From Antennarius striatus (Eukaryota > Chordata > Actinopteri > Lophiiformes > Antennariidae): a stretch of DNA of 64,000 nucleotides. The notes beneath the pieces were generated by a model. It was not told the DNA's origin and made no database searches. It saw only the letters and a list, made by a program, of their open reading frames with translations. A program made the translations under genes and the position numbers. Positions within the stretch are counted from its first letter, which is position 1, and each line of letters begins with the position of its first letter. The stretch is from the NCBI RefSeq assembly GCF_040054535.1, contig NC_090784.1, positions 5,007,501 through 5,071,500 of the forward strand, written 5' to 3'. This document shows, piece by piece, positions 1-64,000 of this stretch.

Positions 1-36
1 ACTGAAGCAGTGCCTTCCTGGCTCCTACAAACTCAC

Positions 37-3000
37 CTTCACCAAACCAGCAATGAGCCCCTCCTCAATGATACGAACAGCATTTCTCAGGCCCCTCGCA
101 AAGGCGTCCATGGCTCCGATGTGAGCGATGAACAGGTCCTCCAGGTCTGTGGACTCCCTGCGCACCTTCGCATCGAAGTTCAGGCCTCCTGGCTGCAGGC
201 CCCCCTGTTCCACGATGGTCTGCAGAAAATGAGATACAAAGAAGAAGCTGGTTCCTAGATCACTGCTCTCATCTCAGCTACTACTAAAGTCAGCCGAGGG
301 CTTTCTGTCAAAAGTGTACAATCAATATATAGACCGCACCAGTCTGTAAGTCACAGGTGTCGAGGTGTTGGAACATCACATACACAGAAATATGGCGTTT
401 TGGAAAATGTCTTTCTACAACATAAGGAGGCAATTACTATTATTGAAGTGAAAAATTATAAAGCTTTGAAGAAAATCTTTCTCCGAGCAGCAGGCTGGTT
501 GAGACACGAGAGTGAACAATAGGAATATTTGTTTGACCTTTATAGGAGCGTTGTATTGTGACCTCTGACATCTATGCAAAATTGATGAGCTTGGACCTAA
601 TCTGAACCTGGTTCTACGAAAACGGTTTCTATCCTAGGGAAGATAGGGAGATGGTGGCCAGAGTCACACCCAAACAAATGCTAACGTTGCTCCATGTTGG
701 TGTTTGTGTTTGGATGATCCTCTTCACAAATACGTCACAGATGCCTTTACCAATAATCTCCGGCTCCAATTCAGCTCACCTTCATCACCAAAGTGGTGTT
801 TCTGATGTCCATGGGAAATTGGTCTGTGTCCCACCCCAGGTCAGGAGAGCCGGTGTTGGAGTCGACGGAGCCCAGCATGCCGAATCTGCGCAGCAGCGAA
901 CAGACAGTCGGTTACAGTCGGTGTGGATGTTGTTCTTTCTGACGAAGTCAAACATCTGCAAACAGTCAACATGTCTCACGCAGACGCCATGATGACATCG
1001 TGCTCGTAGGCGTGTCCTGCCAGGGTGGTGTGGTTGGGCTCGATGTTCAACTTGAAGTGGCCCTCCAGACCATAATGCTTCAGGAAGGCTATGACACTCA
1101 TTGCATCTAAAGGAAACAGCGACACGTGAACAACAGATGGCGAATAATATTTGTCTTTTTTATAATGAAATAAAGAACTTTACCGTAGTCATACTGGTGT
1201 TTGCACGGCTCCTTCGGCTTGGGCTCAATGAGGAACTGACACTTCAACCCAATCTGCTCTTTGTACTCTAGTGACAAACGTCAAGACACAACATAAGAGG
1301 GTGAGACACAAACCGACCAAAGCTCTGCTCCATCCAGTCTTCGTCTGAACACTTACTGACTGCCATCTTGAAGAAGTCGGCCATGTGCTTCAGCTCAGCA
1401 GCAACATCCGTGTTATGGATGGAATGGAATCCTTCCCTCCCCCCCCAGAACACTGAGGAGACAAAACTTTATCGGTGGGCTGTGTGGATTACACACGTCA
1501 CCATCAAGCCTTACCAAAGTTTTCTGCCCCCAGCTTCTTGGCAATCTCGAGCCCCTTTTTGACCTGAGCGCCGGCGTAGGCCAGAACATGACAGTCAGGG
1601 TTAGTGGCTGCACCGTTCATGTACCTGTAACAGCAACAGGAGGGGGGGCATCATGTTTGTCTGAGGAGACACAGGCTTCACTAAAGGGACCCTATTGTAG
1701 TATCACATTAAACACCTTTGGTGGGCAAAGAGGTTGCAGGTGACCCACAGCACCTTGACCCCGGTCAGGCCCTGCAGCTGGAGAGCCAGGTCCGTTATTT
1801 CATCCAGGTTCCTGTTGGACTCTTCCAGGGTGGTGCCTTCAGGGGCCATGTCTCTGTGGGCAACAGGGGACATACAGTGGCATACATTCACTACCGGAGT
1901 AATACTTTACTCACCACTTCGCTCAAGAGTTTGTAAACCGTACCTGTCATGGAACGTGTAGTATTTCACCTGTAGCAAAAAAACAGATGTCACAACGGAG
2001 GTAAAGTGTGCTCGGTCTGCATGTAACCGTGATGTTTGGTATCAAAAGGAGGCAATTTCACTCACACCAAGCTTGGTGAAAAACTCAAAAGCAGCTCGGA
2101 GTCGCTTCTTGGCTGCTTCCATAGGAGTACCATCATTCCAGGGCCGGGGGAGGGTTGGAAACCCGAAAGGATCAGCTCCTGAGAAAAGTTTCTGAACGTA
2201 AACTAGGAAAGGCTTACTTCACACAAAACATCCTTAGTGATCAGTTCAGTTTGTTTCTGCAGGCAGGAGTAACTTGTGGGTAGAAGGAACCTGATGAAGC
2301 CAACAATCACGCCCAACGCTTTCATTCTGTCCTTTAATTCTCATATCACGTCTGTATCCCGGACAGCCTTCTTTCACTTGCGAAATATTGCTAAAGTCCT
2401 TTAAAGACGCAGAGAAAATCATTCATGCCTTTGTTACTTCTAGATTGGATTACTGCAATTCCTTATTATCAGGCTGTTCTAACTCCTCTATTAGGACTCT
2501 ACAGTTAGTTCAGAATGCAGACGCCCGCTTACTGACCCGAACTGGGAGGAGAGAACACATCTCTCCTGTCCTAGCGTCACTTCATTGGCTCCCGATTAAT
2601 TATAGAATACAATGATCACACATAAAGCTCTCCACTGTAAGGCTCCATCTTACATTGAAGATCTTATTGAAGTATATCACCCACCCAGGGCCCTTAGATC
2701 CGAGGATTGCAGGATTTCTGGCAACCCGTCGGGTTTTTAAGAGTAGAACAGGAGGCAGAAGCTTCAGCTATCTGGCCCCTTTACTCTGGAACGATCTCCC
2801 AGCTTCAGTCCGGGGGGCAGACTCTCTCAGCTTATTTAAGAGTAGACTAAAAACCCTCCTTTTTGATAGAACCTATTATTAGAAATAACACTCACCCCAC
2901 TAGATATGCTGCTATAGGCCTAGGCTGCTGAGGGTATTTTTCTATGTCTCTCCCGTTAAAGGGAGATACTCTGAAGCTTCTGTCACTTCTTTATCTTTCT

Positions 3001-4179
3001 ATGCTCCCAAAATGTATTATTACTGTCAAACCACACTCTCTGTCTGCACGATACTGCTGCTGTCTTTGTGCCTCCGTTCCACAGGTGGAGAACGCGGATG
3101 GAAGACAGGATATCGAAAGGCCTGGAAATCCCGCCCCCAATTCAGCAACAGCACTGTGGACATTAAACTCAAACTGGTCTGTCTGCCACTCTCTCGCTCT
3201 CTCTTTCTCTTTTACTTGACCTATCTCTCTCCCCAATGTATTTCTGTTTTCCAACCAACAGGTCAAGGCAGATGACCACCCTCTGGAGCCTGGGTCCTGC
3301 CCGGAGTTTCTTACTCAATGGGGGAGTTTTTCCCCGCCACGATCGCTTATGCTCTCTCTGGAGGGCATTGTTGGCTTTCTATCTGTAAAGTGCTTAGAAA
3401 TGTCTTCAGATGTGATTAAGCACTATATAAATAAAAGTTGATTGATTGATTTATGACTATCATCTGATGCATGGCCTGATCCTCAGGAACCGGTTCTTTC
3501 ATTTACTCAGAACAACCTGAACCTCAGAGCTGGATCAGGGCTTCCAGCAGTCCTACAGTACCAGTTCCACAGAAGGAGTGCCAGTAGCACACGGAGAACC
3601 TCAACCAGTCCTCCATCTTCCTCCCCATCAGCACCTGCACACAGGAACACTGACCTGTGATCAGCTGTCACACCTGACATGTACTCTGAACCTAATAAAG
3701 TACAGACAATGTAGAACAAACACAGCGTGTCCCTGTGATCCCACATGACTGTTTGCGTGTGACTCCTACCTCTGCTGCATTGTAGTGTTTGAAACACATG
3801 ACCTCTGCAGCCTGAGCACTGGGCTGGTATGGAATCCTGGGAATGCCTGCAGAAAGACAGGTTTAAAGAATCCAAGACTGTGACATCAAACACTACAAAT
3901 GTAATCTCAGGGTATATTTCAGGACTGTTTTCCTGCTGGGAGTGTCAAACTGCTGCTGTGTTCATGTCATGAAGCAGTCTCTGACAAACACCTCAGAAGT
4001 TTGGCAGAGAGGCGGTGGTTCCAGTGTGGGCGCCTCACTCCCTGACAAGGCCCCCTCTGTTTACCGACAGTCTCACACCGACCATTCTGTGTTCCTACAA
4101 ACAAACAAAGACAACAGTCGGTTTTATGTTTTAGCGTTGAAACAGACTGACCTGTGAAGAACTCCTCCTGCGCTGCCAT
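37..4179 (-). CDS. Xylose isomerase (partial at 3' end, 12 exons seen)
   Basis: Class II xylose isomerase (aldose-ketose isomerase, D-xylose to D-xylulose, divalent metal). I joined these exons (minus strand, phases agree throughout): 4152-4179, 3770-3846, 3562-3634, 2066-2178, 1944-1969, 1716-1853, 1515-1624, 1357-1452, 1184-1267, 980-1106, 780-885 and 37-219. They give 387 residues; about 50 C-terminal residues of the usual ~440 lie off the left edge. The start [10 protein letters not shown] is the only ATG that splices in frame to the conserved FKHYN segment. Active-site motifs are intact: FHDRD with catalytic His104 and Asp107, WGGREG near 191-196, IEPKPKEP with metal ligand Glu235 and Lys237, NIEPNH with Glu271 and His274, and GWDTDQFP with Asp310 and Asp312 after Asp299. 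All introns have GT/AG ends, so this is a resident nuclear gene rather than bacterial contamination. Intron 3 carries a LINE remnant. No lesion was seen. Confidence 0.93.
2310..3455 (+). mobile_element. L2-type LINE 3' remnant (in xylose isomerase intron 3)
   Basis: Conceptual translation gives the C-terminal end of a fish L2/CR1-group reverse transcriptase, including [12 protein letters not shown] and [13 protein letters not shown]. The frame is broken at about 2395 and again near 2610, so it is dead. A 3' untranslated part follows, with the stretch around 3290-3440 typical of fish L2-like elements and a (TTGA)n tail ending near 3455. It lies antisense to the host gene. The clade assignment (L2 rather than Rex1) is from memory of the motif pattern. 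Confidence 0.75.
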
Positions 4180-4417
4180 GTCTGGATCGCTGCTACGTTT
4201 CCTCGGTGAGGACTGAGCCGGAGACGAGGCGCCGCTTTGTCAGACAGAGGCTGTAGTTCCCTGTTGGCGCCACCAGGTGTCGCTAAAAATAATTAGGATC
4301 TGAGAAAGTCAATACTGAACCTGTCCTGTACCACTGGCAGAACACACACTTTCAGAACACCGTTTACCGTGGAAAAGTAACTTTTTCAGTAATCATGAGA
4401 TAAAGATTTCACTGAAC

Positions 4418-4437
4418 ACACACACACACACACACAC
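4418..4437. repeat. (CA)n microsatellite
   Basis: About ten CA units. Shortly downstream (4457-4500) is a fish LINE-type tail with a short AATTTCCCC/GGGGAT hairpin, ATCAATAAAG and an AT-rich microsatellite. Confidence 0.8.
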
Positions 4438-4597
4438 ATATTGTATTTTCTTAGAGAATTTCCCCTCTGGGGATCAATAAAGTTTGAATTATCATTATCA
4501 TTATAGATCTCTATACTCCCATGTCCTTCTTGTCAGTGTTTTTCCTGAGGAAGCGAACTCTTAAATTCTGCTCACTAATGATGGGCGCGCAAGCACA

Positions 4598-4601
<4 letters not shown>

Positions 4602-4683
<82 letters not shown>

Positions 4684-4774
4684 ACAGTTCGTTTGTTGTG
4701 TGCCTGAGGTCCACGTGGTGCTTTCTGGCAGCTCGGTCGCTGCGTTAAAACACTGACGTGTCCCGTGGAAGTCG

Positions 4775-4857
<83 letters not shown>
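4602..4857. repeat. Opposed (CA)39 and (GT)40 microsatellites
   Basis: Uninterrupted (CA)n fills about 4602-4679 and uninterrupted (TG)n fills about 4778-4857. The two tracts are reverse complements separated by roughly 100 bases, so each strand could fold into a very long CA:TG stem. The 4180-5890 spacer between the xylose isomerase start and the rnf144b 3' end holds no gene that I can support. Confidence 0.9.
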
Positions 4858-4859
<2 letters not shown>

Positions 4860-4873
<14 letters not shown>

Positions 4874-5890
4874 TTACCCTACAAAGTTAGAATGAGGACA
4901 AAAAGCCAACTTCCTTCTGGCCAAAGGCCAACAGGACCCGTCGACAAGTTCCTCTGACGTCACACACCTCTTTCCAACGCGGACTACAGTAGAACGACTG
5001 TTCAGCCCCACCGCAGCCACCAGGGGGCGCCACGACGGTGGCTCTTGAAAGAGATGCATTCAGGAGAAGACGGAACTTTGAGTGCTTTGGTTTGTTAAGG
5101 CGTTTGAATGCAGATGACGTCAGAGTTTTGGTTCAAAGGTTTGGTCAATCCTGTTAATTATTTAAAATCGTTGTTTGTACACGATAAATAAAAACAGCGA
5201 TCGTGTTTTGCGATCTTTAACAAAACAAACACATATGAAAATACAAATGTTGATTCAAATATTTTTCCTGCTGCATTCAGTTTGACTTCATAAATGGTCT
5301 CAGGGTCCCTGCCTTTTCATTTAAGTAGATTCTGGATAATATACTCTATATTAAATTTATATTTCAGTTTATTATATTTTGTTTTTAATGATGTCGTTTT
5401 TTTACACCCTGTGTTTTTGTTTTTAAAGTTTTCAAATGTACTACACAAACAAAAAAAAACAAACCGCTATGGTGACTCAAGTTTCCCTATGATGTCATTG
5501 CTTCTAGTAGCAGAAGCAGCATTGAAGTAGGTCGACCCTCATGATATGACTGCTTAAAAAAACCCTACATTTGCTATCCTATTTTTATCAGAATTGATTT
5601 GATTTTTATTCAAGGAAAACAATATTTCTTCAAAGGAGAGTGCAGACATCAAGTAGTTTGTGTGTACGCGACAAAGACGATCCTAAAATCCTTTGATAAA
5701 GGATGGATGGATGTACAGACGGACGGATGGATGGACCCTCTCCAGAATGTGACGGTTCTTCTCTGTCCAACTCTCACAAAGTTCAACCAGAATCCATCAA
5801 GTTCGTTTTATTTAACGCTGCTAACAGACAAACCAGCGCTGAGGAAAACACGACCTATTTGGTGGAGGAAACAAAAACATGAACCCGCTA
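4860..5890. other. Intergenic spacer, no gene seen
   Basis: AT-rich spacer between the xylose isomerase promoter side and the presumed rnf144b polyadenylation site. It contains T-rich stretches and a short (GGAT)n run near 5700. No splice-bounded coding segment or RNA gene was recognised. Confidence 0.6.
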
Positions 5891-5904
5891 GCATCTGATG
5901 CATC

Positions 5905-5910
5905 TTTATT
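5905..5910 (-). terminator. Candidate polyadenylation signal of rnf144b
   Basis: AATAAA on the minus strand about 840 bases beyond the rnf144b stop codon at 6748-6750. It is the first canonical hexamer I noticed downstream, so the 3'UTR would be about 0.85 kb. Usage is inferred. Confidence 0.4.
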
Positions 5911-6649
5911 TCAGCTACAATCGTGCTTTTATAAAACATCAGATGCAGAAACATCAACAGAAATATAGACGTAATATCAGAATTTGCACACATTTAACCC
6001 ATAAATACATTTGAACAGACTTTAGAAAAGCACACATCCTCCTTTAGAGCCTTTGGTCTAGAACGAACTGTATGCAGGGTGGAACCAACAAATTTGTGCA
6101 GTAGAAAAGCTTTCTGTGCACCACTGAAGCCCTATCATAACTCATGTTAATACAGATCGGACAGTACATTCAGGACACGGTTTGCCTTCGCCCATAATGA
6201 AGAAATGTTTTGCATTGCTAAGGGATTTACAACCCTGTGTAATCCTGATTTTCATTATGCGAACATTTTTTGCATAAGATAAAAGACAGAATGGAAGGCA
6301 AAGCAAACAGAACCAAGAACCAGGCACTGGAGAGCGAGGCACTTGAGCACCTAACACCTCTGGTTTGGCATCATGACATCTGGCACATGAGGGTGGCATT
6401 GCACTTCGAATTGAAAGTGTGAAAGTGTGTGTGCGTGTGTGTGTGTGTCTGTGTGTGTCCCACAGACGCCGTCCTCCCCCCTCTATCTGTTGTGCATCTG
6501 AAAACATCTACTGAAGGTGACTAACCTGCATTCATTGGCCTCATATTTACAAGTCTGACGTATGAAGTACACACCGTTATTTAAGAGCGGCGTTTGAGCA
6601 GCACTCTCTCAGAGTCACCACTGACCAGTCATGAAAACACACTCCACTG

Positions 6650-6682
<33 letters not shown>

Positions 6683-6747
6683 AGTCCATCATTACACCGT
6701 GCAGCATTTCCTGGCTCTAGTGTGTTTGCTGGACGAATCCCAGGCCG

Positions 6748-9700
6748 TTATGATGAAGAGGAGTCTGGCTGGCCGGGATCCTTCTTCCTCTTCTTCTTCT
6801 CCTTCCTGCTGCAGGGCTTGCAAACACAGCAGAGGATGCACGGCGAGGCCACAAGGAGGAGCGGCGAGGTGACCAGCACTACGATGCTAATCCCCACGAG
6901 GATACCCACCACCTGAAGGACAACACACACACACACACACACACACACGCTCCGTTTACAGCTTCTTTCACTATAAACACAATGACTGCTGCAGTGATTA
7001 TTCAGAAGAGAGCGATCAACAACTCCAACCATGATCGATATTTTCACACCATGATCAAAATTTTACTGAACTTCTTTTTTCTGTTTAAGGATTGAAAATG
7101 TGAATTGTACTCCAATTTGAACTTGTGGCGCATGTGGGTAATGTAGTCTCGATCTAGAACCATTACAATGAGATTCTGACTGGGTCATCAGCTCTTTGTC
7201 ACATATTACACTTCATTTGTCCAAAGAAACATTCTTTCCCATACTCTTTGCTCTGTCATTATTATGTAAAGAGTTTGGACTCATATTTCGGCCCGACCTT
7301 CATCTCAGACATCTCTCTTGATTGTGCTTGACTTGGCCCTTCAGTGTCTGAGCGATCAGTTTGGTCATGTTCAGTACAGGACATTTTATCTGTTTGCGCT
7401 CTAGTGGTATGCTGCTGGATTTTACTAGTCAAGGTGATAGCAGTGTAGAAATCTGTCGTCCTTAGATCATACAGTACCAGACCCACCACCACCTTTGGGT
7501 TTTTTTTACATAACTAAACATTCGACTCAGCAAGAATGACTTCTATACGTTCCTTTTTCATTTGCACACATCCATGAAGCTTCGTGGTCGTGATGTCTTT
7601 ATAAAAAACAAAGACGACACCTCTGAATAAAATAATTGCACAATGTCTCGACATTTATCTACTATAATAATGAGCTTCATGAGAGAATGAAGAAGTGAAA
7701 ACAACAACAACAACAACAATAAACGAACACGTTTTGGGTCAATCTATTTTCTCTAACTCAAACAGGATTTCATTTCATACAGAATTGAGGTTTAAATTTA
7801 AATCTAATGTTCTTATTTTGTTCATTTTTTTTTTTAGCAGTAATGTATTCTGTGTTAGCAGCCGGAGCTTCCCCATTAAGAAGGTAGTCATGTGACCGAG
7901 GCAAGCATCTTGACAAGGGTCAAGAGTGACTCTGAGACAGATGTGGAGGAGAGAATCCAATCATTTAAAAACAAAACTTTGTTCAGAATCAGATCAGAAA
8001 TAATGTTCTGTTAAGTTCTGTTTTCTTTCTCTGCCACCCGGTACACCCATGGACTGATACTGATTGACCCACGGACTGGTACCGGTCCACGACCCGGGGG
8101 GGTTGGAGTCCACTGGATGTAGAGGACGCCCTGAGTTTCAATGTAAGGTAACACCAGCAGCGTTTTGGGGCAGCTGAGAGGGAATTAGAGCAGTAGAAAC
8201 AAACAGATTGCAAAAAGCTACAGGACCTGTTGGGCGAGGGTGGAACCACGTCTGTCATGAGTTGTTTTGCAAGGAACAGAAACACTGAGATGTAATATGT
8301 AGGCTGCCAATGAAACATGATACTTTGCATGTGATTACAGCAGCAGAGCAAGAGGAAATAAAGTAGGCCGAACCGCCGGCTGTGACCGTTCAAAGTACGT
8401 CATTAAAGGGAAGGAATTTGAGATTAGTGCTAGAATTAGTTTGGATTTATCACTGATCACGACTGATTGGACACACTGGTGCACGACAACAATGAGCTAA
8501 CTCATTGGGCATTTTTCAATAAATGGAGCGGCATATGGGCGAATCAAAACTTATGAGTGTTTCTTAAAGTCTGACGGTGAATGAGTTTGTTTTAGATTAG
8601 ATTATCACTAATGTGAGATAAACCAGGTTGATTGATTTTACTGTCCTGCACGTCGACACTCTGGGAACTGAACAGCAGCTTGGAAAGAGTCCAGAATCAT
8701 TAACATCCGATCCTGATGGTGTGACGGCACGGTTTCACTAAAATCAAACCCGTGCATGAAGTAACCTACCGCCGATCGGATGCTTGGCTCCAGCAGGTTA
8801 ATGCTGTCAGACAAAGGCAGCGTCGGCCACAAGCCTCTCATTAATGCTGTGTCTGCTTCCACTGTCTGCTTCATGTCCTCACCTGCGTTCTGTTCCACAT
8901 AACCGAAGCCCGGGAGTGTCCCAGCTTGTTCCTGCAGGGCCCTTTATCGTAATGTCTCAGGAAAATATCCCCCTGCAATTACAAAACATGTCCGAACACA
9001 ACATCAGCCGGCGCAGAGGAGCAGAGGCTGCCATTTGAACCTGGTTAGAGATTATCAACACAATCTAAACAGAAGATTAGGAGTACAGTTCCTTTAGTAA
9101 CACGCATTGGGTTTCACAGTTATTAAAAATGTCTTGTAGACTCACATCCAGATTCTGCAGACAATACCAGCAGAAAGTATGTTTGCAGCTTTTACACAGC
9201 ATCTGTGCACAGCCCTGGTTTCTCTCGATGTAGACGCCACACATGGGACACTGCTTGATGGGCGGGTCGGCGTCGCTGTCGGAGCGCGCTCTGTGTGTGC
9301 GGAGAGGACAGGACGGTTAACAGGGGTGGCATTGGATGGAGCCATTCAGGCTTCAAAGTTCTCCAAGCAGAGTGTTCAATCTTTATTTAGCTTTTTATTT
9401 TATCCTGGGATGAGGAGCTCACATTCGGGATCACCATAGAGAGGAGTTTTGACACAGTCTCTTGCCTAATAGCTGGAAATGGAACCTCCTGCTGAGTGGA
9501 GGGCGTACCGCTGAACCACAGACTGTAATCCAACACTTATAGAGTTGTGTTGACTTACTGTTTAGCGAATAAATCTTTATTTCCCCAGCCGGCAGACAGA
9601 CCACATCATTACTTATTAGAATGATTGTTTCCCGACGCCTGTCAAATGAAAGATTAATATTTACTCCTCATTTAGAACTCGTGCGGTCTCCATCACCTGA

Positions 9701-12184
9701 GGGAAACATCTCAGCTGACACGACTAGTTGCTGACAGATTGTGCTCATGGGATTGATCACGACATTGCACCGCGTGCAAACCGGCTCGTTCCCACCCCCT
9801 TCACTTTGGCCCAGAGACAATAGAATTCCAATACAAGTCAGCAGGTGTCCAATGACATCAGTCCGTCTGACAGAGACGCACCCTGAGGCTGCACAACAAT
9901 GAACACAGAGCAGCCCGTCCCACCGTTGTGTACAGGCGAAAGGCAGGGAACACCTCGGACGAGATGCCGGTTCATCGCAGGGCCACATGAAGGACAAACA
10001 CATACACTCACGCCTAGGTGCGATCACTTCACCTACGCCTCATGTTTTTTGGAGGTGGGAGGAAGCCGGAGAACCCAGAGAGAACCCTGTATGTGACTCT
10101 ACATTTTTTCATGCCACTATGAAAACACAATTTCCCGTTCTAGACCTGACCACTGACCTCCCGTCGTGGGAGGGTGACATCATGGGCTGCTGCTCGGGGC
10201 AGGTGTGACTGTCCTGCCACGGCCCTCTGCACCCCGAGCAGAAGACGGCGTTACAGGCGGGGCAGGGAACAGCGGTGGGTTGGCCCTCGGTGCTCGGCTG
10301 CAGGCTGCACACCGCCTGGCACCGCAGCACCGGACACCAGGCTTTACTGGGATCCAGCTTCACTCCTGCAGGAACAAGAGAAGGGATGTGAGTTGTTGAG
10401 GCGCTCATTGAGTAGATGTGAGGGTCCACTTTCTCATATAGTTTCATATAATTACACCTGATACAGACATGAGTTCATTCAAGTTCATTTGTTTGTTGTT
10501 TGGTTTATCAGGATCATTTTCTTGATTTTTTTGGGGGGGCAGTAATACAAGAAAATTTTACTTTCTAACACTTTGAGGGTGTTACAAACCCAAAAGTCTT
10601 AAAAATAAAGTCTCAGGTGTATGAAACCCATCATTTTTGGGCTGTGAGTTGAAGTCACTGTATCCAAACACTCCTAATGACAATGGTAATGAACTTGTGT
10701 GTATCAGGTGATTAACATAAGCTCCATTTTAATTTAGCATGCTAACTGTTGCACAGCAGCATTTAACAGGAAGTACCTGAGTCTGAGGGGAATGTCAATA
10801 GTTATGTAATCATGAAATATTTAACGTGTTTGACCTGTTCTAGAAATGCATACTCCGCTCAGGTGTGCAGCTTGTGAAATTATTTTAAGACTCCAAACAT
10901 GGTTATGTTATCGGTATTAGATACTAGAACGTATTTCACCTCACCCCTTAAAAAAAAATATTTGAGTCCACACTGAACTGCTGGACGGAATGACCCTTGC
11001 AGTCCCACGACTAAAACATGTAACCACTGTGTGGTGGGATCACGTTATCTCTGTTACCGTTATCTACGGAGCACATTCCAGGCAGTTTATGAGGACGACT
11101 GAACAAAAATTCAATTTCAAAAAAAAAAAAAAAAAAAAAAAAAAAAGCCTCTATTTCACAACAAAACTTGCTCTTTACTTTGTGAATCAGAACAAGAAAA
11201 TCAGAACAGAATCAGAGACCTTTACAGAACAACCTGCACTTTGCCCTCTATACTTCCAGTATAATGAGTGTCGTAATTTACGGTGACAGTAAACAATAAC
11301 TATTGGCTTCAAACTGAACTGCAGAAGTAAAAAAGAAGAAAAAAAATAAAAACATGAGTACCAGGTAAATAAATCTGAGATTATCTATTAATGTCATTCT
11401 GTTTAATTTCGTCATAATAGCCTCGTGGCTCAAGCAGCTACACACACAGGAAGTTACCCGCACGTAAAGATTCTTTATTTATGATCTGAGTAGAAATCTA
11501 GAAGTCTCCTGAAGCATCCTGGAATTCAATGCGGTACTGCTTGGTTTAAGTGAAAGTCCTAAACCCTGAAGGAGGGAATAAAGGGCACCAGGCCCCATGT
11601 TATCCCAGGCATGTGGAGCCCAGGCCTCCCCAGGGCTGCTTAGGTTAATGCCTCCAACTGCAGTGTGACCTGAAATAGCCTGCTGCCGGCCACCAGTCAG
11701 CACCATGCCCACACAACAATACCTACCTCTCTCAAACTTCAGGCGTTGGTACAGCTCCGCCTGGTCCTCTGCAGCCAAGATCGCTATCTGTGATCCCACA
11801 GAGAGACAGGGGGTTAAGATCACTGTTACATCTCTTTAAATATTAAAATCATTAAAAATCAGTTTCTTGGAAGTAAGAATAAAAGTGGTGAAACAGAAAT
11901 CAGTCGATTTATCCTGAAGCTTTGCTTTTGTGCTGCTGTTTTAACTTCTGACATAAAGCAAAGGATTGCAAACACTGCAGACGTTTGCTTTAAAATAAAT
12001 GTACGTGGAACAGCTGCCTGGTTATTGACAGACATTCTAAACTCAAATCTAATTCAAATGAGCTCAGAGGATCTTCCTGAAGAGTCTTCATGTAGGTTTG
12101 TTCAAAGAAGAAAAGTGTGACTAATGAGGAGCCGAGGAAGACGGTTTGTCCGTGTTGTGTTCACTGTGTGCAAAGCAGCAAGCC

Positions 12185-12235
<51 letters not shown>

Positions 12236-13063
12236 CCTGACAGCTGGATGAACGTGATTCTCACATCACTCCATGAGAGTTAATCTAGTTCACACGTCTC
12301 AACGAGCACACAAATGATTTGAGGTTTGACTTCGGTGCCGTGGGCGGTAAACAAACAGGCGTGGTCACCCCCTCTGACATTTAAGGAAGGATTAGAAAAT
12401 GTGTTCATGTTTGTGTCGCTGGTTTTCAACAGGGTGTACCTCAGAGTCCAGCAGCTCTCCAGTCTTCTGACAGGCCATATCTGGGCAGGTGATGGGTGCC
12501 CCCCCACCCTCCACGATGGCCAGCTGAACATACTGCTGCAGGCACTGCAGACAGGGAGAAGCAACACATGAAGCATGAGAAATTCTCTTGATAAAACATC
12601 ATGGAGTAACCTGACTGTCAGCCACGGGTGAAAACCAACGCAAATAAACAACTCCTGACAAACAAAAGAGAGAAAGAAACCCCAATGGACCTGTCACCAG
12701 AGACAACTAACCACCACAAAAACACCAGTTCCGATTATTAATGCATCATCCGGGGCCACGAAACACAGAAGTGTAAAAGAATTACGTAAAGGTTCCACAA
12801 AAACACACAGTTTCTAGGAACAGAACCGGCTATTTTCAGTGAATGATGAAAAGAATGAATTCCTCATAGAAGTCTGACACATGTTTCTCAGCTCGTCTCG
12901 GGCCGACCTGCTCTCGTTGTGTCTTCAACACAAAGTGTGACGTACCGGTCGCCCACAAACTGATCTGGAACAAGAAAAGTGCACGGGCCGTGCTCTCGGG
13001 CCGGAGCGGAGACCTTCCAGCTTCATAAAATGTCCAACTGATAAGCAGCATTTATTGAATTCA

Positions 13064-13106
<43 letters not shown>

Positions 13107-13667
13107 GCGTGTGACCTCATGCGTGCAACATTGACGTCTTTGCTTGCCCGGACGGATATTAACACTTGCCACAATCGGAGCAACCGCTGAGGAGGGCCCT
13201 GACACACATCGGAGGGTTGATTCCCTCCAGACACACGTGATCCCTGTCGGCTCAGGTTCTCCTGCCTTTTAAAAACACCCCCCCTCTGTATTCTAGCAGT
13301 CACACTCTGATTTAAGGAGCGAAATCAACTTTCATTAATGCAACAATTTTTTCTAAGGAAGATGAAAGTCAATGTGTTGAAACGGCTTCATTTCACTAAA
13401 GCTGTAACATCGGAGGATCTATTTTTAAGATGTGAAAACAGGAAGTTCTACTGCAACAACGAGGACTATCCATGTCTAAAAACTGGCTGCTGGACATTTA
13501 GCTAAATTGCCCAGAGAAAAGTTTTCTGGTGGATCATCCCAGTGAAACCCTCCCCGCCTACAGAGGTTGGCTAACAGCTCGAGCAACATGATCAGAGGAT
13601 GATCACACTGTGTTTTCACTAAAAATAGCCTGTTGGTGCACGACTGCTGCTGCTGAAGCTCCAGAAT

Positions 13668-13729
<62 letters not shown>

Positions 13730-13939
13730 TCTGTGTGTGGTGTAAACGTCGTCTTCTCCTACCGGCGTGCAGAAGACGCAGCTGCAGCGCTGCAGCTCCA
13801 CGGCGGCGGCGAGCGGATGCTCGCTGAGGCACAGCTTGCAGAAGATATCTGGCTTTGGGCGAGGGTCCACTCCAGTCTCTGGGGTCCCCGGCGCCGAGGC
13901 CCCACATTCTTTGCTCAGGGTGGGAGTCCTGCTGGTCAT
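6748..13939 (-). CDS. rnf144b: RNF144B-like RBR E3 ubiquitin ligase
   Basis: Membrane-anchored RING-IBR-RING E3 that passes ubiquitin through a RING2 cysteine. Coding exons (minus): 13763-13939, 12440-12544, 11727-11787, 10158-10365, 9146-9290, 8883-8972 and 6748-6912. They total 951 bases, or 316 residues, against 303 in human. RING1 begins CKLCLSEHP and continues with CSCVFC and CPDMAC. The IBR carries [23 protein letters not shown] and a W..H.C end. RING2 has [17 protein letters not shown], including the expected catalytic Cys in GCAQM, then CKHTFCWYC. The last exon encodes one C-terminal transmembrane segment ([20 protein letters not shown]) and a Lys-rich cytosolic tail. Residues such as LYQRLKFER and the lysine tail favour RNF144B over RNF144A. 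The first coding exon has an acceptor after 14038, so a 5'UTR intron is likely. A candidate AATAAA lies at 5905-5910 on the minus strand. Confidence 0.93.
6913..8882. other. rnf144b last intron, repeats only
   Basis: Holds a (CA)n tract near 6926-6948, an (AAC)n tract near 7700 and, at about 8040-8110, a GGTACCGGTCC...CCCGGGGGGGTTGGAGTCC segment. That segment resembles a widespread vertebrate hAT-type transposon end. No coding exon is supported. Confidence 0.5.
9898..10096 (-). repeat. tRNA-derived SINE, diverged partial copy
   Basis: Minus-strand copy of the SINE that is better preserved at 43375-43705. The shared part covers the conserved TTCTCTC(C/T)GGGTTCTCCGGCTTCCTCCCACC block and the downstream segment. 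It lies in an rnf144b intron. The head with the A and B boxes is missing. Confidence 0.7.
11118..11147. repeat. Poly(A) tract
   Basis: An uninterrupted run of roughly 29 A residues inside the rnf144b intron between 10366 and 11726. It could be an old retroposon tail, but the sequence before it was not recognised. Confidence 0.7.
12189..12232. repeat. (CA)n microsatellite
   Basis: About 22 uninterrupted CA units within an rnf144b intron. Confidence 0.9.
13066..13112. repeat. (GT)n microsatellite
   Basis: GT tract with a few GC interruptions in the first coding intron of rnf144b. Confidence 0.85.
13669..13730. repeat. (GT)n microsatellite next to rnf144b donor
   Basis: About 30 GT units that, on the gene strand, are CA repeats starting some 30 bases after the donor of the first coding exon. 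CA-rich tracts this close to a donor can act as splicing enhancers in vertebrates; any effect here is inference. Confidence 0.9.
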
Positions 13940-16400
13940 GATGGAGCTGCGGATGTAGGGAGGTGAGGATGGAGGGATCAGGCGGCTCCTCGCCCTCCTG
14001 CTGGGCCCTCACAGGAGCTGCAGTCTCCCCTCATGTCCCTGAAAGCAGAGACGGCTTTAGGTGGCCTCTCCGGTTGGTTGAAGACTCTTCTTCTTCTTTG
14101 GTAGAGTTCACACACCTACAGCCAGACATTCTGACCACACTGCCACCTGTTTCTACACCAACTGAGACGACTTGACTCCTCCAAGAGATACTGGTCACTG
14201 TCCAGTTAGCTGGGAGACGAATAAATCACCGTTTAAACCTGAGTGGTCCAATAGTTAGAGCGATTACAGCTAAGTGCTCCCATATTACCCATCTATCACC
14301 TGGTCTGTTATTCAGATATGGCTTTTAAGTTGTTTTAAGGTCAAAGTACAAGGTGTGTGTTTACAGAGGTAGGAACAACCGAGCAGCCCCACATTCATTC
14401 TGATGGGAAGACGTCACCACCTGTACAGGTGTGTGCAAGCCAGGTAGCGTGTACAACACCGCTCAGCTGTTTAGTCAAGTAAACACAGAGGTATATTTCT
14501 ATAAATAGTCAATTAGAATACTGTATCAATGTAAGAATGATCAAATGAATGGAATAAAGTCTGAGACACAACCTCAGGGTCTGTGGTGTTCCACTGATTC
14601 TGTCCACTGGTTCCCAGGGGACACCAGTAGCCCCAGGGCCACCAGGGAACCTCTACAGACCCCGTTTGGAGGGGCATCCATTAAAAATGTATTTTATAGA
14701 TGTAATTCAAATGTATCTCAGAAAACTTTACCAAAACTTTAAATCTGACACCTTTAGTCGGTTACATATTCTGGGACGGAAGTAGGTGGATAATAAAAGT
14801 CTGAAATCATCCTGTCCAGTTACAGGAAGTGTAACAAACAATCCCATAATCTTGGATTTACATTAATCCTTTAGATAACAGTAGTTAGTCCCACAAATGG
14901 GTCACACAGGAAATGTCGGCGTTAAACACATTCCACGGTTAAAGTTGTCAGGCAACTCTGCCTCAGCTCAGTCAGTGAAGGCACCATCAACACCTACTAG
15001 AACATACAAACACGTCCAGGGGCGTTCTTCTATTATACCCCATCGATCAGTGGTGGCATGTGGGGCAGCCTGCCCCCGGGATTTCTGCCCCGTCATGGTG
15101 TCTCCTCCTGCACTGCTTTCAGACAGGCCGTTTGAGCCAGCTGCAGTCATCATCCTACAGCGCTGTAAGCCTGCCCTGGTCCTGTGTATGCATCCACATG
15201 GGAAATAACAGGTCTCTTATCAGCTGGGGGGGGGGGGGGGGGGCAGCATGGAAACTAACATTAAAAACAGCTTGACCCCTTCCCTAGACATCAAAGCCTG
15301 GACCCATCTGACGTTCCCTGGGGTCGGTCGGTCAGTAGATGGGACCGCTTTTCCTTTATCATAAATCAGCGTTGTGTCACATGATCAGATTTGAGGCAGT
15401 TTGATTTTTAATGAACTGCATAATTCATGAGCGCATGCTGTCTAATTCTCATGAAAAACAGAGACTAAACCATTGTTTGGATGCTGTTAAATAGCATTTT
15501 GCATCAAACAAACAATCCATGACACAAAAACTATTACTAGAACGAGACGTCCCCATCAGTATCAGCCTTCAAAAACCAGGTTTTGACTGCAGTCCCTGTC
15601 CCAGAGTGACAGGGTCACCCATCTGCATTTGTTTTAGTCGTAGATTAAAGCATCATCCCTGACCAGAGAGGAGGAACCTCAGAACCGAATCTGCCTCCAC
15701 ACAGACTGCCACTGTGTGGGGGGGGGCAGACAGCTGGGGTTGTGTGCTCAGGGGGAGTGGGGCAGGATTTCTATGACATCAGTCAAACCTCTGCAATCAC
15801 TGCCTCTCTGTCCTTGCTGGACTCCCAAACCCAATAACCTGCATGTCTCTGATGGACAGCCAGGAAAGTTGGAAATGAGGGAGGAAGGAAATGATGTGCT
15901 GTAAACACCTGATCCAGGTAAAAATGTTTCAGGTGTGAGCAGAACTGACTTTAAGGTGTTTCCAACAAGATGATGAAATAAAGTATTCTCTATTATAAGG
16001 AACCAAACCAACACATCTGCGTCAGCCTCAAGGTTGCATCCACAAAACTGCAGTTGTGACGCATTGACGTCCAGAATTCCTGACCTGTGTGGTGAACGGA
16101 TGGGATGGAGGAGAGGGGCGCACCTCGGCTGTGGAGCCGCCGTGCGTTCACATCCACGGCCGCAGTGCTCCGATCACACGTCGCTACAGTCGGTTGTGTT
16201 CTTCTCGCCTGTCCCACCAGCCGAAGAGCCTCACAGACAAACTGAAGCCATACCCGGCGTCCCGTCCGCTCCGGCCCCGTCCCGTGTGAGCCTGACGGCT
16301 CGTCTCCCACGCTCCGTGTCGGTCCAGGAAGCGGCGCCTCCTCTGCGCTCCGCTCCTCGCTGCTCCTGCCTGGTGGTCATGCTGCGTTCAGGGCGGTCGG
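13940..16400 (-). promoter_or_regulatory. rnf144b 5'UTR, first intron and GC-rich presumed promoter
   Basis: The start codon exon continues upstream to an acceptor after 14038. The next GC/CpG-rich block in the upstream direction is about 16080-16430, where a good donor on the minus strand (CACACAG|gtcagg) sits near 16087. I infer a non-coding first exon and promoter there. The stretch 14040-16080 holds a long G run near 15225-15243 and nothing I recognise as coding. Confidence 0.4.
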
Positions 16401-16639
16401 GAAAAACGGAGTCACACCACGAGCTGGCCAGGAAGCAGGGTTTGGAGCACAATACAGAAACTGATAATTATGTACATAAAACTAAACTCAAAATATAACT
16501 TCATACATCAAAGGCCTGTTATTTGATTGGAATATTTGGACAACTGGCTGGCTTTTTGCTTGTTTTGATAACTGATTTGCTGCTAAAGAAGAGGCTTTAT
16601 TTTATTATTTTATTATCTAATTTATTTATCTTGCTATCT

Positions 16640-18306
16640 TCTTCTTTTCCTTTCGGCTTTTCCCTTCAGGGGTCGCCACAGCGAATCAATTGCCTCCATC
16701 TAGCCCTGTCCTTTGCATCCTCTTCTCTCACACCAACTACCTTCATGTCCTCTTTCACTACATCCATAAACCTCCTCTTTGGTCTTCCTCTAGGTCTCCT
16801 GCCTGGCAGTTCAAAACTCAGCATCCTTCTACCAATATATTCACTATCTCTCCTCTGGACATGTCCAAACCATCTCAGTCTGGCCTCTCTGACTTTATCT
16901 CCAAAACCTCTAACATGTGCTGTCCCTCTGATGTACTCATTCCTGATCCTGTCCTTCCTGGTCACTCCCAGAGAGAACCTCAGCATCTTCATCTCTGCTA
17001 CCTCCTGCTCTGTCTCCTGTCTTTTCCTCAGTCACACTGTCTCTAGACCAAACAACATCGCTGCTCTCACCACAGTTTTACACGCCTCTCCTTTCATTCC
17101 AGCTGAAACTCTTCTGTCACACATCACACCTGACACTTTTCTCCACCCGTTCCATCCTGCCTGGACACGCTTCTTCACCTCTTTTCCACACTCTCCATTG
17201 CTCTGGATTGTTGACCCTAAGTACTTAAAATCCTCCACCTTCTTGATCTCTTCTCCCTGTAACCTCACTCTTCCACTTGGGTCCCTCTCATTCACACACA
17301 TGTACTCTGTCTTACTGCGGCTAACCTTCATTCATCTCCTTTCCAGGACAAACCTCCACCTCTCTAGCTTCTCCTCCACCTGTTCCCTGCTTTCACTGCA
17401 GATCACAATGTCATCTGCAAACATCATAGTCCATGGAGATTCCTGTCTAACCTCGTCTGTCAGCCTGTCCATCACCATAGCAACAAGAAGGGGCTCAGAA
17501 CTGATCCCTGATGCAGTCCCACCTCCACCTTGAACTCCTCTGTCACACCTACAGCACACCTCACCACTGTCTTACAGTCCTCATACATGTCCTGCACTTC
17601 TCTAACATACTTCTCTGCCACTCCAGACTCCCTCATACAATACCACAGTTCCTCTCTGGGCACCCTGTCATAAGCTTTCTCCAGATCTACAAAAACACAA
17701 TGCAGCTCCCTCTGGCCTTCTCTGTACTTCTCTATCAACATCCTCAAAGCAAATACTGCATCTGTAGTACTCTTTTTTGGCATGAAACCATACTGCTGCT
17801 CACAAATGTTCACTTCTGCCCTTAGTCTAACTTCCACTACTCTTTCCCATAACTTCATTGTATGGCTCATCAGCTTTATTCCTCTGTAGTTGCTACAACT
17901 CTGCACATCTCCCTTGTTCTTAAAAATGGGCACCAGCACACTTCTCCTCCATTCCTCAGGCATCTTCTCACTATCTAAGATCCTGTTGAACAACCCAGTC
18001 AGAAACTCTACTGCCACCTCTCCTAGACCCTTCCATACCTCTACAGGTATATCATCAGGACCGACTGCCTTTCCACTCTTCATCCTCTTCAATGCCCTCC
18101 TCACTTCATCCTGACTAATCTTTGCTACTTCCTGGTCCACAACAGTCACCTCTTCTAATCTTTGTTCTCTCTCATTTTCCACTTCAAAGTACTCTTTCCA
18201 TCTTCCCATCACACTACTGGCACCTGTCAATAGACTTCCGTCCCTATCCTTAATCACCCTAACCTGCTGCACGTCCTTCCCATCTCTGTCTCTCTGTCTT
18301 GCCAAC
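16640..18306 (-). mobile_element. RTE-type LINE, 5'-truncated and inactivated
   Basis: Reverse-transcriptase ORF read on the minus strand. It contains the [11 protein letters not shown] block, [28 protein letters not shown] and FADDIVICSES (the catalytic FADD). The C-terminal part includes EYIRGTAHV, RWFGHVQRR and GRPKRRFMDVVKEDM. The endonuclease is absent, so the copy is 5'-truncated. It is broken by a one-base deletion near 17490, after LSPFLL, and by in-frame stops at about 17334 and 17034. The 3' end has an AAG/AT-rich tail near 16580-16650. RTE clade (Expander-like) is judged from the motif order. Confidence 0.88.
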
Positions 18307-19954
18307 CTATTTTACAATATACAGTATTATGACTCTTTGACTAACAATGGCATTTATTGCTGAATCGTCTCACACATATGACGGATCTGAAGTGTATTCA
18401 TCCTTTAAGCTATTCTAACCCAACCATACCTTATTCAAGTTTGATTACTCAGCTACATTTTTTCCCCCCATTACAACGTATTTTTGTAGCAAATACAATA
18501 TTTATCAACTGCTGTTAAGATCCAAACCAAACAAGAATAGTTAAAATACAGTGGTTTAAACTTTCAAGTGTTTTTTTTGTTCCAAATGTAAGACTAAATG
18601 CTGCTTTTACTGATGACAGGAGCCTAAATGATTCAAACATCTCTAATACCCTGAAGATAAAACCCACTGCAAACATGATGCGAAGCAGGACAACAGCTTC
18701 TAAGGAATATTAGTCTGTTATTAATGAGAAAACACCTCCAGTTCTGGAATAGTCCTCATGCTTTGGGGAATTTATTGGAATGTTCCTTTTCAGCATCAAC
18801 TTCCTTCTTTCTCATCCTGACATATCATTGGATGCAAAAGGTACGGTTTAGTTTCATCTCTTCACAGGAGAGCATTCTAGTGCTTCTACTTATCTAGGAG
18901 CTTCTGAGCATCTGGGCCTGGCTTCTCCTGTAGGTCAGTAGTGGTGAACATCTGGAGTTCAAACATTGAGTCCTGGTGTAAACTCAGATCTTAACAGAAA
19001 GAAGTGTTTCTGAAAACATGTGTCATTTCATTTCATCTTGGCTAAATCTGGAGATCAATTGTCAATCAAGAGACCTTAGATACATGGCAATCAATATAAC
19101 AGCCAATAAAAATGAATGAATGATTCAAAAACCAATCAAAATGCTAACAGATGTAGAATGCAATCAATCAGACACACGACAGAAGATGTTTCTGTCGCCT
19201 AATCCAACTACTGTTTGAATCACAGAATTGTTAGATTTGTAAACAGGCTTATGCACAAACATGCAAATTCCAATCGCCACTGGACCTCATCTGATCACTC
19301 CCAAAAGGTGACATACATGTTGACAGTTGTACGATGAAGACCACCCTTCAGAATTCCTTAGATATTTACTAGAGTTTTTCTAAACTCCAGCAGGAGGGGA
19401 CCGTATTCTTCCTGAGGATCTCAGACAGAGTTGCCCACCAACTGATTTTATGGGAGCCCCCACACTGGATGGCAAACCCCACTAGACACCTTGATGAAGG
19501 ATTCGGGGGGCGGTCAACTCTGCCGAACTTACCGCCTGCCAAACTGAGAAGTCTGGACTTCAAGACTCACAGCTCAGCTGAGGCCACGAGTAGTAAGTAG
19601 TGGTAGGTCTACAACCGTCTGAGGACCTTACCGAGATGCACGTCCATCCAAGAGAGAACGCTGGGAACAGCTGATGCTTGACATTTATAGTTCTTAGGGA
19701 GTTAACCTTTCCCAAAGAAGTTGTCTCTCTCTGCTACCAACATTAGGTAAATAATGAGACCTTGGCATACCAACGTTATCTCCTCTCAGCATTAGTGTTT
19801 TCCCTTTTTTCTTTTTCCGGATGCTGTTGTTGATGTTGTACATGTGACGAAGGTGTGAAAGTCTGTTATATTAACACGTCCGAAAAAATTTTTTTTAATA
19901 AATAAATAAGTAAATCATCAATTTAGAGTGGCCAAAAGACAAAAAGTAAAGAAA
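18307..19954. other. Intergenic, nothing recognised
   Basis: Moderately AT-rich sequence with no splice-bounded ORF I can defend. The segment 19300-19640 has higher complexity and GC than its surroundings but translates with stops in all frames examined. It may be an old, unclassified repeat. Confidence 0.5.
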
Positions 19955-20035
19955 AGGGCCCTGGTGGAATTAAACCCAGGATGTTCTTGCTTTGAGGCAA
20001 CAGCACTACACACATGCTGCCCCTACAACATCACA
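19955..20035 (-). repeat. tRNA-like SINE fragment
   Basis: Minus-strand sequence reading ...GAGGCAACAGCACTACACACATGC with the B-box-like GAATTAAACCCAGGA. This resembles the promoter head of fish tRNA-derived SINEs. Only about 80 bases are preserved. Confidence 0.45.
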
Positions 20036-21436
20036 TACAGCACCATCATATTTCTTTTAAACAGGGTTAGGGTTAAGACTCTCCTGAACCCGCTGCCCTG
20101 TGGCCATCAAGAAATGCCTTCACCAGGAGACAGAGACGACCAGATTAAAAAACAAACTATCTGAAAACAAGGTGATACCGTATACCGAGGAGGATCAGGA
20201 AAATGGTGGAATGTTGGACTGTCACAATCTATTTCTCAGAGAAGATGGGCCTCAGAAATGCTGTACTCAGCTTCATTACGGGTGTAGTTAACAAATCTCG
20301 CTGATTATATTAGATATAATTTATCCAATCAACATTTTCATTAAACGATGCGTGTCAGTGGGAGTGTTGTTATAGACCTCCATAGAGACAATGTCCAATA
20401 AATCAGGAAAGTCCATGGCACATGACCTTGGATAGAGGAAGTGAAGAAAGTGTGTTCTTTGTGCTGACACACAACAAAATCGGTGTTTAGTGTTGATGTT
20501 TTTATCTGGTTCAGTGTGTATCAGGTCCATCTGAGTCACATTGGATGGTCACCACTCAGAATTAACATTAATTCACAGTGAATTAAATATTATTTTATTG
20601 CGTTCAGATGTCCCGTCATATCCAGACAGTTATCTTTATGATCGGCACCGGTTCACGTCCCGATCGATCACACACATCCACAACCTAATCCCTCCCCATA
20701 CTTGCAGCATAACAAATCACAGTCAAGTCTCACATCCCAGCAGGTATTGTGTGTATTAGTGCTTTTTTTTTTTCTTTGCAAACGTAGTTTTCCATACAAC
20801 GTGGGAGACGCTCAGTGTTCCTTACCATAAAACGGCTTTTACTCTAGTTTGTCAGTTTCCCTGTAGATAAACCTGTCAGAACCATCAAGGAGGAGCTCCA
20901 CAGGATTACAGGTGAATGACGTAGAAATCTGATAAATTAATTTGAAATTATATTCTGTTAATGATATTGTGCTGCAGACTTGCATTAGTGACTTTAATTT
21001 CTTTTATGATTTCCCAATATATTTTTGAGTCTTTGAGGGCTTTTATCTGGAGGACAGGCGTTACCTATGGCAACAGATGCATCTCAATGCATTTCATCTA
21101 CAGGCAAAAATAGATGATGGGACTCTCCTCTCATGTTAGTCAGTGGATGTTGGCAACAGATTTGCTGATGTGTGCACTTCTTATTACATGAAGCATTTTG
21201 TGCTGCATGCAGGAATAAAAAACCTGTTGAGTTGTTATTCAAAGTACTCTTGCGTTATTTGTTTTTTTACTGCTTATAAATAGTATATTTGACCAATAAA
21301 TGGATTATACTCCAGGTCCAAGGCAACTGTCAGGCCCTTTAAAACATTAAAACATGACTTTATTTTGAACTTTAATCGCATGTTTGAATAATTTTGCTTC
21401 CATCCGTGTATTGCAAGTGTAATTGCAACTAGACAA
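20036..21436. other. Intergenic, nothing recognised
   Basis: No gene supported. A 45-base exon-like segment at about 20866-20910 has AG/GT borders and an open frame, but no partner exon was found. Confidence 0.45.
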
Positions 21437-21569
21437 AGTTTCCCGCTATAAAAATTCGAGGCGCATGATGTGTCTTTAAACCGTGTTGATCTGCAGTTTC
21501 GGAGTAAAGGAAGGAAAACACATCCTTCTGGTTTTTTATGTCATTTCAACGTAACCGGATGGAAACTCC
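21437..21569 (+). promoter_or_regulatory. Promoter of RHIM-like gene: TATA box and candidate immune sites
   Basis: A good TATA box (TATAAAAA) lies at 21447-21454, about 220 bases before the chosen start codon. Directly upstream is AGTTTCCC (21437-21444), an interferon-response half-site type. Downstream is TGGAAACTCC (21560-21569), close to the NF-kB consensus. The TATA box is clear; the two factor sites are short matches and only suggestive. Confidence 0.5.
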
Positions 21570-21674
21570 GCGGTAAAGTGCGCTTGCGCCCAGCGGAGGG
21601 GATTTCGGCCAGAAATGCTGCGCCTTTTATCAGTCCGTGTTCGAAACCCTTTATTCAGAGAGAACCAGTGAACG

Positions 21675-22190
21675 ATGGATGAAATATCGGTTTGGAGCCC
21701 GGTTGGTAACAATTCAAATGAAGCCAAAGCCAGATCCATGCACGACCAGGTGGGTTGTTTTAAATCTTATTTTTTATTATTTACTTCTTATTGTAAACCT
21801 TTTCTTCCTGGACGCGTCAGAGCCTCTCCTGTCAGGTGTTGTAGGGAGTTCACACCTGTCTGCTCACACCTGTCTGTTCACACCTGACTGCTCACACCTG
21901 TCTGTTCACACCTGTCTGTTCACACCTGTCTGTTCACACCTGTCTGTTCACACCTGTCTGTTCACACCTGTCTGTTCACACCTGTCTGTTTAGATAGAAG
22001 ACGGAACAGAGCGTGGAACAACTCACATTCTAACACCAGTCTGGATTTGTGTTACAAACTTCCATCTCCAGATACATAATTTCTGAGTAGTTGTAATTTT
22101 TTTCTGATCAAACAAACAAACAAACAAACAAAACTAACTCCGAAACACAAAGAAGAGAAACTTACTTTATTAATTACTTTATTATTTTCT

Positions 22191-22265
<75 letters not shown>

Positions 22266-23635
22266 GATGTAAGCATACAAATTAGAGTGATGGTCGAGTG
22301 AAGCCAAGCAGCGCCCAAACAAGCAGCTCCTGGTTTGGTGCCTTGCTCAAGGGCAGCTCAGCTTTGCACAGGAGGTGAACTGACACCTCTCCAGCTACCA
22401 GTCCACACTCCATACTTTCTGGTCCACGCTGGTCTTGACCCAGCCCCCCACCCAAACGGGAGCGACAGACTGAGCGGTGCACGTCTTCCTGCAGGTGGTC
22501 TCACACAAACCCTCCAGCATGGACCGACTCCTCCAGGTGATGCAGGCAGCGGCGCGGAGGAGCTGCTGTCAGCTGCTCTGCTGCCTCCCCATCCCCCTGC
22601 TCTCCGAAAAGCTCACCTGGCACCCAGGTAAACTTCATTTCTGTAATACTATCTGAACTATTTCATATGTTAGCGTCACCTTGCTTTGTCACTGCGCTGG
22701 CCAAAAAGTCAACATCCAGCTTCAACTCTCTCACTGTCCTTACAGCTCCAAATCATCAGTCAGCCAAGGACGAACCTTCACGAGGTAAACTCAAGTTTGG
22801 CTTTGACATCACGGCCTGCATGTTTAACCCTTTCTTTGTCTTAACAAATGGGAAATGTCTTTTTCTCTTTCCTGTTTATCACGTTTTCATTATCGGTAGA
22901 TTCTTTAGCAGTCTGGACGACCAAATTAATGAGACATGCTGCAGATTTCTGTGTCATGCTTTACTTAAATAAGGACGGCTTCAATGAAAAGGCGTCAAAG
23001 TGCTGAGTCAGTTCATACAAGAGAGGGTTCTCTTATTATTCTGCAATTGCAGCAGCAGGTCATCTTTACCATTGCGTCAGTCTGTAACAACTTCCTAATA
23101 TCTCGTTGCCTTCCCTTTTCCCCTCTCTCCCTTGTCGACTCACTAACAGTAGTGCTCCAGGGGCCACCATCCACCATTTTCATTGTGAACATCAGCAACT
23201 CTACCTTGGTCAACTGTGTGATCGGGAAAGATAACTACCCATCTACGGTGGAGGAAAGGCACCCTTTCCTGCAGGAACATCATCATCATCCTCAAATTCC
23301 CAGTAGGTCACAACAAAGACAGAAAATCGGAAACACTGCCTCCAGATTTTATTTTTCATTCCTGATCTGGACAAACTGCAGTGCTCCAACTAATGAGCAA
23401 CATTCTGTTGGTGTTCACAGGTCACTTGAGGTGCAGCTGCAGATGCGGACAGCAGGGGGCAGCACAGACCACTCCCCATCCTCTGCCACCAGCAGAGACT
23501 CAGAGCGTCACCATCCACAGCTCCCACGTCAGCTGCGTCATCATCGGAGACAACAACTGCATGCACGCCAAGCAGACCCACTACACCCAAGCAGATGAGG
23601 CAGAAGAGTGCGAAGCTTCGGCCTCACAAGGCTGA
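21675..23635 (+). CDS. Small protein with two RHIM-like motifs
   Basis: Five exons join in frame: 21675-21749, 22495-22627, 22746-22784, 23150-23302 and 23421-23635. They give 204 residues. Every border has AG/GT ends, and 21675 is the ATG that stays open to the first donor. The gene family is not recognised by name. Exon 4 encodes STIFIVNISNSTLVNCVIG followed by KDN (residues 90-111). Exon 5 encodes SVTIHSSHVSCVIIGDNNCM (162-181). Both match the RHIM pattern [IVC]-x-[IV]-G-x-x-N preceded by a beta strand, as in RIPK1, RIPK3, ZBP1 and TRIF, where the motif builds signalling amyloids. The usual Q of the core is V or I here. No kinase, Z-alpha, TIR or death domain is visible. The middle is Cys-rich (CSCRCG) and the C terminus is acidic. 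Role as an adaptor or inhibitor of RHIM signalling is inference. AATAAA is at 24327-24332. Confidence 0.6.
21851..21990 (+). repeat. 14-bp minisatellite
   Basis: Roughly ten near-identical copies of a 14-base unit (TGTTCACACCTGTC), with two early variants, in intron 1 of the RHIM-like gene. It has no spacers, so it is not a CRISPR. Confidence 0.9.
22194..22263. repeat. (CA)n microsatellite
   Basis: About 35 uninterrupted CA units in intron 1 of the RHIM-like gene. Confidence 0.95.
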
Positions 23636-24326
23636 CACACTGCTGTTTGGAAATGGTTTCAATATGACTTCATCAAACTTTTGTGATGCTGGGTCACGAT
23701 TTAAAACCAAACCACAGCTCGTCTGGGATCTCCAAGTGTAAATAGGAATATGTCACAATGTCAGTTCCTCTGCTTCCTGTTTTGCAACCCTGGGCCCCCG
23801 GCTGATGAGAAGACAGGAAGCTGACAGCCCTTTCATTTTCCTTGTGGATGGAACTTTGTAATGACTCACGTCACCATTCGTCTCTGGTATCCAGTACGAG
23901 GATGTGCTCAGTGTTGTTGACTATACGTTATGTGAAACACTGTGCTCATCGACACTAATCCCTATCATATCCTGATACATGTATGGCCTATGGTCATTAG
24001 CAGTATACGACATAGTCGTGCTCATCTCTGATTCATCAAACGGATTCCTTGAATTTGTTGGTCTGGTGTTACTGGATCTCACTAAATGAGTTTCACCTTT
24101 GAAAGAGGACTTTGAATCAAGGTACTCTGTGCTATCTGATGACATAGTGCTGTTTCATGACGCCTTCACACAGGGTAGTGTGTATAGTATTATAACTGAT
24201 TAGTATTTAATATTGTTCTTTACTGAGTGTTAACAATTGTTTGCGGGTTTTTTTTTTAACTATTTCAAACAAAGAACAAAGAATATTCAGCGTCTTTAAT
24301 CAGGAATTGTATTATTCTTTATTGTA

Positions 24327-24332
24327 AATAAA
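24327..24332 (+). terminator. Candidate polyadenylation signal of RHIM-like gene
   Basis: AATAAA about 690 bases after the stop codon at 23633-23635; it sits in a TTTATTGTAAATAAATAA context. Usage is inferred. Confidence 0.4.
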
Positions 24333-25440
24333 TAATTTCGATTGAGAAAATGATTTCTTCTACTTCCTGTCCTCCGTCTGAATCTTTTGCTTTTAAAGCA
24401 CACAGGCCTCAGAGCAGCATGCAGCCTCTCCACCAGAGACAGTGTAACAAGGCTATGGTCACCTGGGCCGTCTCTGTAAGGTCAAAGGTCACATTCAGGT
24501 GTAGGAATCCATACAGTAATAAAAGAGACGTCATAATGCATATTAGCTATGATGACATGACGGGAACACGATCAGATGTCGAATTTAACGACAGCATGAA
24601 AAACAACTACTTACAGCAGGTACAGCTTTGATCGCCACGATAGTTCAGAATTTTTTTTCTCGTATTTTCTCACAATATATATTTTCTGCTTTTTTGTAAA
24701 TGGAATTTTTGCGTTTAATGTTGTAGTAAACCACAAGTTTAAAAGTTTGGCTCTGTGGATTTAATTTTGAATGTGGATCGACATAAGATAATTTTATTTA
24801 GAATCAAACCAGGGCTTCATTCAGTGTCATCTGAGGTGAGACTGACAGTGACGATGGCGTGATCGGTGACGGCGGTAGAATTTAACCTCCGCTGCTGGTA
24901 GACAGTAATGAGCATTCCATCCTCTCACTGGAGGAGGAGGGGGGGGGCTTTCATTAAGTGAGATTAAATCACACATCTAAAGCTGAGGCAGCACATCCCC
25001 AGAGGTAAAAGCCACCCCCACTTTAAAAATAGACAAGTACATTTCAGAGAAGATTTGCTCTTTTCGTTGGTGGTGGCTTGACAACCTGTTTTAATGTTGC
25101 AGCAGCATGACTGGGATGTCACAGCATGTGGGAACAAGACGACGTGTTAGGTGATGCTTTTGGACGTTGCCCTTTTCTCGATTCCACACCCACCTCCCCT
25201 TCACCAGTTCACGACATGTTCTGAAGCAGTGCTGCTTTGCACCCGTCGGGGCCGATCACGGGTGAGGATGGCTTGAATGTGGCCCCGTGTGATCCCCAGA
25301 GACAGCTGAGAGTGATGCGGACAGCATCTCGCTGAGGGTAGAAACGGGATGACGAGTCTAAAGCACAAACAACGAAACCTTCTCATCCTATTCTGCCAGT
25401 GCTGCCGAGCAGGAGGAGCTCCCACGGCAAGAAAAGACAA
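24333..25440. other. Spacer between two convergent genes
   Basis: Lies between the presumed 3' ends of the RHIM-like gene (+) and usp45 (-). No supported gene was found. Confidence 0.5.
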
Positions 25441-25460
25441 GTGTTCAGCTTTAAATTACA

Positions 25461-27410
25461 TTTATTTGATACCGTATGTCGTTATATTCACTCGAAATGT
25501 TCCTCATGTCATGACATAATATGATTTTCTGGAAACAAACAAAAAAAACCCTGCATACCAGAAGCACCAATGAGTTTATGTCATTTCCAACATGTACAAT
25601 AATAAACTTTTTGCTTACAGTATCCTCTACTGTACATACAGAGGATGTTCTCCCCACCATGCACAGGTGTGTTCTAACCTGAAGCATAGGCACTGAATTT
25701 ATCCTCTTTTAAAAAGACAATATTAAACTTCTAGTTCTGCTCCATTTGCTTCCCTTCTACTTTTTTGGTGAATGTCCAACAAGCCTGAATATATGTTTTA
25801 GAGCAGTTTTTTTTCTTTTTTAGAAAAGATTAATGGCATATTTGTCAATAACATTCCAAGAGTATTCAATACATTCTTCAAAACATGAATCCATGCACAT
25901 TACAGGATAGATGTCTTTTTTTTCCAGTCAAGCTCAAGTCTTAAAGGTTGTTGTTTTTTTTGTCTAAATGTTGCTGATAGTGGTTGAGAGTTAACACGGA
26001 AACACGGATGATCATGAGAGAACTCATGTTAAAGAAGTCCTGTGTGATGCAAACTCCTATGTTTGATGCCCCCCCCCCCCTTTAACCGGCAGCTGCAAAA
26101 CTTGTCTTTGGCAAATGTCTTTCAAATGTCGTTCACTGACTGTCTGGCATCCATACATTCAGATGTAGAAGAAGAAACGTTGTAAAGTAGCTGTTGTGCT
26201 ACTCCTTAAAGGTGCTATCTGTAGCTGTGGGTTTCTAAACCAGTACACCGCTGAAACCAGCAGGTCATTAGCTATGTTTGCTATTGGTTGAGCAAAATCC
26301 GAGGGGAAAAAAAAAGAATCAAATTAGGCATGTTTCCATCACCTGCCTTTTAACAAGTAAGCAAGGCTACAAAATTACATTAGTTTTGTCAAAAGAAGCC
26401 AAATGAATGCAAATAAAACTGGATCACCACTAAGCTCCAATAAGTATTAAAGAACAAAACCTGTGACCTTGACCATTTATGAGGGAATATGGGAATTCAT
26501 CATGGAATGGGAATATCCAGGAAGATGTTGCTAACAAATACCCCCCCCCCCCATGTCCTTCTGTGAAAGAGAACAGCTGATCATTCTTGTGGGGTATTGT
26601 CAGAACATATTGAGGAAAGTCATTCCCATCTTGGACCATTTCCTTTTTTTATTTTTTTTAAATTTCCCATTTCCATACACATTTTCTAAGAGTAAAAATA
26701 CGTTGGTGGAAACACAACAAATTCAAAAAAAAATACTGATATCTGTGATGACTTGGTTGTCATTGCTTTTGTAGATAAAGAGCAGAAAATGCCCGCCTCC
26801 ATTTGACACCACTGGAGCTGCATTAGTAGTGCTTGAAATGTCAAGACGTAAAACCGTTTCCTGGAAACTCTCCAATCACATTGCTTCTTGTCCCCATGAA
26901 CTGTTGTCTTTACTAAAGTACAAACATGTCTCATCTTTGCCTCGGCATTTCTCAAAATCCATAGTTGCAATTGTCAATGTAGATGTTTTGAACAAACCTG
27001 AGTGAAAAATTCAGAGAAGCGACTTCTGTGACAGACTGCTGAACAAACCAAATTTAATACTAACTGAATTGAACAGGTTAATGGTTAACCGATGATATGT
27101 ATAGCACCTTAAATCTACATGAGCCCGCCTCCTACTCATTTGTGTGTCTGCGAACACAACGCTGACATCAACCGGTGAGCTCCATTTAGCATGCAGTCAT
27201 TTTACTTATTTCCCATTAGTCACTGACATGCAGTTATGTTAACGTCACCATTGAAAAGACACACAATAGACTGAGAAAAGCTCAGCTGTCTTTTAGTCCC
27301 TTTTCTTTAAAGGGGTAATCAGCGCAGAATATAATAACTTTAAGATGTGATGTCCACAAAGGACACAAGGGATGTTTGTCTCATTTAAAAGAGATATGGA
27401 GAAAACACGT
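25461..27410 (-). other. usp45 3'UTR (inferred)
   Basis: A minus-strand AATAAA at 25461-25466 could end a long 3'UTR of about 1.9 kb. The region contains C runs near 26070 and 26540 and no coding segment I can support. A nearer polyadenylation site cannot be excluded. Confidence 0.35.
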
Positions 27411-30400
27411 CTACATCATTTCCTCATAGAAGAGCAGGTATGCCTGAGAGTTGAGCACTCTTGACTCTGGTACCATCTGAACGGTCGTATCGCTGATGTA
27501 CACCCACTGGCCCTGGGAGCTGCTGCTGGCATCCCTCGCACCTGAAACACACACATAATGTTCAGATCGTGTGGAAAGCGTCTCTTGCTTAAAAAACAGC
27601 CAAACAACGAAAGTCTGATGTAGGTCACAAACTTGTTCAGTGTATGGATCGTGAAGAGAGCTAAACGCACTTTTCATGTGTGAAAAGTGTGTTTAGATGG
27701 CAAGACTTTCCACATTTACACAAAAACCACGGGACTAATTTCCATGAAGCGTGGAGGAGCTGGTGATGTGTCAGCTGGAGACACGTGTAGGACTGTTTGG
27801 CCTTGGTGAAGGAATAGAGTGTGTCAATGAATGCTCTTTTGTTTCCTGCTCTATCAACTCATCTGATGTTTCAGCAGGTTGACCTCCACTAATGTGTATT
27901 GAAGTTTACAAACCACGAAGGTGTAATGTGTGATAATTCTCCAGAGCTTTCCAAACTTTAGCTGCTATCTTATCCAAGAAGAATACGGTGCTCATTCTGA
28001 GAGGCCTCAATGTTGGTATATGTTGACCGTCACATCCCAAGTCCAGTGGGCATGCTGGTGGAGCTGACCCATCAATCTGGTACAATCAGTTCAAGAGAAA
28101 GCAGATTCCAAAGGTCAAATGTTCAACGTGAGGCGAAAGCCCTACCCATGGGCCACTTTTCATAAAACATGGATGCAAGCATGGAAAAAGCCTGAAAAAA
28201 CTCAACTAATGTGAATTTATATTTCATAAATTACATAGTATCAAATGAAATTAAGCTTGACAGTGGGTGACACGGTGGCGCAGTGGGCAGCGCTGTCGCC
28301 GCATAACAAGGCGGTTCCGGGTTTGAGTCCACCTCTGTGTGGAGTTTACATGTTCTCCCCGTGTCTGCGTGGGTTCTCTCCGGGTTCTCCGGCTTCCTCC
28401 CACCTCCAAAAACATGCCCTTCAGGTTAACTGGCCGTTCCAAATTGTCCGTAGGTGTGAGTGTGTGCGTGCGTGTTTGTCTGCGTCTCTGTGCGGCTCCG
28501 TGGTGCACTGGCGTCCAGTGTTTGTCCTTAAATGCTATGGAAGTTCACCAGGTCTCTGATCTCTGGCAGCTTCTAAAACTGCAGCACCGTAACATCTCAG
28601 TGAAGTTTTAGAATCCACATTAATATTCTGTTCAAAATGTTAATGCTTTAAATGGCCTAAAAACAATTATAATAATAATAGTAATAATATCAGCCATAAT
28701 CATTATTATTAAAAATACTGTATTAATTATAGTAATAATAAAAATGTTATTATTATCATCATTATTATTATAATTATCATTATTATTAATAATAATGGAT
28801 TTGATTTATATAAAGCTTTTTCGTGGACTCTCAAAGCGCTTACACTGGTTCCATTATTCATTCACTCCTCCATCATTGGTGATGGTCAATTGGACTACAT
28901 GTGTGGACACAGCTGCCCTGGGGCAAACTGACGGAAACGTGGTAACCAATCTGTGCCAACGGATGGAACCTTGGTGTCAAATGAAATCAGAGGATGCAGC
29001 TTTGCTGGTTGTTCTAACCTCCTGATAAAGGGTCTCGCCCAAGGACACAGTGACAGACGACTGGGGGAGCAGGATTCGAAATGCCAATCCTGCGATCATT
29101 AGATAACCTGCTCTACCACCTGAACCGCTGCCAGGTCTCCATGAGCCTCAGTGTCAAATAAATTCAGGAGATGCCGCTTTGCTGGTTGATCCAACCTCCT
29201 GACATATGACTAAAGGTCAGTCTTTGTGGTCAGAAGCCGTAGACATTAGTTTCTTAGTTTTTTCTTGCATTATTTCCTACCAATGGCTCCATCTACATCT
29301 GCAAATATGGATATTCTACTTATGCTGAAGAGAGAAAAAAGACAAACCACACAGATCTATAGAGCACAACAACATCCACATGTCCAGCTTATTGAGGAAG
29401 ACATGTTAAATGTTACATGGCTGCTCACACAAACTGTCCCAGAACCGATCACAGGCCTTCAAGGAGCTCCAGAGAAACACACTCTCACCTGACAGGTTCT
29501 TGTGGTGATGATCCGTCTTCTTCTGATGATTGCGGACTTTCACATAAGCGGTATAGTGTCCCCCCCGCATGGATCCACTGTGTTCAACGATCCCATACAG
29601 ACCATAGAGGACACGTTCACCTGCCGACTGGTTCTAGCAAAGAGAATGAACCAAGACAGGAAACAAGGTGGAGGTCAGCAGGGACGAATGAAGGAAGAAA
29701 CAGCAGATAATTTAAACACGGACGGTGGTTCAATACCTTGCAGGACACCGAACAAAATGGAGCCAGATCCAAGATGAGGGGGAAGTCGACATGACGGTTC
29801 ACCTTCCTGAAATTCATCCCTGCCTTTAAACAGAAAAAAACAGAACATTACCTTCGAGTAAATACCACACAGATCCCACACACTGTCACTGTGTGAGATA
29901 CAAACACACACAGATGCAATAAATGGAGGACGAAAAGAGGCAGTGTGTTCTCACCTGATGGAAGCGTTTAAGATGCAGTGTGATGACAGGAGGCAGCCAG
30001 GATATTAGCATTTGTTTCCTAGCGCTGGTGTAAATCTTCTCCACCTTCTTATCTGTGACAGCAGCCAAAAACAGAACGATTTAAAAGTTTAAAAAAAAAA
30101 AAAATCCTGGTTCAGTCAAATAAACAGAGTCCTGCTCGTTTTAAATAAAACAGCTGAGTGTTTAAATGCAAACAGAGATATTAGCAAATGTTCATTACAG
30201 GATCAGAAAAACCATCAGCCACCACAGAGAAACTGATCCCTACAAGAGAGACACTGAAGGTCTTTATGTTCACACTAGGACAAACTCACTCTGTTGTGAT
30301 GTGTTCAAACCCACACAAACAATTAAACTCTGGTCAGATGTTGGAGTCAAGGTCTGACATGGAAGTTGAATCGAAGCATATACTGTAGTTGCAGAAATGA

Positions 30401-33400
30401 GTGCTGGAATAGTCAGAAAGAAATAAAATACACTGCAAGGGTGGATTGAATTTTTCTACAGATATTTTCCAGACAATTGTTGTTAATGACAAGATTTGAA
30501 GTTGTCCGTGGCTCTAAGCTCTGTGAAGAATGAAATGACAAACTCTTTCACAGAAAACAATCAAGTCAATCTGAAATGAGTATTTGGTTTTCAAAAGACA
30601 GAGGAGGGATATGACTTTGATTCTTGAAGATGTGCACCATCTTTTAGAAACATTTTTGTAATGAAGCTGTATCATATCATCGCTCTGAGCGGGTGCTCAT
30701 ATTCGAAACTCTTTGTCGCTGCGGGTGATTGGTCTTACCGGCTGAGCTGCTCTTGCGCAGCTGTTTCTGTCTGCGTTCAGTGCAGCACTCACACAGCAGC
30801 TTGTTGTTCCCCATCAGCAGCTCCACAGAGGTGAACTGGTGGAGGCAGGACTGGATGGAGCACTCCTTAGAGCTGGGCGTGTAGCTGTGGGACAGGGCCT
30901 GGAACGCCCCCTGGTGCTGCTGATGGTGGGAGTTCTCTCCTTGCTCCTCAGGGAAACAGTGTGTAGAAGGAGAGCAGTCCCCAGAAGCAATGCTGATGCT
31001 GACCTTTGACACTGCAGTAACCAGCTGCTCTACGGCGCCTCCCTGCCTCACACACGATGATGACGAAGGGGAAGCGGCAGAGACGGGTGTAGGAGACGGA
31101 GTGAGGGTGGAAGTGGACGAGGGGGTGGACGTGTGTCCTTGGCTGTGGCTAGAGAAGGAGGTGCGAGGCGTCCACTCGCTCTCCGACGCCTCGCTGTCGG
31201 CGTCATTACTGCTGTCCTGAGCACCAGAGTCTCTTTCGCTACCGTCTGACAGGCTGCCGGCCGCAGCCATCTTGCAAGCTGAGACACAACGGGCCGATCC
31301 TCCAGCGACACCCTCCTCCTCCGGCGGCTCCGTACTGCAGCCTGCTGCCTTCTCCTCCACAGAACTTGAGGATCTCCTGCCCTGCTGCTTCTGGAGGAAA
31401 GAAAAGCACATTCGATCTTGGATTAATTTCTCTGTGGATGATGCTCCGGTCCTCAGCTGACATGATCACAACTTAGGAATCAGAAAAGTCTGGTTTCAGT
31501 TACTGGTAAATTTGGTGGACCAGCTGTTAATTTCAGAAGAATGAACACCTTTTCATAGCGATGAAGTGACTAAAGTAGAATTTTCTTGCTTTGATGAATA
31601 AAAAAATGAGACATAAACCTTAGATTTTGAAGTGACTCAGGTTGCCGTTGTTTGGTATCAGTTTGGTTTGAAGATCCAACAAAAAAGAAGCACACAAGAA
31701 ACCAGGAGGGTTCCTGTTCCGTTTCACTGGACTGTATTTATCACACACACCCTTCCTTACCTGTGCACTTGGCTTCCTGGTGTTTCTGTTGACAGAGTGC
31801 ACTGCAGAATGGACCTGATCATTGTGAGTTACATGGGCGTCCAGCTCCCGGATGCCCTTCCCCAGCCTACCAGGGTTGGATGGTTTTGATATCTGAGCAC
31901 AACACATGATCCATCATCAGTTCAGAGTGGAACCGTCAACAATGAAGCCTGACAATGACAGACTTTCTCTGCTGAAAAGGATTAGATGCATAAAAGCTTA
32001 CTCGTGTTGCGCGGTTAAGTTAGGCAGAGTGTGTGAAGGCGATCAGCTTCACCTTTTATATTCATCTACTCAAAGTTAGACAGAACAATTAAAGGAGCTC
32101 ACCCGCTCCTCTATGATTGGCAAAGAGATGTCTATGAATGCCTCCTTCACAGTGGAGATCTGAAGTAGAAATCACATGCAAGTCAGTGTCAACATATTCA
32201 ATGCATCACTGTCCTTAATACACATAATAAAAGCCAGCTGTTAACAATAAACTTCTACTTTTAACAAGTCTGAAAGGAGATGAGAGAAGTGGCCATTTCT
32301 TTTCCTTCTCCTCTTCAGCTCCACACCTGGTGCTCTCTACCTTCAAGGTTTTCTTTTAGTTTTCATCTTGGCAGTGGCTTTTGTTAACAACTCCAAGCTC
32401 AAACATTTTATTGTAAATGCCTGCTGCAAACAGTTGGTGTTTGAACTGGTCCTTGAAGTGCTTTTTGTTTTTTCCAACTCATGTCTTCCTCCTCTAACTT
32501 TGGTACATCATTAGCTGTAGGTTGTGTGTATCGAGTCAAAAATGTTACAATTTGGTCTTTACTTCAAAACAGTAAAACCGATCTGCCGGTTTGTAATCGG
32601 TTCAGGAAATATATTAATCAATTTGTCATTCAGTGCCGCCTGCAGCACGCTCAAGACGAAGCAAAATAATTTCGACATAAGAAAAGACAAGGATGGTGTC
32701 TCGTTAAATATTATACACGTACACTTACATGTCCACACTCTTCACACATAATAGTGTTGGTCAGTTCACCAACAAAGATGCGATCCACAAAGTTCATCTT
32801 CACACCTTCCTTCCCGTATGCTAATGGGAAGAGAAACAGTTTTCCACTGATAACATGCATAACTTATTTGCAAACAAACACTGTCAATTCACTGTACAAC
32901 ATAATTCTGGTCCCCAAATTATTTACCACTATTATTTCATAGTGTGCTGCATTATATAGTATGAATGTTACTTTAGAAGCTTCTTATATTTTAAAGAAAC
33001 AAAGACGTTTTGATATAAATGTGACATTAGTTGTGCAGACAGTGTTCGAGGTGAAACACATACAACAGACCCTGTCATTATGAAGTATTCTGTTGACATG
33101 AACTAATGACCATAAACTAACAGGTATCACAACAGACTTTGTGTAAACTGATTCTTCAAACCAACTACACCTTGTCAGGAACTGAGCTGCATTTCCTTCG
33201 GTTGCCACAAGGTGGGAGTATTGCTCTTGATCGTCTGTCTACCAGCGTACAAACCTTTGACTTGACGTTTGGTGTCCTCATCCGCCGTTTTCTCTGTGGG
33301 ATTGTTGAAAGCTTTCAGAATTCCTGCTTTCACCCTCTGGACACAACAAACAAAAATATAAAACAGGGCAGACCTTAAGTCGTAGTTCCTGATGAAAATT

Positions 33401-36400
33401 TAATGCCTAAGAAAATTTTTAAAAAAAATCAGATTTCATTCAGGAATTCTCTCCATTACATCCATTAGTGGAACGTCAAACCATAGCCGACAGCTCTGTT
33501 TGACAGGTGTACCTATTATTAAGCGTCATTAGTGTAAAATAATTATTGTGCCTGTCTGAAAATGTCAGCTTGTAAATCTTAATTAAATGTACATGTTTGT
33601 GTGCGCAGAAGTTTTTTCATGGGGCTCGCTTATCGAAGGTGACATGGGTCAGGGAGCGTCTGTGAGCGAGCTGCGAAGAGGCGCCGCCACGGTAAAGCAC
33701 CGATCGATAGATAATTGGCCACGGTCTCTGTCTGGGGTCGAGACCAGTCACCCCCCATTTCCCTGGGACCCATGCACTGGACTGGCTATTTAGGTCAAAA
33801 AGTCCTGCTAATCCCAGCCTGGCCAGCCTGCACCCCACTCAGTCAGACCAGGCAGAGGCTCCACCACTAATTAATTACCAGCAGCCCCCACCTCCCCCTC
33901 CAGCGTAACAGCACGCCCTGTCCCGCACAGGACGGGCTGTGGGTTAGGGATGGGGGTAAAGGGGGTGGAGATGGCTGCTGGTACGAGGGTGCAGGGGTGG
34001 AAACTAAAATGAAGACGGGGTGAAGAAGGACGGTCCATGCCCTGAGAGAGTAACACCGACCATCTCAGCTAATCGCTCATAATTGACTGAGGCTAAATTA
34101 GCATATTTTGTTCTCTGATACTAATGGCCAATCAACACAAATACTTGGGGCCTCTAAAAGGTTGGTGGCACCCACAACACACAACACATTCACACAAGGC
34201 AACTGCGTATGATTTCTATGGTATTTATCAAACATACCTCTTCAAAATGAAAGGGTTTATTCAGGCTCAGCAGCCTTAAAATCGGACATAAAAATGCTGA
34301 AGATATATTAATGAAACATTACAAACGGACTGCATCTTTAGGAGGTTAATAACTGGTTAATATTCACGTTCATCAGAAAACCAGACTCAATAATGTAGGC
34401 TAAAATGCCACTGTTACTCCAAATGTACTTGGCAGGATAAATTAGTTTCTGAGTGAATGAATAGAGGAGGTTGCGCCCCCTCCCTCTCTGCCTCGCTGAT
34501 TGGACTCAGAGGCAGGCTGATGAGTGTGTGTGCATGTGGGTTGTCAATGATGGGAGCCATGGGTGACCCTCAAGCACAAAGGGACGGCCCTGGAGCTCAT
34601 TCAGCAGCTGTGGGTTTCCCAAGATCACATAATGATGCCGGTCGCGCCACTTGCAAGTCTCCTAAGTGGCACAACTGTAGTGTTCACAAGTCTGAAAGGA
34701 GCAGGGGAACCCAGCCTGCGGCTCCTCTTGGTTCTGGGGGCTGACCACTAAACACACCCGCTAACTTCTCCAACTTGGTTCACACTGCCACTGGTGGGGC
34801 CATGGGGGGCAGCTCAAGCCTGAAAAGGACTGCTGTGGGGTCTCCTAATTGCCCAGCGTAGAGTCGAGGAGGGGGCTCTCTGTACGTGCCAAAGACATGA
34901 CACTATAAGGTTAAAGCACAAAAACCAGTGAATCGAGTGAAAGCACACAGTCACCTAAACACTCCAGTGAGTGACTGGACTCATCTCAGATGGACTTTAA
35001 AGGCAGACGACAATAGTTGTAAGGTATTACCACGTTTGACTTGCTGAATCATTTTAAACCATGATCAATTCAGTGACCTGATGAGACAGACAGTTGGATC
35101 AAGACGGCAAAAAAAATGTAACCAGGAAAACTTCTTTAAAAAACTTCTTTAAAACAGTGAATTCACTCCTTACACTTTTCTAATATCCAACCCCCCCCCC
35201 CCCACACACACACACACACAAAACAAAAGTGTTTGGGTATTGTGGGTACATCAGAAATATACTTGCATAACAGATTGTAGAATTTTGTCGATAGAAGAAC
35301 ATGACATAAGACGTTTATATAGTCTGGAGTGACACAGCATTTAAAGCATCGCAGGGAGTTAAACACAAGAGAGTGTCAACTGAGTAAACTCACTTTAGTT
35401 TCCTCTACTCGTATGGAGTCCATTAAGTAGTGCAGGAGCTCCTGGCTGTCTTGTTGTTGGTAGCCCTTGAAGCGCGGAGCTCTGCAAAATATAAAAAGAA
35501 TAATTAAAAAACTGATGAAGTAAGGAAATAGTGGCTGACTGGAAAATACAGACTACGGTCTAGAATTAAGATACGGGTACATTTAAAAATTCAGGTACAA
35601 GAGATCTACTGTTAGTCCACAGAAATGGAAGTCACACATTAAAAAAATCAAATAATATTCATTCATTCATTTTCTGCCGCTTCATCCGCCATAGCGGGTC
35701 ACGGGGAGCTGGAGCCTATCGCAGCTGGCATAGGGCGTGAGGCAGGGGACACTCCGGGCACGACACCAGTGCATCATGGAGCCACACACAAAGACAGACA
35801 ACCAATGTTAAATAATAATAATAATCTATGCTGTTCTATTCTAGAAAATAAAGCGATGATTTATACAACCTTGGCACCACTGAGTCATCCCTGGAGAACA
35901 ACGGAGACTCATTACATTATGATACGCAACAAAGATGGACAGATGTTGACAGTCAAACCACTGCTCTACAGTCATGGCCAGCAGTTAATCTGAGCATGAT
36001 ATTGGTAGAAATTCATCCTGGACATTAATAACAGAGCGGTTAGAGGGGAGGCTCTCCCTGGCCCAACATGTGAACCAGATGTGCAGACAGATGCCGGGGC
36101 AGATGGGCAGCTCAGGCCAGAGCCGTGACAACCTGTTGACCGAGTCAGCCACATAACCACAGGACAGGCTGGTCCGACAGCCGCCACACACACCAAGAGG
36201 CCAGTGCTGGTTTGAGAAGGCCTCAGTCAAAGGTTTAAATGGAATCAAAGCTTCCAAGACTTTGACTGGTAGGTCACTCATTGTTAGTATTGCTCATTAC
36301 CCCTGTGTGTACACAGAATGTGACCACAGTTTGTTGTAGCTGTCATTTATTCAAAATGAATGATCACTCCGTGGTCGGGGTAGAGATGACACCCCACCTG

Positions 36401-39400
36401 CTTGAAGCACAGATCATTACCAGGAAATGTGGAGGAGCCAAGCCTCACCCCCACCCATAGACTCAGACATGATCCATCTCTCTTGTCCTTTTCATGCAGG
36501 CACGAGGAACTGTGGGTGGAGGGTAGAGGATGGTAGTGAGGACATATGCTGTTTATTTGCCAGCCCTAAAAAGGAACAGCTTGAAAGGGAACGTCCCCTC
36601 TTGTGTCGATGACTAGTCTGTGGATCTCCCAAGAGAGACATGCAGAGGGAGAAAGATGAAGCAGAACTGCGAAGTAAACAAGTGAGACAGAAAAAGAGTG
36701 AGAGACAGACAGAGCAGCGCAGTAAAACAAAAAAAAGGAAAAGCTTGGTTGGGATCAGTCGGAATGAGAGGGTCTACAAGCTCATCCCAGTGGAGAGAAG
36801 CAGAAGGGCCCTGTAGCGCTGCTCTCAATCTGGCCAACACAAACAGCTGCGGTGCTAACACAATTAACAGCCGGATGAGTTAGTACCAGACACAAGGCCA
36901 CACTAACCCCCCAAACACACACACACAGTTCACTTATTATTTAATCCAGCATTTACACACACAGAAGCATACAAAAGAGAAGTGGCTCAATATTTTATAG
37001 TTGAAGGAACATGTCCGATTCATACGTACATAGAGGACTGAACACATGTATGACCAAGGCCCTCAGACAACTGCTCAGTGTTTTCTACTCTATGCTTCTT
37101 GTATTGGTTTAACGCTTAGGCAGAAATTCAAAGCCAGTATTGATAATTACAAGATGTTCATTTACCTGCCGTCACCTTGAAGAAAGTACGCATCAAGTTT
37201 GACTCATGCATGAAACACTATATGCTATTGGTAAAGTTCAATGTCTGTGAACCAGTGGTACGTGAGACATTCACATACATGGATTTCTAATCAAACTGTT
37301 AACGTCTGGTCCTCAACAGAGCAGACTTTATGTTCTTTTTAAATAAACAACTTTAATGCACACCACAGGAGAGTGTTTTCTGTTGAAGTAATCACAGTTA
37401 TGTTCTCATAAAATAACATAGCATTGCATATCATCTCATTGTACATCACAGATGCTTACCATATAAACCCACGACTGCTTTATATTACTGTAGTATATTT
37501 TACAGCACTCAGGAATTGATTTACCTTAATATTACTTTTGATCCTATGGTGTCTTTTTTTCAGGACACTTGTGTTCTTCTGGAATAATTTACTACTACTG
37601 AAACACACCACTCACTTTCAGCTTTGGGATAGGAGTCAGCTAATGAATTAGAGCTCAAATGCACAAATACACACTTTTCTATTTTAGACACAATGGCAGC
37701 ATCAACATCATTTTCAGGTTTCAGGTTTCACAGCTGAATCCAGGACTGTTAGTTTCATTTTATGTCATTTTTAATCAGCTACAAAGGATTCTTCCCCTGA
37801 AGATGAAAAAAGTCTTCCTCCAGAGTAGATCTGTATGACAGCCCTGTGTCTGTGTGAACACGATCAATGTCAGTGTGGAAGGGTGATTGTGTGCCGGGTA
37901 CAACGCCACTACAAGGAGTCCATTGTTGCTTTCTCTTGTTTGCGTCAGGACGTAGGTGTCTCAAAAGGCCTATGAGCAATATTTGAAAGATAAGTGGAAA
38001 CTTATTTACAGCACCTGGAAGGAGAAGAAGAACCAAATCAGTCCTTGAAAGACGCAGGTGCAGATGAGTGCCTTTATGTACAAGCTGGGACCCTCCCTGG
38101 CACCAGATCATGTGGTGCTGACCATCCATCCCACATAGCTTGGCAGTGGCAGTAGCCCACATCAGACCAGTCCCGCTGGCAGCAGCAGGAAGAGTCCAGC
38201 ACAGGGATGCTCAGCTGGTTGAGGTCAAATGCATGTATGTGTGGAATGCTCACAAAAAAACTGGCTCCAGCACTCTGGATCCCTACAGGCCAAGGGCAGA
38301 CCCAAACCAATCTGAGTTGCAGCGCTTACAATGACAAGTAGGACGACAGGCTCACTTCAGTGTGCAGGCATCACAAAGGTCATTAATGGACGAAAAATGT
38401 CCTGGTAAACACCAGTTCTTCACTGCGTCCTTTCAGATAAAAGCTTCAGATCGAACCAAATGATTTGCGATAAGCTGCTGTGGACAAACATGTGAAAGCT
38501 CAGGCTGGTGAAATCATGACTGCAATTGTGTGCATTTATTCTAAGGCTTTAAAACAGGGGGAAAAAATCACCACTGATTTGAATATTATTGTTGTCCATG
38601 TAGGTTCTCAGTCATCCAGGTCATGGTTATCCAAAAGCTGTTTGAGTCGATCCACTGGACGTTAAGAAAGTTCTTGAGGACGTTTCGTCTCTCATCCAAG
38701 AGACTTCTTCAACTGAAGAAGTCTCTTGGATGAGAGACGAAACGTCTTCAAGAACTTTAACGTCCAGTGGATCGACTCAAACAGCTTTTGGATAATATTA
38801 TTGTTGAAGATACTATAGACGTAAAACAAGGACGAAATTATTTGGTGAACATAGTTGTTAAAACAAGCAGGATTAAGGTGTCATGTTGCCCAAATCATTT
38901 GGTCATCTCACAGGCTGCTGTAGATGAGGTAACAGTTTAATCAATGAGATTACAGATGCCCCTGTGTTTTTGTCTTTGTGTGCACAGATGTGTTTAGCAA
39001 TTACGCAAGCATTGGAATTGTTATAACTAGTGGCAATGGTATTGCAGATGCTGATCTTATTCTTTCAAACTGCATAACATAAGACACAACTAACAAACAA
39101 GGGTTTTAGTCTGAGCCTATAGTGAGTGGTGGATATTGTTTTGGTTATACAGTAACATGTCGAGAAGATAATCTGCCTTCAAAGGCACCGTAAAATATTA
39201 TTTACATGGAAAATAAATAAAATATAAAGACAAATAAAATTAAAGTCAAAATAATTAATTAATCTTAACTAATATTACTTTTATCATTTAAAATTACGTG
39301 TAAAGGTTCGTAAAACAAGACCGTTTAGCAAATATGCTGTGGAAGACACGACAGCCCTTCATGATGCATTAAGTACTGTGGGATACCTGCAGCATTCCAA

Positions 39401-42400
39401 CATATATTACCTCACAGGATTATTGAGACTGATTATTTTGTTAGTTGAATGTAACTATGGTGGGAAAAAAGGGACAAGAAGGAGAAGTAGAAGAAGAGGA
39501 AGTTGTAAGAATGACAATTTGTGTCTTTAATTCTATCCTTTTTGCATCATCAGAACCAATCTAAGTGGACACTTTATCTTATTTATGAATGGATGCATTT
39601 ACTGTATGTAAATTGTGCTAAATAAAGACAGGCATCAAAAATGTTTGTTTGTGGTGTGTAATGGATGCTGAGTCTACAAGTCGTAGCTTTCTATTGAAAT
39701 TTAAATCAATAGAATGGATAAACCCTGAAATTAGACGCATAAGAATTCACAAGGATTTGTGCGATGGTTGCTAAAGGATGAACAATTGCCTGTATTTGTG
39801 TTGAAGGCTGAGGTGGTACCAGATGAAATGACAGCACGCATACACACACCATCACACACACAGGCCTTCCTGATGAAAGCAAGGTACCAGAATAACTGTC
39901 AAAGCCGCACCAGAGACAAACCCAGTCATCCAATGTCAAACACCATGGTCACCAGACACTCCCTCTCACATACACACACACAGGGTGGACCCAACCAGCA
40001 GTGCACCATGCTCAGACAAGAACCCAGTCGACCAAACATTCGCAATGTTCACAAAGGGAAGAAAACAACGGTTCGTTTCACAAATGTTGGTTGTTTCTGC
40101 CCGTCACACAGCTTGTCAGACCCTGCTCCGGATCAAATATGACACAGGTGGCACAGCAGTGTGGCAAAAAGCAGAGAAAAGAATAACAAGCTGCTGCTAC
40201 ACATTTAATAGGGTACAGTGCTTTGGCGTGCTTTATGGTTGTTGGGCTTAGGAAGGCATTCTGCTGGGACCAGGTGCTACCTGGGTCTGACAGGTTAAAA
40301 CGGTCGCAACAGCAGTGGGGGAGTAAAAGCAGGTGAAAGCTGTGGCTTCCACCTTGTAAACTGCAGTGATGATAGAGAGCTGTAACACAAACAACTGTGG
40401 TACAGTGTGGCAGCTTCTGTATTCCTGAGTTTAGTATCTGTGTTCACATCTTGAAGCAAGTCTATCACATAGGGTGATTTCATTCAACTGAGCAATACGG
40501 TCTTACTTTTGGCAGAGCTGGTTGAAAAGGATCTTGGGACTGAGCGGGCCTTTCCCTGGTTCTTTCATGCTCTGGAGGAACAGAAACATGGCTGCTGTCA
40601 GGGGCTCTGGGCTGGGCAGTGCGACCGTCAAAGGACTCTAGAATATGAGAAGAGAAATTAAGAAAAGTTTGGTCTTGTAAATTATACAGTCACACTGAAA
40701 ACAACATAAAGCTGTAACTCGGGATGCTTACAAAGACTATATAATAACACAGAGTTAGTACACGTTCTAAAAAATCAAATTCTACGACTATACAAGGACT
40801 TTCCAGACGCAAGCTTCTGTTATGCAGGGCCAAAAACTGCACTGTTTGAGATATGGCTAAAGTTTAACTAGTGATTTTCAGAGGATTTGAGGAATTGATA
40901 TTAATAATTAACATTTATATTGATTCACTTAGCAAAACCTGAATATTGCAAAAAATAGTTTTGAATGAGTGCAGCTTTTAATCAACTAATTAAAACATAG
41001 TTTATTTTGTGTGACTGTCAGTGATGTAATTATTTTAGCAACAAATACAATGATGAACAATCTGTCAGGTGCAAACACTATGCTCATTTTAAAAGTACAT
41101 TGTATTGATTAATGTGTTTATGTGCAGAAGTGTAATGTACAGCATACTGTACCAGGTTGGTCTCCACGGGGGGGCAGATCCTGAGTTTGTACCCTTTCTC
41201 CTTCACTTCCTGGATGAGGTCAATGAGCATGTGTGTCTGAGACAGGTTCTGTGGAGAGATCATTTGTTGACCTTTAGTCCATCTGTGCATTTAATCGCAT
41301 TGAGGTACTACTCGAGCATTACATCGGATCAACAAATTTTAAGCAGGTGAATACCATTCAAGAAATAGAAAACTGATCACTTGAATTTATTTCACAAGTC
41401 TTCAAATGAGAAGACAAAATATGAAACCGCGTTCACACATAGCATGAGAAAATTCAATTTAAATGCCTTTGTGAAATGTTATATCCACTTTAGCAGAATT
41501 ACAGAAACTTGTGGCAAGTTCATTACTCTGAGGGACATTTCCATTCTATCTATGATATGTGAGCTGAAAATGTGAAGAAGATACTTAGTGACGAGACAGC
41601 CTGAAGCAGCCGTTGTCCCTTTATGTTAGAGAGACATCTTTTCCTTCCCTTTCTTGAGATATTTGTTTTGTCACATCCTGGCAATGAAAACAGTTGCTAT
41701 GGAAAACACACAATGAACACAGACACAGCTCGTCCTCTGACAATTACTTGCTTTCACCAGAAAGATTGCAATTTTCAAGGAGACAATACAAAAAGACAGG
41801 GAGAGGGAGGGAAAAGCATGTAAAGCGCGCTCACTCAAATTTCAATCAATGAGGAAGGCCCTGAGGGTGATTAATAAAATAGAGAAAAACACTGCCATTG
41901 TTGAAGAGGCATGTCAGTTTGCAGTCACCATGACTCGACCACAGAAAGGCCGGGGAGGCTCTGTAGTTGTGTTGTATGGTTAATACGCTCCGCACCAACT
42001 GTGTGTGGGTGGGTAAACGAGACCAAGCCAGCAGTGCATTTACTGTATTAAATAAATGACCTCAAGGCCCAGTCTCTTTACAATCCGTCACTGTTAGACT
42101 ATAATCTGACAGGAATGACCACAAACAAACACCACTTGAGAAGTGTTTACACTGTGAAAATGTACAGTAATCCCTCGTTACTCGCGGTTAGTGTGTTCCA
42201 GAAACCACAAGCAACTAACAAATTCCGCGATACAGCCACAAACTATTTATTTTATTACTTACGGTAATTTAAATGTTTATGAACCCTCCCCACCTTATAT
42301 CTGTATGACCTTTTCCCACACTCTTAATAGACTGTTTAAAGCGCTTTTGTGTTTCACGGAAGTGCGCTGCGTTCCGGGAGTCTCGGAACGCAACCCACCC

Positions 42401-45400
42401 GTACACAGCATGCCCCTACGGTATCATGTGACTACCTACCAAAAATCCATGATGAGGTGATGCCGGGCATCTTGAAGTGCAAACAAGCGAGAGATTACTG
42501 TATTCATATTGTAATGTTAACAATTGTAATGTAAAAAAATTAGATTTTTAAGCAGCTTTTCTGTAGTGAGAAATCAATTTTCAAATAATGTGGCTTCGCT
42601 CTAGGTTTAAAATGATCAATAAAACAGAATTTGATCATAAAATTCTGATTCCACTATTCTGGCTGCATGAGAAAAACTTTTATTTGGTCTGATTTCATAC
42701 ATAAGAGTTGTGGTTGTGATCCACCGGCTGCTTTCCTAGAATTAATCCTAACATGACATAATGAATTATATTTTTACGCTGTATTGTCTTACGTATTTTA
42801 TAGCCAGATTTTTAGAATACACCACTTTATGTGTGAAACAGTCACTCACAAACAAGGAGAAACTTTTAACACTTTGTAAAAGACATGCTTGCATAAAGAA
42901 TTTACTTACGAACAACGAAACACTTCATAAAATAATTGTTGGTAAATAGAGTTTGTATCTTACGTATCCCAGAGATTTGTAATTTTAAACCTAAATTTGT
43001 AATTTAGTACAACAACTATTCTCAATAAACTCTTGCTCTACCTTTTTCATAAGGTAAGGTGAAAATCACAGTTTAGCAACTAGTTCCCCTTAACAGTACA
43101 GACTCAGGTACACACACTTTGAACCACGTAATTAAACCAACCTGCATGACTGCGTTGAAGAAGCAGGTGTTACCGAGGTTATTGATGCCTTTGACAGGGA
43201 CCAATGTGCTGTTGACAGCTGGGCTCTTGCCTTTGGGTTGATCAGTATAATCAGATGGTTCTTCTTGCAACCTGATGATTTTGGGTGATGCTCCTGGAAC
43301 ACAGACATGGAAAATCTGTGTTATTCAACAAATGGAGCAAAATGTTTTAAATCGCAGACGTCAGTCTATTTTCAACCGCTTCATTCACTGTGGGGGGGGG
43401 AGCTGGAGCCTATTCCAGCTGACTGAGAACGTGAGGCAGGGGGAACTCTGGGCACGACGCCAGTGCACCGTGGCGTGCCACACAGAGGTGCAGACAAACA
43501 CGCACGCAAACACTCACTCCTACAGTCAACAGCCAGTTAATCTGAAGCGCATGTTTCTGGAGGTGGGAGGAAGCCAGTGAACCCGGAGAGAACCCACGCA
43601 GACACGGGGAGAGCATGCAAAATCCACTAAGAGTGGGACTCAAACCCGGAACCGCCTTGCTGTGCGCCGACAGCGCCACCCACTGCGCCACTGTGCCGCC
43701 CAATCAGACATATTTTGGGAAATTAAAGGACAGCCTTTGAAAAAAAGATTTTGCGTCTTAGCAGAACATTGGCTCTTAGCAATAGTTTTTGCTTGGTATC
43801 CAAACTTGGTACCCTGAAGCGTGTAGTTTCAGGGAAGTTTCCACCCTGGAACTACACGCTTCAGGGTGGAAGACTTGTAGCTGGAAAAATTCAGCTACCA
43901 TTAAATTGAGATCGCAGCACAAGGCATAAAAAATTTGGGCTTAGCCTTAACGAAAGGCTGAGGCTGGGAGCCGGGTGCTGTGATGGCAGCTGGAAGCCAA
44001 GCTGGGTCATTTGGGAAGGCAGATGACAGCTGTAGACGCTTCCGCTGGATAGTGATGGAGGGGTGGGGGCTGGGACTGGAGAGATTGCTGTTCAGGGCCA
44101 GCTGTAACTCCTGAACACCAATGAAACTGACCTTAAACAATACCTCAGACACAGACAGACAGTGATATAGATGCTAGGGAAGGTAACAGAGCTGTGTGAC
44201 ATTTGTGTGTGATGTGCCAGCGTCTAGCAACAAAGCCAAAATCATGATAACTCAATACCAATAGGTATTATTGACACAAAAGAGAAGAAGACCCCATGTA
44301 CACAATTTATTGAGTTCAGATAAATGACATATATTCAGCTAAAGTCATCCATTCAAAAGTAAAATGAGAGTAGAGCCACTGTTTGGGTCAAAACCGGGAG
44401 CATAGTTATTAGGGTTGAGCTGGGTACTCGTTTGACGAGTATTTTGACAATACGAGTAAAACTCGCCAATACTCATGCTCATTCATTCATTCATTTTCCT
44501 GACCGCTTCATCTGCGGGTCACGGGGAGCGGGAGCCTATCCCAGCTGGCAAAGCTGAAGGAAAATCCTCAAAAACTGACTGTGTTCAAGCTTTGTGATTG
44601 GTCAATCACAAACAGCGCCCACCCCTCGCTTCAGAGACATCATCAGACATCACTGCAGCTAGAGCTGTCGATGGCACTGCCCCATTCTCGTACACACACA
44701 CAGACATTGACTGATCTCTCTGTGCGTGGCTTCACTGCAGCTGTAGATAGTGCTGTATTCGCTCATCCCTAATAGATACTTCAGTCACGATGGTTAAGGA
44801 CACAGATACGTTAGATCTCAGTAATGACTTATGAGCAGCCAAAGAATAGACACTGAATAGTGGAAAATTTTCTGATAAAGATATCAAAAGTAGAACCAAA
44901 GATGTAAAATAGGTGTAATGAAATCTGTTAAAGGTTAAAAGGGGAAAAAGGGGTAAAAGCATCAATGGAGTACAACAAAATGGAGGTGGTACTAATGGAT
45001 ATAAAAAGAGAGAGGTGAAAACAAGTTCCTCTGAAGGGTGCGGATTGAGACAGAAAATTGTTACTCCATGTGAAATTGGAAAAATTTGACATATCCAGAA
45101 AATTTCATGAAGCTTCATGCATAACAGCATGGGCTCCAGGTTGAATTATGCTCATAAAATACCTTCTAAACCATATGATATGTCAGTGGTGCTGATAGAG
45201 AGTTCATCAGAAAGAGATAATGGTCCACAGGTAGCTACACGTTCCTTTACAGCAGGTTTATTTGAGTACATTTTTAAGTTAAGTGATGTGTCAAAGGATC
45301 CACAATACATTGTAACCTTTTAAATTTTTAAATTAATGTTTAACCACCACTGGATAGTCCCACAAAATGGTGAATATTAAAATTGTCCTGTTATAGATTG

Positions 45401-48400
45401 CAAAAATGTTAATGTCTAATGGTGGAAACACATTGTCCTTAATAGGATTATTACAATGATTGATTAAAGTGCAATCAGTGTTTTTTATGTATAGAAAATA
45501 AAAATACTAAGAATTTTTAAAGACAAGATGATAACAAAACAACCCAGGATTTAATGAGGGCACCTTGAGGACTCAGTGCTGGAGAGAAACATTGATGGCT
45601 GGTATACATAAAACGGAATTTGGTCGACCAGCACTTCATCCACAAAAGCCAGTGAAGAAAGCAGGCCAGGAGCAAGGTCACTAGTCTGAACCTCCTTAAA
45701 TACAAAACAAGGAAATTCAATTGAACCATAAACCATCATAATCATCACAACAACCTGCACCTTTACTCTGACCGTTCTCTTCTATACATAAAATGACCTT
45801 GTCCTAGAACATACAGAATTGATATTCCATGAATGAGGTACATATTGAAAAAACCTATTCAACCTACAGAGGTGGTAAGCCCAGTCCTGGCCACCACCGT
45901 GTCAGTTTGTCTTCCTCATGTTCAACTAGTTAGGCCATAGTCGCTTTTCAATTTGCATTTAATACACAACAAATTTCCACTCAAAGCAATGGAGGAAAAA
46001 AAGGGACTTCTGTTCAGCGGATTTAATGAGGAAATGAAATTACAGAAGGATTAAAGGTCTCTTTTGGGTTTGCTGCGTTTCTAAGGTTTTTTCAGGCTGC
46101 ATCAAATGTCCAAAACCCGAACAACTTGTCAAGGACAAGGACAGTCAAGGACACATATGTTCATACTAGAAAAAAACAGAAGTTGTGCTGATATGGACCG
46201 ATCATAGCCTCAATAATAGGTGAATGTGAGCAAACTGACATTAAAATGTCCCAAATAATGTAAAAATAATCAAACTAAAGAGAGCAAGTGTGAGATGAAC
46301 ACTTTAAGTGATCCTGCAAAACATTTGATATTGTCCTGAATTCCAGTGGCTTGTGAGGTGGTGTGGAATGACTATTCCCAGTATCATCTGTGCATATGTT
46401 CAGACAGACAAGGGTATCTCTATGTGCCCCCTTTGGAGGGGAAAACAAAAACACTAATGACAAAAGGTGTATTTTTTTGGGCACATATTTTAGTCTGGAG
46501 ACAAGGATGGGTGAGGTTCAGCTTGTCAGGACAACATTCTTTTGTGAAGCTCTACCCAGTGGTGTTAAATGCATCTGGCTCACTGTGCATGCAACATCTG
46601 GAGGCCTAGTTCCATCTTCAATATGTAGCCATAAGGGAGCTCCCATATGTCAACACACACAGTGCAAAAAAACATAAGAGGGGGAAAAAGAGCCTGGATC
46701 AGAAAAACTGTATTCTTTGGATTTGTAGTGAGGATGAGAAGGTGTGAAGAGATGAGTTTATGTAAGTGTGAACAAATGAGCAAAATAGAGAATTGACAGA
46801 GAGCTTGATTACATGAGTGGTTGTTCAGCTGTTTCTGAGCACAAATACAAAATCAACAAATCCAATGAAACTTGACTGTAAATATTGTGACTTCAGCTAA
46901 GAGGAAGCAGAGGAATGAGGAAACTAACTGGGTGGAATGGGGATGCCAATAGACACACTCGGCATCTGGGACCATCACCCAAGGTAAACAATGTTCAGGG
47001 AGCCATCTGGCTGGGGCTGAGGGGGGTGGCAGAGGAGGGCAGAAGGGGCAGTGGGTGGAGGGAAGGGTTGCAACGAGCACAAGCATATGGAAAAGCAGAT
47101 TTTTCCTCTCCCTGCAGCAGTCAGCGAAGGCAAATGCCAGCCTGCGCTGTGTCCACGCTTGACTGTGCTGCACTCGGCACCACCACCTGGCCCTCCTTGC
47201 TCAGCCACCGAGTATGGGCAGCAGCGACACTGTGGAGCCTCTCCCCAGGGTAGACGAAGGCATCCGTTGCTCTCAGCATCGTTCACATGCACGCAAGTAC
47301 ATCAACACCACGCTCTTTTTCACACAAGAGAACAAATAGAAACGCTGAACTTTTGCCGAGAACAATACTTCTTAAAGAAAAAAAAAAACTTTAGCTGAAA
47401 TTACCTCTTTCAAAAAGTATTTGCATTGTTCTGGCATTTTAATGAGGGGTAGAAAAAGTCACCAGTAAACCTCACAGAAAAAATTAGAGCTGAAATTATA
47501 ACATATATAGGAAATAATATATTCTTGTTAAGTTTGTTTCACACCAATACCTGCTGCTCACCTGGCCTAACACTGTATTTTGGTCACGGCCACTAGTCCT
47601 GATGTAGGAATGCTAAAAACATGTTCAATTCAAAACTTTATGTAAAGGTATACTTTCTATATGAACAAAAACATTTTTTAAATGGATTTTCATATTCTTC
47701 CAAATCTGGACCACAGTTGGGCTGAGAGACCATCAAATTGTATGGCCAGTGGGCTTTGTGCCTCCGTGTTGACTTACAGTGCAGCAGTGTGGAGGGCCAA
47801 GGCCAGCTCCCATCATGCAGAGGAGGCAGTCAAGAGGAAGGCCAGGCAACACCAAATGTCTTATTAATTTGCTAATTTGTTGTGACTGCAGGGCATGAAA
47901 AGCCTGTTTCCTTGCCATCTGAGGCCAAGAGAACCCAGGCCGTGTTACTTACACACACACACACAGACGCACCTTTTGCTACCCACTATCTGGCCTACTT
48001 TCATGTGCGGTGGTGGGAATAAAGACAGCATCACCCTTGATTACCTCCATGAAAGCACCACCAGGGGACAAGCATCTTACTGGGTACAGATTTGGCTGAG
48101 CTAAACTGACAGTAAACTTAGAACTGCCCTTTCCAAATGAATGCGTAGGGGCAGCAGGCCATGTGAATAAGTGAGCTGTACTCACACAACACATTATATG
48201 TTCTACTTTGAACTTTAACCAAAGTCTCTCTAATGAAGAATTATCGATGCAGACATCAGTCCCAGGAAAAAAACTGAATCAAACAACCGATGCACCAACA
48301 CGATGACAAAAATATGTTACATACCAAAGTCTTCACACAGCACCCAGTTAAACCAGCATTTTGCATGTAGAAGAACAAAAACCCCAAAATAATAACGGAA

Positions 48401-51400
48401 AAATAAACAAGACAAAAAGTTCAGACTGTCGACATACAGACTAAAAAAATTTACTAACATGTAGTTTACGATAGTTTATAGCACAGATCAGTCCAGTATC
48501 CTTCATAAAGGGTAACCAGAACTTAAAGGGCTTTGAATGAGTGTTGGGAAAAGTTCAATATACAGACAACACAACTCACATCATTAAGTTGTTTTTAACA
48601 AATGTGATTTTTGCTGCAAATTCTGAAACATCAACATTTGTTTCCTTTAGAAAAACTTAACTTGGTTGTTTATTTCCTTAAATCACTTGTCCTGTGTGCA
48701 ATACATGTTATGTAAATACTGCATGCCCACACCGGCAATGAAAAGACTGCAATACTGTTATGTCAGCTTTCTAACATTATTCAGTTGATACAATTTCGAT
48801 GTGTTGTATGACTCAGATAGATGTGACAGGTGTGAATGGGGGCTTGCAGGTATGCATTTATATGTATGAGACTATGGTAGGAAGGAAAACATCACAGATC
48901 TGTACCCTAAATACATTGAGTGACACCTGATTTTGATGCACTTTAGCACAATTCTGATGTATTCATTCACACAAAATGTAATGATGAATCCAAAGTCAGG
49001 TGGCTTGGAAAAATTAACATTCTAATTACTAGTAGATGGTTTTTTTAATGGGGTAAATATCTCCCCAGCAAAATAAATACATTAAAAAAATCGACATATT
49101 TACACGAGACAGACCAGAAAATGATCATTATTACTTATTATTTATCATTATTATCATTATTGGTTGATCTCCAGTTAAAATGCTAAAGATTAATTTTATA
49201 TGAATTAATACATATCTGAAGGTACTGGAGAAAATTAAATATAAAGAGACCTTTGATATCCAGAAAACAAATATCAAAAGATTCAATCTGGGACAGTAAA
49301 ATATAGCAATAGATAATAATCACCACATCACACTGAATCAGACAGAATTGACAAATTCCTATGAGGAACAAGAACCTCTGATACCCATTCAGAACCAACG
49401 TTGTAACCCTCTTAACCCTAACCGTTAACAACATTTAATTTGCCCTACAAAGACTCCCCAGCTGTGATACAAGCCGGATTCTAGCTCCCTGAGGTCAATT
49501 CGCTTTTTACTGGGACTCTGGTACTTGAGCTGAAGGCCTTGGTGGTGAGAGAGCACAGTTAATAGACTTTCTCTCTAGCCTGAGCTGTTGCTGTACAAAA
49601 TGATTATAGATTCTAAAAAAAAATCCTTGCTAGAGATCCTTTGTGTTGGGGGAAAACAGAACAACAGCAGCTACTTCTGAAAACATGTCCTTCATACTGA
49701 AATGCAATTTCACAAGCTCCTCAACAGACAACCACCTCTTTTTCTGCAACAATGGCTGCCTGCCTCTATACCCACTGGGCCGACCGGTGTGGAACAATTG
49801 GGTAGCAGGAAAGGTGACAGGTAATTCAAAGTGGCAAAGGGGAAAACTGCAGGCCTGGACTGTCCACCTGAGCAGATCCTTCTTCACTGATGGATGTGGA
49901 CCCCTGGCCATGTCCACTAGTGTAGCACACACAAACAGTACAAGCACATAAAAGACACAAATAGCTCATTCAGACTTTTATTGCTGAAGTGGTTTAAAGA
50001 ACTGGTTTGTTTCTCTTGAACATTACAAGTTGTATTAAATACTGGGTATTTATGGTGAAATTTGAAGGTTAAAACTTGTGAGTTTGATGCACAAATTTTA
50101 ATTATGTCATTGTACAGAATGTTTGCTTTCTAAAACATTTTATACTGTGAGGCTCTGCCACCTTTTATCCTTGGATGCAGCTAATCAACAAAATTTATGA
50201 AGGCCTTTAAAATGGCATCTTGCTTAAATTACCTGTAAAGTCCTCCAGTCTGTACTTTGCTTCCTGTTGCTATAATATTCATGTACAGAAAAAAAAAAAG
50301 TATATGGAGTTGATCATTATGTTCTTCTATTTACATCTATCTGTGTGTGCCGCTGAGAATCAGTGCAGTCCAGCTGTTAGGATCCAGCCACTCTGACTTG
50401 TTGAGGGCCCTGGCTCCCACTAGTGCAGCTCACAGGCCCAGAGGTGGTGAAACATACATCGCTTCGACAGAGGAAACAAAGGACAGAAACAGATAGCAAT
50501 GGAAAGACAAAGAACGACAGAGCAGAGATTGAATCCTACGCAGCTGCTCTTGTTCTTAAGGGAACTAAGCCAGGAAACACTGCTCAAGCGCCTAATTCCT
50601 CTAATGTGTGCAGTCATGCAATGTGCAAGGTGGGGGTGAGAGTGGGGGGATTGTTGCAGCATCAGTCCCTCAACTCTGAAGCTGAGACCGATGGTGGACC
50701 AGCTTGACTAGGCATGGGCGGCTGGCCTCTGGCCACTGGGCTGAACAGAGGCAGCAAGTGAGACCAAAAGTGCTGATGCCCACCATCCTGATAAACAGTC
50801 TGTGTAGAGGCCTCTTCACGTTCTGGTACCGAGTGGGTGAGGCACTGAACAGAAGGGGTATAACTGTATAAGGACAGAAGGGGTGGGGGTGTCTGACTGG
50901 ATGAAACGGGTTGAACACGGTGCAAAGACATAAAAGTTATATTCAAAATATATGTAAGATGTTATTTTCAGTTTTCAGTGGTGGTCACACTGTTCTTTAA
51001 TGTCATAACTGCAGTATTCTAAGCTAACGACCCTCTAGTCTGAAGGCATGGACCCCAACAGCTGCCATTTTAAAGGACTTCAGTTTTGTTGCTGGTCTGA
51101 TCTGCTTTTATCTATAAAATTAAACAACTGAATGAACATCCTTCTAGACAGGTGAATCCGTAATTTTTGTCAGGGGTTGTAGGCTGGTACACTGCAGGAG
51201 AAAGCCTTTGAAAGGATCCAGATGACCACAGCCACCAGGGGGAGCAGGTGCACTGCAGTCAACTCCTTGTAAGGAAGCGCACCATTGGTAGAAACAAACG
51301 ATTACACAGCTGTGCACAGAACTTGTTTAAGTTAGGAACTCAGATGTGTTCCAGAAGGTAAAGTTAGCAATTCCTTCTACAGCATGTCTTCCTAAATGCA

Positions 51401-54400
51401 ATCTTCCACCTTGTTCTTCTCTATGACTCCCTCATTATCCAGAAGTTCTGATTCATGGTGCATGGTGGATAATGAAGATGCTTCTCTCAGTCCCTGATAG
51501 AACCTTGGATGAGGTGTCGACATCCACAGAATGGAGACAGCTGGTTGAGGCTGCTTTTACAATCCCCTCTGTGGTTTCCGGCGGTGCATTTGTGTTTGAC
51601 AGGTGAATCTGAATGAGGGCTGAGAAACCAACTGATGACCGTAGAGATCTGTACTTCCCTTTATTATACTGAGATGTCTGCATCCCCATTGACGTGCTAT
51701 AGTACTCAAAAGAAGTGCAGGGAAAGGCGATCTTCTTGGTGTTGAAGTATCACTATGGATTGCTTGTACTTATGACTCGGACCAAGCCAAAATCCACCTA
51801 CAATGTAGAGTCTAACTTTTATCTGCCGGTAAATCACTACCGTACGTCCAAACTATGCAACAACCTGGAGACACTTTTCAGATAAGTGTTTCCTTTTGCT
51901 CTGGTTTGCTTTTACATTCCATTATAGAAGCCTAAATAACAGACTGTCTGTTGTTTATTAGAAATCTCTCACAGTAGTCCACTTGATATGTGCTGGCTAG
52001 CAAAGCATGCTGATAAAAAAAAACTGTATTAACAATAACGAACAGTTGCTGGCTTAGGCCCCGTCCACACGATGCCGGAACTTTTTGAAAACGCAACTTT
52101 TTTGTTGGGTTTACGCCTTCCGTCCACACGACAACGCAGATATCCGGAACGAAAATGCAACTTTTTGAAAACGCTGGCCTAGGTGGACTTTTTAAAAAAC
52201 GCTGGATCTGCGTTGTTGTGTGGACGGTGTATCCGCAACTTTTTAAAAACGCTGACGTCTTGCCTGCAACGAAAACCTCTGTGACGTCATATTTATGGGC
52301 CCGTGTGTTGTGACAACAAAACACGGAGGATTCCTATTGGATAAAATTTGACTCAATACTGCCTCCACATGGTTTGGCATGCTTATAGCCATCTTCGAAA
52401 ACGCACTGCTGCGTTTACGTGTGGACGGAGATTTTTTTGAAAACGCTGTCATGTGGACGCGAATCGTTTTTGATACGTTTTTAAAAAGTTGCGCTTTCAA
52501 AAAAATCCGTCATCATGTGGATGGGGCCTTATACTTGAAGTTACTGATGCAACACATTTCTAATTTTTGTTGAGAATGCAACAAAATGCAACCTATGTGA
52601 GTAGGAAAACGAATTCATCTGTATGACTGCAACTCTGTGCAAGAGAAACTAGGAACTAGTAACGCTCTGGTGTCATTGTGCAGATAGATTCTGGTAGATA
52701 AGAACACGCAGATACTAAGAACAAGGAAGGACAATGAACCAAACTTAGTTTGAGGGTCACCAGTGCAGATCATTGCAAATAAATATGTTTCATTTATATC
52801 TTATTGTCAGTGTAAGTCTTCCGTGTTCAAGGTCAATCACTTCATGTTGAATTGAAGAGATGGTCGCTAATTAAATGCTTGTATAAATCTTTAACTAATC
52901 TGACTTCAGCCTTGCTGATACAGCTGTGCAAATATGTCTAACAAAAGCTTTTTTCAGCATCATCCAGGGGGCCAGATATCCAGGAGCCAAACACCTTACC
53001 CGATATTGCCTTGACTGAGTGCTTTTGTAAAAAGTCCAGGGTCTGGGCCAAAGCTTTCTTGTTGCAGTGCGTGGAGAGCTCCTCATTACATTCAAAACAC
53101 CTGTTACAATGAAAGGAGCCACAGACACAGAAAGACTAAGTTGCTGTGGAAACACAAACATTATAATGCTGCCAGAAAGCACTTCAAAATACCATTCCAT
53201 TGGTAAAAACACAGTATTCATACTTTTATATTATGTTGAACAAATTCTAAGTTTGGAAAGTGAAACGGACTTTTAAACAATCCACACTGAGCATGCTTGG
53301 AAACACCAGTGCCTGTTTATCTGGGTTAGAGTCAGAGTTCTATGCAAATCCCCAAATTGCTGACATCCTGCTGTCACCTCAAAACGATGCACATGAGCAA
53401 TATACATAATCTTGGCTTTATTCCCATGCAGGTTATGTTAGTCAGAGTTTTCTCACCAGGCTTTCCATGTGCTCAAACTGATGGTGATACAGTGAGATTC
53501 TGGATGGAAAGCTTGGTGGTGCTTCATGGCATGCTGGATTCCTGACTGCATACAGCCCTGTAAGACAGTTCAATAAAGAAAGATGAATTGAGTAAAAATA
53601 CTAGCAGGCTTACAGCACATATTCCATACAGTTGTCTTATTTTTTTTTAGCATTTTGAATGTACATATATACTATAAATGTGAAAAAGTGTTGGATCCAG
53701 GTTTCTTCAAATTTAACAAGTTAAATATGAATACAACCTTTTTATAATGACATTTGGTAACTGGTAATAAAAACAGTATGAAAGGATCAGCAGCACCTAG
53801 ACACTTCTATCATGGATAACACAAACCACAACACTGAACCACGTTCTGTGCAGAATGTGTTTCAGTGCTGTCTGTCTGTAATAAGCAAGGACTACACTTG
53901 GCTGCATATGTACCTCACCACCTTCTATCAATCAGAATCAAAAGTGCCCTCACTACTGTACAGGTCACCAATGCCATGTGCACTAATGCCCCCACCACCA
54001 CCACCACCACTACCACCACCATGGATGTTAACATTTGAACTGTGGGCTGCGAACAAGCCGATGGTCCTCTACTTTTTAGCCTGGAGGACATGGTACCCAG
54101 GATTTCATTAAAAAAATTCAAATGACTGTGATACCACGGGACAATTTTCCAACTCAGTCCATTTTCAATAAGCTTATAAGTAGCTTTAGTCAAGACAATG
54201 GATTTGGTTTAAAAATGTTTCGCTTTATTTGTGAGGCAGCAATGAACTATGTTCACAGAAATTGGCTTTAGGAAGTGTTCCTGAGCCCAAGCAGTGAATG
54301 AGGTACAGAACATAAAGATCACAGGCATCTGATATTGGTTCTCAGCCTCTTATGAACTGAGATTTTTCAGATTTTTTCAGATTGTCTGATTCTTTTACTG

Positions 54401-56606
54401 TAATCATTTTGTGATTGAAGATGATGAAATCCCAAAACTCTTTCTAGTTTTACACTGAGAAACATTATTTTTCAACTATTTCAGTATTTTCCATCTGTCT
54501 TTCACAGAGTTGTGAACCCATTTCCATCTTTCTACTGCTCTGGATGCTGTTTATACCTGATCATTGTACGAAGTTGTTGCCAAGTAACCTGATTGACTCG
54601 GAGATGATCCACCAGGTGTTATCTGCTGGCATTCACAACCTTTTAGTCTTTTACGGCCATTGTCAAACCTTTTACATAAGTTGCTGGCATCAAATTCACA
54701 TGCACATTTTTATTTTGCAAAATGAAATCTCATATATTGTCTTTGTGTAATTTTCAACCAAATATGGGATTTCTATGTTTTGCATATACAAGACATGACA
54801 TTCTGTTTCCATTTTGTAACGTTCAAACTTGTTTGGATATGATAAGTGTGCATAAATGTTGTCAATATTGACCAAATTACTATTAAAATGTATATGTAAT
54901 TATAAATAATTTTGTTAAGTTTGAGTAAAACGCACACACAAACACACACACACTACACACACATACACACATCACCAGCTGAAAAACACCTGCATGAAAT
55001 TCATAACTGTATGTCTGAACTGAAAAATATTATCTCACGTTCCATCTGACATTAGTTAAATGCAGGAAATGTAACTGTAACCCGAAAGAACCCGCAGTGA
55101 CACCAGTGTAACATGCAAATTGAATAACCCTGTTGTATGTGGTCTACTTGGTTTTTGTTATAAACCACATAATTTTCCTTTTACGATAAATGGTTTTGGG
55201 CTCTTTATGGTTATTGAAAGAAACAACAACACAACCACAATCAATGATGGATGACAAAGTTATCAATGTTCCTATCACTTAGTAAACAGCATCTTTGTTT
55301 ATGTAAAAACAATTCCCTGATATATAGTATAGTACAGTACAGTACAGTATAGTATAGTATAGTATAGAATAGTATAGTATAGTATAGTGCAGTACAGTAT
55401 AGTAAAGTAAAACAAAGTTCTTGTTTGCATGCGCCCTTGCATGCGCCCTTGAATGAAAAGCAAAAGTGAAAAAAAAACTGTATTACATCTTTTCTTATCT
55501 CTAAAATTGTTTTTTAATGACTATCAGGCTTTAACATTTTGATAAAACTAATATATAATTTTACTTTACTTTTTTTTTTTACTTAAACAGTTATGTTATT
55601 AACAAAAACATTAAAATTATCAGTTTGATTAGTTTTTATATTGTACTATTGGCAAAACTCCATGCGTACGGATTGTACCGTATATTCTACTATAACTTTT
55701 GGGATGCATAAACGTCATGTTGGAATGCACAAATGTTTCTTGAAGCACATCCCAGGGATGCACTACTTGCTTGAGATAAAATGAACTCTGGTGTTGTATA
55801 GTATAGTGTAATCCATGTGTTATTCATAGAGTTGAAACTGAAATGACTAATTACCTGGAAGCCACACTTTAAGCACACAACAATGTCATGTGAAGCTGCT
55901 GGCTCTGCATCAATCATCGTTCTCTCTTTTAGGCACTCGGAGCACACCAACCACACACTGGAGAGCACCGACTTCTTCACTGAGCTCAGGTCCACTGCCT
56001 TACTAACATGTTGACATGTCAAACCTAAATAAAACAAAACCATATCAAAATAAATTTTCATTCATATCAGTTTAACAGCTGATTTGACATGCTGAGTAAT
56101 TTCATTTTTCAAAAGATAGACTATGTATACGCAGGACACACAAGACAAAACTTTTGTAAATAGATGAACATGATATACTATTCTTTACAAACCCAATGTA
56201 ATGGATATTCCACTATGACACGGGGCTTCATCTTACTAACTTGAGCCAGTAGGACTAACCTCATCGTTCTACAATGCAGACAAATAATAGATTGAGATCG
56301 CTGTTCAGGTGAAGCAAATGTTTTTCCAGTACTGTCCCAGATTGTACTCAAAGTGTCTGATGTTACACAGGAGTATTTTTTTTTGCTTTATAACAAAATA
56401 ATTCATTCAAATCACTATCTACTGTGGACAGGGGAACACTTTGAGCCTCACAGTCACACCAACACCAGCCCATATGCAGCATCCTGTTGCTTTCATGACT
56501 TACCACTAACTTCATCTGATGACTCATCATCCCGAGGTTTTCTTGGTTTAGTAGTCCGCTTCGTCATATCTGCGGCTTTCAAAGAGAAGGGATCCTTTAG
56601 CCGCAT
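27411..56606 (-). CDS. usp45: Ubiquitin carboxyl-terminal hydrolase 45
   Basis: Deubiquitinase; human USP45 acts in DNA repair with ERCC1. Seventeen coding exons (minus): 56504-56606, 55855-56024, 53457-53557, 53000-53100, 43142-43293, 41153-41248, 40507-40637, 35394-35481, 33255-33336, 32729-32820, 32103-32159, 31761-31892, 30739-31390, 29955-30052, 29737-29823, 29489-29633 and 27411-27541. They total 2418 bases in one frame, 805 residues against about 814 in human. A ZnF-UBP domain spans about 36-155 ([32 protein letters not shown]). The USP domain starts near 190 with the Cys box [11 protein letters not shown] (Cys202), continues with the [12 protein letters not shown] box, and ends with [11 protein letters not shown] (His740) and [15 protein letters not shown]. 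The 652-base exon is a Ser-rich, poorly conserved insert followed by the conserved [20 protein letters not shown]. That segment distinguishes USP45 from USP16. An acceptor after 56614 shows a non-coding exon upstream. No lesion was seen. Confidence 0.96.
28262..28520 (+). repeat. tRNA-derived SINE, head preserved
   Basis: Begins GTGACACGGTGGCGCAGTGG, an A-box type sequence, and has the B box GGTTCCGGGTTTGAGTCC about 50 bases later. The conserved TCTCCCCGTGTCTGCGTGG and TTCTCCGGCTTCCTCCCACC blocks follow. It lies between usp45 exons 17 and 16, on the opposite strand. Confidence 0.85.
28665..29160 (+). repeat. AT-rich microsatellite followed by fish interspersed repeat
   Basis: Positions 28665-28795 are an (AAT)n-like tract. 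From about 28796 an abundant teleost repeat follows: it opens with GATTTATATAAAGC...CTCAAAGCGCTTACAC, runs through ACAGCTGCCCTGGGGCA, and ends near CTCTACCACCTGAACCGCTGCC. I know the consensus only from recurring use and cannot name its class. Confidence 0.6.
33430..35393. other. usp45 intron 8 with unique GC-richer islands
   Basis: Islands at about 33590-34080 and 34450-34850 are non-repetitive and GC-richer than the flanks. The first contains CTAATTAATTA, a homeodomain-type site. No coding frame is supported. They could be conserved non-coding elements; this is unverified. Confidence 0.3.
35655..35800 (-). repeat. SINE tail fragment
   Basis: Minus-strand 3' part of the same SINE as at 43375-43705. 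The shared block is the stretch reading GCTTCATCCGCCATAGCGGG...GAGCCTATCGCAGCTGGCA, and the copy carries an (ATTC)n tail. The promoter head is absent. Confidence 0.7.
35990..36290. other. Unique island in usp45 intron 7
   Basis: GC-richer, non-repetitive stretch containing CAGATG and CATCTG E-box type motifs, with no supported coding frame. Candidate conserved non-coding element. The rest of intron 7 (36.3-40.5 kb) is AT-rich and otherwise featureless apart from the foldback at 38628-38795. Confidence 0.25.
38628..38795. repeat. Large foldback (inverted repeat), about 80-bp arms
   Basis: The left arm (from about 38628) and right arm (to about 38795) are reverse complements that meet at TTCTTCAACTGAAGAA near 38706-38721, with almost no loop. 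The arms differ only around AAGAAAGTTCTTGAGG versus the shorter mirror AAAGTTCTTGAAG. The arm sequence (GTCTCTTGGATGAGAGACGA) is a recurring fish repeat that I cannot assign to a class. Confidence 0.9.
42165..42500. mobile_element. Tc1/mariner-superfamily MITE
   Basis: The 336-base element is bounded by inverted repeats CAGTAATCCCTCG and CGAGAGATTACTG (one mismatch) and flanked by TA on both sides, the target duplication of this superfamily. It has no coding capacity. It lies in usp45 intron 5. Confidence 0.8.
43375..43705 (-). repeat. tRNA-derived SINE, nearly full length
   Basis: Best copy in the window. Read on the minus strand it starts GCGGCACAGTGGCGCAGTGG with A and B boxes, passes the GTGTCTGCGTGGGTTCTCTC block and ends near GAATGAAGCGGTTGAAAATA. 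It lies in usp45 intron 4, close to the exon encoding the catalytic cysteine. Confidence 0.85.
43811..43867. repeat. Perfect 18-bp stem-loop
   Basis: ACCCTGAAGCGTGTAGTT at 43811-43828 is the exact reverse complement of 43850-43867, with a 21-base loop. It may be the relic of a small foldback element. Confidence 0.85.
44485..44556 (-). repeat. SINE tail fragment
   Basis: (ATTC)n followed by CGCTTCATCTGCGGGTCACG and GAGCCTATCCCAGCTGGCA, the tail of the SINE family seen at 35655 and 43375. Confidence 0.65.
46850..49950. other. Unique islands in usp45 intron 4
   Basis: The 9.7-kb intron 4 (43294-52999) contains non-repetitive, GC-richer stretches at about 46920-47260, 47690-48190 and 49660-49940. 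The first has CCACCTGG-type E-boxes. The last has AACAATGG and AACAATTG, which are SOX-type sites. No coding frame is supported. They are candidate enhancers only. Confidence 0.25.
52054..52531. mobile_element. PIF/Harbinger-like MITE with TTA target duplication
   Basis: The element spans 52057-52528. It starts GGCCCCGTCCACAC and ends GTGGATGGGGCC, and is flanked on both sides by TTA (52054-52056 and 52529-52531). It is non-coding. Its interior repeats an AACTTTTTGAAAACGC-like motif at least five times in both orientations. The three-base TTA duplication and GGCCCC ends favour PIF/Harbinger; other DNA transposons with 3-bp duplications remain possible. Confidence 0.75.
53990..54020. repeat. 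(CCA)n microsatellite
   Basis: About ten CCA units with minor variation in usp45 intron 2. Confidence 0.8.
55320..55455. repeat. (AGTAT/AGTAC)n pentanucleotide repeat and short tandem duplication
   Basis: About 18 imperfect copies of a pentanucleotide fill 55322-55415. Immediately after, GCATGCGCCCTT is duplicated in tandem (55428-55452). Both are in usp45 intron 2. Confidence 0.85.
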
Positions 56607-56639
56607 CTGGAGCTCTGAGTTGAAAGACAAAGAACACAG

Positions 56640-56850
56640 ATTTATTGTGAATTTCCCAGTTTGGGATCAGTAAAGTATATCTTATCTGATTATAGACAGA
56701 ATTCAACGACCTCTACAGAACATGTTTTAACAACAGTAAAATCCACACAATGCAGTATTTGACATACAATGAACCTACGATATACTCAGGAGTTAAACTG
56801 GGGATTTCCCAGTGTGGGATCGATCAATCAATCAATCAATCAATCACTTT
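56640..56850 (+). repeat. Two LINE-type tails with ATCA microsatellite
   Basis: GAATTTCCCAGTTTGGGATCAGTAAAG at about 56648 and GGATTTCCCAGTGTGGGATCG at about 56800 each form a short hairpin. They are followed by a microsatellite, (ATCA)n in the second case. The same pattern occurs at about 4457. This is the 3' tail layout of fish LINE/SINE elements. Confidence 0.55.
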
Positions 56851-57289
56851 CTAACTCAAATGTTGTCTTGTAATTGCGGTGGAGTGGTTTCACACAGAAC
56901 GATTTCAAACCACAGATGAGCGATGAGGGGGAACCAGCGCACCGACGGCCGCTGGAGCAACAACACATTTACCAAGTGTCACTATCAACCTTCCTCATAT
57001 TATGAATATGAAAGGCCTACTCTTATCTTTTTTTTTTTTTTTTAATTTTTAAATTAAGACACTTTCACATCAATGTTTTGAGTAAAACCAGAATGGACTC
57101 ACCTTTTTTACTTTAGCTTCTATGTTGACAATTTGAACTAAACTGAGATATCAACTCTTCCTGGCTAGCAAACAAGCTAGCTAGGTTAGCTTGTCAGAAT
57201 GAATAAACCTGTCTTATCAACCGTAAACTGAGATGTTGAGGCATTTCGAATCAAAGTACTTAAATATATCAACAGCGGGCGGGTGTAAC

Positions 57290-57987
57290 GATACCTCTTC
57301 GTTGTTGTCTTTAACTTAGTGAATTTCAATAATCTTTCGGTGTAATCAACTAGCATGCTCCTGCCAACATGTGACGCAGTACGGCAGCTCGGTGTGGTCC
57401 GGTGCTGCGTTCAAAGGCAATAGAAAATCTCAGGTGTCACAGGTGAAGACGCTTTCAGTATTTTTTATAACACAAATATAATTGTATCGGGATATATTTA
57501 TCATATTCATAAAAATATGTATATTTTTATTTGAAATAGTGACTAAAACTGTTTACCATATTCATAAAAAATATTTTCATATTAAGTTGAAACAGTGACT
57601 AAAACATTAAAGCATTCGGAAATGCATGTGAGAAAGGAGCGAGATTTACATGTTTATATAAACCCTGGATGTGTCTCATCGTTCAGTCATAAATGTTTAT
57701 CTTGTGTTGATACATCTGTAGAGCACTGTTATAACTACTGATGGTACCTGTACTGCTGCTTCTTTGTATTTATCATGGTCTGACCTTAGGCCCATTAGGT
57801 TGCATCAGCGACGTGAAGGGGGCTTCGTATTTTGTCCTGTGGCGCTTTCCGTACCTCGGGGGACGTTCAAGTTCCGTGTGGTTGGGTGAGACAAGGGAAC
57901 GTGGTTCGGCCGTCTCACGCACCGAAACTTCGCAGTTACGGATTAACGTTGATGAAGCGTTAACCTGCGGGTTCTAACTAGTCCCAC
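57290..57987. promoter_or_regulatory. usp45/tstd3 divergent promoter region
   Basis: A minus-strand donor (GAAGAG|gtatcg) near 57295 marks a probable non-coding first exon of usp45. The tstd3 start codon is at 57988 on the plus strand. The roughly 600 bases between must hold both promoters. GC rises towards tstd3. No TATA box was noted for either gene. Confidence 0.5.
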
Positions 57988-59217
57988 ATGACTCTCAGAA
58001 GGTGCTGGAAGTTGTCGCGGGTTGTCCCGCGGCTGCTATGGAACCCCGCCGTCTTTCCTGCAGCGTCCGTCCCTGAACAGCGACACTCTTTGTCCGCCTT
58101 CGCTAACACCCCCTCCTGTTATAAGAGTGAGTTTTAAGTCCACGGTCGCTCTGATTTTGTTATACTCTCAGAATGAACTCTCTATTCACCATTGCGCTTC
58201 GAAACTTCTTATACCTACTCTATGTTTTGCGTCAGCTACAGGGCTTCTGCTCCGCTCATGGAGTTCAGGAGCGCCGAGCATAGAGGTGAGTTACGACCGG
58301 CTAAAGCAGCTCCTGGCCGGGCGCAAGTCAGTGGTGATAGACGTCAGGGAGCCGTGGGAGCTCAGGGAGTACGGCTTCATCCCGGGGTCCGTGAACGTCC
58401 CACGTGAGTGTCGCTCCAGAAAATCACGATTTCACTAGTTAGACCTTATAACTAGTTATAACACTGATGCCACTGAAGGCGTATATGCATCCTTTATTAT
58501 GTCATGTAAATTTTTATATAAATTTATATTCTAATAAAGTTTAAAAAAAAATCTCATCACTTTGCAGACAACTTGGTAAATGTTATAAGGAAGTACCTGC
58601 TTCCTTATATACAACATTCCTTCACAGTGTGTTTAGGTAGAGTGTCACTCTGATTCGTTGTTTTGTTGTAACTCATGTCAAGAAATGTAGAGTGTATCTG
58701 TTAATATTTAATCTGTTTGTGTATCTTGTGACTCTGCAGTGGGACAGGTGAGCGCTGCCCTACAGCTGGGTCCAGAAGAGTTCAGAGAGAAGTATGGTGC
58801 TGAGCTGCCTCAGCAGACAGACAACATTGTGTTCAGCTGTCTGGCGGGGATCAGGAGTAAGACAGCGCTAGAAACAGCCGTGTCACTGGGATATAAAGAG
58901 TGAGATATGTTCTCCTTGCATATGAATACTAGTGCATGTTGATCACTAACTTTGGATTTGGATTATCAGACATCAACTTGAACTTTTTAACCCGTAATTT
59001 CTAAATGACAGTCTGTAATGCAGTGTTTTATTAAGAGCAGCCACAATATGCATCTGTCCATAGGTGTAAGTTGGGACATGAAAGAAGTCACACATGTACT
59101 ATAAAAGAGTTTTGTTTTTACTGCACCCTTAATTTTCTTCTTGTTTCCTTTTCTTTCAGTGTACAGCATTACCCAGGCGGATGGCAAGGATGGGTGGAAA
59201 ATGAAAAAAATAATTGA
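57988..59217 (+). CDS. tstd3: Rhodanese-domain protein, TSTD3 ortholog
   Basis: Single-domain sulfurtransferase (rhodanese fold). Four exons join in frame: 57988-58126, 58242-58403, 58740-58899 and 59160-59217. They give 172 residues. Residues 1-46 are rich in Arg, Leu and Ser without acidic residues near the start (MTLRRCWKLSRVVPRLLW), which suggests a mitochondrial presequence. The rhodanese domain runs from about 58 to 165: SVVIDVREPWELREYGFIPG, then FSCLAGIRS with the catalytic Cys134 in a CxxGxRS loop, and a final HYPGGWQGW. No second rhodanese domain is present. The gene is divergent from usp45, as in human. AATAAA hexamers lie at 59431 and 59688. The first ATG was chosen because exon 1 is open from it to a good donor and supplies the presequence. 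Confidence 0.92.
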
Positions 59218-59430
59218 TCATTAGATAAATGAAAAGCAACGCATAATCGAAAGGATTCGAGAAAATGACCAGAAATCACCCTGCAAATTAAGATTGTGTA
59301 ACCAGTCTTGTAAGGTTTCTGCAGAGGATTTTTCTTTCCCTTTTGAGAGAGAGTGATTGAAGTTATTCCCAAAGATTTACACTGAAGGGCTTAGCATCAG
59401 CAATCACAGTAGCTGAAAATATGTAATCAC

Positions 59431-59693
59431 AATAAATGTAATTTGAGGAATCTTTGCACTTGTTTCAGCACTGGACTATTTATAAAGCATTTACCTCAAC
59501 CTGTCACTATGAATACAGTATTAAGAGAAAAATGTGGTTAAGGTTGTTTCAGTTTCTCTGTGCATTGACTAATTTACTGTGTACAACTGTGACCTGAAAT
59601 GAAGAATTCTGTCATGCAATGAATGGAAAATATTATGTAGCTTGTTGTTCAGAGATCATAGTTTATGATTGCCAGAATCATTAAGTGAATAAA
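59431..59693 (+). terminator. Candidate polyadenylation signals of tstd3
   Basis: AATAAA at 59431-59436 and again at 59688-59693, 214 and 471 bases after the stop codon. Usage is inferred. Confidence 0.45.
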
Positions 59694-59699
59694 TCATTT

Positions 59700-60865
59700 T
59701 GGCATGAATATATTGTGCTGTGTATTGTTCTTTGTCAATTATAAAGACCATGGGAAGTTACTCATTTTGATAATTTATGATGTAAATAGGCAATAAGCAA
59801 TTTTGAATAGATGACAACTGCTGGGACTTCGATGATCTACAGTATTGAGGGGCCATGTCTAATATCTGCTGTGTATTTGCCACCCACCCTCCAGAGAATA
59901 AAAACAGGTTGCTTCGTCATCCACGGTAACGAATGTGTTTGTTTTCAAATGAGTAGACAGCCATGGACCTTGTTCACTCCCCTTTTACAACTGGAGATGA
60001 AAGTCCAAACAATGTACAGATAGCATTCTCATGATCAACTAAAGATTTATGAATGATCTAAATGCCTCACAAAACTTAGAAGGGCCTGATGAGATGAAGT
60101 CATTGTTACGGTACAGGAAACTGACCTTGGAGTCTTCTCCCCGATGAATGAGTAAATAATGTCACAAGTGTTTATACTCTTTCTGCTAGAATAAATAGGA
60201 TTCTCCAACCATGAAAGAAAATGTTCAATAATTTTAAAGCAGTCCCAACTGTGCCCTATATTTGACCTACTTTTTAGGGACAGCACTAATAATTTACTTA
60301 TGACAAGAATGATTTGAGAATACTATCATAATACTACATATGAATTCATGTGATATCTTGCCATGCTCTTCTGCCCTCCTGCAGCCTCCTCAGCTCAGCA
60401 TCCAGATCCTGACTGCCTGTCTATCTTCTCTCCAGTGCAGCCACGGACATGGAGGTGGTGTATTAACCATAATCTAATCCAAATGTATGAAAGGGATACT
60501 GACACATGATTATATGCCATACTTTTGGAGACTACCAAGTGAACCCTTCACTTATGTCGTCAGTCTCAATCCCAGCCCAACTATTCTCCTCACAACCTGC
60601 TGACAGATATCCCAACAGCAGGTCAAACCCGAGTTGGTGCAGAGGCTCCAGATTCCACAAGTGTTTGCTCATACATTGGGCTGTGTTTGAGAGAGCCAGG
60701 GCTTGGTGGACAAAGAGGAGAATAAAACCCGAGGCTGGGCTGATAATCGGGGGAGTGCATACGCGGTTGATCAACCTTGAATCCTTGCAAACCACAGACA
60801 AACCCTGCCTGAGTGTTTTCATCTCCTTTCAGAAAACCAGAAGACACACAGCTCCTGCCGCTACC
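59700..60865. other. Spacer between tstd3 and the intermediate-filament gene
   Basis: AT-rich and without a supported gene. The last 150-300 bases before 60866 are more GC-rich and are probably the promoter and 5'UTR of the filament gene, which is in the same orientation as tstd3. Confidence 0.5.
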
Positions 60866-63127
60866 ATGAGCCGCAGCCCAGAGAGGATCTCTTCCTATCG
60901 CCGCCACTTTGATGACAGCGACGCCTTGACCTACCAGGTCAGGGTGTCCAGTCCATCACCCACCAGGAGAGGCGCCCGTCAGGCCTCCTTCGGATGCTCC
61001 TGCAGAGCTGGAGCGAGCAGCATCATGGGGGAGTCGGTAGGACGAAGGACCGTCTCAGCTGTACGCAAGACTGGTGTGTTTGGAGTAGGGTAAGATCTAC
61101 GGGTTCCGTGCAGTGTGAGAGGTTCACCTGTTTGTTTGGTGGTTTTCACCTGATGTGAAAGAAAGTGCCTGAACCTTAAACCCTCTTTCAAGATAATTTC
61201 AGAGTTCTTTTTTTTTTTTTTTGTTATCATATGATGATCATCCTAAACTTCAGATTTCATGTCTGTAGCTCATGGGTAATTTTTCAGTGTGAATGCAGGA
61301 ACCCTGGTATGTATTGGGCCAAATGGAGAACGTCCTATAGATCTGAATATTGCTGCAGCTGAAAACCAAGAATTCCTCAACACCAGAAAGAGTGAAAGAC
61401 AGGAGATGATTGTCCTCAACGACAGACTAGCTGTATACATAGAAAAAGTGAGCTGCCTTCACTTCAACCTTCATATTGATAAATTCATCTGGTCTAAAAA
61501 TGCCTTCCACCTAAAAATAGGGCACATACCCCCACCTCTGTGGAGGGTATTGTGGTTATACCCCACCTGAACTCACAGAGTTTGTTTACTGCTTACAGGT
61601 TCGATCCTTAGAGCAGCAGAACAAGCTACTGGAAGCAGAAATCGAGGGGTACCGTAACCGATTCGTGAAGCCAACAGGTCTACGCCTCTTATATGAGGAA
61701 CAGCTGAAGGAACTGAAAAAGATTGCTGATCAGATGAGAGTTCAGCGGGTGAGACAGAATCCTCCATGCCACACAGTTCCTGTTTCACTTATTATATATC
61801 AAGCAGTCAACAGAGCGTATACACTGAGTTCTTTCTTGTTTCGGGCGAGGTTTACACCTCGCTGAGCTGTGGAGGATCCATCCAAGCAATGATACAAGAC
61901 GTCAACTTGGTGTTTTCAAGGTTTCTTACCTGGTAACAGGCTTATTCCTGGCAGGCAAATGGAGAGGTGCCTCAGCACGTTAAGGTGACACAGAGCGCAG
62001 CTGTCTTCAGCTCAGTTTTACGTATAGATGACAGATGGCTTGATGATGCACTTGCACACATACATAAAGACATGCGCACAAGCACACAGGCACAGAAATA
62101 AAGGTAAAGTATAAAATGCTAAAGAGACTGATCTACATGTTGCACACACCTTCCAGTAGACAACCACATAACTTCTGGCTTTTTGATTGTCAGGACATCT
62201 CCTTGGCAGCAAAGGATGCAACAGCGGCTCAACTGGAGGGCATCAGAGTCAGATATGAGGAGGAAGTAGAGCTGAAGAGGAAGGCCGAGTTAGACATCCA
62301 AGCTATCCGTCCAGTAGGTTCCGTTCCATAACACAGTATTTCCGTAGGCCGCAAGCTGATTTACAGCTTTAATTTACATGGTAATAATGGGATGTTTTCT
62401 TCAGGATGTTGACAAGGCCACCTCCTCACGTATCACCTTGGAGAAGAAGCTGGAGCAGTTAGAAGTTGACATTGAATTCTTAAAGCGGGTCCAAAAAGAG
62501 GTGGATACCATTTTTCTGTCAGAATTCAAATTTGGTCCTATAAAATCCTTATAAATTAAGTTTTCTTTTCTTGTTCAAAGGAAATTGATGAGCTCATGAA
62601 ACAGGTCTACGCGTCACACATCTCTGTTCAGAGTGAGTTTGCTCTCCCTGACCTCGCTGCCGCTATGAAACAAATCCAGGCTCAGTACGATGACATTGCG
62701 GCCAAAAATCTACAGGTAAATTAAAGAAAAAACCTCCACTCTCTGATGTCAAAACAAAGCTGTCCATGATGTTCATCTCACATTATTTTTTTAATTTTAA
62801 GGAGATGGATTCATGGTATAAAAACAAGTTTGAAGATCTAACTAATAAGACATCAAGGCATGTAGAAACGACTCGAAGCGTTAGAGAAGAAATATCAAGA
62901 GCCAAAAAGGATGTGAGTATCAAAACTGAAAAAGGAGGATGCATCAAAAAATGTATTTGAATTGTACATAATAAACATGAGTATATAAAAATATTTTCAG
63001 ATGCAAAGCAAGGAACGTGACCTGGATACCCTGAGGACCAGGAACGAAGCTCTGGAGGCCCAAATACAAGAAAAACAGGAAAAGTACAGAAAGGAATTAG
63101 AAAACCTGCAGGTAAACTAAAGCTCAT

Positions 63128-63206
<79 letters not shown>

Positions 63207-64000
63207 CACATGACTGCTCACACCAGAATAAACAATTACAACACAGTAATTTATTCACGCTGTGTTCGCTCTGTTAACAGGCTCGGGCGGAAGCCCTGCA
63301 GCTTGAACTGAAATCTACCAAGGAGAAAATTGCACTACACCTGTGTGAATACCAAGACCTCCTGAATGTCAAGATGGCTTTGGAGATTGAGATAACAACA
63401 TACAGGTAATAGAAAAACATTGTTACAATGGATTTTTTTGTGTGTGTGCCTGAAACTGTATGTAAATCAATACCAGCAAAAGATTTTAGTATTTTTAAAA
63501 ACTTATTTCTTGCAGAAAACTTATTGAAGGAGAGGATCTGCGGCTCGCTGACATGATGCAAACCATGTCTCTGGCCAACCTCAGCATGAGCGCCATTGGC
63601 AGTGGAATGAGCTTTGGTGGAGGAGGCATGGGTGGTGTTGGTGGGATGGGTGGTGGGGTAACTGGGGGTAGTGGTAGTAGTGTTGGAGGTATGGGGAAGG
63701 GTGCAGGGATGGGTGAGGGCATGAGTGCTGGAAGAATGGGTGGAAATATGGTTGCTGGAGGTCTGGTTAAAGGGAAGGGTCTTGCTGGTAGGGCAGATAG
63801 GGCAGACATTGGTGGTGGTCATGGTTTCTTATATGGGGGTGTAGGTGGTGTAGAAACTGGTGTAGGTGGTGTGGCTGCTGGAGAAGGAGTGCATGGTGCA
63901 GGAATGTGTGATGTTGGATCTGGTCATGGATTGGAAGCTGGTGGTGGAGCAGCTGGTGCAGGCAGTGTGGACGCTACTGGACGTGTAGGTACTGCAGGCA
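60866..64000 (+). CDS. Intermediate filament protein with glycine-rich tail (partial)
   Basis: Cytoskeletal filament subunit. Exons: 60866-61089, 61288-61447, 61599-61748, 62194-62313, 62405-62500, 62581-62715, 62802-62912, 63001-63111, 63281-63405 and from 63516 to the window end. Splice phases agree. The start lies in a good context (GCTACCATGA). The head is Ser/Arg-rich (ISSYRRHF). Coil 1A contains [20 protein letters not shown]. The rod continues through [37 protein letters not shown] and [16 protein letters not shown] to the termination motif [20 protein letters not shown], then KLIEGED. The rod looks vimentin-like (type III). The tail is Gly/Ala/Val-rich in the manner of keratins, open for at least 160 codons. 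This mix is reminiscent of the teleost thread-keratin (thread biopolymer subunit) group, a tentative assignment from memory. Confidence 0.88.
63131..63203. repeat. (GT)n microsatellite
   Basis: About 36 GT units in the intron before the exon encoding the end of the filament rod. Confidence 0.95.

Follow-up and report, generated by a model that had tools for sequence, protein, structure and literature searches.

The window analysed here (the whole stretch of 64,000 nucleotides, on contig C9 of a 548-Mb fish genome that was itself searched) holds a small five-exon gene whose last exon encodes what its sequence marks as a credible RHIM relative. We suggest that this single-copy gene yields a small, probably disordered protein without kinase, TIR, death or Z-alpha domains, whose RHIM-like motif, of RIPK3 type, would come from the last exon, with a weaker copy perhaps in the preceding one. 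An earlier note on this DNA had proposed five exons in one frame encoding 204 residues, and this was borne out: the plus-strand chain closes to 204 codons (615 nt), and each intron runs from a GT donor to an AG acceptor.

21675..21749, plus strand: exon 1 (residues 1-25), its ATG preceded by A at -3 and followed by G at +4
22495..22627, plus strand: exon 2, found de novo; LLR 9.2 in frame
22746..22784, plus strand: exon 3, 39 nt, phase 1-1; found de novo
23150..23302, plus strand: exon 4, 153 nt, phase 1-1; contains motif 1; open in this frame only
23421..23635, plus strand: exon 5, terminal, with stop; contains motif 2; found de novo; LLR 12.8

The RHIM resemblance is carried by motif 2, in exon 5.

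23507..23563, plus strand: motif 2, RIPK3-type RHIM-like core; residues 163-181, VTIHSSHVSCVIIGDNNCM

Its core, VSCVIIG, begins at residue 170. Aligned without gaps, motif 2 shares 10 of 23 residues with the RHIM of this fish's own RIPK3, the runner-up among the 42,683 open 23-mers of the window sharing 7. Against a 23-mer profile built from fish RIPK3, fish RIPK1 and human RIPK3, motif 2 scored 30.3 and the next 23-mer, the two fish profile members aside, 15.7 (150,725 open 23-mers from the window and fetched loci, some overlapping). When motif 2 was slid over the same DNA, fish RIPK3 was its best other match (39; next 32). Exons were compared with RHIMs in tests in which both sides were shuffled 20,000 times: the score of exon 5 against human RIPK3 (50) was reached by no shuffle, that against fish RIPK3 (44) by 72, and the weak score against fish RIPK1 (28) by 1,174. 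Exon 5 did not match human RIPK1 (18, reached by 7,779 shuffles), and the control exons 1-3 matched none of the four RHIMs (4,955 to 14,413 of 20,000 shuffles as good). A six-sequence HMM, which includes fish RIPK1 and fish RIPK3, ranked the exon-5 frame first of 2,141 frames of the window (E 0.012, 12.2 bits; top of 20 shuffled sets, 10.8 bits) and gave the spliced protein 10.5 bits, a score equalled by 2 shuffled frames in the 20 sets. With a four-sequence HMM, motif 2 obtained 6.1 bits, equalled by about 1.5 shuffled frames per set and so without significance. The residues GDNNCM satisfy the pattern G-x-x-N-x-(M/L/I) given for the positions that follow the tetrad (PMC9440496, in excerpt). 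Together, these comparisons argue that the resemblance of motif 2 is real, and sequence kinship to known RHIMs beyond chance was found for motif 2 alone, though not in a blind whole-genome scan.

Membership of the RHIM class is another matter. The tetrad is defined as (V/I)-Q-(V/I/L/C)-G (PMC9444067, in excerpt), and neither CVIG of motif 1 nor VIIG of motif 2 contains the Q; mainly because of this missing glutamine, we do not file the protein as a RHIM protein. The description 'RHIMs of this shape' in the earlier note is therefore too strong, although a RHIM-like motif does stand in exon 5. Fish RIPK3 variants (VQFG, LQIG, VQSG and CQIG) retain the glutamine, and the fish tetrad is described as far less conserved (PMC12119088, in excerpt); flounder RIPK3 functions with VQSG, and its conversion to AAAA lowers necroptosis (PMC10825024, in excerpt). 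An HMM search against the Pfam RHIM family, put forward earlier as a check, stayed below the curated cut-off of 20 bits for PF12721. The best score was 11.7 bits, on a hand-trimmed 21-residue peptide of motif 2, with 10.3 on 37 residues and nothing on 20 or 51; motif 1 gave nothing on 22, 23, 25 or 42 residues, the whole protein gave no match, and the two motif peptides joined gave 7.3 bits. As controls, human RIPK3 scored 40.6, human RIPK1 23.5, human TRIF 41.1 and fish RIPK1 29.8 bits. The same model misses the RHIM of this fish's RIPK3 (nothing on 20 or 67 residues), so little can be read from its failure to detect a divergent fish RHIM. Over the whole 548 Mb, PF12721 returned seven places with E up to 10, the candidate not among them, and a genome search in which the RHIM of fish RIPK3 was the sole query missed both the candidate and RIPK1. 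Scanned blind, a genome of this size would not single out either motif.

Beyond the RHIM question, the protein reaches no Pfam cut-off, and Pfam finds no kinase, TIR, death or Z-alpha domain in it. Its sole match, Squalene epoxidase, scores 15.7 bits against a cut-off of 20.1, by which we rejected an origin in another folded family; the confident match to an unrelated family that the earlier note said would overturn its reading was not found. In a PDB sequence search with the whole protein, human RIPK3 came first, weakly (E 0.27) and helped by a His-tag match, while, searched alone, motif 2 had no match at E up to 10 and motif 1 returned just an unrelated protein. A single-sequence AlphaFold model of the exon-5 frame is of low confidence (mean pLDDT 42.1) and mostly disordered, with two short strands flanking the G-x-x-N turn, which decides nothing on amyloid assembly. 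The phrase 'little else than two RHIMs' is thus fair in form, given that no Pfam cut-off is reached and the exon-5 frame is predicted to be mostly disordered.

The foremost alternative is that the gene is real and that VIIG and CVIG are ordinary beta-prone sequence without RHIM function, whether by chance likeness or as a decayed RHIM that does not assemble. The lack of Q in both tetrads and the Pfam score below cut-off fit this explanation, as does the absence of the candidate from the genome-wide list: six PF12721 places besides RIPK1, lying in 31-54-residue frames unlinked to a known RHIM gene, score 16-19 bits, so that single matches are cheap in 548 Mb. Motif 2, however, lies in a single gene of several exons and was tested against RHIMs of its own genome; it scored about twice as high as the best other 23-mer and had RIPK3 as its best partner. 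We consider absence of RHIM function possible, though clearly on the doubtful side of even. At C10:4110856-4110906, near LINE-like frames, a 31-codon frame contains a canonical VQIG core (19.2 bits, or 20.4 with its neighbours); the frames listed for ~10 kb on either side hold no kinase motif, and this RHIM-like core is perhaps due to chance.

The second motif claimed in this gene lies in exon 4.

23170..23235, plus strand: motif 1, weak RHIM resemblance; residues 90-111, core CVIG-KDN

The core VNCVIG begins at residue 103. Motif 1 resembles human RIPK3 at p 0.046, human RIPK1 at p 0.015 and mouse RIPK1 at p 0.10, and the scores of exon 4 were equalled by 515 (human RIPK3) and 467 (human RIPK1) of 20,000 shuffles; against fish RIPK3 and fish RIPK1 they were equalled by 9,649 and 8,942. 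In the profile it scores 5.0, a value in the top 0.11% of null positions (29 registers were tried), and its GKDNYP departs from G-x-x-N-x-(M/L/I) at the final residue. Of the two RHIM-like motifs claimed, the one in exon 5 stands, on its 10 of 23 residues and its profile score, and the one in exon 4 is marginal; sequence suggests at most that motif 1 is a RHIM relative. The earlier note had read an internal duplication from the likeness of the two motifs; exon 4 compared with exon 5 gave p=0.0067. Because both motif 1 and exon 4 are weak, the tandem is suggestive and unproven.

Possible partners of such a protein are present in this genome. Fish RIPK1 is represented by kinase, RHIM and death-domain frames, a RIPK3-like gene on C23 (C23:2919500-2929400) consists of kinase frames and a RHIM, VHIHLSNVTGFQHGNNNTMHIYA, shortly before the stop, and MLKL is found at 157.3 bits (PF22215). 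RIPK1 and the RIPK3-like gene lie on contigs other than that of the candidate. The RIPK3-like RHIM (positions 7792-7860 of its locus) has the unusual tetrad FQHG and goes undetected by the Pfam RHIM model. A kinase gene on C4 (C4:12594500-12602500) was rejected as RIPK3 because, by eye, its kinase frames are followed by a CARD-like frame; it is probably RIPK2B, a paralogue that therian mammals reportedly lost. Z-alpha occurs at two places genome-wide, both in one 563-aa frame elsewhere, which we take to be ADAR1-like. No ZBP1 was found genome-wide, Z-alpha being confined to that frame, and we rejected the candidate as a ZBP1 orthologue, its protein having no Z-alpha. The literature describes ZBP1 as absent in fish (PMC12119088, in excerpt) and actinopterygian TRIF as having no RHIM (PMC9440496, in excerpt). 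RIPK1, RIPK3 and MLKL are thus present while the ZBP1 and TRIF-RHIM inputs of mammals appear to be missing, a setting in which the protein could instead be a positive RHIM adaptor that nucleates RIPK3 in place of mammalian ZBP1 and TRIF. Two RHIMs are possible, as in ZBP1; Pfam, however, finds no sensor or receptor-binding domain, the cores are Q-less and motif 1 is weak, and we hold a nucleating role to be quite unlikely.

The gene is flanked on one side by a reverse-transcriptase frame (17472-18308, minus strand) and on the other by a minus-strand gene at ~29.4-57 kb that we take to be usp45 (UCH match by Pfam; outer exons judged by eye); a rhodanese-domain gene at 58 kb (Pfam) is presumably tstd3-like. 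The DNA from 22450 to 24350 was found once in the whole genome. A paralogue search to E 10 gave nine protein matches: four are the gene's own exons, and the other five have E 0.36 or worse. By these searches the gene is apparently single-copy, and a transposon or repeat origin was rejected, no second copy of this DNA or of the protein having been found in the genome. No relative was confirmed in virus, bacteria and archaea contigs among 6 + 119 pattern matches, which says little about fish. Intron 1 contains, by eye, a minisatellite of the CACCTGTCTGTT type and an AC microsatellite (21835-22264).

By computation, the gene structure holds up. A gene finder that uses codons and splice signals, trained on 3,700 codons from 10 long open frames of this genome, recovered exons 2, 3 and 5 de novo with identical boundaries, together with the 3′ end alone of exon 1 (from an ATG at 21738), at 33.2 bits; the full five-exon chain of the earlier note scored 29.8 bits in the same finder. 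No dinucleotide shuffle out of 400 (top 13.3) and no tile out of 58 from the usp45 span (top 19.7) reached 29.8 bits; about half of each set gave no three-exon chain. Among 2.9-kb tiles on both strands, higher scores came solely from usp45 (91.9) and a RING/IBR gene (38.3). Among 4,425 open AG..GT segments scored by human codon usage, exon 2 ranks at the 93rd percentile, exon 4 at the 70th and exon 5 at the 90th. Exon 2, in which another open frame scores 9.7 (LLR) against 9.2 for that of the gene, encodes a cysteine-rich stretch, RRSCCQLLCCLPIPLL, possibly a membrane anchor. Exon 4 is the weak link of the model: its donor and acceptor are both weak (1.2 bits each, the donor under the finder's threshold of 2), and its coding score is near zero (0.9), with stops in both other frames. 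Being phase-symmetric, it leaves the frame closed whether included or not, and may be a cassette or no real exon.

Signals around the coding exons are as follows.

21251..21800, no strand: CpG-rich promoter region, where observed/expected peaks at 1.17 against a median of 0.42 for the window
21447..21452, plus strand: TATAAA; ~1 per kb expected
24327..24332, plus strand: first AATAAA/ATTAAA 3′ of the stop, candidate poly(A) signal

The CpG peak at 21.25-21.8 kb resembles that of the usp45/tstd3 promoter, with CpG equally high at 52 kb and at 24.5-24.9 kb, both without a known promoter. The top CpG observed/expected of the window (1.45) lies at 51951-52600, inside the usp45 span, where a minus-strand frame (51932-52330) has no Pfam match; this peak may be a promoter internal to the span, or else a young insertion. 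The TATA box claimed earlier is there, at 21447, a sequence expected about once per kb. Seven patterns were tried in the 1 kb upstream of the ATG. One strict kB site lies at 21119 (0.09 per kb expected) and one GGGRATTT half-site at 21598 (0.08 expected), ~150 bases downstream of the TATA box; neither kind reaches a rate of one per 10 kb over the window, and the pair are two matches among seven patterns. The IRF-like sites of the earlier note did not hold: GAAANNGAAA is absent from this 1 kb and one loose IRF-like site occurs against 1.39 expected, by which an IRF promoter was rejected. Strict kB matches are not enriched in the window as a whole (6 against 4.66 expected), and three of the six form one palindromic cluster at 56.8 kb near usp45. 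That cluster includes a palindromic kB site, GGGGATTTCCC, at 56800-56810, near the shared usp45/tstd3 promoter region. On the two kB-like sites, an NF-kB promoter is at most possible.

That there is no protein-coding gene and the exons are a construction of the reader is highly improbable: exon 4 is poor in coding and splice signal, the second frame of exon 2 scores equally well and codon scores of single exons are not extreme, but exons 2, 3 and 5 were recovered de novo, 0 of 400 shuffles did as well and the promoter is CpG-rich.

For this gene, which we infer to be expressed, we propose that the protein would join RIPK3/RIPK1 RHIM assemblies by heterotypic beta-stacking and would poison or cap the fibrils more likely than start them, a brake comparable to fly Pirk/Rudra. 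That it is a RHIM-based partner of some kind, counting modifier or brake together with nucleating adaptor, seems to us slightly more probable than its opposite; that it is specifically a RHIM-only modifier or brake of RIPK3/RIPK1 assemblies is a tentative proposal, somewhat short of even. A brake is favoured because there is no kinase and a hydrophobic residue replaces the tetrad glutamine, and a modifier that would join fibrils without propagating them was thought of mainly for that missing glutamine. The inhibitory direction, more likely by analogy than a trigger, is the weakest step; binding to RIPK3/RIPK1 and amyloid formation, like the direction of the effect, are presumed. A broader claim would be that fish own a RHIM protein of a fifth vertebrate kind, free of enzyme domains and with two RHIMs whose tetrads lack Q, which as adaptor or decoy controls RIPK1/RIPK3/MLKL signalling without ZBP1 or a TRIF RHIM; this we consider unlikely.

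If expressed, the gene would count as a new regulator of cell death or inflammation in fish. With ZBP1 reported absent from fish, and the TRIF RHIM from ray-finned fish, it bears on how fish RIPK3 is fed or held back; a host protein consisting of RHIMs only would be the natural counterpart to viral RHIM decoys and to fly Pirk, and the candidate would test if a Q-less tetrad can still enter RHIM fibrils. The open-licence papers listed by our literature searches include none about a fish protein of this sort.

Humans are described as having four RHIM proteins (PMC12119088, in excerpt). Unlike TRIF (TICAM1), the candidate has no TIR domain. With ZBP1 it shares the lack of an enzyme domain and possibly tandem RHIMs, but it has no Z-alpha. 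In Drosophila, the small protein Rudra/Pirk (clone to residue 197) is a negative regulator: induced upon immune challenge and requiring Relish, it binds RHIM-like receptors and blocks their signalling (PMC2483946, in excerpt). The candidate agrees with a decoy of this type in small size and in the absence of other domains only, the two kB-like sites being no test of induction; pathway and phylum are different. Compared with RIPK1, the candidate has neither kinase nor death domain, and motif 1 has no score against the fish RIPK1 RHIM, yet the fish RIPK1 RHIM exon (150 nt, phase 1-1) is matched by exon 4 (153 nt, phase 1-1). Exon 5 enters in phase 1, whereas the fish RIPK3 RHIM exon enters in phase 0 or 2 with weak acceptors; because exon 4 agrees with the RIPK1 RHIM exon and the RIPK3 RHIM exon does not agree, intron phase was given little weight. 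RIPK3 further differs in its kinase and in its tetrad, FQHG in this fish and VQVG in human, against VIIG in the candidate. In both proteins, however, the motif lies close before the stop, with 10 of 23 residues shared ungapped between the candidate and fish RIPK3, and motif 2 also has the proline-bearing lead-in and the GDNN of human RIPK3.
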